A DNA stretch of 64,000 nt from Bugulina stolonifera (lineage: Eukaryota; Bryozoa; Gymnolaemata; Cheilostomatida; Bugulidae): positions 9,372,501 through 9,436,500 of the forward strand of contig OW285190.1 in assembly GCA_935421135.1 (NCBI GenBank), given 5' to 3'. Shown piece after piece: positions 1 to 64,000 of this stretch (position 1 is the stretch's first letter; each line of letters starts with the position of its first letter). A program made the position numbers and the translations under genes. The notes below the pieces were generated by a model. It was given only the letters and a program-made list of their open reading frames with translations. It ran no database searches and had not been told where the DNA came from.

Positions 1-889
1 CAATCAACAGCTCAAAGTATGCCTATGAATATTTACACTGCCTATCCGGTAGCTCAGTCTGGATGTAAGTTGTCTTCTCCTTCAGTGAATCACCAACACA
101 ATTTTTCCAGGCAATACTGTAGGTTAGTGGTGAAGAATTGTTTTGTTATTTCCATCTACACAACTTACATGCTATATATGTGTATCACTATAAGTGAGCC
201 CAAACCATGGGGTAAAACAGTAGTACTGTAGACATACAAGTACATGTACAAATATGTGTACAATGCACTTGTTGAGGCAGTACATTATAGATAAATAGTA
301 ACAATAATACGGTAATCAGATTGTATTTGCCTTTAATCCAGACGGGAGTGAAGAGTGTTTTATTCATCAAAGTAATGCATCACAATTGTATGAAAATTGA
401 TTATAATCATATATGTGTACATGTAGGTTAACTGTACATTATGCTAATTATGTCACTGTAGGTAGATTGTAGATTGGGAACACAGCGACCTAAATTATGA
501 CTGAATTTTGGCTAAGAAATAACTGATTAATTATAACTTAAGGCAAGACGACTCCAATTGCCGCAAAGTAATGAATAATTTAATTATCGACTAGTTACAG
601 GAACATTGTGTCTTCAAGCCTTGCAAGCTCTTACACAGTTAAATGTGACCTTGTAGTTTCAAAGGTTCAATAATGTAAGGAGGAGCACTATCATTGGATC
701 TACATGTATCTCTAATCATATTTTACAGACACTGTTGGTGTGCATCAACGTATCATAGGTGGCCAAGCCGTACTGTTGCAGGGGGAACCTGACCACACGC
801 TGTCACCAAGTGCCCCTGGTAGTGTAACCCAGTTACCATCAGACCATGTGACCAAGTATGCTACTCCATCACAAACTCTACCTGCATAA
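1..889 (+). CDS. Host gene, last two exons (partial at window edge)
   Basis: Exons 1-64 and 729-889 are separated by a GT-AG intron (donor GTAAGT at 65, acceptor TTTTACAG ending at 728). The first exon ends with one base of a codon and the second supplies the other two, so the frame is kept to a TAA at 887-889. The visible 74 residues are rich in Q, S, P and T with no motif I recognise, as in a disordered C-terminal tail. The gene starts outside the window. It converges on the GTPase gene whose stop is at 1844. Product unknown; the matching phase and open frame make coding status likely. Confidence 0.6.
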
Positions 890-1843
890 TGCTGAGTAAG
901 ACTATGCCAAGAAGAAGCGTTCTATAAACATAGAGGGGTACATGCTACACTGCAACTTAAATGTGCACTAGATAATCCGAAATCACTGGAAATTTCAAGT
1001 AATTTCACAGCAAAAATTAATATACACTCTAAGCAAGTGTTCATGTGGTATAGAAAAAGTAACTGGAAGGTAGGGTAGAGCGGAGACTTTACAGTGGGTT
1101 ACTATAAATTGCCGTTATTGCTTAATTATTTTGATTTACTGTCTTCTTTTTGTTTATTTATTTACACTGTCTCACCTTGACTTCAGAGAGTTAATAAAAC
1201 TGCAGTAAGACGTCCTATATTTTATTTATACTCAAAGAACTGGAATACACTGTATTATCATGCAATTAAATTCATCGCAATGTTTCTTATTTTGAGCAAC
1301 TACATGCAAAAACCTATTTTGAGGAACTCTGTTATCCATAGCAGTGATAATTTTGTAATGATGGTTGTCAACTGATTATGATGTAATAAGTGGTCCTCTA
1401 AAAGAGACACATTTACCAGTATTCAGCGATATTACCACTAATAGTTTATTTTCTAGTTGAATATAATATAAAATGGTGCACTTGATTAAACAAAATTCAA
1501 TGTAATGTGCTAGCTGAATCCCCTTCACCTACTTTTTACTCAACTGGCTAATATCTGCTAAAATCATGGCAAAAAATGTGTGTACAATGCTTGCAACAGA
1601 ATTGATATACATGTACATTCTAGCATAACATTCGTGTTATTTCCATTTGCTGAAAATGAATAATGATTTTATACGTAAATAAAGTAGATTTAAAAAACTG
1701 TTGCCATAATCTTGAAAGTCAAAATTCCAAATTCAAATGGGCTAATGTATAACATGGATTAAGCTATAGTTAGAACAGATTTTATAAGTTTTGTATTAGA
1801 GTTGGTATAAATGTGAAGAGCTGTCTGTATCACCATTGTGTGG
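890..1843. other. Intergenic gap between convergent genes
   Basis: AT-rich sequence between two tail-to-tail stop codons. It should hold both 3' UTRs. I see no open frame, repeat or RNA gene in it. Confidence 0.5.
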
Positions 1844-4800
1844 TTAGTTCTCAGTTGTTTCTTTAGGAGGAAGATTCTCCAGTTCGGCTGCCAACTTCCG
1901 GTGCTTTTCTTGGTCTGTTTGCAGCTTCTTCTGTGTTTCAAACAGCTCAAACTCATTTCTGAGGTCACTATATAACGAATCTCTGATGCTATAGAGCCGT
2001 TCTACATACTTCCTACAAATAGTCAGTCTTGGTGTAACATGTACTAGACTTTTCACTTATAAGTACCCTGCTGCCGAATAACACACATTTCCAACCAGTA
2101 ATATAAGCTGTATTGCTAAGCCTGTTATTGAGTGCAAAATATGGCCTAACATTAGTTCCAGCACAACATAAATATTGTGGCTTACCATATTTTGTTGCAA
2201 TGTTTGGCCATGGTATTGGCTAAACATTCAGACAATGTTTAGGAACAGCATGACCGTTTGTAATGGCATCATATGCCCACATTGGTGACCCAGTAAAATA
2301 TTGTAACTTACTGTGACCTACATGTACTTTTCTTTTTTGTTAAACATGTTTGGTACCCAAATTGATTTACTGATTTCATGTGTTACTGAATGCAAATGCG
2401 TGTTATTGTGGTTTTGAGTGAGAACATTGATGATTGGACAGAAAATTTAGAACAGAATTAAAAGCAACAACAATTCAAAAGTGCTTTTTGTCAAAATAGC
2501 AATTACTCACGCTTAGTAAATCGTCTGAGCTCTAAAAAGGTTCTCTAGTGTCACAACCAATTTCCCAAAACAATTAAAGCAGTTGACACATTGGTTATAG
2601 GCTGCAAAAATATTTTAGTTGATATTTCCTTAGAGTGTGCTGACTGAACCCGTTCACTCTCTCTAGCCCTAGACACGCTTGCATGGCTGTATCACAGCTG
2701 TACAAACCCAGCTACCCATTCAGACACACCGACATTCTAGTAGCAATTTCCCACCCACAGTAAAGTAGGCAACCTTTAATGTTCATACATACTCAACAGA
2801 TCCATCTCGACTCTTGTCATGTCTGTGTCTCTGAAATGCTTTAATAACTTGTTCTACTTCGAGCTCATACTTCTCTTTGAGCTGATCTTCCGACTCTATG
2901 TTACCCAGCTCTTCAGGTGAGTTTAACTGAAACAAATGTACACGCATTATGAATTGCCACATGTGTGCTTCTGTGAGCAAAATGAGATGAATCATTTGGG
3001 ACTATCAAATATTTTCAACACTCCAAAGTACATTGCACGTATTAGGTTTTAGCCACTCATGAACACCACAAAGTTATGATCTACAGTAGCTCACATACTT
3101 CTGTGTTTGTCACTTTGAATATTGCAGTTACATGTAATCCTTGTTAGGAAACATACCAGGAGAGTACCATAGCACAACCACATACCTTTTTCTGAATGCT
3201 GGTAAGCTCCTCTTGCTTGTCTTTAAATTCTTTCAACAGGAGCCCATCCTTCAAGGCTTCTGATGAGCTTTTAGTCTGTGGCAAATCTTCAGTTTCCAAC
3301 CATTTTTTCTGTGCCTAGAATAAAAAATCATCAGTTCTATACTGCAAAAAATCAATCCAACAGTAATATTATGAACTGTGCTTCAGCTTTTCTGGAAAGC
3401 ACAAAGTTACATGCAATGTTAAGGGACTAGGAAGGCAAACCTACATAGTAAATCAATGTGTCTATCACATGTCTATCACCCTTGCCCTTGTCAGTGATGT
3501 CTTACCATGTACGTGGGTATCACAATAATTTATGAAAATTCTACCTGGAAGTGGGAAATAATTTCTCGGGCTGATGACCAGTACAGCTGCTCCCCTTCTT
3601 TTCCTGGTTTGGTATCACAGAGAGATTGAAACAGTAATTTTGCAACTTTGCAAAACTCTTCGGGTACCTCTGCAACAATAAAAACCTGTAAATTACAATT
3701 TTTTGATTTATGTTAGATCTGGACTAAAATTTCATGATTCAATGGATAAAGGTTGACATTGCTAACGGAGTGAGTATTCAACACAAATTCTGATAGATGA
3801 AGGAACATGATGAACTCCAGAGCAATGTCCTTTGTATAATACAGAAAACACGTTAACCATATAAAGCATGAAAAATTTAGCTGCATTTCAGAAGCACAAA
3901 AAATATGTGGTTATGAGAGTTAAAATCACAACTTCTACATTGTAAGAAAAAACGCAAGTGTAAAGAATGATGTGTGCCTAACAATGTGAAAAACCTTAGA
4001 TAATAATTTATATAGCAGGCAAACACTTTTTTTATTCCAAACAGCAACAATAGTAGTATAGTCAGTGCAGATCTACACAGACACCCGGCCATTTCCGCGT
4101 CGTATTAGCCCTAGATCCAAAAACTCCCCGGGCGGACGACCACCCCACCCGTCCTCTTGCCCCTTCCTCTCCCCTAAACCTCACTCTATGTGCAAAGCCC
4201 TAGAACCTACTCCCCCCATCGCGGGTGGGGTTTCAAAAACCTCATCGGCTGTTCCGCGGAACCCAGTCTAAAGAGCAAACCCCGCGCCCCGCCCTCGCCC
4301 CGTCCCACGGCTCGGGCGAGGGGGCGCGCGTACGCGCGCGCCCCCCCGCCATGCGAACCCCACCCGTCCTCCCTCCACCCGTCCCCGCCCCTCCCCACCC
4401 CTCCCCTCCGCCTCGCCCTCCGCCTCGCGGCGGTTCTCGTTTGCGAGTCCAGCCGTGGCCCCACGCCGCCCTCCCCCCGCCCATCCCCCGCCCCTCCCCC
4501 GCCCTCCCGCCCCAACGACCCGTCGCGGCCCTCGCGGGCGGACCGTCGGCTGGAGTAGGGTGAAGCGAAGGAAAATACGGGTTAGAGTAATGGTGTGTGA
4601 TGTATTCTAGAATAGATGATATACGACTATGAAAAATATGAGTCAGGGTAATGATACACGAGTTTGTTTTAATTTTCAATGCGTTTGAGAGTAATAATAT
4701 AAAATCAATCGATAAAAAACTTGATATGTGACTACGAAAAATATGAGTAAGGGTAATGATACGCGAGTTTGTTTTAATTTTCAATACGTTTGAGAGTAAT

Positions 4801-7800
4801 AATATAAAATCAAGCGATAAAAAACTTGATATACGACTATGAAAAATATGAGTAAGGGTAATGATACACGAGTTTGTTTTAATTTTCAATACGTTTGAGA
4901 GTAATAATATAAAATCAATCGATAAAAACCGATATACGACTATGAAAAATATGAGTAAGGCTAACGATACACGAGTTTGAGAGTAATAATATGAAATCAA
5001 TTGATAAGTAGACACGAATGAGTGTGAATGACAAAAGTTTTTGCCTCAAAACTGTGCAGTGGCGGGGAGGAGACGCTCGCCGAGGATGGAGTCTAGAATG
5101 GCACAATCGTAGAATGTTCTCCCGCTCTTGGAAGTCTTCTGTCCCTTGTACACCATCACGGAGGGGAGGAGCTCTTTCATCGAAACTGCCAGACGTCCCG
5201 GAAGGAAGACCTCTCCCTTTTTTTCTTCGTTTCCAATCCGGCACTCGTAGGTGGCAATGGAGTTGCTCGCATTATCACCATCACCGCATCTTGGGACGTA
5301 TGTGGGTCGGAGCGCGGTCACCACCAGCACAGAACCAACGGGGAATGAAGATAGCGTTTGCACTCGAAAAAATTCTTCCAACTAGGCCAAGGTCTTCTTT
5401 CTCAAGTCACCGGCCAGCTTTTTCATGGCTGCTCCTGGCAGGGAGCACACGCTCTCGATACGGTTGAATGTGTTTTGTCCTTTAGCGGTCTCCTGCTGTC
5501 CCAAGTACACCATGATCCTAGGTGGAAGGGTGAGGTCCTTTAGCTCCTCTTCTTTGACATCCGCTAGCTTGGGCATGGCGTGACGAATGTTGGTGTGAAA
5601 GCTGATGCAATGTCTCATCCCCTTGTCATCCACATAGCTTGCCCTGGCTAAGAATGCTTTTCCGAATGCCGTTTCAACCACCGAACCTCCACTCACTTCT
5701 AGCACAGTTCCTGGCTCTAGCTCTGACAGCTTCACCGTTGTCTGCAGAGAGCTCCTCTTCTCCGCTCCCATGCTCCTACAATAACGAAAGTGGTGTATAT
5801 AGATCCGACAAAGCGGTTAAACGGGAGAAAGATAGTACGGTAATTTATAGATATACGAATAGGGCTACTTACATTAGGGTTGCCGCCACTGCACGAGCTT
5901 TCTCCAGGCTTAGTCCCCCGCTCTTTTTCTTCCCCTTGCAAGGGGACTTGGTAGCTTTTTTTCCCTTCGTCGTCTCACCACCATCCATTTCTTCCGTAGC
6001 CGTATCGGCTCCGTGGCCATCATCATCATCATCATCTGATATTACAACCACCTGGGGTTTCTTCTTTTTCTTAGCACAGATTTCATCTCCTTTTGGGTTC
6101 TTCCTCTTCTTGGTTGTTGTGGTCTCGCCCCTATCCAAGGCCCGCTCCGGGGAGGATGGAGAGTCCGCCATGTTAGAAAGATCCTTTCGGGCAAGACTCC
6201 CCACTCCTATTATTTTCCCCTTCTTCCGTGCCTCTTTTAACGCATCCACCTCTTCTTTCCTCTTCTGACTGCACTCTTCTTCTTCAATAATTCCATCCAT
6301 TTGTGAGTCCGTTAAGCCCGCAAATAACTCTTCTTGGTTTTGGACTATGTTGTCAGTATCCATTGATAATGTACTATTGTAGTAGTGTAGCTGTACAGTA
6401 GTGATGTGCTGAACTTTGAATGCTGAGACTGTGATCCCACTCTCCCTTTATACATCTGCTCATTTCTTGACTCCTCCCTTTTTTTTATCCAATCCCAATG
6501 TGATCCGATGCACCCCGATGTGAATCCGAAGCCTCCCGATGCACCCCGATGTGAATCCGAAGCCTCCCGATGCACCCCGATGTGAATCCGAAGCCTCCCA
6601 ATGTGAATCCGAAGCCTCCCGATGCATCCCGATGTGAATCCGAAACCTCCCGATGCACCCCGATGTGAATCCGAAGCCTCCCGATGCATCCCGATGTGAA
6701 TCCGAAGCTTCCCGATGCATCCCGATGTGATTCCGAAGCTTCCCGATGCATCCCGATGTGAATCCGAAGCTTCCCGATGCATCCCGATGTGATTCCGAAG
6801 CTTCCCGATGCATCCCGATGTGAATCCGAAGCTTCCCGATGCATCCCGATGTGATTCCGAAGCTTCCCGATGCATCCCGATGTGATTCCGAAGCTTCCCG
6901 ATGCATCCTGATGTGTCCCGATGTGTCAATTCACATCGGGGTGCATCGGGATGCATCGGGAAGCTTCGGAATCACATCGGGATGCATCGGGAAGCTTCGG
7001 AATCACATCGGGATGCATCGGGAAGCTTCGGATTCACATCGGGATGCATCGGGAAGCTTCGGAATCACATCGGGATGCATCGGGAAGCTTCGGATTCACA
7101 TCGGGATGCATCGGGAAGCTTCGGAATCACATCGGGATGCATCGGGAAGCTTCGGATTCACATCGGGATGCATCGGGAAGCTTCGGAATCACATCGGGAT
7201 GCATCGGGAAGCTTCGGATTCACATCGGGATGCATCGGGAAGCTTCGGAATCACATCGGGATGCATCGGGAAGCTTCGGATTCACATCGGGATGCATCGG
7301 GAGGCTTCGGATTCACATCGGGGTGCATCGGGAGGCTTCGGATTCACATCGGGGTGCATCGGGAGGCTTCGGATTCACATCGGGAGGCTCCGGATTCACA
7401 TCGGGGTGCATCGGGAGGCTTCGGATTCACATCGGGAGGCTTCGGATTCACATCGGGGTGGTATTGCCAAGGGTGGGGAAATGGTTAGACTCCGCCCACT
7501 GAATACTACTATTTAAGGTATGAGTTTCTCACTCTAGCAGTATGAACAATCAGCCTCTAGTCAACAGAGTGAGAGTAAACAGAGACAGCTACCTACTAGT
7601 CAGCGCCTGATCAGAGATGTCAACAAGTACAACATAAGGTTAGTGCTAAATAGGGTAATCGGCAGCAATTGTGAAGTGTCTATTGTATATAACGCTATTG
7701 AGCCAAAAATAAAAAAATTAACTTACACCCTACTACTATATATTTTTTATAGGGAGACTAAACAGAGACACTTACCTACTAGTCAGCACCTGATCAGAGA

Positions 7801-10800
7801 TGTCAACAAGTAAAAAAGGTTAGTGCTAAATGAGGTAGTTGGTAACAATTGTGGATTGCTAATAGTAGTATGAGGTAAAAGAATAACTTACACCCTACTA
7901 TTTTGTATTTTTATAGGGGGGGAGAGCTCTCGTCAGGCCGAGCACACCTGTCAACTATGCGGTCTGGTTCTCAAAACAGCGTTTTCTCTAGACAGGCACA
8001 CGAAGAGAATGCATGCACAGGCTCACCCACACAAGTGCCCGGTTTGTGGCGGATGTTTTGATGGGAGGAGAAAGCTAGGTCATCACATGAGACGATTTCA
8101 TAGCGAGGCCAAGGCGGAAAAAGATGAGGGGGATGCAGAGAAGTTTGATGATGTTTTCTGGTCCAAACTTCCAACAGCTGAAGAGGGGGATGAGATGGGG
8201 GTGCTACTAGCCCGCTATTGGAGTTCGATCAGGTCCACAATACACTCTCGTCCTGTAGAAGACATTCTCAACGTTCGAGTGTGGAGAGGGGAATGTGAAG
8301 ATGAAGGAGATGAAGAGGTGTGGACTAAATTGAGAGCGATGTGGAAGAGAGTACCTTGTACTGTGAAGATTAACTGTAGCGCTGGAGTCATCCTCGAGCA
8401 TAAGACCAGTGGAGAGTTGCGCTACTTTCACTCATCAAGCAACAATGCCGCGTTCTTCCCCAAGCCAAGACTGATCAGAGCAGAGAATGAGATGAGAGAG
8501 TTTTGCGAATCTGTGCAGGAGCTCGACTTGAGAGAGAGGTCAGCACAAAGGAGACCGAACACCGCTTGGGTTTTACGTCACATTGCAAATTTGACATTCT
8601 ACATCTATAAACTCCTAGAGATTGGCAAGGTGGGTGGTGTAGTGAGCAAACTCCCAGACTACATACTTAACAACCGACATGTGATAGCACTAGATGTAGA
8701 CTTTTGGGCCAGAGGAGGTGCCCGTCCCTACCCAGACAAATTGTGTTTCTTTAGATGTTTGGCCATGATGTATGACTGTAACTGCGACCCAAAGAAGGGA
8801 TGTTGCTGTCATCGCCCCTCTCAGACCACAACACATCGTTTGTTTAAACAATACATGAGACAATCTAGATCTTCTTCCCCACCCTCATCAACTTTGTCAG
8901 ACTTTCCCGGGGTGGACGCGAGTGATCTGCTGGCCTTGGAAGATCATTTTGACATATCTATAACAGTCTTCTGCCTAACTGATGAGGGGGTAGCTCCGAT
9001 AGTTTGGTCATCTGGGGCACGAAACAAAGCCCGTAAACTCTTTGTCAACATGTACGAAAAACACTTCAGCTGGATAAAGAATGTTGATTCGTTTGCCAGA
9101 TGTTTCACCTGCAAGTTGTGCGATGGCGCTTTCACACTTTTGTCCAGCCTACGGCGACATAAGTGCTCGCCAGAGGAAGCATCGGTGTTTGTTTTCCCTG
9201 GTGGAACGTTTGGACCCCCGCCAACCATATTCACAAAACTCAAGCGAGTGGCGGGAATAGAGGTAGTGAACCCCGACCTCTTATACTACCCCTACTATAT
9301 CACCTATGATATTGAATGCTTCATGCCAAAAGACAACCTACAAACTAACACCTCCACAATGACTTTTAGTGCAAGACACGAGTTACTGAGCATATCTGTA
9401 TGTTCTAACGTCCCGGGGTTTGAGCAGGCCAAGTGTTTTGTGACGAGTGTCGACAGCAAGGATGGAACGAAGTGCATTCGTCAATTCGTCCAATACATAG
9501 CAAAGATTGCTGACGTGGCAGGAGATTTGTTCGGAGAAAGATTCCAGGATGTACGCAAGCGACTCTCTACTTTCCTTGCGGATCGGGCGGATAGAGAAGA
9601 AGCCTTTGCTGACGAAAAGTTCTCTAACGTCTCGACTTACAGGGTGAAGTCCGGTCTCTCCGGATTAGAAAGAGAGTTAGAACAGCACATCTCCAGCGTT
9701 CCGGTGGTTGGTTTCAACTCACAAAAGTATGACTTAAATATACTAAAGGGACCTTTGCTTCGCTCTCTACAAGAGGAGGAGGGAGAAGATTTTGTCTTCA
9801 TCGTTAAGCGTGTTAACAGTATGTCCTGCGTGGAGAGTAGACGTTTTAGGTTCCTTGACATATGCAACTTTATCGCACCGGGCTTCAACTACTCCAAATA
9901 CTTGAAGGCATTTGGCGTGTCAGAGAGTAAGGGATTCTTTCCTTACGACTGGGTAGATTCCCTGAGAAGGTTGGATTATTATGGACTCCCTCCCCGAGAG
10001 AGTTTTTTCAACTCGCTGACTCAGCAAGAATTGAGCGAGCAAGATTATCACCACTGTCAGGTCGTGTGGGAAAGAGAGAACATGGAAACGTTCAGGGATT
10101 TTCTCATCTGGTACAACAACCTCGATGTGGCCCCATTCATCGAGGCCATTGCACGTCAGAGCTCTATCTATCGACAAAAGGGTATTGACATGTTGAAATC
10201 CGCAATCTCGCTTCCAGGCTTGGCTATCAGATGGTTGTTTATGGAGGTGGAGGCCCGACCTTATGGCTACTCTCCTCCACAAGCCGCTCTTCCGCTGCAT
10301 AGGTTAATGTCTCTCCGAGACGAACTTTGCAACTCGCAACCCATATGTCTGTTCGATGAGGAGAGCAAAAGTCTGTACCATACTCTTCGCGATAACCTTG
10401 TGGGAGGGCCAAGCATTATCTTTCACAGACATCATGAAGTTGGAGTGACCTCTATTCGAGAGAAGATGTATGGCACATCCGCAAAACCCTGTAGGTCCAT
10501 TCTGGGAGTTGATGCCAACGCCCTCTACCTATACTGTATGATGGGGAATATGCCTACGGGTTATCCCAGGCGGAGGCTAGAGAGCCGAGGCTTTGCTCTA
10601 GAACCTATTAAAAAGTTCAGCAAAGTGGCGCATGGTTGGTTAGAGTTCCAATCGTGGAAGAGAGGAGAGGTCATCCTTCACCAACAGAATGGAGGAGAAA
10701 TGAGGATAGGCTGTCACAACCTACCAGTGGATGGTTATAGCGAACAGAGTCGGACGGTGTACCAATTCCACGGTTGCTACTGGCATGGGCACGAGTGCGA

Positions 10801-12913
10801 GCTAGGAGGGAACGGAAAAGGTGTCAGAAACATGACGAATGAAGAGCTCCGGGTGGACACTGCAAGGAAAGAAGATTACATCAAGGCTCTAGGCTATAAG
10901 CTCATCACCACTCGGCAGTGTGAGTGGGAAGCGCGAGTTCGTTCGGATGTAGAAGTTAGGACATTTCTCGCCATCTTCTTTTCTTCTCTCTATCCGGAGA
11001 GGGGTTACGTCAACCTCGATAAGATAATCAATAACATTCGTAGTGGAGAGTACTATGGTTTAGTGGAGTGTGACATTTCCGTACCCGAAGAGCTAAAAGC
11101 GAAGTTCTCTGAGATGGCACCTATTTTCAAGAATATAAACGTGGGAAGAGAACACCTTAGCGAACACATGCGCGCTTTTGCCGAACGGAACGGATTCTTG
11201 AAGAGACCTCAGCGAATGCTCGTGGGGAGTCTTTTTGGCGAGCGAATCACACTACTCTCCGATCTGGCTAGATGGTATCTAGATCAAGGTTTGATAATTA
11301 CCAGGATCTATCAGTTTGTTCACTTTATCCCACGAGCCATCTACAAAGACTTTGGTTCTTCGGTCTCAGACGCAAGAAGAGGTGGGGATGTGAACCCCGA
11401 CCTGGCCCTCTTGGCCAGCACCAGCAAGCTCGTTGGGAATTCAGCCTACGGAAAGACCATAACAAATAAAGAGAAACATAAGACTGTCAAGTATGTGGAG
11501 ACAGTAGAGGAGGCGGCTGTCAAAGTGAGGAGTAGGCACTTTTCTAGTCTCAACGAAGTTGATGAAAACTACTTTGAGATAGAGCTTCACAAGAAAAAGG
11601 CAAGTGTTGACAATCTTTTTTTTTTTATTTTGATTCTTGATTTGACGAAACTTTTTCTGAGTGGTAGGGTAAACTCTCTCTCTCTCTCTCTCTTTCTTTC
11701 TTTTAGATTCGAATGGATGTTCCATCTGTCGTAGGATTCGTTATCCTCCAGAGAGCCAAGTTGAGAATGCTAGAATTCTACTACGACTTTATGGATAGGT
11801 AAGTAGAACTAGACTATACAAAGATTTTATCAAATCCTTCTCTATTTATTCTTTGGTGTCAACCCCAACCCCCCCCCTCCCCCTACAACCCGTCCGTTTT
11901 ATTTTCACAGATTCGTCAGCAGAGAGGACTTTGAGTACGTAGAAATGGACACGGATAGCGCTTACATGGCTCTGAGTGCTCGTAGTATAGATGAGGTCAT
12001 CCGAAAAGATAAAAAAGAAGAGTTCTACAGAGAATATGGTAGATGGTTTCCCAGACCCTTCTGCGATAGGCACAAGGGAGACTTTATCACGACCAAGGTG
12101 CTCGGCCAAGAGTGGGAGATGAGGGAATGTTGTGAGAAGGTGCAACGATACGAAACACGAACCCCCGGCCTGTTTAAGGAGGAGTTTCGGGGGGAGGGGG
12201 TCATCGCGCTCAACTCAAAAACATACTTTTGCTGGTCCGCTGATGGTGATAGCAAGTATAGCAGCAAAGGACTAAACAAAAGAGGAAACGCCCTAACCAA
12301 AGAGAAGTTCCTCTCCGTGCTCAGGACAGGGGAGTCGGTGAGAGGGGACAATCGGGGTTTTATCAGAAGAGGAAACCAAACGTATAGCTACACCCAGCTA
12401 AAGACCGGACTCACCTACTTCTATGGTAAGCGGAAGGTTGCAGAAGACGGGGTGAGTACGAGTCCTATAGAATGCTAGTACTGATTTCTCGGAGATGAGA
12501 CTACTTCATTCGATAAATTGGAGAGTAAACGAACAGTGCATCATAACCCTTGTACATATACCCGTATAATTTTTTTCACATTCACTCTCTATTGTAAGGG
12601 GTTTCCGTCCTCAAAACGGAGGGTTTACCGGTTGTAGCCTTAAAACCGAGCAATAAAACACTAGCTAATACATTAAAAACCATTTACCTCTCCAAACCAA
12701 AGGGGTAGACGGTACTAGCGCAGCTTCCGCTCATACTCACCCCTTATCAGTTCACATTTCTTCTATTGTCTTCATTCGTAGGTGGGGGGTGACATCGCAC
12801 GCGCACGATGCGCTCTCTCCCTATCGGAGTTTGCTACCCGGGGGAAAGTGGACGCGGTGGTCAAAGAAATTGGTGGCGAGTCAACGACATCATCGCGGAG
12901 GCGGGTCTATTTG

Positions 12914-12959
<46 letters not shown>

Positions 12960-15900
12960 GCGATGAGAAAACAAGCATCCATCTATCCCGTTTATCTATT
13001 TCTATTTCTACCCCTCCGAGCGATGATGTCGTCGGCTAACCTCCTCGCGAAGTCTACGGTTTGAAGCGCGGAAGAGCCACCGCCTTCACTTTCTCTCGCC
13101 GCTCGTCACGGGGACGGGCGATTTCCCTAGGGGAGGGTCCGGGGGAAATGAGGGTTAAGACGCGAGTCTTTCATCGAAGGTCCGGGGGCGCTCGAACGGA
13201 GGAGCGCGCGAGTGCGGTGTCACCCCGACCAGTTCAGTCTCAACAGTCCCCGGCGAAGAAATCATCCGGAAGCACCACCACCACTCGGTAAGTTTCTTAT
13301 AGTAGTATAGTCAGCGTCGTAAACTCTGCACGGGCACTCCGCACGGGTGTAGCCTATCATTACTCTAACCCGTATTTTCCTTCGCTTCACCCTACTCCAG
13401 CCGACGGTCCGCCCGCGAGGGCCGCGACGGGTCGTTGGGGCGGGAGGGCGGGGGAGGGGCGGGGGATGGGCGGGGGGAGGGCGGCGTGGGGCCACGGCTG
13501 GACTCGCAAACGAGAACCGCCGCGAGGCGGAGGGCGAGGCGGAGGGGAGGGGTGGGGAGGGGTGGGAAGGGGCGGGGACGGGTGGAGGGAGGACGGGTGG
13601 GGTTCGCGGGGCGGGGGGGCGCGCGTACGCGCGCCCCCTTGCCCGAGCCGTGGGACGGGGCGAGGGCGAGGCGCGGGGTTTGCTCTTTAGACTGGGTTCC
13701 GCGGAACAGCCGATGAGGTTTTTGAAACCCCACCCGCGATGGGGGGAGTAGGTTCTAGGGCTTTGCACATAGAGTGAGGTTTAGGGGAGAGGAGGGGGCG
13801 AGAGGACGGGTGGGGTGGTCGTCCGCCCGGGGAGTTTTTGGATCTAGGGCTAATACGACGCGGAAATGGCCGGGTGTCTGTGTAGATCTGCACTGACTAT
13901 ACTACTAACAATTTTTGAGTGTGCAAAACTACAATAACTGTATGCCATAGGATTTTAGTTTGCATACTGCTGGGACTCCATTCACTGCCTGCAGAAGCAA
14001 AAGCAACTTCTCTGCCAGGATATGGAAAGTTGTAAGCCTTTATTGACTGGAATGCTTCATCAATTCCAACTGTGTTGCCATCAGTATTTGAAGCCTTCAT
14101 TTTCTACAAAAAATTATGAAAGCATACACACAACATAAGATTACTGTGTCACATTAAAAACAAATGATATTTTTTACCATGTACCTTTAAACCTGTGGTT
14201 GTTGAGATAATTAATTGTTTAATAAGTAAGTTAATACAAAATTATTTGTTGGAATAATAATTTACTGTCAATGTCGATTTCCTTGTTTGTGTTACAATAT
14301 CTGTTTATGTCAATGGCTTTGTGTGGTCTGCTGCTTTTGCATATCAAGTAAAACCACAACCATTTCCTTGCTGCTATACTTATGTATTATGTTCATCATC
14401 TGTTATAACCAATGATCAGTTAGTGTGCAAACGTCAAACGTTGAAGTTAGACTTACAACATTATTGATTATTGATTGTAAGTTAATGTAATGAAGACGTT
14501 GATTTGATACTGACTGGAACACACTACATTTCCACAAAACAAAACGATGACAGATTTCTAGGTGCATATTGCACCTTTTTTTCTAACTGAATGAAATATG
14601 AGTGCTAAAGCATGAATAATGCGGTCGTGGTAAAAGGCGTGAGCGTGACGTGAGAATGAAATGGTATGAGAGCGTGAAGACAACTCTATCTAACGCTAGA
14701 ATATTTATACTAGGGAGGAGCTAGACGGAAACAAAGCCTTTGGTTGGCGGTTGGGGTTTGGGGTAAATGAGAGTTTTGCTGCTACCGTGAATAATGTTTG
14801 TTGCACAGTAAATGGAAGTCCCCATCAAAATAATACGAGTAAATGTTGTTAGCGGCTACAACGATTGGAGGGAGAGAGCACCTTGGGCGGTACTGATTAA
14901 AACTATTTCCTCATTGGTTAAATACTACTTATTTCGCCTTTATGCGTGAATACCCTCATGATCTGTTTTGATAAAAGCAACACTACATGTATATGCATAT
15001 TAGGATATTGCAGGAGATATCAACTAATTTTGCTCAGTATTACACAGAGCTGCTATAACGCTTAGCTCGAGTGCCTGGTAATAATATTAATTATGAAAAA
15101 TGGAGCTTCCTTTCAGAACAAGCATTGAATACAGCCCCAAGTGAACTAGTAGAACATGCCTGTTGTGCTTAGATGGGAATAGAAAGCCATCAAATACACA
15201 TAACTTTGTAGCAACGGTCAGGTAGTTGTATTGAAAACAGTCTTAATCACATTAAATTTTAGACAGAACAAGCAATTTGAGAATCACTTTGATAAACATA
15301 CCTACTTCAGGTCGAAATTCAAATCAACAAACATGTTGTTGGAGCAGTTATACAGAATTTACATTGCTTAAATGTTTCTCTGAAATCGACCAGTAAAAAA
15401 GTAAATTCGGAAAACTAAGTCATTAGAACTTGTAGAAGAATCGGTCTCTTTTGAAGGGTCCCTTGATTGTCAAAAGTGTTTGTGAAAATGCACTAATGCA
15501 TGCATATAAGCGTATAAGTTTCTTCAGCATACCGTGTCATGAAACAGATCGCCATCCTCTCCAACCTCACTACCACCATAATCTCGGGTAGCCACTATCA
15601 AGGACTTAAATACAGGTGTTACTTGTTCTCCGGCTTCTCGGGAGATTTTCAACTTCGCAGATTCAGCACAGGTCTCAAAACAAATTAGCTACCATTTTAA
15701 TTCAAGTACATAGATGTTGATGCACAGGTGAGAAAATTCTAAACTGTAACGACTACATTGGGGATGATACACGAAACCTCCCACCACATATCTCTTAATC
15801 AAGGAAAAGATCCAGCAGTATTCAAGAAGGATAAAATATGGCAGTCAGGTGGTAGGCGTTAGGGATCATTTTGTCATTCAACAAAAAAAGCAAACAGGCA

Positions 15901-18900
15901 CCAAGCATGAGGGTGCAGCTTTTTTTCAAATTTTTTGTTGTTTTAAAGGGCAACTGAGATGTCCCTCATGATGTTATTAGAATTCAGTTACTGCTAGGTG
16001 TATGACTGTCATCTAAAACTGTATTAAATCTAGTAATAATCATCTAGGAGTATTAAGTGCCTGTAACTTAGATGCAAATTATGTCGAATATCTATAAATT
16101 ACCCCTTTAGTTGTCATAGAGGGGTATGCATCGTGGACCAGTACTCTATGTAGCCATTGCGTAATAAAACATCAAACTGTGTCAAAGAAAAGAAAACATT
16201 TTAAATAAATGTAGAAGTGACCATAGTGTACCTGCAGGCTGCTTATGTCATGACAGCTCAGATATCCACGAACATTCAGAACTTGTACAGACGACAGTTG
16301 TAAGCTGAGTAGCATGATAAGAGTGTCAAGAGATGTATCGCTCTTATTCAGATTATCACCAGTACCTTGGCAATCTATTAGTAGCACTGCAATCTGAAAT
16401 TACACCACAACTACAACAAGCTAAACACTTTGAAAGGCAAAGATTACTACATGTATATTAGAGCGACAATATTCACTTGTCGATGAGAAAGAAAATTTAA
16501 AAAAGTCCATGTAATTTGTGAAGAGCTGACATTTAGCGTGGTATAAAGCTTTTAGGCGCTTCTTTTCTAAAGAACTCCTGAGCTTGAATTCAAACCACAT
16601 GGCTCAAAAGGGGATGATTTTCTTTAGATGCAGTCTTATTAACCTTTTAGATCCCTATATGGCACACACACAATGTACGTGCCATGGGTACACAATAGAT
16701 AAGCCCCATTATGGCACACATGTGTGCTATAATTTCATCACAACTTTTGAAGAGTTTAGATTGCGCTATGATGGTGATTGACCGTTTAAATGAAAGCTCA
16801 TTATGTTAGTTATCCAATGAGCCTATAATTTCAAGGCCACAGTTTGAATAATTGCTAAGTGACTCGTGCAAAGACAGTAAAACTCTGTTTGGCATGTGCG
16901 TGCACGCAACAATTGGACACAACAATCTATCAACTTACACAGTGTGCAACAGTGACTTTCAGTAACCCAAAATGTCTTCTACATTGAGTTATTTCAGTCA
17001 AATAAAGAATTTTTTTGGATAATCCATTGCTGCTGAAATTTTTCTGTTTGTATGCACACAAATGTAGGTAATAGTAGTTTTGTACACACATCTCTAGTAA
17101 CGAAAAAGTGGTTATATTAGCTTTTCTCACACCTCTTAGTATATTTTTCATCATTTTCAACTCACCTGTAAGTAAAAAACCGTGGGTTTACATTGATCTT
17201 ATACAGAATTTTGTCAGGAATGCAATGCACTTTGAACCTTGAAGCTAGCATAAAGACAAATAAAAATACGGGCAATTTTACAGACACACCTCAGCGCACA
17301 AAAATAAGGCCTGGGATTTAGCCTCAAAATTAGGCGGGACTCTGAAAAATATTAATAAAACTGCTGAGAGAACACAATTCTACAGCATCAGTCCTTCGAG
17401 GTACTTCAAATCTGGCTCAATAATCTTAGTAGCGGAGTCCTTCCCATGCTTGAGCTTGGATTTAAAGGTGTTAGGAAGAAAGTGATGAAATAAATGAAGG
17501 TGTTACATAGGCTAAACAGAGCGTATGTTTGTACAGTAATAGGTTTTCGCAAAGCTTTCTCAGCTGTCGCATTAAAAAGCATCGATCTACAAAAGTAAAT
17601 ACCTAACTGCCTAAAAAATTCACTGATACAGATGGGGTTATGGAGTGTTGATCAAAAGTCACAGCATCACCATTGAGTTTACAATAATTTCAGATAGAAG
17701 TTTATAATGTACAATTGCAACTATTGGGGAAAAAAACTTTGCATTGGAATTATATTTCCTCACTCCTGGGTTATGGCGACACACCCAAAATTGAAAGCAA
17801 AGGTTTGTGTTTGCTTGTTGTTGTATTGTAATGGTCACGTATAACTCTGATCTAGCCTCTCGACTACATGACACTAATTATATACACTTATCTTGCGTTA
17901 CACTTGCTTGTACCAACTGTCTATGTAGTAGAATGTTACTTGTATACCTCTTGTATGCATTACTGAGCAATTATGTCCTTTTTATACCCATGTAGAGAGG
18001 CTCGACCTCTCAGAATTGACTGATATTGATTTTGTACACGATCTACAGTAGATGGTTTTAAGCATCTTTTGTCAAACCAGACCTCATTTGGGTCGGCCAT
18101 CGGGCTTCCGGCCGCCATATTGTTGCGCACTTTCCGTACGACACTACGCCGTTTTTTTACGACACTACATCTGCCTTTTTACAGGAACTTCCTCCGAAAG
18201 TTCTTATACTATATAAAGCTCATTGTTTTTATGTTTGTTGTCTCAGTTCATGCTTGGATCTCAATAAAGACACATCTATACTTATATACAGAGTCTTTCA
18301 CTTCGTAGATAGGTCGTTCCCGTTGTCAAGGTCTTCGATCTTGCAACACGAACTGCCTACTAGGTCAGATCACTCTCTTTCTCAGTGTAGTAAACAAGCA
18401 TTGACTCGGGACCATATGGGTCGTCTTTGGTAGTTATTTGACTATTAACACCTGTTAATCTTTCATGTAATGAGAAGACCTAACACCACTCATAGGCTCT
18501 TCACTTTTGACAAGGGAGTCGTCTTAGGCCAACAGCACTACCTCCCCCCCCCCCCAAATCATTACAGTATCATGATTGCATTACATTGCATGCTAAAGTA
18601 CTGTGGTGAAACAGCCTGCCTGGACACAAACTGTATTCTTACTTGTACATTAACATTAAAAATTATACCACATTCATTCATGCATGATGTCTTACTCATT
18701 TAGCAATCATACTCATGTGTGTTATCTTACTTAAAATCAATCAACTAATATTGTATACTGTGTGCCTTTTATTATACTTATCAATCAGACTATTGGAATT
18801 CCACTTGTGTTACAACTTGGTTTTTCCCACATATATTGTTAGCAATTACCTGCTCCTGTCTGATTGTCTTAGATAGAGTCTTTTGCCATTTATATTAAGT

Positions 18901-21900
18901 AACCTTTGTGGCCGATGCTATGGATTGGACTCATATTTATATACCTTATGTTTCACACTTTGGTAAGCACTTTTTGTGCCAAGGCTGACCCTTTTTGTGG
19001 CCAACATTGGGTGGAACCATCCATGTTGTTGCATCAGTTCCGGAGCCGATACCATGTCGGCCGGCCGATACCATAACAGGCTCTTTTGGCCGGAAATAGA
19101 TATAGTATAAAAGGCAGTACATTTTCTGTACCAAATCAGTTGTTGATTGCGCTTGAATAAAGCAACATCTCTTTACTCAAACCTCTAGAGGCTTAACCTT
19201 GTAGGCGGGTAACTCTATCGGAGGTTCCATTGATCCAGTACGGCTCGAGTTCATCCCATCCTCGTTCAAGCAGATCTCTACACCACTTCTACTACATAGG
19301 TCGATCCCGGATTCTATATGAATCCATCGTCGGGCTTAAGATCCTAGAACACCAAATCTTTCATTGCACTCCTCTGGAGTATAAAGTCTATGTGACCTAC
19401 GTCGGTCCTGAGCTCCAATGAGTCTCAGCATCAGCCTACGTCTGATATAACACACCAATAAGAGCACATATAATAACTGTTCACTCTTTATGTAATGAGC
19501 AGAAGGTTACTCGGTCGGCCTCTACCACCTTCCAAGCCCTTCACATACTTGTAGCCATCGGCTCCTGTATGTAGCATACTCCAAAAACATGACAATACAT
19601 TACTATTGCCAAGACTTGTTATAGCTTAGTTGTCTAGCTTGCTGCATGTATATGTTTGTCTCAATGTCGGATAAGCTTGAAAATAAATTCTGTCCATTGG
19701 TTCAATATCTTATGATGTGGCTTTATTTACATGTAGGAAAAGGTACTGTAGCTGTAGACTTTCAAGACCAGCAATTGTGTATTGATGCAAGTTCTTAGTG
19801 CAATTTGGACCGACTTTGTGAAGATCACTAAAAATGAACTTTCATTCACTTAGTCGCGCCTCGGAAACTGCTCTAAATTTCACCAAAAACTGGACTATTA
19901 TGGCTTTTGCTTTCCTGTATGTACAGCTGTTGAAACCCATTCAAAGTATCTCTCTCAGATAATTAGAGAATATAATTTAATACAAATAATCCAGCAAGTA
20001 TTAATCTTTTTATTGATTATTAGGGCATCGGGTGCATGTATGCAACATACTGTAATTTGACCAAGATACCTAAGAATGATTAATCTTTATATAACTAAGA
20101 AATTATTGACAAAATGCAAAATTTTGAGCTATACTGCAAATTGCATCAACTGAATTCTTTGAAAAAAATCTAGTAGCATTGAAGCCGTCTGCACCTACTC
20201 AACAATAAAACCAACTATTAGTTTAACGACGCCATTGCCAACTACATGCATATTAATTTACTTCAGCAGACAGAGATTAGAGCCGCTAACTAATCAATCT
20301 CTGCCCTACAAAATAGTTTGCTATCTTACCTTGATACCATCAGGTCTGTTTAATACAAATGGTCTTTTCCACATACAGATTCCCAAGGTGACTGCTTTCT
20401 TACTTTGAGCCCATTTGACTCCAGTCAGAGGTGTTGTAGATTTCTCCCATCCATCATCATCATTACCTGCCTGTGAAAACACATTTCTGTTTCAAGACAT
20501 CATGCCAAGAAATTGATACACTGAATTACATTGCAAGGAGAATAATAATTAAACCTACTATAGTATTGGTAAGTGTGAATCAGTAAAAGTTTTTTAGTTT
20601 GGCGAAATATATCGCGATCTTTTGAGGTGACAACTTTTGTCTATTTTTTTGGTATTTCCATAAAAAAGGGTTTTGAATTTTATATACATGTACATGTACA
20701 TTGTATATACTTATGCAAATTTTGAAAGCTCACAATGGGCAGTTCAAAGCACTACATATACATGTACATGTATGTACATGTATGTGCAAGTGCCCACATT
20801 AATACACTTGAAACTATGTTAAACACGACGAAAAAAAATCCTCAAATGAGAATTGTTATCCGCATTGCCGAGTTCCACAACTCAATTCAATTTTGTTGGG
20901 AAAACCACATCACTATAACTTCAGTGCACTGTAACAGCATAAGAAGTATGCAATTGGAGAAACTCAAGTAATTTCCCTCTACAAAATGTTTATGAATAAC
21001 TCATTTAAAAGTGAACCGATGTTTCAGCAAAGGAATTGAAATTAAAAACACTTGATTAAGGGTAGAGCTAGACAAGATGAATTTCATTTACCTTTTCGAC
21101 ATGCTCCAGATAGTTTACCAGCAAACAGAAGAGGAAAGATTTTCCAGACCTAGCTACTCCTCCTAAAGAGATCACTCTGGTTGGCAGATCCATGATCTCA
21201 GAGTCTATAACTTCTAATAAGCTTGTATCATCCAGGGAAGCCCTTCTAGATTGTTCATCAAACTGCACAATAGTGATCATCTGCGCGTTGGGGTCCTAAA
21301 TTCAGAGTTAACGGTGTAATAAATTGCCGCTGCATTTCAAATGTGTAACTACAGGAGCAAAATGCATGACTTGGTGTTAGTCAAGCTAGTCAAGCAATTT
21401 AAGGTTTCGAATAGCCTTTCACAGTTGTCTTCCCTCAAAAGGCGACACCTGGAAAACATTCAACACGTGCAGCATTAAAATATTAGAAATTTTTTCTAAT
21501 CAATCAATGCTTGTCTATTGTTCAGAGTTAAGCTCTCAATGAAGAATCTAAAATCAACCATAAAGGGTATGCTACGCGAACGCAAAATTGATGTGAATTG
21601 CATCAATGTTGCGTTTTGTGATTACTGATGTTGAACTTTGCGGAATCCATGGTTATTGCACGTTATAGATTTTTAACTTAAAGATATAAAATGTGAATGA
21701 GTGTTGATTGGCTACAGCTAACTTAATATGCTTTGACAATGCGCTAGCAGCTGAGTTTAGCCTTTACGATATTCAAATAAAGCTGTTAAATAAATTAAAA
21801 TCAATTTCATATTTAATTTGTGATATATTCTACGACCGCAAAATGGAAAAAGCTGTATAGCTATATGTATAGGTGTCTTCACGACCTCTTGGACGGACTT

Positions 21901-24632
21901 GAGTCGCAAATAAAAATCGCAAGATGGCCGTCCGACCCAGGTCAGAAGGGCTATTGGCCTAGGATTTTACTTGGCTGGATGAAATCATCCTTAGCTCATC
22001 GGCACAACCTGATTTCTTCGCGGGGAAACGAGGATTTTGCTTTTGGCCCAGGCCGGTGTGTTCACGACCCTGTGACGGTTGTGTGCCGAAAACCATTTTC
22101 GTAAATCGGCCTGGGTCTGAAGTTTAAGTCGTGAAGACACCTTACATGTATGTTGTTCAAATTAAGCCAACAAAAAACCAGCACTATGGAAGAAGTTCAA
22201 TTCTTATTAAACATGAGGGAAATAAAATCTATCAACAGTCAAGCTATCGTATCCATCCTCAACCATAAATTCAAGTCAAGCCACTCAGGTGCGGACTTAC
22301 GTATAGGAAACGTTTTGTTGAGCTTAATTTTCACCAAGCAGAAATATTTTAACCTGCATAATTCCAGGCCAATAGCTCTTCTGACCTGGGTCGGACGGCC
22401 GCGAAGACACCTTATAGTGATGAGCAATCCGAAATGATAACTATTAGCTACATGTAATTACATAGATTCTAACCAAATGTTCTTAAAGAATTTTGGCTGT
22501 CAAAAAGGTCTAAACATTACTCTCGAAAGTGTGCCATTGTAATAGTAGGCCCATACATAGAGTCATGTGCAAAATAAGACGTGATGCTGAAATTAATTAC
22601 TATCTCACTGCACACTGTAATAATCTAATAAGAGTATACACCTGCTTTGCACTGCCATCACCGGCTGAGCCATTTATCTCCGGTGCTTTCGGTTTTGTAG
22701 TTTCGTTAGTGGCAGGTGGTGTTGCTTTTGATGAGACCGCTGGACCAGGTTCTTCTTCACCATTTCTATATTAGAGAAATCACCATAGTTTTATTCACAT
22801 TTTGTTTCATAGTTTGAAAGCTACGGGATCTGTGTTTGTAGTCGATCCTCACTGTATTTGGGCAAAGGGAAAAAACTCGCACTATAGCAGCAAAATGTGG
22901 TTTGACCTCTAACATTACGCACTCGTTAAAAACACTGCAATTAATATAAGAATACTACACCCAACTCTGATGAATATGTTCAATACTAAACATGAGGCTG
23001 TTATAACATACATGTACTTAAATGGTGTCACCAGGTTTTTCACAGGCCAGCAGTTTTTCATATAATGCCAAACCTGAAGAGGGATGCTAGGTTGAAAATT
23101 CGGCCTGAAAAAAGTGTGCCTCATAGACAATCATGCATATACTTAAAAGAGAATCAGTGAATGATAGGGCGTCACCGCATTTTATTGATCAGATTGGTGG
23201 ATAACAGCCAATATTTGATACAATGAGCCAATGAATAATCCAATAAATATAACAGGGAATAACAAACTGGTGATCTCAGCCATTAGCAACATAATTTGCA
23301 ACTGCTATTCCCTGCAAGAGGAAGAGAGTACGGTTATTTGAACACTAAAAGGTTGATGGAACTTAAATTTTAAAACAGAATGCATAAAAACTGAGTAAAA
23401 TAAAACAGTGAACTTACTGGAAGAGGGTTTCCCAGAGACCGATTGATAGGAACTCTTCAAGCATCTGAAATACGGGAAAAGATCGCCTCTGAACTCTTAC
23501 AAGTAGTTAGCATTTGCTATAAAATGTAACTTGAATTTTTTGTATTATATTATGACAAGCTACCAAACTGCTGAAAATTGGTCGCCATGCAATGTAGGTC
23601 ATTAAGACGCTCCTAATACATGTTAGCCTAGCAGAATACACTTTGAAACAAATTTCCCTGATCGTTTCAAGCTCCCAAAACTACAATGTAGATCTATATT
23701 TTATACGGTCAATTTGACCTCATTAAAACGTTGGGTGAGCCAATCTATTGACATGACTTTGGCAATAAACAAATAAAAGATGCTGCATACTGCTCATTAA
23801 ATTGTAAGAACTGATGACAAATATCTTATCTTTCTTTTTCAGTGTATGTCATTATAGCTATCATAAATCTTACTTTTTCATCCGTGTTGTGCAAATTTGG
23901 GAAGAGTTTTGTGATTTGTTGGTTGATTCTAATGAAAATATCTCTTTGACGCCCCTTAGCAAACTTGTCGTGCGGATCAGTAATATTTCTCTGAGCTTCA
24001 ATGATATCCTGTAACCCAATATGCTCTCTCTTCTGAAATCTTTCTAGTGCGACTTTCAGGTGTTGTAATTCAGGCTCTGCCTGGTTGATAGCGGCAATTG
24101 CTAAAATAGCTAGTGAAGCTTCCAGTCCTAGAGCAATTTTCTTCCTTTGATCGGAAGCTAAGCATCCTGTCACTGCTTCAATGAGTGAAAACATGTTCCT
24201 TGCCATCAGTTCTCTAACTATGTGCCCCTGTGAGTATTTTTCTACCTCTGATGTTATTGCCTTTAGTTCCTGATCTTCTAACTTGTTCAATCTAACTTGA
24301 GCATCCTCTGGATCTGGGAGCGGCTTAATGATCATTTCACATAATGATAAAAATTTGGAGTCAGGATCCTTCTCTTCTTGGCTAGATTCATGACAATGGT
24401 TTAAAGTCTGCATTACCTCAAGTGTTTTTTGCATTGTTACATGGCCTTGTTTGATAGTGTATGTTAGCACTTTAAATAGACGGCCAATGCTGTGGCTGCT
24501 ATACCTTACAAGTTCAACAGCCAATGAACTTGTGGCCAAAAGTTTTACTTTATTGGAGGTAAAGAGACATAGCATGTAGTCACTGACGTCCATCTCATGA
24601 AGTTTATTTTGTTGTAGACTGATGGAATCCAT
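1844..24632 (-). CDS. GB1/RHD3-type (atlastin/GBP-like) GTPase, 12 exons
   Basis: Exons on the minus strand: 24632-23874, 23464-23418, 22765-22642, 21295-21092, 20470-20330, 16393-16232, 15673-15533, 14103-13968, 3669-3545, 3314-3186, 2926-2793 and 2012-1844. All junctions are GT-AG and every phase matches, giving 756 codons plus TAA. Start chosen: ATG at 24632. The G domain shows a P-loop GVARSGKS (about residues 356-363), a G3 motif DCQG (432-435) and the RD motif typical of atlastin/GBP proteins in VATRDYGG (R509, D510). The C-terminal third is charged and helical, like the middle domain of this family. Residues 1-253 are a helical region I do not recognise, followed by a P/A/T-rich linker (about 270-310). 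No transmembrane hairpin of the atlastin type is visible, so it may act more like a GBP. The intron 13967-3670 carries the Polinton-like element; the 16394-20329 region carries two LTRs. Confidence 0.82.
4046..4051. repeat. 6-bp target site duplication, left
   Basis: AACAAT immediately before the left terminus of the Polinton-like element. The same hexamer follows the right terminus at 13907-13912. The exact match defines the element ends. Polinton/Maverick elements are known for 6-bp duplications. Confidence 0.93.
4052..4592 (+). repeat. Left terminal inverted repeat
   Basis: About 541 bp, very GC-rich against an AT-rich background, nearly identical in reverse complement to 13358-13906. It contains the near-palindrome GCGCGCGTACGCGCGC around 4323-4340. 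The outermost bases repeat the triplet AGT twice. Open frames across it on both strands are by-products of GC richness. Confidence 0.93.
4618..5013 (+). repeat. 105-bp tandem repeat, about 3.7 copies
   Basis: Units start near 4618, 4723, 4828 and 4931; each begins GATATACGACTATG and contains ATGAGTAAGGGTAATGATAC. The last unit is shortened. It lies between the left TIR and the 3' end of the OB-like gene, so it may be 3' UTR. A long minus-strand frame here is just the repeat translated. Confidence 0.85.
5046..6363 (-). CDS. Two-exon gene: acidic/basic tail plus tandem OB-like domains (putative ssDNA-binding protein)
   Basis: Exon 1 is 6363-5873 (ATG at 6363) and exon 2 begins at 5775. The 97-bp intron has GTAAGT and TTGTAG borders, and the split codon AT|G keeps the frame. 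The N-terminal 164 residues are charged, with D- and K-runs and a KKKKK stretch, and look disordered and nucleic-acid-binding. Residues about 180-280 form a beta-rich module (PGTVLEV ... MVYLGQ). An in-frame TAG at 5384-5382 ends the frame after 294 residues, yet the same frame continues without its own ATG to 5046 and encodes a second, related module (PVGSVLVV ... MVYKGQ). The product may be 294 residues, or about 405 if the TAG is read through or is a recent mutation. An OB fold and a single-strand-binding role are inferred from the repeated pattern and from pairing with a protein-primed polymerase; no family was identified with certainty. Confidence 0.62.
5382..5384 (-). other. In-frame TAG between the two OB-like modules
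   Basis: The minus-strand reading is ...AAG ACC TTG GCC TAG TTG GAA..., with the open frame resuming at once. The second module has no ATG before its middle, so it cannot easily be a separate gene. This is either a nonsense mutation or a programmed readthrough site. Confidence 0.7.
6445..6452 (-). promoter_or_regulatory. TATA box of the OB-like gene
   Basis: TATAAAGG on the minus strand, about 85 bp upstream of the ATG at 6363. The same TATAAAGGGAGAGTGGGATC context is kept in the deleted copy at about 52859-52878, which supports a real core promoter. Confidence 0.6.
6503..7461. repeat. Palindromic 31-bp minisatellite (near-1-kb inverted repeat)
   Basis: Tandem 31-bp units of the form GATGCATCCCGATGTGATTC + CGAAGCTTCCC run left of about 6925; the exact reverse complement of the array runs right of about 6935. 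The centre reads GATGTGTCAATTCACATC. Central units alternate GTGAATCC and GTGATTCC, giving a 62-bp higher-order period, and outer units differ (CACCCC, GCCTCCC) in mirror fashion on both arms. Because 31 is not a multiple of 3, all frames are open on both strands; these are not genes. It lies exactly between two divergent promoters. Confidence 0.93.
7510..7517 (+). promoter_or_regulatory. TATA-like box of the polymerase gene
   Basis: TATTTAAG, followed about 25-30 bp later by TCTCACTCTAGCAG, a plausible initiator. The same CTATTTAAGGTATG is kept in the deleted copy on the minus strand near 52329-52343. Confidence 0.55.
7538..7916 (+). other. Duplicated leader exon and introns of the polymerase gene
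   Basis: Two similar blocks of about 170-190 bp, each containing ACCTACTAGTCAGC, ATGTCAACAAGT and a donor GGTTAGTGCTAAAT, then an acceptor ending TTTTATAG. Leader 1a ends at 7638; its ATGTCAACAAGT frame hits TAA at once. Leader 1b (7753-7818) carries the usable ATG at 7800. Introns: 7639-7752 and 7819-7916. Confidence 0.6.
7800..12478 (+). CDS. Protein-primed family B DNA polymerase with N-terminal zinc fingers
   Basis: Exons 7800-7818, 7917-11599, 11707-11798 and 11911-12478 give 1,453 codons plus TAG, all phases consistent. The second intron is GC-AG (AAG|GCAAGT); the others are GT-AG. Two C2H2 fingers (residues about 18-39 and 47-68), a CFFRCLA motif near 283, and a CxxC...HxC finger at 405-423 precede the polymerase. 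Exonuclease motifs: DIE at 471-473, FNSQKYD at 606-612, YNNLD at 739-743. An insert with FHGCYWHGHEC (957-967) resembles the nuclease-like module seen in Polinton polymerases. Polymerase motif A is DANALY (D872), motif B is KLVGNSAYGK (about 1177-1186), motif C is DTDS (1278-1281). The end, KRKVAEDG..T.P, fits this family. All catalytic residues are present. It should replicate linear DNA from a terminal-protein primer; the terminal-protein region, if any, would be N-terminal and is not identified. Confidence 0.9.
12479..12781 (+). terminator. 3' region of the polymerase gene with poly(A) signal
   Basis: AATAAA lies at 12652-12657, about 175 bp after the stop. A short hairpin TCCGTCCTCAAAACGGA precedes it. 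The segment also works as a possible intron: GTGAGT at about 12450 and TTCGTAG ending at 12781 are in matching phase and would give an alternative polymerase C-terminus. Confidence 0.4.
12782..13291 (+). pseudogene. Decayed coding exon: acidic D-run then basic/Ser-rich tail
   Basis: One reading frame runs through 510 bp with only two stops (TAG 12914, TAA near 13037) and ends at a good donor (CG|GTAAGT). It encodes a short folded-looking stretch, a run of aspartates from the GAT repeat, then an R/S-rich segment. The acidic-then-basic style resembles the N-terminus of the OB-like gene. It could be a 3' alternative exon of the polymerase gene or the relic of a third gene. No family recognised. 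Confidence 0.4.
12917..12958 (+). repeat. (GAT)n microsatellite
   Basis: About 14 consecutive GAT triplets inside the decayed exon; encodes aspartates in the frame used there. Confidence 0.95.
13358..13906 (-). repeat. Right terminal inverted repeat
   Basis: About 549 bp, near-perfect reverse complement of 4052-4592, ending ...CTATACTACT. Small indels in G-runs are the main differences from the left copy. Confidence 0.93.
13907..13912. repeat. 6-bp target site duplication, right
   Basis: AACAAT, identical to 4046-4051. Confidence 0.93.
17827..18566 (+). mobile_element. Solo LTR, family A
   Basis: Begins TGTAATGG and ends ATCATTACA, flanked by 4-bp GTAT at 17823-17826 and 18567-18570. It shares GGTCGGCC..CGGGCTTCCGGCCGC, a TATA-like ACTATATAAAG and AATAAAGACACATCTATAC with the LTRs at 33685 and 38286. 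It lies in an intron of the GTPase gene. Confidence 0.85.
18572..19606 (+). mobile_element. LTR-like copy, family B (solo)
   Basis: Shares long stretches with 39456-40250 and with the minus-strand LTR at 63366-64000: TTGGTTTTTCCCACAT, TGATTGCGCTTGAATAAAG, GGCGGGTAACTC, GTACGGCTCGAGTTCA. It has a TATA-like TAGTATAAAAGGC and an AATAAA signal. The left border is approximate and I see no clear duplication. Located in the GTPase intron. Confidence 0.6.
21871..22142. mobile_element. MITE with AGGTGTCTTCACGAC inverted termini
   Basis: 272 bp. The left end AGGTGTCTTCACGAC is the exact reverse complement of the right end GTCGTGAAGACACCT, with further imperfect inverted similarity inside (GACCCAGGTC). 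No coding capacity. The target duplication is unclear (about 2-3 bp, TA-rich). Superfamily not assigned. Confidence 0.7.
22361..22412 (-). repeat. Fragment of the same MITE, inverted
   Basis: CCAGGCCAATAGC through GACCTGGGTCGGACGGCC to GAAGACACCT is the reverse complement of the first part of the MITE at 21871, without its ACGACCTCTT segment. A broken second copy. Confidence 0.6.
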
Positions 24633-24757
24633 GTCCAAGGGTTAGCTTTAACTACCTTTACAATTGATGCATCAAATAGAAAGACACACACAGTAAGAAG
24701 GTATGGCAGTGTTTTTCAGTAATTCTCTGTATTAAAGTAGAGCAATACATTAATAGC

Positions 24758-24908
24758 AGGAGGTGGCTAGGATGTAGCTAGGAGGTGGCTAGGAAGTGGC
24801 TAGGAGGTGGCTAGGAGGTGGCTAGGAGGTGGCTAGGAGGTGGCTAGGGGGAGGCTAGAAGGTGGCTAGGAGTTGGGTGTCCAAATGGACACCCAACTCC
24901 GAGCCACC
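24758..24908 (+). repeat. 11-bp minisatellite ending in a 22-bp-arm hairpin
   Basis: About ten units of AGGTGGCTAGG from 24758 to 24870, followed by an inverted repeat: arms 24861-24882 and 24887-24908, loop AAAT, one mismatch. The hairpin's left arm begins in the last repeat unit. Confidence 0.8.
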
Positions 24909-25127
24909 CCAAAGATTTTGCCTAAATTATCAGCAAACAAGGCATGCACCTTGGCCAAAACCGCAAAGGGGACATTCTGGAGATACCTACATGTACTCCT
25001 ACAAAAAATTGGGAGCGGAAATTACAATCCGTTAATCAACTAGATAAATTCTCAACAGCTAAGAGTTCTCTTTGGCCAAAATGATTAGACACAGTGTTTG
25101 AAGTGTGGTTATACGCGAGTATACGGC

Positions 25128-25157
25128 GTGTACCCACCTAAATTTTGGTGGGTACAC
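25128..25157. repeat. Perfect 11-bp inverted repeat
   Basis: GTGTACCCACC (25128-25138), 8-nt loop, GGTGGGTACAC (25147-25157). Function unknown; may be a fragment of a palindromic MITE. Confidence 0.6.
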
Positions 25158-25311
25158 AGTCACCAGGTGTGTACTCTCATGGTAATTGGCTAGTTTTACT
25201 GAAGACACGGCAGTTTTCGCAATGAAAATAGGTTTACTGGTTGCTGAGTGACTGCTGATTGCAAAATTTCCCTTTATCTAGCGATTGTTTGATTGATAAC
25301 AACGTGTTAGG

Positions 25312-25686
25312 CTAATTCCGAAATTTAAAAGTAAGTTGATAGTAGCTTGGTCCAACAGCCTGCACACAAATACATTCTTCTGCTTTACTAACAAAGTTAG
25401 TTATTGTGTCAATGGATTCATAGGACTTGAATATGGGTTCGTGCCACTTTCTATAGTATTTTCCAGGTTTCCGAATGCGTTTGCAGAGCAATGAAAACTT
25501 TTTGGTAAGGGCAATGGTCAAACAGTTGAATTTAAAGTGATCATACACCCTAGGCTTATCATATATCGTTGCGCTCCATTTTTCAAGACAAATCAACTGA
25601 TTTTCAAGAGTTATCTTTTTAATGGAGCCATTTATCACTAGACTTAGTAGTAAAATGACTCTGAAATTCAGAGTTATCTTCCACAA
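25312..25686 (-). CDS. Possible terminal exon, unidentified protein
   Basis: An open frame of about 125 codons with protein-like composition (several Cys, Trp, Tyr; KYYRKWHEP) ending at a TAG. It has no ATG at its 5' end; an acceptor-like AATTTCAG lies inside it. Could be a last exon or a relic. No family recognised. Confidence 0.25.
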   Translation of the reverse strand: MWKITLNFRVILLLSLVINGSIKKITLENQLICLEKWSATIYDKPRVYDHFKFNCLTIALTKKFSLLCKRIRKPGKYYRKWHEPIFKSYESIDTITNFVSKAEECICVQAVGPSYYQLTFKFRN

Positions 25687-28172
25687 AAAATGTTTTTTGG
25701 CTGTGCATGTAAAGTTGTCATCTCTTTACTTTTGTTTAAAATAAGTTGTACTAGCAACACAAACCACAAGAATGCAATAATATGACCCATGTCATAACGA
25801 AGCTCTGCTGATGAGAAATACCCAGACCACAACGATAACAAGAGCTGGTACACTGAGTGAATTGCTAATTATTCTACACTCAACAGCCTAGCAGCCACCT
25901 ACATGTACATGAATTGGTCCATTTTCTATATTGCAACAAAAGGAAGTTAGTGGCTAGGCTACCGTTCTGATCACTTTGGATGTGTCATGCATTATTGAAA
26001 ATAAGAATTTCTACTAAAGTAGTCCTACACTAGGCACTCTATATGTAGCCTCCTCCCAACCACACTGGCTAATCAATGAACCACTGCCAGCCCAAGAAGG
26101 GATCTGGTTAATACATCTGTCATTAGCACATGCGTATAATACTGAATGGGCGTGTTATGCAATGTACATGTATGTGCATTACTTATTATAGTTACTATAG
26201 TTATTTATAATACATGACATGTTTCAGCTTCACAGATGTATAAAAATCATAATGTTGTAAACATGTAAACACATGTGCATCTTACTTATGGGGTACAGAC
26301 ATACGCTATACACTCATGTAGTGCATGCATAATACATTTTTATGTGTATACATCACAATCATGTAGTACATGGTTATTATAATACATGCACATGAACATA
26401 CTGTAATAGTTTTGTAACATGATTCATAAATAACATTATACATGTTATGACATAACATCTGTACATAATGTACAGATACGAGTACTGTCAGATAGAGCAT
26501 GTAGTGTGCAGTCTTATACATGATATACATGAACGTAAATTACAGAATATTTAAATGGTATTTAAAATATTATTAATAATATATGCTATAGATAAGCAAT
26601 TATACCTTTGTACATTGCAACCAATATTACTCACAAGAACATGTGCATCCCTCTGTTGTTTTGCTCAAACAACATTGAGTGTCTTTATTACTAAACTATT
26701 GTTTTTGACAGAGTACATTCACAATCTCTGGTTTGGGGCAAATACGTACACAGAAAAATTAATTTGTATCACCAATAACTCACTAAATGTACATGTATTA
26801 TGAGCCCACTGGATGAAATAAGAACAAGATCATCACAGACCACTAAGCCATTTTGTTGGTGTTTGTTTATAAGTTGAACACCATTGAATAAACATTAGAA
26901 GTATTATTATTTTATGTGATGACCAAATCTGCTGTTGCTGCAGGTACACTGTAGGTAAGCTAGCTAGTCTGTATGCTATGCCTGTAGCCACATAGAATGT
27001 TATAAGAAAGAACTCAGATTGTATTTCTTCTATCATGACTGTATTAGTGAACATGACTTGTGCCATCATCATGCTACTTATCACTATCAGTATAATTTTG
27101 GTTGCAGAGGATAATAATATTCTCCATTCCTAAAACTTACACAGAAGGAAGAAAGTGTTTCCTATGATCATATTTTGCGGCGTAACACCTGAACTTTTCA
27201 CTTCTGCAATAGTATTCAAACTTACCAGTAGTAGGCTACTATTTATGTCATTATAATATGCCAAATGAAAATAGAAAACTGCCCTCTTATTTATAGGCCT
27301 ATGCAATCTAAATAACAAATGCTATGCTCTACTATCCGGACAATTTTTCCAACTGCTATTTGGTTTATGGAGTGCAACTTCTGTATAGACTGGCTCCCTG
27401 ATATGCATAGATATAGTGTTTTTTCACTAGCCCATGTGTGTTTCTACTGAACATCCTGATGGCTGCATGCCATTTTTTTCATATTTATTACCTCGCATAG
27501 GTGTTGACAAATGCCCCTTCTATTGTGAAGGGATAATTTATGTGCTGCCACACTGAAATGAATGCTAATATTGTTATTTACTCCCATCATCTGTAGCTGG
27601 TAGTCACAGGAAGATATGGTTTGAATCACTCAGTACTTGTGGCAATGTTATTTTGTTATTGATCACATTTTTATTCTCATTAGTGGTTGACTTTGTGGTC
27701 TAAAGTCAACAACCCATCAAGTGCAAAGTAATGGTGGATTTCAGTTGTGAGTTATCTGACACCAAAATGGCGAGAGGACAACATGCAATAGTCCTCCAAA
27801 TAGTCCTCAGCTTTTGTTTCTATGCTTATTTATCACTAAATTGGCCTAAAAACACTCAAAATAGCTGCCTGGGGCTCGATGTTTCCTTTAAAACAATATA
27901 AAACACCCCTAGGCTGCATGATCACTTTAAAATGTTTTTTAGCACTAAACCTAAATTTCAAAAGTAAATTGTTGTACTCGATCTATTGGAAATTGAAGTT
28001 TGATTGAGTAAAAAATATCAGAGATAGTTGTATTTATCTTGCTTTCCTGGTAATAGTGGTTTTGTTTAGTTACTAATAAAAAATATAAATAAAATCAAAA
28101 ATAAATATAAATATAAATATGATCATGATGTTGTAAATAAAAATAACATAAATATTAGCATTAGTTGGATAT

Positions 28173-28326
28173 TTTTGTATGATTGCTGCTATTGACATAG
28201 CTATAAGATTATCCTCTAGCAAGCATAGCATATGTAGCAGCATGTTGCATATTCAGTTGAGCTTCAGACCTGTTTTAGGACTGACATGTTATGTATGCAA
28301 TAAACCATAACCAGTATAATACAACA
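28173..28326 (+). repeat. 5' LTR (154 bp)
   Basis: About 90% alike to 32425-32578; contains AATAAACC and ends TACAACA. Followed by TGGTAGCCAG, a primer-binding-like site. Confidence 0.85.
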
Positions 28327-28367
28327 TGGTAGCCAGTACTAACTAGAAACAACAATAACTGTATAAC

Positions 28368-29211
28368 ATGGCTCAGAAGTTTAATCCACCGCAGGAATTT
28401 GATTTCCAACCTGAAAGATGGACGGAGTGGATTGGACGTTGGGACAGGTATAGAAATATTTGTAAAGTATGTGATGAAGATGCAAAATTACAAATAGATA
28501 GTTTCTTGTACTGCATGGGAAGCAGGAGTGAAAGCATATTTAGTGGGATAGACTTATCCGATGATGATCGTAAAGACTACCAGAAGGTCAGAAAAGCATT
28601 TGGCAGATATTTTTTCACCTAGGAAGTACATAATAAATATGAGCATACAAAGTTTTTTTCGATGTGACCAACAAGCTGGAGAGACAGTCGAGCAGTACAT
28701 AAGCATCTTAAATGATCTAGCTGACCGATGTGCGTTTTCTAACCAAAGTGAGCAAATGCGAGATCGAATAGTGGTTGGCATAAAAGACATTGCATGCAGT
28801 AGAGAAATGCAGAAAATGGATGTTGAGAAGCTAACTGAAGCAGTTGCTGTAAACATGGCCAGGCAATTTGAACAAGTTGACAACAACATCAAAGAGCTAA
28901 ATGACAATAAACTGTCTTCATCAATTTCAGTTTCAGATACTGATAAGGTAACAGAGGTAACTAAACCGAGAGAAGCTACTTCTCCATGTCATCCATGCAA
29001 ATGCTACGGACACAGAAAACATACTAAGGGCAAGTGCCCAGCTATAGACAGCAGATGCAACAAATGTCGTAAACCGGGACACTATGTACAGTGCTGCAAC
29101 TCCAAAATCATACAGGAAGTGACAGACGCAGAAAACAGTGAATGTGACTCCTTACTCAACTTTATGGGAGTAGTCAATGATACCTTGGGTAAAAGAGGTA
29201 CGTGTCAGTAA
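28368..29211 (+). pseudogene. gag remnant with CCHC zinc knuckles
   Basis: ATG at 28368. The frame stops at 28620-28622 and continues in another frame from about 28561 to 29211. The second part has CKCYGHRKHTKGKC and CNKCRKPGHYVQC, two nucleocapsid-type knuckles that bind RNA. A frameshift separates the halves. Confidence 0.75.
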
Positions 29212-29377
29212 GCTCAACACACCCATTTATTTCAAACTGGACTCTGGAGCAGAGGTGTTGGTTATTCCTAAGAGCTTTTGTAATAAGATGTTTTTATATC
29301 CAACTGATAAACATTTATGTGAAGCTAGCGGTACCCAGCTTACTGTACATGGCTATTTGAGTCCAACATCATTGTAG
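29177..29377 (+). pseudogene. Aspartic protease remnant
   Basis: Contains FKLDSGAEVLVIP, the retropepsin active-site pattern with DSG. Frame ends at a stop near 29377. Confidence 0.65.
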
Positions 29378-29410
29378 GTAGAAATAGTATTTTTGAAAGG
29401 TTCTATGTAG

Positions 29411-30571
29411 TTGATGGCAGGCACTAAAGCCCTTTTAGGTAGGACAGCATGTGTTAGGTTAGGTCTTATAAAGTTGTGTGCAACAGATTCATTGAACATA
29501 AATATTGTTGACAAAAGTAGTCAGTTTTTTAAACAAGAATTCAGTGCATTTTTTAAGGGCTTAGGAAAAATGCATCGTGAGGTTGACATTCAGATCAAGC
29601 AAGACAATTAGTCCTCTATATGCCATCTATACTCCGCGTTCAGTTGCCTATCCCTTGCTTAGAAAAGTTAAAACAGAGCTCTAAGCCATGGTAGATGAAG
29701 GTGTTATCTTTGAAGTACAGCAACCAACTGATTGGGTATCTCCTATGGTGGTTGTTCCCAAAGCAAATGGCCAAGTGCGTGTGTGTGTCGATTATAGTAC
29801 ACAATTAAATAAAGTAGTTTGTAGACAGGTGTATCTGATGTCTCATGTTGAAGCAAGTTTAGCAAAACTGGGCAATGGCAAAAATATTTACTAAGTTGGA
29901 TGCTAACTCTGGATTTTACCAAATACCATTATCTGACAAGTCAAAACTTCTTACCACATTCCTTACACATTTTGGTAGATTTGCATACAATAGACTCCCA
30001 TTTGCTAAAATTGTATCAGAGGTTTTGAGTGGATTGGAAGGAGTGGTTGTACATATGGAGGACGTTTGTATTTGGGGGCAGTCTGTAGAGGAGCACGATA
30101 GACGCGTCCCTGAGGTATTAAGGTGTACTTCAGATGCTGGTATGACGCTGAATGAGTCCAAGTGTGAATTTTCATGTAGAAGCATAACATTTCTTGGCCA
30201 TGTCATATCTGGTGATGGTATTAAGCCAAGTAAAGAATTGATTTAAGTTATCCAAGATTTTTCAACCCCCCCAACACATAACTGATGTACGCAGTTTTCT
30301 TGGCATGGCAAATCAGCTTAGTAAGTTTACTCCGGTATTAGGGAGCTTGAGCGACCCCTTAAGAACTTTGCTGTGTGAAGGTACGCAGTGGTGGTATTGG
30401 GACACCTCTCAAGAAAGTGCTTTTAATCTAATCAAGACTGAATTTTGTCGTTCCGTGGAATTAGCAGCCTACAACCCTACTTTTCAAACTGTGATTCAAA
30501 CAGATGCTTGTCGCAGCAGCCTAGGTGCAGTGTTGCTACAAAGACAATTCCTTCAGAAACCTTCAGAGTAG
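29411..30571 (+). pseudogene. Reverse transcriptase remnant
   Basis: Pieces in different frames: an RT start region (WVSPMVVVPK), then FTKLDANSGFYQIPL, then a catalytic box altered to HMEDV where the family has YxDD, then FLGHVIS. Split by stops and frameshifts near 29894, 30246 and 30571. Confidence 0.75.
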
Positions 30572-31389
30572 TGTCTGCTGCTTCTAGGTCATTGACTGAA
30601 ACAGAAAAACGCTATGTAACCATAGAACAAGAGGCACTCGGCATTGTATGGGCATTAGAAAAGTTTAAAGATTATATTATTGGTTTCAAGGTAGTAGTTC
30701 AAACCGACCATAAGCCTTTAGTGCCCTTGCTAAGTGACATAGAATTAGATAAGCTTCCCATACGAATTCAGAGGTTTAGGATGCGCTTAATGAGATACAA
30801 TTATGTCATAGAGCACATTGCAGGAAAAGATAACATAGTAGCTGATGCTCTCAGTAGATCTAATGTAAAACTTAGCCCTCATGATGTTACTTTTGTTGAG
30901 AAGGTGGAAGTTTACAGTTTAGAGATGTTGAAAGCTAATGCTTCTGATAGAAGGTTAAACCAGCTGAAAAAGTTACAGTTGGAAGATGAAGTATTGGCAA
31001 GAGTTAGATCACTTGTTCAATCAGAGTGGCCATTCTACTTAGCAGCAGAAGACTCTGTTCTGCTTCCATTTTATGAAAACCGTTCCAAATTATCACCAGT
31101 AGATGACATTTTGGTGTACGAAAGGAGAATTGTCATTTTGATGTCCTCTAGAATGGAGATGATTCGCAGAGTACATAAAGGCCATTTAGGAATTACAAAA
31201 TGTCGTGATCGTGCTCGACAAGCCATGTGGTGGCCAAGGATGAGTCAGATGATAGCTGAAATGGTGCGAAACTGCAAAGTCTGCCAAAGACACGCAAATG
31301 TAGTGAAAGAACCTTTGATGAGGTGCGAGTTTCCACAACATCCTTGGGAACGTGTAGGTAGTGATATGCTTTACTTAAACAATGAATAG
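30480..31389 (+). pseudogene. RNase H and integrase zinc-binding part
   Basis: RNase H block (QTDACR at about 30499, EQEALGIVWALEKF, QTDHKPL) followed by an HHCC integrase finger (HKGHLGITKCRDR ... CKVCQRH). Ends at a TAG at 31387. Confidence 0.75.
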
Positions 31390-31392
31390 TTT

Positions 31393-32225
31393 TTGGTAGT
31401 TGTTGATTACTATTCTCGTTTTATTGAAATAGCAAAGTTGAACTCAACAGCCGATCTGTCATTTGGTGTTTTAAGAGTATTTTTGCCCGTCATGGCATAC
31501 CAGAAATGTTGGTTTCAGACAATGGTCCACAGTATGCCTCAGAAGAGTTCAGAAAATTTTCAGCTGATTATGAGTTTTTTCATGTTACTAGCTCACCCAA
31601 GCATGCTCAAGCTAACAGTTTAGCAGAATGTACTGTACAAACAGTAAAACGGCTTCTAAAAAAGGAAGCAGATCCTTACATGGCACTTTTGGCCTATCGC
31701 TCTTCACCTCTAGAGAATGGTCATTCCCCTGCTGAGCTTCTGATGAATAGAAAGCTTCGCACTACCATACCCAGCTTGCCATCGGCACTTGAGCCTCGGG
31801 TGCCTTGCGAGTCAGTTATCCGTGAGAAGGAAACAACGAAGCGTTTAGAGTCTCAAACTCAGTTTAATAGAAGGCACAGAGCAGTAGAGCTACCTCCATT
31901 GCTAGAAGATCAGCAAGTTTAGGTGAGAGACGCGGGGAGAGATGGTAAAGTAGTAGGCCCAGTTCCAAGTCACCCTAGATCATATACAGTTAAAGACAGC
32001 AATGGTAGTATTGTGAGGCGTAATCGTACCAGCTTAGTTAGTAGCGAAACTTCATCTAGCCCAATTGGTGATTCACAGTCAAATCCAGTGGTTCCAGAAT
32101 CCGAGCCAATAGTAAGTAATAGCAGAGGGCAAGAACCAATTGACAATTCCAGCCGTTGTGTGAACTTCCCCATTTCGGCTCCTATGACACTACGGTCAGG
32201 TCGGGTAGTCAAACAGCGTAATTGA
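31393..32225 (+). pseudogene. Integrase core and C-terminal remnant
   Basis: VVVDYYSRFIEIAKL, then after a frameshift SDNGPQYASEEF, the DDE core pattern. The C-terminal part runs to 32225 with an in-frame stop at 31920. Confidence 0.7.
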
Positions 32226-32424
32226 TCAAATCTTTGGTAAACAGTTTGCATCAACCTCACACCTAGCTTTGAAATATGACACATGTTTGTACTAAATTTT
32301 ACTAATCTCTTTTTGTGTAGTTTGTATTTTTTTCATGCATGTTTATGTTATCATAAATTGTAATTATTATTTCTCTTTTTATGATTGTTAGATTAACTGA
32401 TAGTTCATCTTAAAAATAGGGAGA

Positions 32425-32578
32425 TGTTGTATGACTACTGCTACTGACATAGCTATAAGATTATCCTCTAGCAAGCATAGCATATATAGCAGCATGTTGT
32501 ATGGTCAGTTAAGCTTCAGACCTGTTTTAGGACTGACATGTTATGTATGCAATAAACCTTAACCAGTATAATACAACG
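32425..32578 (+). repeat. 3' LTR (154 bp)
   Basis: Begins TGTTGTATGAC after the purine-rich AAAAATAGGGAGA; partner of 28173-28326. Confidence 0.85.
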
Positions 32579-32583
32579 GATAT

Positions 32584-33684
32584 TGTTACTAGAGAAAGAG
32601 TCTCTCTGTATTCAATATCATAACACGTAAATGATAAATCTAATATAGTATAAATTATAATAATAATTATTATTAATTATTATTTTATTATTTATATAAA
32701 AAATAAATAATATAATTTTAATTATAATAGAGGTGAATCAATAATGTTGATATTTTTATGCTAGAATAGGTGGCAATACTATTTGTTTTTGCACATAGTA
32801 TAAGTATTGAATTTCAACAGTTATAGGTATTGCTCTACTATTGCAAACTACTTCCGTGTTTAGTAAGTGAGGCAAAGAGTGAGGTTATGACAAATTCACA
32901 GAGAGCTAGGAAGAATCCTGTCATTGCTTAGTCTGGATGATACTAGTAGAAACTATGTATTTGTATTGAGCTTAGTTTAACTGGTAAGCTAATCATTTTG
33001 TTTGTATTCTCTATTTTTTGTTGTGTTGAGGTGATTCAGTGCTTTCAGAAGTCCAAAAAAGACCACAGGTAATGAAGTTGTATGCTGCCTATTAGTGTAC
33101 TTGCATGTTGCCTATTAGTATACCTGTATGCTGCCTATTAACCTACATGCATGATAGTTTGTCCCGTATTATAGGTAGTTGAATAGTCTTTTTTAGGCAA
33201 TATTATATTTTTAGTTTACGTTGAATTTGCTGTCAGTGTGATTTGATATTTCTCGCTAAGGTTATATTTGGCCATGGATTTAACTTTGAGGCCAATTTTG
33301 ACTGGTGCTACCAATTTATAAAACATTTAGTATTTTTAGAAGATGTTGCCACAAGTGGTGAGAATACTTGTAATACAGTGTTTAGTGATCCAAAGGAAGC
33401 TGGTGAGGAATTTAATTTTGCAAAAATATTACCCTAATTTATATTTTTCATAGATCTACTGCTCGCTGGTGAAGCTGTCTTTTTCTAACATTGCTGTACT
33501 GGTGTTGTGGCAATGTCCTTTGTTTACTTTTCTAGGTGATTTTGCACCATTGGTTCAAACCCCAGTTAGGGCCTGGTGTTTTCATGGATTTGATGCAAGG
33601 CCCTGACAGCTCCCACAGATATATTCCTTAAATTGACAGAACTATAATAGTATTAGAGAAAAGCCAGTGAGTATACATGTATAG
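32584..33684. other. AT-rich gap with one weak open frame
   Basis: A TAATTATTATT-rich run lies at 32640-32710. A 64-codon plus-strand frame at 33243-33437 has protein-like composition and could be an exon or relic, but has no recognised motif. TATGCTGCCTATTAG repeats about three times near 33080-33140. Confidence 0.3.
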
Positions 33685-34457
33685 TGTAATGGTACAGGAC
33701 ATTTATATACGACTCCAGCCACCCGGATGAACTTCATAACACCTTAAGTGCCTAGTAGTTGCCACAGCACTACTCATCTAACAGTTGTACTCTCATACCT
33801 ACATGTAGCTGTTCGTATATCTATACTCAACTGATTGCATGTCTAAACCATTCATTTAATGTCTGCATACATGTGTTTATGTGTTCTACTTAACCATATA
33901 CCATTGTACATTCATGTATGGCAATTACTAAGTCTTTTTGTGCCTTTTATACCCATGTAAAGAGGCTCGACCTCTCAGAATCCATTGATATTCATTTTGT
34001 ACATGAATTGGATGGTTATAAGCAACTATTGTACAACCCGTCGAGCTTCCGGACGCCATGTTGTTGCGCAACTTCCGGACGACCTTACGTCGTCTTTTCC
34101 CGACACTACGACGGGCGGAAGTTCTTATACTATATAAAGGACACTGTTTCATCGTTTGTTGTCTCAGTCTTTGCTTGGCTTTCAATAAAGACACATCTAT
34201 ACTTGATACAGAGACTTTCACTTCCTTTTGTCAGGTCATTTGCTTAGCGAACCGCCTACTAGGTCGGATCACTCTCTTCCATAGTATAGTCTAAAGCCTA
34301 GACTTGGGACCAGATGGGTCGTCTCTGGTAGTACCTGGACTACTGAGACCGCTCGATCTTGCATGTAATGAGAAGGCCTAGAACCACTCATAGGCACTTC
34401 AGTTTTGGGTCGGTAGTCGTCCAAAGACGATTGCAAGAAATACCAAAAACCATTACA
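33685..34457 (+). repeat. 5' LTR, family A (773 bp)
   Basis: Contains TATACTATATAAAGGACACTG (promoter-like) and AATAAAGACACATC (poly(A) signal). Confidence 0.9.
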
Positions 34458-34857
34458 TTGGTGGCAGCAGTGGGATTCTAAGGTCGTACTCTAACAGTAC
34501 AAAGCAGAAGGAAGGTGACCTCGGCCTCGGGTAACTCGACCGACCTCACTCTTCAAGACTTCACCGGCGATTAAGGACTCGGACCCGGGAACCCACATGA
34601 CGAGAAGGTGACAAGAGCTACAGCGCACCCATAATTCTCGTGGTTCCGCTGGATGTAGCCCGACCTACGCCGGATCTTCAGCTAAAGACCGACATCAGAT
34701 TCAAAATAGATTGATGGTACTCTGTACGTCGACTAGGCCGACCCGGCCTAAAAATTTAAAGCAATTTATTCACTACCAGACACTATTATCAAGATAGAGA
34801 CGACACGTCTCACCCATCAGGAGGCTTAATCTACTCAAACAATGACTAGTGAGATAG

Positions 34858-35394
34858 ATGGTACTAGGGCGATACACAGAAGTAGCTCGACCTCCCCCGC
34901 CTCAACCCTCCTTCAAGACACCACAGTTCGACGAACAAGAAGACGTCGAGTTCTTTATAGAACAATTCCTGACGATAGCCGAGGCCAATGATTGGACCCG
35001 GCAGCCATGTACCTACACTTGCGAGAAGCTCCCAAGGGGTCGGCACAAGATCTTCGAAGCCCTACGCGCCCGCTTCGGGTTGACAGATAAGGAAGCTAGA
35101 CTCCAGCTCATACAGCTGCGAAAAGATCCCAGCATGTCTCTACAAGAACATGCCACTCTGGTCAAGAAACTTGTACATGTGGCTTTCCAGGAACTACCCG
35201 CGGCACACCGCCGGGTATTGGCTGTAGAAAACTTCAGCAACTCTCTTGAGGACGAATACCTACAGAGACACTTATTGGCGATAAACCCTAGAGATGTGGA
35301 CTCAGACGTCCGAGCCGGAAATGACTTCCTGCTTGTCAAGGGACCTTCCCGTGGAAGTAAAGCACATCAGATAAGGGCAGTAACAGAACCCTAG
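34858..35394 (+). pseudogene. gag-like protein
   Basis: ATG at 34858. The 178-residue frame has a capsid-like helical pattern (QEDVEFFIEQFLTIAEAN, LQEHATLVKKLVHVAF) resembling gag of the minus-strand element at 62240-62743. The same frame continues past TAG at 35392 and further stops to about 35660, so the original protein was longer. Confidence 0.65.
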
Positions 35395-35783
35395 CCGGAG
35401 ACACCCCAGGTGAATACAATGGACTCCGACCTGACCTGGATCAATGACCTGAAAGAGGCCATCCAGACACTCAGCTGAGAAGTCAGACAGCTCCGAGGAT
35501 TACTAGACGCCCTCAGAACGCCAGGACCACGGAACAGACCCTCCTGGCAGACCAGCAAGAAACCTGGTCAACCTCCTCAACGGACTAATAGGGACAACTC
35601 TCCCACACACCCAGAGCCAAGAGTGCCTGAGTCGGGAAAAGGCTCCGGCCCGAGGCAGTAGAGGCTGACACTCGGGCCCTACAAACTTCTCACTCCTCTC
35701 ATATTTCCATCTCGGAAGAACGTCCAAAGAATCTGGTCGGCAAAGCCGACCCCCCTTCTGAAACAGTAACTCCAGTAACCTAC

Positions 35784-36632
35784 ATGAAGCCGCACGTGCC
35801 TAGCTTATACATGCAGGGACGACTATGCAACCAAGATGTAACCCTACCCTTGGACACAGGCTGTACGACCAACCTGATATCACCTCCCACCCTGAAGAAG
35901 CTGCAGAGACCCGACATAGAGGTCCTACCAGTGCACCAGCCATACAGAAAGATGGCCGATGGGTCGATTCTCAAGTTCGAGGCATTGGTAAGACTACCCA
36001 TGGTAGTCAGTCGCACTTTCAGCCAAGAACTGTTCCTTATCAGCTCCATACCAGAAGACGGCGTCTTAGGAATACCCTACGTGGCTAAGCACCGGTGTTC
36101 TGTTAATTGCAATACCGCTAAGGTATGCACCAGCCGAGATCAATGGCCGTGTGTTGATAGAACGGGAAGCGCCTATAAACCAAGGTCGATGCCTGAGATG
36201 AAGCCTAGTACACCTCCGCCCGACGACGATGACCCATGCCGACGTCCTGGGTACCCACACAGAGGACCAGTGGCCGAGGGAGGAAAAGGATCTTTACCGC
36301 TCAGTACAACTCCGCATGACGTCGATGAACTATGCCGACGCCCTGGCTACCCGATAGGGGGGCTAGAAGCCGAGGGAAGAACAGCGAAGAAGAAGAGGCA
36401 AGTAGAGGACCAGGGCCAACAGGCTAAAAATCCGCGCATCCAAGAGCGTAGCTCAGGTGTAAACCGCCTCGAGGAAGGTGTTGTCGACTTTTTCCCACAC
36501 CCGTTATTCCCACCGCCTGATTGGGGTAGAGGTTCAAAAGGCAGAGCCACCTACGTCCGGATGCTTACGCCCTACGCTAGGGAAAAAAGACCCTTAACAT
36601 ACAGTAGGAAGGCCCGGTGGAAGCGAGGCTGA
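35784..36632 (+). CDS. Retropepsin-like aspartic protease with proline-rich tail
   Basis: 282 codons from ATG 35784. LPLDTGCTTNLIS is the active-site DTG motif and GVLGIPYVAKH a downstream conserved block; the element at 61688-62200 has the same layout (LIDTGSSTNLLS ... DAILDLPYL). The last 130 residues are P- and D-rich with a duplicated CRRPGYP unit, which is unusual for a protease. Confidence 0.7.
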   Translation: MKPHVPSLYMQGRLCNQDVTLPLDTGCTTNLISPPTLKKLQRPDIEVLPVHQPYRKMADGSILKFEALVRLPMVVSRTFSQELFLISSIPEDGVLGIPYVAKHRCSVNCNTAKVCTSRDQWPCVDRTGSAYKPRSMPEMKPSTPPPDDDDPCRRPGYPHRGPVAEGGKGSLPLSTTPHDVDELCRRPGYPIGGLEAEGRTAKKKRQVEDQGQQAKNPRIQERSSGVNRLEEGVVDFFPHPLFPPPDWGRGSKGRATYVRMLTPYAREKRPLTYSRKARWKRG

Positions 36633-36800
36633 CCTCCAGAGGCTGTCACAGACAAGATTTATCCCAAACAGACTGCCAAGACGACTACCTGTCACAGACC
36701 GACACGGCGTGACCCGTGTTTACTCCCTAACTTAGCAGACAGATCCGGTGACCCAGACAACCTTGACATCAAAGTAGATCTAGCTACACAAGTCAGACAA

Positions 36801-37898
36801 GTGCACTTCTGCCACCGCGAAGATCCATTGCATGGTGAGAAGTTAGTTAGTGCAGACATTACGTCGCCCATTACAGGGAGAACCAGGGCAGTCCACACTT
36901 ATATAAAAGGCCAGGATCCAGATAGATCCCTCAGTCCTCCAGTCGCCGTCTCTCAATCAACACTCAGTCAGACAACAGATCACTCCACTTGGATGTCATC
37001 TATAGAAGCAGTGCCCTCCCTAGTCAGCCTACCGATAGACTTATCAGGTGAGCCAATAGACTTGGATGAAGTACTGTTGTTCTTGGACGACGGGGATCTG
37101 TATTCGGATCTCGGGAACTCCTCGAGGAATGAGGTCGAGCCAGTCGCTTCGGGTCATACTGAAGTGCCCTTGGCCCTCCAGGACGACACCGCCCCACCCG
37201 CCTTAGACACGCACCGCCTCTCCTCCGGGACTATCTCGGACACGAATACCTCCTTCACTGATTCTGTTGGACTCATCACCGAGTCGGACGACCTGGACCG
37301 GTCGACCTACGCAAATCTCGATAATCTATATAGTGATTCGCCTCTCATATCTACACTTTCTCTTATAGAGACCACCTCTTCAGAGACTCTAGTACCACAG
37401 TCTCAACTTTGCTGGATCTCTCCACGGACCAGCAGTGATATACGTCGGACAGCCCGATGTAAAGGAAGGAACTCCTATTGTCGATTATGCAGACTGGAAG
37501 GGACAGAGAACATCATCAGGGCTCATGTACGCCAACACTTTACCCGGTTCTTCTGTTCCTGTGGAGTCAGCGCCCATGATGCAGACACTGTCTACCGACA
37601 CCGGAGTCAGACAGACCATGGCGCCATCCAGTATGAAGTGGATCCACACATGTTCCAGCTTTTCCTCAAGGCAATGAAGCTAGACAAGAGGGTCGCCTAC
37701 CCCTCATGCTTCCCAGCAGACGTAGGACCTAAACCTTTCAGTATACCAGCTCCACCAGAAACTGAAGCCAGAGCGGCAGTGGTGTGGCTAACACCTCCAC
37801 TTGCCCCCAAGAAAACCCACAAAAAAATTGCCATGGGAGCGGCTGGGCAGTCCAAAGTGACCCAAGTTCAATACCGGCCCGCCTGCCTTGGACCATAG
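36801..37898 (+). CDS. Accessory ORF with Ser/Thr-rich region and zinc fingers
   Basis: A 365-codon frame occupying the place where reverse transcriptase should be. The first 200 residues are S/T/D-rich and disordered. Then CRLCRLEGTENIIRAHVRQH is a C2H2-like finger and CSCGVSAHDADTVYRHRSQT a second cysteine/histidine cluster. I recognise no known retrotransposon protein. Start codon uncertain. Confidence 0.5.
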   Translation: MHFCHREDPLHGEKLVSADITSPITGRTRAVHTYIKGQDPDRSLSPPVAVSQSTLSQTTDHSTWMSSIEAVPSLVSLPIDLSGEPIDLDEVLLFLDDGDLYSDLGNSSRNEVEPVASGHTEVPLALQDDTAPPALDTHRLSSGTISDTNTSFTDSVGLITESDDLDRSTYANLDNLYSDSPLISTLSLIETTSSETLVPQSQLCWISPRTSSDIRRTARCKGRNSYCRLCRLEGTENIIRAHVRQHFTRFFCSCGVSAHDADTVYRHRSQTDHGAIQYEVDPHMFQLFLKAMKLDKRVAYPSCFPADVGPKPFSIPAPPETEARAAVVWLTPPLAPKKTHKKIAMGAAGQSKVTQVQYRPACLGP

Positions 37899-38290
37899 AG
37901 GGACTGATACTTATGACATACCCAAACGCCGGCCCCGGCCGCACAATGCTAGATCCGGATCAGACAAGGCCGTCCCATTGTCGATCAGCCATCCAGATGC
38001 TAAAAACACAAAAAAAGACTCTCGAATTCCGCACACCTACGGCGGAGTTCCATAAAGAAAGAGAACGATTGTGTGCTACTTTAAGCAATCGTATCGGACG
38101 CCTCCGGCACCAGTTATGCATACTCCAACAGAAGCTTCTCCACTCACATGTTCGAGACAGACTCACCATAGTTCAGCAGACTGAAGCCGAACAAGACGAA
38201 ATATCCCTCCACCAACGGCTCACGGAGCAGATCCTTAGACATACTCGAAGAGATAATGCTAACAATCGGGGGGAGGCGGGGGCTATGTAA
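37784..38290 (+). CDS. Accessory ORF with C-terminal coiled coil
   Basis: Overlaps the zinc-finger frame in a different phase. From about 37990 it encodes a heptad-like helical segment (ERLCATLSNRIGRLRHQLC, EQDEISLHQRLTEQIL) ending at TAA next to the 3' LTR. It may be the C-terminus of the preceding frame after a frameshift. Confidence 0.45.
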   Translation: MANTSTCPQENPQKNCHGSGWAVQSDPSSIPARLPWTIEGLILMTYPNAGPGRTMLDPDQTRPSHCRSAIQMLKTQKKTLEFRTPTAEFHKERERLCATLSNRIGRLRHQLCILQQKLLHSHVRDRLTIVQQTEAEQDEISLHQRLTEQILRHTRRDNANNRGEAGAM

Positions 38291-39077
38291 TGGTACAGGA
38301 CATTTACATGTATATACGACTCCAGCCACCCGGATGAACCTCATAGCACCTCAAGTGCCTAGTAGTTGCCACAGCACTACTCATCTAACACTTGTACTCT
38401 CATACTTAGCTGTTCGTATATCTATACTCAACTGATTGCATGTCTAAACCATCCATTTAATGTCTGCATACATGTATTTATGTGTTCTACTTAACCATAT
38501 ACTCTTGTACATACTTGTCTGATAATTACTAAGTCTTTTAGTGTCTTTTATACCCATGTAAAGAGGCCTGACCTCTCAGAATCACTTAATATTCATTTTG
38601 TACATGAATTGAAAGATTATAAGCAATTTTTGTACAACCCAACCTATTTTGGGTCGGCCGTCGGGCTTCTGGCCGCCATGTTGTTGCGCAACTTCCGGAC
38701 GACCTTACGTCGTCTTTTCCTGACACTATGTCGGGCGGAAGTTCTTATACTATATAAAGGACACTGTTTAATCGTTTGTTGTCTCAGTCTTTGCTTGGCT
38801 TTCAATAAAGACACATATATACTTGATACAGAGACTTTCACTTCCTTTTTTCAGGTCATTCGCTTAGCGAACCGCCTACTAGGTCGGATCACTCTCTTTC
38901 ATAGTATAGTCCGAAGGCTAGACTTGGGACCAGATGGGTCATCTCTGGTAGTACTTGGACTACTGAAACCGCTCAATCTTTCATGTAATGAGAAGGCCTA
39001 GCACCACTCATAGGCACTTCAGTTTTGGGTCGGTAGTCGTCCAAGGACGACCGCACAAAATACCAAAAACCATTACA
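38286..39077 (+). repeat. 3' LTR, family A (792 bp)
   Basis: Partner of 33685-34457, with small indels. Confidence 0.9.
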
Positions 39078-39455
39078 ATATAATGTAAACTGGTAAAACT
39101 CCCTTACACAGGTATGTATTTTTATAGGCTTCAACCTTTGACCTCTTCCTTATAGCTGTTGTTCAAATAACATTTTACTGGTGCGATATACTAAAGTCTA
39201 CATGTAGGGTGTGACAAGGAAAATACATGTATTTTATTGTATAATACTTTTGTTCCTTATAGTTATGTTGATAAGCTTCAACTCCTTCCCTTCTCTAATA
39301 TTGATGTCAGTGTCATAGCTGTTTTGTTGAATTACTATAGTTTTCATACTGTTGCAGTTACATGTTGTTGTTGTTTGTGTTTTTTTACTTTTGACAAAAT
39401 ATACTGTAAAATGTTGCAGTTCAGCATTTTGTAATAAATAAAGAAATTGTTTTCT
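39078..39455. other. Unassigned AT-rich gap
   Basis: No gene, repeat or terminal structure recognised. Confidence 0.4.
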
Positions 39456-40250
39456 CTTTGACTACATTGTATTGTGCTAAAACAGCCTCCGTGGTAATGG
39501 CACCTAGGCCAGCCACACTGACAATATTGTTAGCTGACATTTCAACTATCTTATCCATATCCATATTTATCCCTGCATTCATTATTATCTTATATATACT
39601 GCGTGTCTTATATACATACATGTATCTGTACTAGCAATCAAGCCTTGGGATTACATTCTATTGCAACTTGGTTTTTCCCACATTTATATACTTATTTAGT
39701 AATTGTCTGTTCTTGCTTGATTGTGAATTATTAGAGTCTTTTTACCACATTATATAGTAACTTCGTGGCCGACCTTATAGATTTAGCTCATAATTATATA
39801 TGACATGTTTCTCCTTATTGTAAGCACATTTTGTGCAAAGGCCGACCTTTTTATGTGGCCGAGTCGGGCGGAACCAGACATATTGTTGCGTAAGTTCCGG
39901 AGCCGACCCCATGTCGGATAACCGACACCATGTCAGGCCCTTTTGGCCGAAAGTTTGTTATGTATATAAGGCAGTGCATTTTCTGTATTGAATCAGTTGT
40001 TGATTGCGCTTGAATACGGCAACATCTCCTAACTCAACCTACAGAGGCTTACTCTTTAGGCGGGTAACTCCACCTGAGAATCCTTTGGATTCAGTACGGC
40101 TCGAGTTCACCTCATCCTAGGCTAAGCATACCTCTATCCACCCCTTAGGCTTAGGCCAATCCCGGGTTCTAATGAACCTAGCGTCGGACTTAGGTTCTCA
40201 AGGTTAGATCTTCTTTCTCTGCACTCCCTCGGAGTATAAACGGTTCTAAT
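39456..40250 (+). mobile_element. LTR-like copy, family B, truncated
   Basis: Shares with 18572-19606 AACTTGGTTTTTCCCACAT, GTTGTTGATTGCGCTTGAAT, GGCGGGTAACTCCA and GTACGGCTCGAGTTCA. Stops after CTCGGAGTATAAACG, where other copies continue. Confidence 0.6.
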
Positions 40251-40373
40251 TGATACACATTCTATAGACAAGTCTGTTTGAATCAAATTTAGTACTTTTG
40301 TTGACAGGTCTTTTCACAGTCGCAGTGCTGTTCCACTTGGAACTTACAAATAGTCAGGGGTGGGAGTCGATAG

Positions 40374-41011
40374 TTTTAACTCATTCAGTACCAGCTTCGG
40401 ATATATCCCACGCAAGAACTATACTCTAAATTTTTGCAACCACCTTTACATTAAGAAGCAAATTACTAAACCTACTAATCCTTCAAGCTTTGGGATTGAT
40501 TATAAATAACCCAATAAGCCCCAGAACTAAAGTAGCTGCAAGAAATAGCTACTAATATGCCTGCATGTTGGTCCTAGGCTGAAATATTAGGGTGGCCAGC
40601 AGCTCAGCAGCAGGAATTCTATAATTTAGTGGTTCAGCTTTATACACTTCATACTTCATGCCACTGAACAGTTTTGTGTGTAAAATGTGTGGTGTTAGAG
40701 TTTCAGCAGTCAGATATTTTGAAAAATACTAAAGCTCCATCAACATACTGATATGTAGGCAGAAGTGGGAGTTTCATGATATTTTACTATTTTTCAACAA
40801 TAGCAGTTGTGTTGCTATATATGCTCTGGGTCACCATCTATATCTGTTTTGTTATTAGAGCTATCAATATGAAACATACCAATTTTTTAGAACAAGACTA
40901 GCTGATTCCAGATCTATAATCAAATTTAATGTAGCCTAAGCAGTTAAGATAGAGTAGGCTCATAAATATGCCTCGTTTTCCAAAAATTAGCCGGTACTGA
41001 ATGAGTTAAAA
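40374..41011. mobile_element. piggyBac-type MITE (TTAA) nested in the hAT element
   Basis: Termini TTTTAACTCATTCAGTACC and GGTACTGAATGAGTTAAAA are perfect inverted repeats with TTAA as target duplication. CTCATTCAGTACC resembles the CCCATTGAGTGCC-like ends of piggyBac elements. No coding capacity. Confidence 0.75.
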
Positions 41012-41752
41012 ATAGAGAAATATGTGCTATTAGCTATTCACTACAAGAATAGAGAATCTGCCTATGTTATAGTGAAATTTAAATATAGAGAATAGCTTTC
41101 ATATCCGCTGAATCGCTATTAATTAGAAGTTGTCTTCTCTCAAATCAGATTTGAGGGAGCAATTCAAAGGCGCCCATTTATTTCCATGGAAGTTAAAAAG
41201 CACAAACACAGCTATTTCTTGTTTACTTCTCTTCAGCTACATTGCTTTGCAGAGTTCATATTGTGTTTACATGTATATTATTTTCTACAATGCACACTAG
41301 GGCTTCGTCATGGATTTGAAAGATCATTGATAACGTGATAAGAAGGTATCAGGGTAGCAGCAACATACTCAATGTAATATAGCCAAGTCAGATGCATGTG
41401 TATTAGGCATCACATATATAACCTTCAAATTGTCTGTCTGTGGAAATTGTAGAAGCATTAGTGTTGTACAGTTGTACATGTACTATTGGAGCAGTAATAC
41501 ATGTACAAAGTAAAATTTAGACTTATCTCCCCATGATTTTCTGTCAATGTCTAAAATATTATATATTTGTGGTTAAACCGGTAGTATTTTAGACTTCTAA
41601 TATAAAAGTATTCTCTACACATACTATAATCTATTCTTTGTATGTTTTTTCTTTGTGTAGACTATGTTTTTGAAGTCAAAAAGCTTTAAACACCCATATA
41701 ATCCTGATATTAAATTGAGTTGGTTAGCAATTTCACGAAGTGGAATGGTTAA

Positions 41753-42507
41753 AGGTGGACTGTACTGAAAATTTCAGAATGTTTGTCACCAAATTAACTA
41801 TGTTAGTATTACTACTTGATACCTATACAAACATATCTAAACTGTTTTAGTAGTAGCTAATAGAGGCTAAACTGCAAAAAAGTAACCCCAAAATTTCTAA
41901 AATAACCATAGTGATGTCAGCATTAGGAGTTATCTCCACCTAGTTTTATGTCAATTCTCAAAACTTCTTCTTTGATTATCTCAACTCTGACACACTATAT
42001 AGAAGCAATATTGAGTTCTCACAAATGTTTTATAAGAAATACAGTGTTCCTTCAATAAAACAGATGCTAGCAATTATTAGTACTACGTTCTACATGTTCA
42101 ACACACCAGTCTAATAAGTAGGCATGTTATTCATGAGATAAACAAGTAGCCTATTGACCAATCAAATTGCAAACTCAAAAGTCATTTGATAATTTTTTAC
42201 AACAAATTGTACTTTTTATTGTCTAGGAATATTAACTAGCATTTGTTCTACATACCCATTTTTTCGTTTTGTGATATGCCTAGTGCAACAAGGATAAAAT
42301 CTCAATTAAAATTTTCTGTTTATAATAACACAATGCCTGGTCTGGCATTCACTCCCTGCAATGATGTATTTCACTAGTTTTAGCAGAGCTGGGTACCATG
42401 ATGACATCATAGAGCCCAGCTGGTATTGTGCTAACTGGTTCAGCTGCTACTAGGCTTTCTAATGGTGCATTCAGTTTATAACCTCAAAATTTCAGTACAG
42501 TCCACCT
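41753..42507. mobile_element. Second TTAA MITE nested in the hAT element
   Basis: Ends AGGTGGACTGTACTGAAA and TTTCAGTACAGTCCACCT, flanked by TTAA on both sides (41749-41752 and 42508-42511). 755 bp, no gene. Different ends from the first TTAA MITE. Confidence 0.75.
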
Positions 42508-42724
42508 TTAAGACGTCAAGGAATGGCTGCAGCCGCAATGGCACTAGTTACTAGCTACTAGCTAATAGCAGATTGGGCGGAAAATAAAAGCGTATTAGTT
42601 GAAACGCTATCAAAAATTGTCAGAAATTGAAAGAAGCGTGTCACAGCAGTTCGCTGCTGCAAAAGAAGAGATTAGCATAGTCGAATAGCGTTTCAAACGT
42701 GCTAGTCCCACCCCTGCAAATAGT

Positions 42725-43303
42725 CCAGTGAAGCGTCGGGCACCAAACCGATATTAGTGATTTGCAATTAGGGCAAGATCACTACTGGCGCTATTTAATG
42801 AAATATTTAGTAAGGGCGGCTCTACTGATCATGGCCTAGTCATGAGAGCGCCAACTTTTATGCCGGACATCAAAGTTCAACTTTCAGAAAGGTTATTGGG
42901 GTGTTAGGAATGGTATCTAACTTTAAAGTGTTCGTGCACCACTTCAATTACCCACATGTAGGAGAAGTTCGCCATTGTTGAACTTCCATTTCCAACCCAA
43001 AAATGGAAAAATTTTGATTTGTTTAAACCGATTCTTTATTACCTGGTATTAACATAGTGTGAAGTAAAACAGCGTAAGTTAGGACTCTGCTGGTAAACAG
43101 TCAGTATTTCATGTTTGTTATACACTACTTGTACGTGTAAGCTTTGCGTCAAATTAGACCATCAAATTGCTGTATCTGCGTTCGTTGAAAAGTAGCTATT
43201 GCAGGGCTGTTAATTTCAGGAGCAGTAGGAAGGCACTGCGCCCCTGTTGTCAACATGAAATGACGTAAAAACACTACTTTTGGAAACTGAGCACCGTTTT
43301 CCT
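42725..43303. other. Unassigned gap
   Basis: No feature recognised. Confidence 0.4.
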
Positions 43304-43594
43304 TTATATTTCCTTAATTTCCGGTTTGCGAGCGAAGCATTTTAACTCTCTCCATAGTAGCTCTATGGCATTGCTAAGGAGACAGTATAACCAGTAATCC
43401 TTAAATGATAACTGTAGGAGGTATGCAAAATGGCTCATAGAACTTGGTAGAGCTCTGCTAAAAGGCTCTTTGACCATGTCGAGGTCAACTAGATATGAAG
43501 CAAGCAAATTTGCAGTCTTTCCTTGAATGAATGAATCAGGATGATGTGAGTAAGATAAAAGATCTTTTTGATTATATATTATAATGTTCGACAC
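43304..43594 (-). CDS. Possible terminal exon, unidentified protein
   Basis: About 95 codons ending TAA at 43304 with protein-like composition (HHPDSFIQGKTANLLASYLV, WRELKCFARKPEIKEI). No in-frame ATG at the 5' end. It ends about where an LTR-like sequence begins on the right, so upstream exons may be displaced. No family recognised. Confidence 0.3.
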   Translation of the reverse strand: MSNIIIYNQKDLLSYSHHPDSFIQGKTANLLASYLVDLDMVKEPFSRALPSSMSHFAYLLQLSFKDYWLYCLLSNAIELLWRELKCFARKPEIKEI

Positions 43595-43599
43595 ATGGG

Positions 43600-44400
43600 T
43601 ACCGATGAGGGTACGAGTGTGGGAAGGGTCTAGGAGTGATCAGCTAGACCTGCTCCGAAATACATAAGAGACTGAACTATGATTGTGTAGTAGACTATTG
43701 AGTAAAAGTAGAAAGTACTCGTGAGTATGATTTATGCTAGCTAGGATAGTTCGGGCTTCAAAGTCGAAATGGACCGAGAGCTGGAACTATACTCCTACTG
43801 GGAAAGATGCCTCAGCATTCTTCTGTATAGATGTGTCTTTATTGGAGTTCAAGCAACAACTGATTAACAATGAAAAAGCAGATGGTTTATATAGTATTGC
43901 GTTTTCGGTCTAAGTTCAGGTTATGTATAACAAAGTACCAATACTTTGTCGTACATAACCTGAACTTTGACTGGAAATGGAATACTATATAAACTATCTG
44001 CGATCGGCATTAGGTATTACATAGCAAGATGATGGTAAAAGTACGAGGACCGACCGCTTGAGGTCGGTCATGTACAAAAAACATGGGGGTAGTAATGTTA
44101 GGCATATAAATGAGATGGTTGCAACTAATTAGAGGGACCTTGACCCTCTAAAACCATACGCAAAGGTACGATTAGCATCTAGTATTCAGTGAGCTACAAT
44201 CAATATAAGGTGCATGAATTCACAATATAAAACCTTGATAAGCATATTATACAAATGGAAATGCAAGTATTGTACAGTTACAAGTTAATCAGATAAGGTG
44301 CAGGGATACACGGAACTAATAAATATAAGGTCATTGTCTAGCTAATGTGGGTTGGCAGCTATTATAGGAACGTCGAGCTCACCACATTGCTCTCTCACAC
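43600..44400 (-). mobile_element. Solo-LTR-like sequence, family C
   Basis: Shares the TATAGATGTGTCTTTATTGG poly(A)-signal block with family A LTRs but is otherwise different. It contains the long hairpin at 43878-44001 and a GACCGACC/GGTCGGTC stem near 44048. Borders are approximate. Part of it (44125-44210) recurs at 46090-46180. Confidence 0.4.
43878..44001. repeat. Large imperfect palindrome with TATA in both arms
   Basis: Outer arms 43878-43898 and 43981-44001 match at 20 of 21 positions and each holds a TATATAGTATT-like core; inner arms carry AGTTCAGGTTATGTA / TACATAACCTGAACT around an ACTTTGT-containing tip. Confidence 0.75.
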
Positions 44401-44469
44401 TAGGCCATCTCTATCCCTTTTGCGTGGAAAGTGACATTTATGTCGCCTAGCGACACTACGTGAGTTAAA

Positions 44470-44493
44470 GGAAGCGACATTAAGGTCGCTTCC
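44470..44493. repeat. Inverted repeat GGAAGCGAC / GTCGCTTCC
   Basis: Perfect 9-bp arms with a 6-bp loop, just upstream of the piggyBac remnant. Function unknown. Confidence 0.55.
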
Positions 44494-44648
44494 GGTATCG
44501 TTTTGTGTTATCAGTTAAATTCGAGGGTTTGACAAATAGATGATGAGAAATGATTAGAAAACATTTCAAATGATATAGTCTGACTTAGAGTCTTATAAAT
44601 TCGGAGAGTTCATCTCTATTTCTCCTAGTACTTTTTCGGGAAGGCTTC

Positions 44649-45574
44649 TTGATTTTAAAAACGGCGACTTTCAGTCAAAATGATTTACGACGGCAATCAA
44701 CAAGAGCTAGAAGGGATTTGGAAATTTCGGATTGTGTTATAGGTGATGATGCTTGGTTAAATACTGAAGGAGGTGATATAGAACTAGAAAATTTTGAAAG
44801 CAGTGATGAATCTGATAGCGAAAATGGTAATCATAGTGATAGTAGCAGTCATAATGTCAATGATCATCATAATGATAATAATCCTACATTTACATTTACA
44901 TTTATTGGGGTTTTCTAAAAGTTTACAGATAGCATTATTTGTTCAAGGTAACAATAGTGATCATGAAAATGATGGATCTAGAGGTGCTGGTGATGGTCCA
45001 ACAATTGCATCAGCAGATGATTGGACTAGGATTGCCAATTTACAGCAAGATTATCCACCTCAAACTTCACATTTCATTGGTGCTGACGAGGCAGGTCCAG
45101 TATTTACAGCTCCAGAAGCTCAGCCAATAGAATATTTTGAACGATTTTGTTCTTCAACTGAGACTGGTGGCCTTTCACTTTGGGGAAAGTTGGTTGCTGA
45201 AACTAATTAAGTACAAGCTTCAGTATGGTCCCACTCACCCTGTCTTGCAACAAAGCTCTAAAGTACGAGACTGGTATGATGTTACAGTGCCAGAGATGAG
45301 AGCATTTGTGGGTTGTAGTCTAAATGTGGGCATAAATCGCAAACACACCATTGAATCATATTGGGACTCAACTCACTGGTCTCAGGACTTCCCCATGTTC
45401 AAACGAATGTTTACGCTAGACAGATTCAAGCTGAGACTGCGATTCTTTCATGCTAATGATAACAATACTCGCCCTGAACGGACAGATCAATTATACAAGT
45501 TCAGAACTGTACTAGAGCACTTCAACAAAAAGTGGTCTGAAGAGTATAAGCTAGATCGTGATGTGTCAAAATAA
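44649..45574 (+). pseudogene. piggyBac transposase, N-terminal remnant
   Basis: Frames in order: an acidic S/D/N-rich N-terminus (44649-44918), a linker piece, then 45137-45574, whose TVPEMRAFVGCSLNVGI, IESYWDSTHW and FPMFKRMFTLDRFKLRLRF are typical of the DDE_Tnp_1_7 (piggyBac) start. At least two frameshifts separate them, and the sequence stops at TAA 45572 without the catalytic aspartates. Dead copy. Confidence 0.75.
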
Positions 45575-46089
45575 ATTAAAAAGTAATGATAAAGTAAGTT
45601 TATCTGTTTTAATTAATAAATTAATAGCAATTGCAATTCTAATTTAATAATTAGTTAAATGTAGAAGTAATAATATAAATAGTTCATATGAGAAGACGAC
45701 TAACTTTTCTAAATCGAGTGCGTAGCGTAGCATATTTCTTCTTGATGTCCCCCCACTTCTGTCCCAAAACACTTCGCTAGCTCTGTAATCTGGCTCTTTT
45801 TTCGTCTATATTCATGGAATCCTGATCATTTGAATCCCATCTAGCTGGATACAGCTCTAAATTACCCACCAAACTTTGCATAACTTGCTTCAACTTTGAC
45901 ATATTGTTTTATGACTTGATGTTTCCGTGGTAACACAAAGCGCTTTCTGATTGGTCAATGCAAAAGGAATCGGGCGAATATTTCAGCACGAAAATAACCA
46001 GGCCGAAATCGTTCTAGAGCCAACAAACCGGTCGATTTTCCGTCCACACAAGAACGATTTCATCAAATCCAAGAATCGTCCATAAAATC
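45575..46089. other. Unassigned gap after the piggyBac remnant
   Basis: AT-rich start, then ordinary sequence; I looked for a matching right end of the piggyBac element and found none. Confidence 0.35.
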
Positions 46090-46220
46090 ATTATAGTCTG
46101 GACTCGGCTTTGGAGGGACCTCGGCCCTATAAAACCACCCATAAAGGTAGGATTGACATCAAGTATTCAGTGAGTTGCATGTACAACCAATGCATGTATA
46201 AGGTGAATGCACAATAAATG
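46090..46220. repeat. Copy of the 44125-44260 repeat
   Basis: Shares GGAGGGACCT, CTATAAAACCA, AAAGGTA and AGTATTCAGTGAG in the same order and orientation as 44125-44210. Confidence 0.5.
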
Positions 46221-46579
46221 ACCGTATCTTGAAATTTATAGAATATTATTAAGCAAAAATCTACATAATTCTAAATATGTGCTTGTATATGAAACAGAAG
46301 TAAAACAATATAAAATACACATATCACATACATGTAAATACATTGCAAGTGCATTGAGTCAATCTTGAAAATAATTTTCACTCTCTTTGAAACTAAAATT
46401 AAAGTACAACATCGGCAAATGTTATCCTCTATTAATAGCATTTACCTTGGGATTATTTTGAGTGCTTTCTTATTCTAGATACAAGCCGGAAGCTTTGAAA
46501 TCAATCATCTGAATTACTGTATAACTTGTAAATTATGAAAAACTGGAGGTGCTAACATTTCCCAAAACTGTATGAATGG

Positions 46580-49500
46580 CTATTCCTCTTCTTTAATTGC
46601 TCCATATATGGCTCCTATCAATGCACCAGGTGGACCAAGAATCATTGCCCCGCGTGCTGCATACCTTTCCTTTGGTCCAGGTATTTTAGCCTTAAGCTTT
46701 TTTATTTCCTCTTCCAGTTCTCTCTGTTCTTTCTTATACTCCATTCTTAATTTATTTAGTTGAAACGCAGCTTGAACAGCTTGACTCGCTAATTTGACTT
46801 CTCCTTTCAAGCTGTTTTCGTATTTCCTGCAATTAAAGTATTGAAATGGTCAGGACATTTGCCTACACGACCTTAGCTTGCCTGATGGACCCTATAGCAC
46901 CCTAAGTCCCAAAGTAGTTGTCGCACCTGTGCTTATCTAGTCTCTGACACTATGCACTTAGCTGTTTCATGACTCATACCTACATTTGATATGCATGTTT
47001 TGATCATACATTAATAATTACATATCACTTACATATTTATAATGGGCATTACTGAGCAATTATGTCTTTTTATACCCATGTAAAGAGGGTCGACCTCTCA
47101 GAATTACTTGATATTCCTTTTGTACATGAATTGGATGATTTTAAGCATCTTTTGTAGTACCCAACGATTTAGGTTGGCCATCGGGATTCCGGCCGCCATC
47201 TTGTTGCACAATTTCTGGACGACACTATGTCATCTCTTTACAACACTATGTCGTCTCTTTACGACACTACGTCGGCCTCTTTGCCTCTATACTAAATGAA
47301 GCACATTGTTTTTATGTTCATTGTCCCAGGTGATGTTGGAATCTCAATAAAGACACATTTACACAACTTATACAGAGTCTTCACTCCGTAGTATTGGTCG
47401 CTCCAGACGTCAAGGTCGGAACATACTCTTTCTCAGTATAGTAAACAAGCATTGACTCGGGACCACATGGGTCGTCTTGAGTAGTCATTGGACTACTAGT
47501 ACCTGTTGATCTTTCATGTAATGAAAAGACCTAGCACCACGCATAGGCTCTTCATTTTGGACAAGGGGTCGTATTAGGACGACATCACAACCCCCCAAAA
47601 ACCATCACAGTATTTCGGCATCAGGAGAAGATATGTAGATTAAAATAAAGAAGCTAGTCAGCCTTATGGCCTTATCATGTGCAGAAACAACACAAACAGA
47701 AGAATCTGGGAATGCTTCTCTTTGAGCAAGTATGTGGGGAAAGTATTTTCTCACATAAGTTGATATTAGTGTGGATGGCCAACACTTAATTCAGCTGGAT
47801 AAAGAGTAGTGACTGTAAAGAATAGGAATATGAATTTATGTTGAGACTATTGCATTACCTAATATGATTGTTGTAGCTTGCTTTCCTTGTTTCCGATTAT
47901 AAAAATGAGCCGAACACGTTTAAAGAAAAATGTTCAGGATAGTTGCTAAATATTGTAATGGTATTTGGTTTCCTGTGAGGTCATCCTTGGACAACTCCCG
48001 ATCCCAAAATGAAGTGCCTATGAGTGGTGCTAGGCCTTCTCATTACATGAAAGATCGAGCGGTCTCAGTAGTCCAAGTACTACCAGAGACGACCCATCTG
48101 GTCCCGAGTCTAGCCTGGAGACTATACTTAGAAAAAGAGTGATCCGACCTAGTAGGCGGTTCGCATTGCAAGGTCGAGGACCTTAACAACTGGAATGACC
48201 TAACTACGAAGTGAAAGTATCTGTATAATAAGTATAGATGTGTCTTTATTGAGATCCAAGCAAAGACTGAGACAAAAATCGCAAAAACAATGCCCTTTAT
48301 ATAGTAGAAGTACTTCCACTCGACGTAGTGTCGGGAAAAGACGACATAGGGTCGTCCGGAATTTGCGCAACAACATGGCGGCCGGAAGCCAGATGGTCGA
48401 CCCAAAATGGGTTGAGTTATACAAAAGTTGCTTATAATCATCTAATTCATGTACAAAATGAATATCAAGTAGTGATTTTGAGAGGTCGGGCCTCTTTGCA
48501 TGGGTATAAAAGGCACAAAAAGACTTAGTAATTATCATACATGAATGTGCAATGGTATATGATTAAGTAATACAGGATACAAGCAGATATATACATGTAA
48601 GCACACATAATAATGAGTGTCAGGTGATTAGAGAGGACTGTGCGTACCATTACAATATTGACTGTACAAATGGCATGGTAAAAGTTTTCTGTACTCTCAT
48701 ACTAAATTGCATAGATTTTTAAACAGTATGATTTATTATTATATTTTTATCATTTAGCTTTAGATGAACTACCAGGCCTAATTTGATTGGATTGATTAAA
48801 ATGGATCTTGACTTTCTATCAATTTATTGTGAGACTAACTTTCATAAATTTGACAGAATGAAGTCTACTAAAAAGTTTGAGAGATGAAAGATGACAACCC
48901 CCTAGAAATGTAAAAAATGCTTTGCAGCCTAAGCCCAATGGGCTATTTATTGGCTGGAATAAAGGCACAGCTCACTGTAGCAAATGAATGAGTCCAGCTT
49001 CTACAGAATGAGTTTTATTGTGATGTTTTTAATGTAATGTAAACCCAAAATGAAGAGCCTACATATGAGTGGTGCTAGGTCTTCTCATTACATGAAAGAT
49101 CTATAGGTACTAGTAGTCCAATGACTAACCAAGACGACCCATGTGGTCACGAGATAATGCTATCTTGCTATACTGAGAAAGAATATGTTCAGTCCTAGTA
49201 GGCAGTTCGGGCATCAAGGTCAGGGACCTTGTCAGCTGGAACGACCTATACTATGAAAGAAGAATATGTATAAGTAGTATAGAAGTGTCTTTATTGAGAT
49301 CCAAGCATCAACTAAAACCATGATAAAAAAACAGTATGCTTTATAGTATCTAGTTTCAGGAGGAAGGTTCCGGTGCAAAGTTCCGGTGCAGTATTTCGAA
49401 ATCAAAGCAGGTCTGATGTAATGTCTATTAATAAGCATTTCACCACCCTTCACAGAAAGACATGGAAATTCACATTCAGATAAGATCAGTCATGCACATC

Positions 49501-52500
49501 ATGGAAAAATGCAGTAAAATGTATAATATCAATATTGTAATGGTTTCTGGTTTTTCGTGCGGTCGTCCGTGGACGACTGCCGATCCCAAAAATGAAGTGT
49601 CTGTGAGTGATGCTAGGCCTTCTCATTACATGAAAGATCGAGCGGTCTCAGTAGTCAAAGTACTACCAGAGACGACCCATCTGGTCCCGAGTCTAGCCTG
49701 GAGACTATACTATGAAAGAGAGTGATCTGACCTAGTAGGCGGTTCCTAAGCGAATGACCTGACAAAAGGAAGTGAAAGTCTCTGTATCAAGTATAGATGT
49801 GTCTTTATTGAAAGCCATGCAAAGACTGAGACAACAAATGATAAAACATGGTCTTTTATATAGTATAAGAACTTCGGCCCGATGTAGTGTCGGGAAAAGA
49901 CGACGTAGGGTCGTCCGGAAGCTGCGCAACAACACGGCGGCCGGAAGCCCGACGGCTGACCCAAAATAGGTCAGGTTATACACAAGTTGCTTATAATCAT
50001 CCAATTCATATACAAAATGAATATCAAGTGATTCTGAGAGGTCGGGCCTCTTTACATGGGTATAAAAGGTACCAAAAGACTCAGTAATTGCCATACATGA
50101 ATGTACAATGGTATATAGTTAAGTAGAATGGATATAAACACATAGATACACGTATGTAGACATTAAATGAATGGTTTAGACATGCAATATAGTTGAGTAT
50201 GAGTACACGAGCAGCTAGGTATGAGAGTACGAATGTTAGCTGAATAGCGCTGTCGCAACTACTAGGCACTTAAGGTGCTATGAGGTTTATCCGGGTAGCT
50301 GGAGTCGTATACAAATGTCCTGTACCATTACAATATTCATCTAATTATAGGCACTTAGACTAATACTCGATGTAGGCCTTTCAGCCTAATAGTGTGATTA
50401 AAATTACTGTTTATCCAAAGAACCACACAATAGTTAGAGTTCTGGTTTCTGCTGTTCTAGTACATAGTCTAGACATAGCACAAGAATGTTAGTATTCCTG
50501 GGTGGTCGGCCCTCGGCGTCGGCCCTTAAGAGTTGTATTGAACATTACAATATGAGTCTATGTGTCTAACTAGCAATTGTTTCTCTAAAATGTGTCTGTG
50601 GACTCATTATGCGTCTTAGTTGGTCGGTGTGTCATAACAAAAAATTCTCAGCATAGGTTGAGGGTTGGTTTGACCCATGAGTAAGAGGGAAAGAAGCTCG
50701 TCTACGGGAATTTTTTTTATGTTCTCCTCAGCTTAAGAAGTTGAGTACATGAGTCGTTGGCGTTGAACAAGTAGACAACCTTGTTGAATCATGATGTGCC
50801 TCCTCATCTCTAAACAAGTATAACTGCATGTACTGCAGCATAACCACAACAATGCACAATGTACATGTGCACAACTTTGGCGGTTACTCATCTGGTTCCG
50901 ATTCCAGCTAATGCCAAGTAAACATACTATTTTTCATTTACTTTGGCAGTAGTAGTATAGTCAGTGCAGATCTGCACAGACACCCGGCCATTTTCGCGGC
51001 GTATTAGCCCTAGATCCCAAAACTCCCCGGGCGGACGACCACCCCACCCGTCCTCTCGCCCCCACCCCCTCCCCTTAACCTCACTCTATGTGCAAAGCCC
51101 TAGAACCTACCCCCCCCCCCCCCGATCGCGGGTGGGGTTTCAAAAACCTCATCGGCTGTTCCGCGGAACCCAGTCTAAAGAGCAAACCCACCGCCCCGTC
51201 CCACGGCTCGGGCAAGGGAGCGCACGCGTACGCGCGCGCCCCCGCCCCGCAAACCCCACCTGTCCTCCCTCCACCCGTCCCCCCAAAATTCCTCCTTAAA
51301 CAGGCCGGGGGTTCGTGTTTCGTATCGCTGCACCTTCTCACAACATTCCCTCATCTCCCACTCTTGCCCGAGCACCTTGGTCGTGATAAAGTCTCCCTTG
51401 TGCCTATCGCAGAAGGGTCCGGGAAACCATTTACCATATTCTCTGTAGAACTCTTCTTTTTTATCTTTTCGGATGACCTCATCTATACTACGAGCACTCA
51501 GGGCCATGTAAGCGCTACCTGTGTCCATTTCTACGTACTCAAAGTCCTCTCTGCTGACGAATCTGTGAAAGTAAAATGGACGGGTTGGAGGGTGCTGACA
51601 CCGAAGAATAAATAGAGAAGGATTTGATAAAATCTTTGTATAGTCTAGTTCTACTCACCTATCCATATGTGTACACATGTTAAAATATCTTTATATAATA
51701 GTTCAAACACAATTGAATGAATAAAAGGCACATATGTAAAAGAGTATGACATACCTATTATTAGCAAGAAAAGGCTGTGTGCATGTGTTAAGTCAGCATT
51801 ATGTAATTCATTAAACAAACTTTTTACAATACTAGCAATAGAATAAATAAAAGATTGTGTACACATGTTAAAATACCATTATATAATAATTTAAACACAA
51901 TTGAATGAATAAAAGGCACATATGTAAAAGAGTATGACATACCTATTATTAGCAAGAAAAGGCTGTGTGCATGTGTTAAGTCAGCATATATAATACATTA
52001 AATAAACTTTTCACAATAGTAGCAATAGAATAAATAAAAGTTTGTGTACACATGTTAAAATACCATTATATAATAATTTAAACACAATTGAAAGAATAAA
52101 AGACACATATGTAAAGGAGCATGTCATAGCTATTATTAGCAAGATAGCTTGATAGCATTATATACAATAAACACTTCACAATTGCTACCAATTACCCTAT
52201 TTAGCACTAACCTTATGTTCTACTTGTTGACATCTCTGATCAGGTGCTGACTAGTAGGTAGCTGTCTCTGTTTAGTCTCACTCTGTTGACTAGAGGCTGA
52301 TTGTACATACTGCTAGAGTGAGAAACTCATACCTTAAATAGTAGTATTCAGTAGGCGGAGTCTAACCATTTCCCCACCCTTTGCAATACCACCCCGATGC
52401 GTCCCAATGTCAATCCGAAGCCTCCCGATGCACCCCGATGTCAATCCGAAGCCTCCCGATGCACCCCGATGTCAATCCGAAGCCTCCCGATGCACCCCGA

Positions 52501-54548
52501 TGCACCCCGATGTCAATCCGAAGCCTCCCGATGCGCCCCGATGTCGCCCCGATGTGCCCCGATGTCAATTGACACATCGAGACGCATCGGGATGCATCGG
52601 GGCACATTGGGGTGTATCGGGAGGCTTCGGATTGACATCGGGGTGCATCGGGAGGCTTCGGATTGACATCGGGGTGCATCGGGAGGCTTCGGATTGACAT
52701 CGGGGTGCATTGGGAGGCTTCGGATTGACATCGGGGTACATCCGGAGGCTTCGGATTGACATCGGGGTGCATCCGGAGGCTTCGGATTGACATAGGGGTG
52801 CATCGGGGCACATCGGGTTTGGATGATAAAAAAAGATGAGTCAAGAATTGAGCAGTTGTATAAAGGGAGAGTGGGATCACAGTCTCAGCATTCAAAGTTC
52901 AGCACATCACTACTATACATCTACACTACTACAATAGTACATTATCAATGAATACTGACAACATAGTCCAGAACCAAGAAGAGTTATTTGCGGGCTTAAC
53001 AGACTCACAAATGGATGGAATTATTGAAGAAGAAGAGTGCAGTCAGAAGAGGAAAGAAGAGGTGGATGCGTTAAAAGAGACACGGAAGAAGGGGAAAGTA
53101 ATAGGAGTGGGGAGTGTTGCCCAAAAGGATCTTTCTAACATGGCGGACTCTCCGTCCTCCCCGGAGCGGGCCTCGGATAGGAGCGAGACTACAACATCCA
53201 AGAAGAGAAATACCCCAAAAGGAAAAGAAGTGAAAGAAGATGAAATCTGTGCTAAGAAAAAAAAGAAACCTCAAGTGATTGTAATATCCGATGAAGAGGG
53301 TGGTGATGATGATGATGGCCACGGAGCCGATACGGCTACGGAAGAAGTGGATGGTGGTGAAGTGCCGAAACCAAAAAAAGCTACCAAGTCCCCTTGCAAA
53401 GGGAAGAAAAAGAGTGGAGGACTAAGCCTGGAGAAAGCTCGTGCAGTGGCAGCAACCCTAATGTAAGTAGACCTATTTGTATATCCATAAAACTCTGTAC
53501 CATCTTTCTCCCGTTTAGCCGCTTTGTCAGATCTATATACACAACTTTCGTTATTGTAGGAGCATGGGAGCGGAGAAGAGGAGCTCTCTGTAGACAACGG
53601 TGAAGCTGTCAGAGCTAGAGCCAGGAACTGTGCTAGAAGTGAGTGGAGGTTCGGTGGTTGAAACGACATTCGGAAAAGCATTCTTAGCCAGGGCAAGCTA
53701 TGTGGATGGCAAGGGGATGAGACATTGCATCAGCTTTCACACCAACATTCGTCACGCCATGCCCAAGCTAGCAGATGCGAAGGAAGAAGAGCTAAAGGAC
53801 CTTACCCTTCCACCTAGGATCATGGTATACTTGGAGCAGCAAGAGACCGGTAAAGGACAAAATGCATTCAACCGTGTCGAGAGCGTGTGCTCCCTCGCCC
53901 GAGCCGTCGGACGAGGCGGGGCGCGGGGTTTGCTCTTTAGACTGGGTTCCACGGAACAGCCGATGAGGTTTTTGAAACCCCACCCGCGATCGGGGGGGGG
54001 GGGGGTAGGTTCTAGGGTTTTGCACATAGAGTGAGGTTTAGGGGAAGGGAGCGGGCGAGAGGACGGGTGGGGTGGTCGTCCACCCGGGGAGTTTTGGGAT
54101 CTAGGGCTAATACGCCGCGAAAATGGCCGGGTGTCTGTGCAGATCTGCACTGACTATACTACTGGCAGTTCTTTTTATAAGCCCTATTTTCTGTGGTTAA
54201 AAACGGGTACAGGTTGTGTGCAATTATGCAACGATCAGCATTATTACTGCATACATCTACATGTATAATATGTTGTGGTAATCTGCCACAACTTTACTCT
54301 ACAAAATTTGCCTGACTGGACATCGACTAGAACTTAAGATCATTCATAAAGATCGTGTACCTAATTACTGGTATCATCTACAAATTACTGTACAAATTCT
54401 TCACTCACCTCTTGGCAGCAGTGTGACTCATCCCCTTTTTTTTGCAACTTTGTTGAAACTTTCTCATGGTTGACTGTATCTTGTGGTTACAATGATCACG
54501 CAAATCATCCTCTGTGGTGAAAGACTTAAGGTGATCCACCAAGGTGAG
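46580..54548 (-). CDS. Host coiled-coil gene, last two exons
   Basis: Exons 54548-54409 and 46826-46580 join across a 7.6-kb GT-AG intron with matching phase (two bases plus one) and end at TAA/TAG near 46580. The first encodes a helical segment (VDHLKSFTTEDDLRDHC ... KKGMSHTAAKR), reminiscent of the middle domain of GBP/atlastin-like proteins; the second a lysine/glutamate coiled coil followed by a glycine-rich hydrophobic end (MILGPPGALIGAIYGAI), perhaps membrane-associated. Earlier exons were not found. The intron contains four LTR copies and the deleted Polinton-like element. A GBP-like identity is a guess. Confidence 0.6.
46842..47609 (+). mobile_element. Solo LTR, family A, next to a splice acceptor
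   Basis: TGAAATGG ... CCATCACA, flanked by GTAT at 46838-46841 and 47610-47613. Its left end is 15 bp from the 3' splice site of the minus-strand host exon at 46826. Confidence 0.85.
47954..48654 (-). mobile_element. Solo LTR, family A
   Basis: Bounded by TGTAATGG and CCATTACA, flanked by ATAT at 47950-47953 and 48655-48658. Body matches the 33685 LTR in reverse complement. Confidence 0.85.
48659..49032. other. Unassigned gap
   Basis: Intronic, no feature recognised. Confidence 0.4.
49033..49400 (-). mobile_element. LTR fragment, family A
   Basis: Starts TGTAATGT and follows the family (GTCTTCTCATTACATGAAAG, GTGTCTTTATTGAGATCC) but loses similarity after about 49400. Truncated. Confidence 0.6.
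49536..50332 (-). mobile_element. Solo LTR, family A
   Basis: TGTAATGG ... CCATTACA with ATAT duplication at 49532-49535 and 50333-50336; about as long as the intact LTRs. Confidence 0.88.
50337..50944. other. Unassigned intronic gap
   Basis: No gene or repeat recognised before the deleted Polinton-like element. Confidence 0.4.
50951..51292 (+). repeat. Left TIR of the deleted copy (shortened)
   Basis: Matches the outer part of the complete TIR, then joins polymerase sequence within a G/C-run, consistent with a deletion at short homology. Confidence 0.85.
51293..51668 (-). pseudogene. Polymerase exon 4 remnant
   Basis: Reverse complement of about 12195-11791 of the complete element: the start of the last exon including the motif C region (here altered to DTGS), the preceding intron, and the last few bases of exon 3. 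The catalytic DTD is broken by D-to-G. Confidence 0.85.
51669..52165 (+). repeat. 188-bp AT-rich tandem repeat, about 2.6 copies
   Basis: Units begin GTGTACACATGTTAAAATA at 51669, 51857 and 52044. This sequence is absent from the complete element and sits where most of the polymerase gene was lost. Confidence 0.85.
52166..52345 (-). pseudogene. Polymerase leader exon remnant and promoter
   Basis: Reverse complement of the 7505-7680 region, including ATGTCAACAAGT, the donor GGTTAGTGCTAAAT and the TATTTAAG box. Confidence 0.75.
52391..52815. repeat. Palindromic 31-bp minisatellite, shorter version
   Basis: Same design as 6503-7461 but with GTCAATCC in the unit and fewer copies; the centre is CCGATGTCAATTGACACATCG near 52565. 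Again it separates the two promoters. Confidence 0.9.
52948..53898 (+). pseudogene. OB-like gene copy, broken
   Basis: Exon 1 52948-53462, intron 53463-53559, exon 2 from 53560, same structure as 6363-5046. A CAG-to-TAG change at 53591-53593 stops the frame ten codons into exon 2, and the second OB module is replaced by TIR sequence after about 53898. The N-terminal part is close to the complete copy with small insertions. Confidence 0.85.
53899..54163 (-). repeat. Right TIR of the deleted copy (shortened)
   Basis: About 265 bp, reverse complement of the start of 50951-51292, joined to the OB-like gene at CTCGCCCGAGCC. Confidence 0.85.
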
Positions 54549-56827
54549 CTAAAATTTTACAATTAATATAAGGAATAAACTCACTGATTGTACAATTAGA
54601 CGGTACCCTGAAAAAATTGTAGTATGGTTACCATTGTAGCACGCAAGCTGCACCAGTTTTTGATTTTCTTGATCCCATTTTTAAAGTATTTTTAAGCAGT
54701 CATATATTGCATACATTGTGCTCGCTACTACTTCCGAGTTAGGGGTCCTTCCATGGATTTGAAACAAGTCTCTGACTGCTCAAAAATAAATTGCTTGCCT
54801 AAAAATGCATCATTAAACCAAAAAAAGGCCAAACCCCTTGACATCCTATAAAGCGCAATGTGGCCATAATAAAAGCGGTGTGTAACGACGACAAACATCA
54901 AAACTGTCACAACACTGACAAACGTCACAAAAGTTCAATGATAAACGTCACAACGCCAACAAATATCACAAATGCTCAACAAAATAACACCATAGCACCA
55001 AAAATAGTGCTGGCGGGCTTTGATTTACCCTTCTATTCGATCATTTGTTGTGTTTTGAAACCTGAATAAAGCCAGAGATAGTTAGAAGCTGAGAGCAACA
55101 ACTCCCAATAGAGCAATGAAATTAACGATTCAATTTGTTCGCCAAAAGCCAAGACATCTGAGCTAAAGTAGATCTGCTTCTGCTCGGCTGTCTTGACTTT
55201 TTCCGAAAAAGTTTAATCTTTTATTTAACATCCTCTATTGGAAGTTACCGCATTTTGCTGTTATCTTACTATGCGGCCTATATAATGAATTCATTTGATA
55301 AATTATCATCATTGAATACTAACCACATGTATATACTCGTATAATTAATACATAATAGGCATATAAAATGTTGATTAAAATTCGAATAACTCTTTACTGG
55401 ATATCAACAATGATTGTAACAAAGTGTGAATGGCTAGGATCACTCAGGTGAAATTAAAACACCAGTTATTGGTGGAAATTGTCAAGCTAAGCAAATTATG
55501 GGATAGAAATTATTTACCAATATAAAAATTATGATAATTTCTATTAGTAGAGTAGCCTATATTTTGAATTTGAGATGCTTAGTTATACAGAAATGCATTT
55601 TTAAGCAATTTTTTAAGGAATTTATAGTTATAGTTATACATGTAATGGTGATAAATAGGCAAGAGAGTTCCACCTGCCTTCATATTCTAGAAGCAGATGG
55701 TTTTCAAGGTACGGTGTCATAACACATTCCCTTTAGATCGGTTGCAGGGGGTATGGTATTCTTCATTTAGAGCTATGATGGTGTATGAGAATCCCAGGCT
55801 GTGTACAAAAGTAGTGCAAAACGTAGTCACTTCAGCACTTTGATCAGGATTTCTATATGATATTCCTCAGGCCAACAAGTTTAGAATGATATACAGCACC
55901 TCGCAAAGACTCATACTTCTATCATCCAGAAACATTGTTTTGAATTGGACACCAGCACCTAAACCAAATCAGGTGTCATCATTACACCTTGGTTAATTTT
56001 TAAATTTCCAGTTTCACTGAAAGCTATTCATAGTGCATGCCTACGAATAGTTTTGCTGTACAGCCCTTTCTTTTTACTGCAATATAGCAGAATACTGCTG
56101 AGTGTGCATGCAAATTGTTTGATAATGCAATAAAGCTGGTAATGCTAAAATCAGGTGCAGAAGTCTAGAGATTCTAGATAGCATTTGTTCTTCATCAAAT
56201 TTGAATAAGGGGCAGTAGTGTCTTATTTCATCCAACAGCAAATCTACCCATTAATTAGTTCAACAACATGTATTAAATGTGGGAAATTTTTATTATAATA
56301 ATGTAATGATAATTTGCCTCTTGTACAAGGGAGAAGAGAAACTGTTATTTATATGTTTGCCGGCAAAGTAGTTATCTCACACATTGGAATGGTGCCCAAT
56401 GTACTCCAGACAAATAATATCACAAATGATTCTATATGCAAGGCAGCTTAGTTCAAGACTATGAAACCGACAATCGAGTTCACTTGCACATTGTGAGCAA
56501 CAGCTTAAAGCATGCAAAATGAAACTAGGTACTGGAATTAAAGTTAATGTAACCCTGTGCATAGTTATTCGAATAGATATTAGGCGTATTTGAAAACTGC
56601 ACTGGTTCATATAGGACTGCTTTAAATACCCGAAAACAGTTTGAGCGTTCAGGCTTGACTAATGTTTGCTCTGAAGGGGAATCCCCTTGTTAATGTAATA
56701 TTATTATTACCGGGCAGCTTAACCTTGCGTTATAGCTAGCTCTATATTATTGAATAAAATAAATTTTTATTGCCGCAGATTGCTATTTATAAAGCTTCAC
56801 AGTGCAATATCCAAATATGCCTATTAC
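54549..56827. other. Upstream intron or intergenic region of the coiled-coil gene
   Basis: AT-rich. I searched for further exons on the minus strand and found none I can support. A short stretch at 54880-54990 repeats CGTCACAA-like words. Confidence 0.35.
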
Positions 56828-57120
56828 CAGGGGCGGATATAGAAAAAATTTCAACGCCAGCATTTTTTTCAAAAAGTCATGGAGTTCATGTGTCTGAGTG
56901 AGTTAATACAAGATAAGTGTGAAACATGAACATGTATGGGTACAGTCTACACACATAACATGACTATTACAGCACTATACAATGACTGTACTGCCTGAGC
57001 AAGTAAATAGACAATGAATTGAAGCCTGGAAATGCATTAGTTTACAGAGTGCAGCTAGTATTGCATGCTTGATTAAACACACACCTAGGATGGTGGTGTG
57101 GGTGTCTATAGCCGCCCCTG
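56828..57120. mobile_element. hAT-type MITE (293 bp)
   Basis: Ends CAGGGGCGGATATAGA and TCTATAGCCGCCCCTG. Flanks CCTATTAC and GATATTAC match at 6 of 8 positions, a worn 8-bp duplication. Confidence 0.75.
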
Positions 57121-57189
57121 GATATTACATAACTTAATTGCTAAATCTGGAATGTTAAGTAATTCCGTTTGGATGTACATGTAGAATAT

Positions 57190-57870
57190 TGTAGTGGTTT
57201 TTTGGGGGGTTGTGCTGTCATCCTGGGACGACTCCCTTGTCGAAAATGAAGAGCCTATGAGTGTTACTAGGCCTTCCCATAGCATGAAAGATTAACAGGT
57301 ACTAGTAATCCAATGACTACTCAAGACGGCCCATCTGGTCCCGAGTCAATGCTTGTTTACTCTATTGAGAAAGAGTATGTTCTGACCTAGCAGGAAGTTC
57401 GGGAAGCTAGGTCGAGGACCTTGACAACTGCAACGACCAATACTACAAAGTGAAGACTCTGTATAAATAGTATAATAGATGTGTCTTTATTGAGATAAAA
57501 AATCCAACTGAGACAATGAACATAAAAACAATGTGCTTCATATAGTATAAGAACTTCTAGAGGAAGTTCCAGTAAAAAAGCCAACGTAGTGTTGTAATAA
57601 GACGGCGTAGTGTTGTCCAGAATTGCGCAAAAAGATGGCGGCCGGAAGCTTGATGGTCGACCCAAAATCGGTCGGGTACAACAAAAGATGCTTAAAATCA
57701 TTCAATTCATGTACAAAATCAATATCAGGCAATTCTGAAAGGTCGGCCCTCTTTAAATGGGTATAAAAAGGACATAATTGCTCAGTCATGCCCATTACAT
57801 GTATAATAAGTATATAAGATAATGTCTTATAGACACACAGCTGCTGAAGAGACAGAGTGGGCATTAGACC
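57190..57870 (-). mobile_element. Solo LTR, family A, right end worn
   Basis: Starts TGTAGTGG after ATAT; the body has GTGTCTTTATTGAGAT and GGCGGCCGGAAGC as in family A in reverse complement. The far end is diverged so no second flank is seen. Confidence 0.65.
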
Positions 57871-58890
57871 AAACCTGATGACATCACCTTTTTGTTCTCA
57901 CCTGGAGACATAGTAAGAAGAGAGGAAGACAGAATGCAGTAGAATGAATAAAGTTTATGGGCCGAAGATAAAAGACTTCCGAGTAGCAGAGGCATCCCGG
58001 AATTCATTACCACGGTCACCCTAGCAGAAACAGAGGTGTACCTTGAAAATAATATTATTGGAGAGCTGGAGGCAGCTGTGACAAGAGTCTACTGAGTTTG
58101 ACCCCTACCAGAACTACAGTAGGTGAAGAAGACAGTTAGTCATGTCTTCCCACACAACCACAGAGGCCAAGATTCGGACATGAATCTCTCCTCACACCAG
58201 GACGATTTTTGAAGCCTGCCTAAAAGGAGATGCCGAGAACAACTAGCACATGCTATGCCGTCTGAGGAAAGTAGAGAGACGGCTCCTCATACAGTCAGAT
58301 TTTACTGTGGCTACTGAAGTTGTAATGTGATTTGATTTTCACTGCTACTAGTGGAAAGCAATGCCAGAGAGCTGTCAATCTAGTGGAAGTGGAAGAGCCT
58401 TCGCTCCCAGCGTCCTACACATCCATGAGATGGCCTACCAATTTTCTATTCGAAGCATCTATCCCCACAATGCATGGAGGCCACAAGCAAATAACTAAAG
58501 CTGCCCCACTCTTCCGACAGTAGAGGGTCTGTTGAGAGTACCAGCACCCACTACAAGCAATACCATCGACGCTGCACAATGATTGTTCGAGGTCATCATC
58601 TCTGTCAAATGAATTTTAGCTAGACCAACTTGAAACTTGTCAGAAACTTAGAAAGAGCAGCGAGTCACCTTGTCAAAATCAGTGTGCTTGCAGCTGAGCT
58701 CACCAAAGGGCTGACATGACTCTCTTATAAGGTTTGAAGTTATATCGTGATTTTATTGTATTCTGAAAGCAAGGAAACAAGTTGTGATTTTTGAAAAACA
58801 AAAGGTAACTAAAAAATACAAAAGAGCTTGTCAGATAGTTCGAAACTAGAGTTATGATAGCCCCATTCAGCACTCCACCGTGTAATGGGT
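57871..58890. other. Unassigned repeat-like sequence
   Basis: Several short broken frames but no recognised domain. The expected 3' LTR of the minus-strand Gypsy element is not visible here, so that element is truncated or interrupted. Confidence 0.3.
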
Positions 58891-59835
58891 CTACTCCAGG
58901 GGCTCCAAAATTCGGAGCTGTTGTTGTTCTGTCCGGAGGAGCTCGTGTGCCATGTCCAGCTGACGGCGCATTTCCCGAGTATACTCTAGCTGGGGTAACC
59001 TCGGTGCGGGCGGAGGAGAACGGCACAATTGGTCCGGGAGGCGCAGCTCTCTTCCTATCATCAAAGGGTTAGAAGTTTCTTTTGTAGCGGAGCGGAGAGT
59101 GGCCCGGATGGAGCGGAGCAAGTGAGACAGAAGGAGGTCCCACTGGCCTTGCTCCTCCTTGAGGATAGCCATCCGTAGTGCATCTTTCAGGGCACTATTT
59201 CCACGCTCGACCATGCCATTGGACTGCGGGTGGTAGGGCGTAGTGCGAGTCTTGTTCACCTTCCACTACTGACATAGCTCTGTCACTAGCCGGGACTGGA
59301 ACTGAGCCCCTAGGTCAGTATGTAACTGTTCAGGCAGCCCAAAATGGCTGAAGACTTGTTCGTCCAAAGCTGTAGCTAATGTGGGGGTCGTGGCATCAGG
59401 TAGTGGTAGGGCCTCAGCCCACCTCGTGAAATGGTCTCTTAGTACCAAGATCCACTGGTTTCCCCTGGGTGTCTTGGACAGAAGTCCTACCAGATCAATG
59501 GCCACCTTTTGCCAGGGGCGACCAGCATGTATTCTTTGCCACCCAGGGTTTCGTCAACTGCGACTGTACTTCCCAAATAAGCAGACCTCACACTGCCCGA
59601 TGGCTTCGGCGACGTCCCTCTGTAGGCTGGGCCAAAACGAAAACAGTCTGATGCGCTCAGCCGTCTTCTGAGTGACTGCATGTGCTAGCTGGTGGGTCCT
59701 CCAGATGACGGACTGTCTGGAAGGTCGGGGACAAACGGCGACCCAATGGGTGCGTTGTTGCTTTATCACCCGTAGTAGTAGGATCCCCTCCTGATCTATT
59801 TTCATAGCTCCCCGTTTGTCATGTAGCAGTTTCAA
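58891..59835 (-). pseudogene. Integrase remnant
   Basis: Zinc-binding part (HQLAHAVTQKTAERIRLFSF ... CEVC) at about 59835-59554, core with MAIDLVGLL and LHTDLGAQFQS at 59505-59266, then TPYHPQSNGMVERGN at 59259 onward. Three frames, so broken. Confidence 0.8.
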
Positions 59836-60092
59836 TTCTGAGTTACCAAGGCCGAGTTTGTCGGGGGAAACGGGGTGTCATCCCACGTCGCTGTATATAT
59901 TTGGGCCACCACCGGATCTGCCTCCATCTGCTCCTGCCAGAGGTCTTCTTCCAGTTGAAGAGTCTGAACCTTTGGGGCGTGTCGGGGTGGTCCTCCATCT
60001 CGGGCCTCAATTTTCTGGCACTGTCGGCAGTCAAGGCAAGTACTCCTACTCAAACCGTCCGCGTTGCCCGGCGCTCCATCTAAAGGTTAAAT

Positions 60093-60608
60093 TCAGCTAG
60101 TATCTCCAGCCAGTGAGCTACTTGATGGGACGGGTCCTTCCGTTGACTCAACCATTTGTAGGGAGGCGTGGTCGGTCCAAAGCTTGAAGTGCTGCCTGTA
60201 GAGGTAGGAGCGGAAATGGCTTACGGCTCGTACCACAGCCAGGAGCTCTCTCCAAGTGTCACAGTAGTTTTTGTCGGCCGAGGTGAATGTCTTGCTGTAT
60301 TGCACCTGGGACAGTCGTATTGCTGGCATCTGTGTCAAGGATGTAGGAAAGGTGCACATGTGGGTAACCCAGTATGGGGGCCTGTGCCAGCCGGTCTCTG
60401 AGGGTCTTGAAAGTGGTTTCCTTTTCTTCAGTCCACCTCCAGGGGGTGCTCTTTGAAGCCAGTGTGTGCAGGAGTTGGGCAATGGTAGCGAAGTCAGGTA
60501 CGTATTGCCGATAATACCCCAGGGTGCCAAAGAAGGCCTGTAGATTTTGAGATTGGTGGGTGTAGCCCACTTCTTGACAGCCGAGATCTTTTCAGGGTTA
60601 GTTGCCAC
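60093..60608 (-). pseudogene. RNase H region
   Basis: Includes DTDASN, NYCDTWRELLAVVRAVSHFR and LWTDHASLQ, the Gypsy RNase H pattern, spread over two frames. Confidence 0.75.
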
Positions 60609-60609
60609 T

Positions 60610-61568
60610 CCTTTCTGGCTGACGATGTGTCTGGAGTAACTCGCATTTACTGGGTTTTAACTTGAGGCCAGCTGCTTGAGGCCAGCTGCTTGAAGCCGTT
60701 GGAATACTTCTCGTAGTTGAGTTAAGTGGGTGCTGAAATCTGGGGCCATGACAGTGATGTCATCCAGATAGAGTAGTAGAGTTTTCCAATGCAGTCCCTG
60801 GAGTACCTTCTCCATGAGCCTCTGGAAGGTGGCCAGTGTGGAGGTGAGTCCACACGGAAGCACCTTCCATTTCCAGAATCCCTACCTAGTTATGAATGCA
60901 GCTTTTTCCTGGGCGTCTGCATCCAGGGGCACCTGCCAATAGCCACTGACCAAGTTGAGAGTGCTTAAGAAGTGACTGCCGGGGAGGGCGTCTAGGCTCT
61001 TATCGATTCGGGGGAGGGGATAGGCGTCCTGAGTTGTGACGGCATTGAGCTTCCGACAGTCAATGTAGAGCTGCCAGGTCCCATCCTTCTTCCGGACCAA
61101 CACTCCTGGGGAACCCCAGGCTCCTTCTGCTGGTGTTATAAGACCCTTCTTGGCTAACTTTTGGACTTGTCTCTTGACTCCTGCCTCTTTCTCAGGGCCT
61201 AGGAATTTGGCAGATGAGTCGAGTCCTGCTTTGACTGGGATGCTATCTTCCGCCTAGTGGGTCTGTCTGTAGTCATCTTCCCCCGTGCTGAATACAGATC
61301 GGAAATCATTCAAGAGTCGTATTAGTTCCCGACGATCCCTGGGGCCCGAACACTGTGGTAGCGCTGCCTCGTGCAGTTCTCGTAGATTATGGGGTACCTC
61401 GGGTCCGGCCTCAGAGGAGTCGGTTTTCTTCCCAACCTGGAGAAAGTTGACCATGGGTTCTTTATGTGTAGAGGTAGAAGACTCCTCGATATTCTCCTTG
61501 TGGATTTTTTGGAAAGTACTTAGCACGGCTCCCGTTTGGGGACACAAAGGGTGCTCTGTAGGGTTCAT
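60610..61568 (-). pseudogene. Reverse transcriptase remnant
   Basis: MLVRKKDGTWQLYIDCRKLN, then FLSTLNLVSGYWQVPL, then LLLYLDDITV, an intact YLDD box. Frame breaks near 60882 and 61103. Confidence 0.8.
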
Positions 61569-61687
61569 AAATTGGATGGGAATCCATCCTTAGGGGTCCG
61601 GTCGTCCCGGACTACTGGTGACGAGGAGGCCGTCTTTGAGGGACTCGAACAGCCCCAAGGTGGGGCAAGTGGGTGCCGTGACATGCC

Positions 61688-62200
61688 CTAGCATGACCAG
61701 CTCTGAGTGTGGAGGTATGTTGATCTTCCCGACCAGTCGTACGTGACTGGGCAGAACTCGCCGTGCCGGTCGATGCAGGGAATTCTGGTTCCCTTTACCT
61801 GAATTTGTGATTTCTGGAATGTCATGGTGTAGTTATGTTGATGGAGATATGGAAGGTCTAGGATGGCATCCTCATTGATCCGACCCAGGATAAACTCTTC
61901 TTCTGAGGGCGGAAGGCCCGGGAATTTGACAGGAAGGGTAGTTCGCCCGAGAAAAGGAAGTTGAGATCCATCGGCCATCAACCCATGTGACTCTGCTACC
62001 TGGAGGCGTTGTCTATACCGGAGAGGCAGTTGAGCATGAACCTTCATACTGAGGAGGTTGGTGCTGCTCCCGGTATCGATGAGAAAGCGAACGGGCTTGC
62101 CGGGAATGGTGCCATCCATATAATGCCCTGACGAAATGTGTCCATCGAGGGGAGGTAGGTAGGGCGATTGCTGGTGGGGCCTGTTCCTTCCGAGGTCCAC
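61688..62200 (-). pseudogene. Aspartic protease
   Basis: FLIDTGSSTNLLS active-site motif and DAILDLPYLHQH block in one 170-codon frame. Confidence 0.75.
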
Positions 62201-62239
62201 GTGTCACTTTAATTCAAGTGGGTGGCAATGGCTGCTGGT

Positions 62240-62743
62240 CTAGAGTGTTGGCGTCTGCAAGACTGTCGAGTGAGAAGGTGCGATCAGCACAAAGGTGCCT
62301 TTTTGGTGGCCGACTGGTGGGGCCTTGTGACAACCCGGAAGAGGGACGATCTGTTCAGGCCGGTGTGAAAGTTGCAAAAACTCATAGCCATGCTGGACTG
62401 CTGCTTCTAAGGTGAGTGGTTGTTGTGCAGTGAGGTGTAGCCTCAGCGTAGTGTTCTGTAGGGTCTCACAGGAATGTCCTAGGGCCCACTTCTCCTGTGA
62501 GTCAGGAGATAATTCGAAATAGGCTGCTCGTACAAGGCGGCGTATATGATCCGCATGATCCCAGAGGAATGTATGTAGCCCTTGAAGGAGATGGGTAAGT
62601 TCTAGTTGGGCCACCTTGTCTGTCATCCCGAATGTGTTCCGTAGTTTAGGAAGATTACTTCTGTAGTTTTGGGTCGGCCACATCCTTGGGCCCGACCATT
62701 CAGGGCCCCACGTAAATGGATGAAGGTATCTCGGGTACTCCAC
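62240..62743 (-). pseudogene. gag-like protein
   Basis: Helical frame (LPKLRNTFGMTDKVAQLELT, DHADHIRRLVRAAYFEL) related in pattern to the gag at 34858-35394. Confidence 0.6.
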
Positions 62744-63365
62744 TGATATACCTTAGCCAGATGGATGAATTTGTCTATCAATAATTTGACACACCCTTCT
62801 CTGTCGTATTGAGGGATGGGGGGGGTGCCTGATGTGGTAGGTTGGCTAGAGCATGTCGGAATTTCTTAGCGAACCATGCCAATGGACTCACCATAGTTTA
62901 GAGTTGGATGATAGTGAGGTTGAGAACCAAGGGCTGGTACTAACTCTCCACTTGACTTGAATGTAGGAATTCTTGATAGGTCCGTTAACTCACAAGGAAA
63001 CCGCCTCGGTTGGTGGAGAGGACCTGACTAGATGGGTCAGGCCGTGTCCGGTTCCACAGGTTGGAGCAACTGGGTCTGGAGGTCTAGGGCTGAGACCTTG
63101 ATTCAAGTAAGGAATAGTTAATGCTTCGTGACGATTAGGGACGACGTGATCGTCTTATTCATGTAGAGGGACGACGTAGTCGTCTTGTTGATGTAGAGCT
63201 GAGGACGGCCGTAAGTCGTTTAACTGTTCAGTCTGTAGGGTCCGAGGTCTAGGATTTGCAATTAAGGCTAACTGAAGGTCGATGGTCTCGGTTTAGTGCC
63301 GAGGCCGTGATCGCCTTCCCTCTCACTGCAAAAGCCAACGAAAGATATTCTACTGCTGCCACCAA

Positions 63366-64000
63366 TGTAATGTTTTCAGTGTTAGTTTACATGCGGGTGA
63401 CGAGGCACGGGCATGGGAAGGGCTTGGAATTTGGTAAAGGACGACCAAGTGACCTTCCACAAATTACACAAAAGAGTGAACAGTTATTAGGTGCTTTTGT
63501 TATTATACAATGTATATCTGGATGTAGGCCGATGCTGAGACTAATTAAAGAGTCCAGGGTCGATCTAGGTCTGTAGACTTTATACTCCAGAGTAGTGCAA
63601 TGAAAGATCTGATATTCTAGGAACTTAAGCCTGACGCTAGATTCATATAGAATCCGGGATAGAACTAAGCCATAGAAGTGGTGTAGACATATGCTTAAAC
63701 GAGGATGAGGATGAACTCGAGTTGTATGGATCTATGAATCCGCCGGTGGAGTTACCCGCCTACAAGAGTAAGCCTCTAATAGGTTTGAGTTAGCAGATGT
63801 TGCTTTATTAGAGCGCAATCAATAACATATTTCGTGTAGATAATTTGCTACCTTATATATATATGTACATGTACTAAATCTACTTCCGGCAAAAAGAGGC
63901 CGATGAGGTATCAGCCGGCCGATAAGGTATCGGGTCCGGAACTGATGCAAAAACAATGATGGTTCCGCCCGATGTCGGCCACAAAAAGGGTCAGCCTTGG
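63366..64000 (-). repeat. 5' LTR, family B (cut by window edge)
   Basis: Its inner end reads ...ACATTACA on the minus strand, followed by the primer-binding-like site; the body matches 18572-19606 in reverse complement. Confidence 0.8.

Follow-up and report, generated by a model that had tools for sequence, protein, structure and literature searches.

The element at positions 4052-13906 of the window, a 64,000-bp stretch of the Bugulina stolonifera genome (contig OW285190.1), is probably one segment (A), that for replication, of a Polinton-like virus, or a virus-like transposon, with a segmented genome. At least two separately inserted pieces (A and B), and probably three (A, B and C), make up the system: the genes are split between classes of element whose termini are related, all classes carry 6-bp target-site duplications (TSDs), and the classes have cis blocks in common. 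On the fuller reading, which is favoured with less assurance, these elements represent a tripartite double-jelly-roll DNA virus of a eukaryotic, probably animal, genome, with three separately integrated, co-amplifying segments devoted to replication (A), integration and capsid (B) and host interaction (C, ankyrin/IkB-like), all recognized via a single terminus of ~34 bp together with iteron arrays containing CATCGGG, and exchanging their ends and cis blocks during co-replication.

Structure of the window element

The A-type element of the window measures 9,855 bp and is flanked by AACAAT on both sides (4046-4051 and 13907-13912, read from the sequence), in agreement with the perfect 6-bp duplication claimed in an earlier sequence-only reading of this DNA. 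Its terminal inverted repeats (TIRs), delimited by self-alignment at 4052-4600 (plus strand) and 13358-13906 (minus strand), begin with AGTAGTATAG and are 96.7% identical across 551 alignable columns, as expected from the inverted repeats of about 545 bp starting AG in that reading. A second, inward-placed copy of the terminus (AGTAGTATAGTCAGCG) borders the right TIR on its inner side (13301-13316, plus strand); in the genome's terminus list, such a copy occurs at one end in most A elements and at both ends in three rearranged ones (L027, L028 and L029). Repeat analysis further identified 3.5 copies of 105-bp subterminal direct repeats (4617-4979) and, beyond the earlier description of the element, a palindromic, iteron-like array of about 1 kb composed of 31-bp repeats with the core CATCGGG (6492-7457). 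Comparison of A and B sequences defines a common region (6112-7764), also found in B elements, which holds the 31-bp repeats and the start of the small gene together with a presumed divergent promoter and polymerase 5' leader. The window contains a second member of the system, 3.2 kb in length (50951-54163), with A-type ends, the common region, the TSD GGCAGT and C-like subterminal repeats.

Genes of the A element

A Pfam scan identified a family B polymerase gene in the window element (PF03175, E=1.9e-6), the product of which is assigned by its sequence to the protein-primed type. The gene had been described as uninterrupted; the polymerase itself stands, but two introns are predicted and coding continues in further exons. 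The main coding exon (7874-11599) is open from 7874, with its start not fixed, and includes C2H2 fingers, and the open frame 7874-11734 reads into a predicted GC-AG intron (11600-11706). Splice sites predicted from the DNA would then give a second exon (11707-11798), a GT-AG intron (11799-11910) and a third exon (11911-12478) supplying catalytic motif C (YVEMDTDSAY) and the stop, all on the plus strand. We take the motifs at 8726 and 9059 to be vOTU-like, those at 9305 and 9704 to be exonuclease motifs, and those at 10505 and 11426 to be Pol A and Pol B, respectively. A VSR-like domain lies within the polymerase at about 10730-10945 (profile match to PDB Vsr, E=4.6e-5), with many motif residues invariant across 12 aligned sequences. 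The polymerase is under purifying selection (pN 0.0081 and pS 0.0495, summed over 66 pairs from 12 copies); close pairs of copies show pN/pS as high as 0.64, and the frame of several copies is broken by stops or frameshifts.

Just one other clear gene had been recognized, and a small gene is indeed present, although as a minus-strand group comprising a lysine-rich/acidic exon and two modules. The exon ORF (192 aa, 5869-6447), the first 112 codons of which also occur in all four B elements read, is probably spliced, judging from the sequence, to the first module ORF (144 aa, 5385-5816). The second module ORF (111 aa, 5046-5381) has no Pfam match, and the two modules are weakly alike (36% over 22 aa, E=0.004). 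In the window copy they are split by a stop codon (5382-5384), and among the 15 A-type loci they lie together in a single 256-aa frame in 10, are represented in one further locus by a 298-aa frame spanning the whole first module and 65% of the second, and are absent from three rearranged loci. The sole entry returned by the homologue search for the small gene was the window's own.

The claimed absence of integrase, ATPase, capsid and protease genes from the window element is supported both by Pfam and by tblastn. None of 15 ORFs of this element (a subset, 5 + 10) matched an integrase, ATPase, major capsid protein (MCP) or protease in Pfam, the only hits being to polymerase, zinc-finger and Vsr families or at chance level, and B-class proteins gave zero tblastn matches in 15 A-type elements.

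Three classes of element across the genome

The 16-bp terminus, with at most one mismatch, occurs 987 + 994 times genome-wide as compared with 7 + 8 for the reversed control, an abundance that is not due to chance. The sequence-only reading had proposed searching the genome for the element's ends and sorting copies by gene content; this recovered 346/347 A ends (about 346 pairs) and 369/369 B/C ends (369 pairs), with 0/0 in the controls for each. A ends differ from B/C ends at 4 positions of the 34-bp terminus, and past ~34 bp the A TIR is unlike that of B/C. The B/C-type ends belong mostly to two classes, B and C, marked by MCP (198 genome sites) and ankyrin (144 genome sites), respectively, with no control matches for either. 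Element size is ~9.7 kb for A, ~10.7 kb for B and ~9.5 kb for C, and the TSD is perfect and 6 bp long in all 22 elements inspected (15 A-type, 4 B and 3 C), the window copy among them.

The partition of genes was assessed in 96 terminus-bounded elements by exact marker matches only, and none contained two different markers among polymerase, MCP and ankyrin. A ends accompany one polymerase-motif site in 37 elements and two or three in 11, B/C ends accompany the MCP marker in 24, the ankyrin marker in 20 and two polymerase-motif sites in 2, and the remaining 2 have no marker. At the protein level, B proteins were absent from the 15 A-type and 3 C elements compared, and polymerase and small-gene modules were absent from 4 B and 3 C elements except for the 112 codons of the common region in the 4 B. 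Mid-element probes from further C1 elements (25 in total) matched A in 12 cases, B in 8, C in 4 (one match spanning only 95 of 401 bases) and the palindromic, A-like L028 in 1 (~81%). For five further B/C-type elements longer than 12 kb, 15 of 20 probes matched B or C, and the other five, from four of these elements, had no match among the sequences compared.

A and B have in common a block of 31-bp repeats, and mean identity of the common region between A and B (97.9%) is near that within A (98.4%). The TIRs of B and C interleave on a tree, B_21_R joining C_34 with support 1.0. As judged from these alignments and this tree, cis blocks have been exchanged between classes.

Gene content of B and C

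Pfam matches in B elements include an rve integrase (2e-11), Chromo (1.2e-6) and Pox_A32 (1.4e-6), and the DDE motif of the integrase and the Walker motifs of the ATPase are seen by eye. The integrase-bearing elements have the same first 18 bp as A, plus 6-bp TSDs. The model of the B MCP (pTM 0.79) matches capsid proteins of grouper iridovirus, mavirus and Sputnik (E 2-4e-15, TM 0.46-0.56), identifying it structurally as a predicted double-jelly-roll MCP. A further B product is probably an adenain/Ulp1-like protease, with H, D, Q and C motifs in order, a weak best PDB match (E=0.049), no Pfam match and a model, made without alignment, that is too poor for use (pLDDT 41). A 215-aa ORF with no Pfam or PHROGs match is a putative penton (minor capsid) by position only. 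The best 150 of 263 B ATPase candidates are 99-100% identical, one having a stop. B encodes other genes as well, and polymerase is absent. C contains a 485-aa ORF as well as a gene for ankyrin repeats that looks IkB-like by eye, with no core Polinton genes seen in the three C elements compared. Taken together, A and B account for most of a single Polinton core set, the protease being probable and the penton placed by position.

A Pox_A32 search also yielded 6 loci of an ATPase different from that of B, and the one examined sits in a one-piece Polinton of 15,102 bp with a 6-bp TSD and AG termini, the first 10 terminus bases of which are the same as those of A. Its matched parts are ~26% identical to the A polymerase and B integrase. 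This Polinton could act as a helper for the segments, and a one-piece progenitor with ends other than those of A, B and C may exist. Scanning IMG/VR with alignments of the polymerase and of the MCP gave no confirmed relative from another species. A search for five exact TTAGG units found none.

Proposed segmentation and its alternatives

A and B each lack what the other has, since the polymerase is missing from B, which encodes the capsid, ATPase and integrase. Complementary genes occur behind common ends, as in a segmented virus. The A polymerase would prime all segments at the common ~34-bp terminus, the B integrase would act in trans to insert all of them, A included, and the B capsid would package them, with C serving as a third segment for host interaction or as a satellite. 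The suggestion that the element borrows its integrase fits the same-terminus elements with 6-bp TSDs that carry rve and chromodomain, the integrase of which would then act on A. Integration by an unknown route need not be invoked, and the notion of a separate, compact and self-replicating lineage gives way to that of complementary classes, A not being self-sufficient.

Full-length relatives with the same TIRs and with integrase and capsid genes had been expected to reduce A to a simple deletion product. Same-end relatives with integrase and capsid do exist, but A is not such a product, because none of the 96 elements has both gene sets, A ends number ~346 and the polymerase is conserved by purifying selection. 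That an ordinary one-piece Polinton gave rise to A by deletion, with A then amplified in trans as a non-autonomous element, is quite improbable: deletion, palindromic and chimeric forms do occur in this family and a one-piece Polinton with a similar terminus resides in the same genome, but its proteins are distant from those of A and B, and two complementary deletions, B lacking polymerase, would have to be retained at hundreds of copies. Somewhat less improbable, yet still unlikely, is that B is the real virus and uses the polymerase of the one-piece Polinton or of the host, A and C being transpoviron-like satellites. The lack of core genes in C, the second Polinton lineage and the divergence of the A and B TIRs past ~34 bp accord with this; against it stand the common region of A and B, apparently exchanged, the absence of an A-type polymerase from all four B copies read and the excess of A ends (346) over MCP sites (198). 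Self-integration of A via the VSR-like endonuclease within its polymerase draws on the profile match and invariant residues of that domain but is very improbable, given that the TSD and terminus of A resemble those of the one-piece Polinton and of rve-bearing B. Enzymes of the Vsr type nick DNA at mismatches, and none is known to produce insertions with a 6-bp stagger.

If the segmented reading is true, an integrating split genome would make the origin and persistence of segmented genomes directly testable, with hundreds of copies per segment and their insertion sites beside a one-piece Polinton in one assembly. 'Defective' polymerase-only or capsid-only Polintons of other genomes would then deserve a recheck for partners.

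Comparison with known systems

A 6-bp TSD and AG termini are Polinton traits, and, with long TIRs, they are found here as in Polintons/Mavericks and adintoviruses, as are a polymerase of the protein-primed type (A only) and the rve integrase, A32-type ATPase and double-jelly-roll MCP (B only). In those systems all genes lie in one element; the present genes are instead split over pieces that integrated separately, namely A (~9.7 kb), B (~10.7 kb) and the third class, C. Passages of the literature describe Drosophila-associated adintovirus 1 as a single 14.5-kb contig (PMC8363768) and Eupolintoviridae as linear dsDNA of 15-40 kbp (PMC12567637), and no segmented or split Polinton appears in the titles and abstract openings of the best-matching open-licence PMC papers. 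Bidnaviridae and Vesanto virus, described in PMC8363768 and PMC11071296 as having a protein-primed polymerase and up to 12 segments, are likewise segmented and bear inverted terminal repeats, whereas they are ssDNA viruses with a parvovirus-type capsid and the present elements are integrated dsDNA with a double-jelly-roll MCP and rve integrase; membership in Bidnaviridae was rejected on the basis of the capsid. In virophage/transpoviron pairs, one element relies on the functions of another, as outlined in PMC7031253. Transpovirons are episomes beside complete viruses, whereas in the present system the core set is divided between two classes. Bipartite begomoviruses, circular ssDNA viruses with a common region, are themselves unrelated but similarly keep a cis block alike on both segments.

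Partition of genes among element classes

Elements with related ends fall into a polymerase-bearing class (A), present in the window at 4052-13906, a ~10.7-kb integrase and capsid class (B) and a ~9.5-kb ankyrin class (C). The 16-bp terminus occurs 987+994 times in the genome at ≤1 mismatch (control, 7+8), a count inflated by an extra inner copy in A elements, and the 34-bp end patterns occur, at ≤3 mismatches, 346/347 times (A-type) and 369/369 times (B/C-type; controls, 0/0), differing at four positions such that an intermediate end could count twice. Ends were paired from the first 100 listed termini of each type, and marker sites inside were scored; with three list-end places left out and five unpaired, 96 elements were obtained. 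A ends enclosed one polymerase site in 37 and two or three in 11, and the others held the major capsid protein (MCP; 24), the ankyrin marker (20), two polymerase sites between B/C ends (2) or no marker (2). Two kinds of marker were found together in none of the 96 by exact matching, under which absence is weaker than presence. Genome-wide, at ≤3 mismatches, 198 MCP, 144 ankyrin and 355 polymerase sites were counted, multi-site elements contributing several times. The partition is supported by agreeing protein-level results for the elements fetched (ten A-type copies identified by their terminal inverted repeat (TIR), the window's own included, then 17 loci on contig C1 from the 16-bp-terminus list) and by 25 mid-element probes, which matched A (12), B (8), C (4, one over just 95 of 401 bases) or the A-ended locus L028 (1, ~81%). 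Of the 48 B/C-type elements, six are longer than 12 kb. The one fetched is a C copy with foreign sequence (L025/L026); the remaining five were sampled by 20 probes, of which 15 match B or C over all or part of their length and five match no fetched element, two of these showing transposase and LINE ORFs by eye. L028, the only one read among the 11 A elements with two or three polymerase sites, is palindromic, and C1:17537468-17546033 and C3:2413203-2421575 have B/C-type ends and two polymerase-motif sites in opposite orientation; all three look like end-duplication and segment-swap products.

The window element and its polymerase

The transposon placed at 4052-13906 by the sequence-only reading, with a 6-bp duplication and inverted repeats, is real: its target-site duplication (TSD), AACAAT, is perfect, and its TIRs, with termini AGTAGTATAG, are 96.7% identical over 551 aligned columns. 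The right TIR is bordered on its inner side by a further, inward-facing terminus copy (13301-13316). Such a copy is present at one end of most A elements listed for the 16-bp terminus and at both ends of three rearranged ones, which gives the final ~606 bp the look of a mini-element. The window also contains a 3.2-kb chimeric derivative (50951-54163; TSD GGCAGT), made of A ends, the common region and C-like subterminal repeats and keeping an exon like that of the small minus-strand gene at 5869-6447, and a retroelement fragment at 30442-31389 (RT_RNaseH, 9.4e-19; Integrase_H2C2, 6.4e-15).

The frame at 7874-11734 matches DNA_pol_B_2 (Pfam, 1.9e-6) and has the exonuclease, Pol A and Pol B motifs. 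The polymerase had been called uninterrupted, which does not hold, since two predicted introns, GC-AG and GT-AG, precede the third exon, in which motif C lies; no break was seen in the exons of the window copy. D288/C291 and H397, kept across 12 aligned polymerase sequences, are taken to represent the vOTU-like protease that PMC11071308 describes for pPolBs. The same 12 sequences also conserve, between the Pol A and Pol B motifs, a VSR-like endonuclease domain (10730-10945) that matches PDB Vsr (profile E=4.6e-5). A homologue search that scored just the 7,992 candidates with the most words in common yielded at least 825; identity is 46-54% in the dozen best, and the source annotation of several entries reads 'very short patch repair'. 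In the polymerase exon, 12 A copies compared in 66 pairs gave a pooled pN of 0.0081 and pS of 0.0495. Among the single pairs shown, the ratio ranged from 0.14 for diverged to 0.64 for near-identical copies; some copies carry stops or frameshifts.

Classes B and C

B elements have a terminus related to that of A, beyond which the similarity is confined to A coordinates 2061-3713, a central stretch with 80-94% identity. Their genes, on one strand, encode a 359-aa integrase (rve, 2e-11; Chromo, 1.2e-6), a 225-aa A32-type ATPase (1.4e-6), a 461-aa protein and others, and the A-type polymerase was absent from the fetched copies in the protein-level check. The 461-aa product is predicted to be a double-jelly-roll capsid protein: its model (pTM 0.79, mean pLDDT 75) matches PDB structures from grouper iridovirus, mavirus and Sputnik (E 2-4e-15, 10-13% identity), and in the viral library the lowest E-value belongs to a Cotesia bracovirus protein (25% identity, TM only 0.33). 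In a 177-aa product, H, D, Q and C motifs follow one another as in adenain-like proteases, but its PDB match is weak (0.049). Among 263 candidates for the B ATPase, the 150 that score best are 99-100% identical, with a stop in one. A capsid protein (P0121) encoded on a 3.4-kb contig of a public assembly is 100% identical to the B MCP along 97% of the protein.

The C elements (L031, L034, L025/L026) have B-type TIRs, a B and a C copy (B19, C31) being 98% identical over 710 bp. Their ankyrin gene (Ank, 1.1e-5) has several exons by eye, and its start presumably resembles an IkB phosphodegron; a 485-aa ORF had no Pfam or PDB match. Class C could be either a segment or a satellite.

Proposed co-mobilisation and exchange

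All 22 elements for which both ends were read have a perfect 6-bp TSD, mostly differing in sequence between elements; they comprise 15 A-type elements, four of which are deleted or rearranged, 4 B and 3 C. CATCGGG-core arrays occur in all classes (59 per element in A, 44 in B, 46 and 59 in C; 30 in the remaining 54 kb of the window, the 3.2-kb derivative included). The common region is on average 97.9% identical between A and B and 98.4% among A, and in a tree the TIRs of B and C are intermixed, the right TIR of one B copy, unlike its left TIR, grouping with a C copy; we read this similarity and intermixing as exchange between segments replicating together. The like-ended elements would fit linear, end-primed replication. 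The anatomy of the classes suggests that the B integrase may act on A in trans and that the segments may be protein-primed and packaged. These readings draw on the sequence of one assembly from one host.

Comparison with known systems

In a Pox_A32 search, the 150 scored of 192 candidates include six loci that stand apart at 38.6-43.3 bits; the others reach 23-28 bits, and many of them coincide with positions of B copies. The one examined of these six, C1:12825931-12841032 (15,102 bp; TSD GATTAC), combines a polymerase (PF03175, 6.9e-28) with an integrase (rve, 2.3e-9) and an ATPase (Pox_A32, 1e-11), and shares its first ten terminal bases with A and B. In matched parts its polymerase and integrase are 24-27% and its ATPase 30% identical to those of A/B, and the B MCP as query found no match in it; on this comparison, neither A nor B arose from it in recent times. 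A one-piece Polinton layout thus stands beside the putatively split one in the same genome.

No split Polinton was found in the parts of the open-licence PMC literature consulted, and a report elsewhere is possible; 'bipartite' refers to networks in excerpts of PMC12220804 and to other families in those of PMC12567637. As described in parts of the cited sources, adintoviruses are single molecules, such as the 14.5-kb Drosophila-associated adintovirus 1, Vesanto virus is a bidna-like virus with up to twelve segments (PMC8363768), and the pPolB of bidnaviruses was acquired from Polintons (PMC11071308; PMC11071296).
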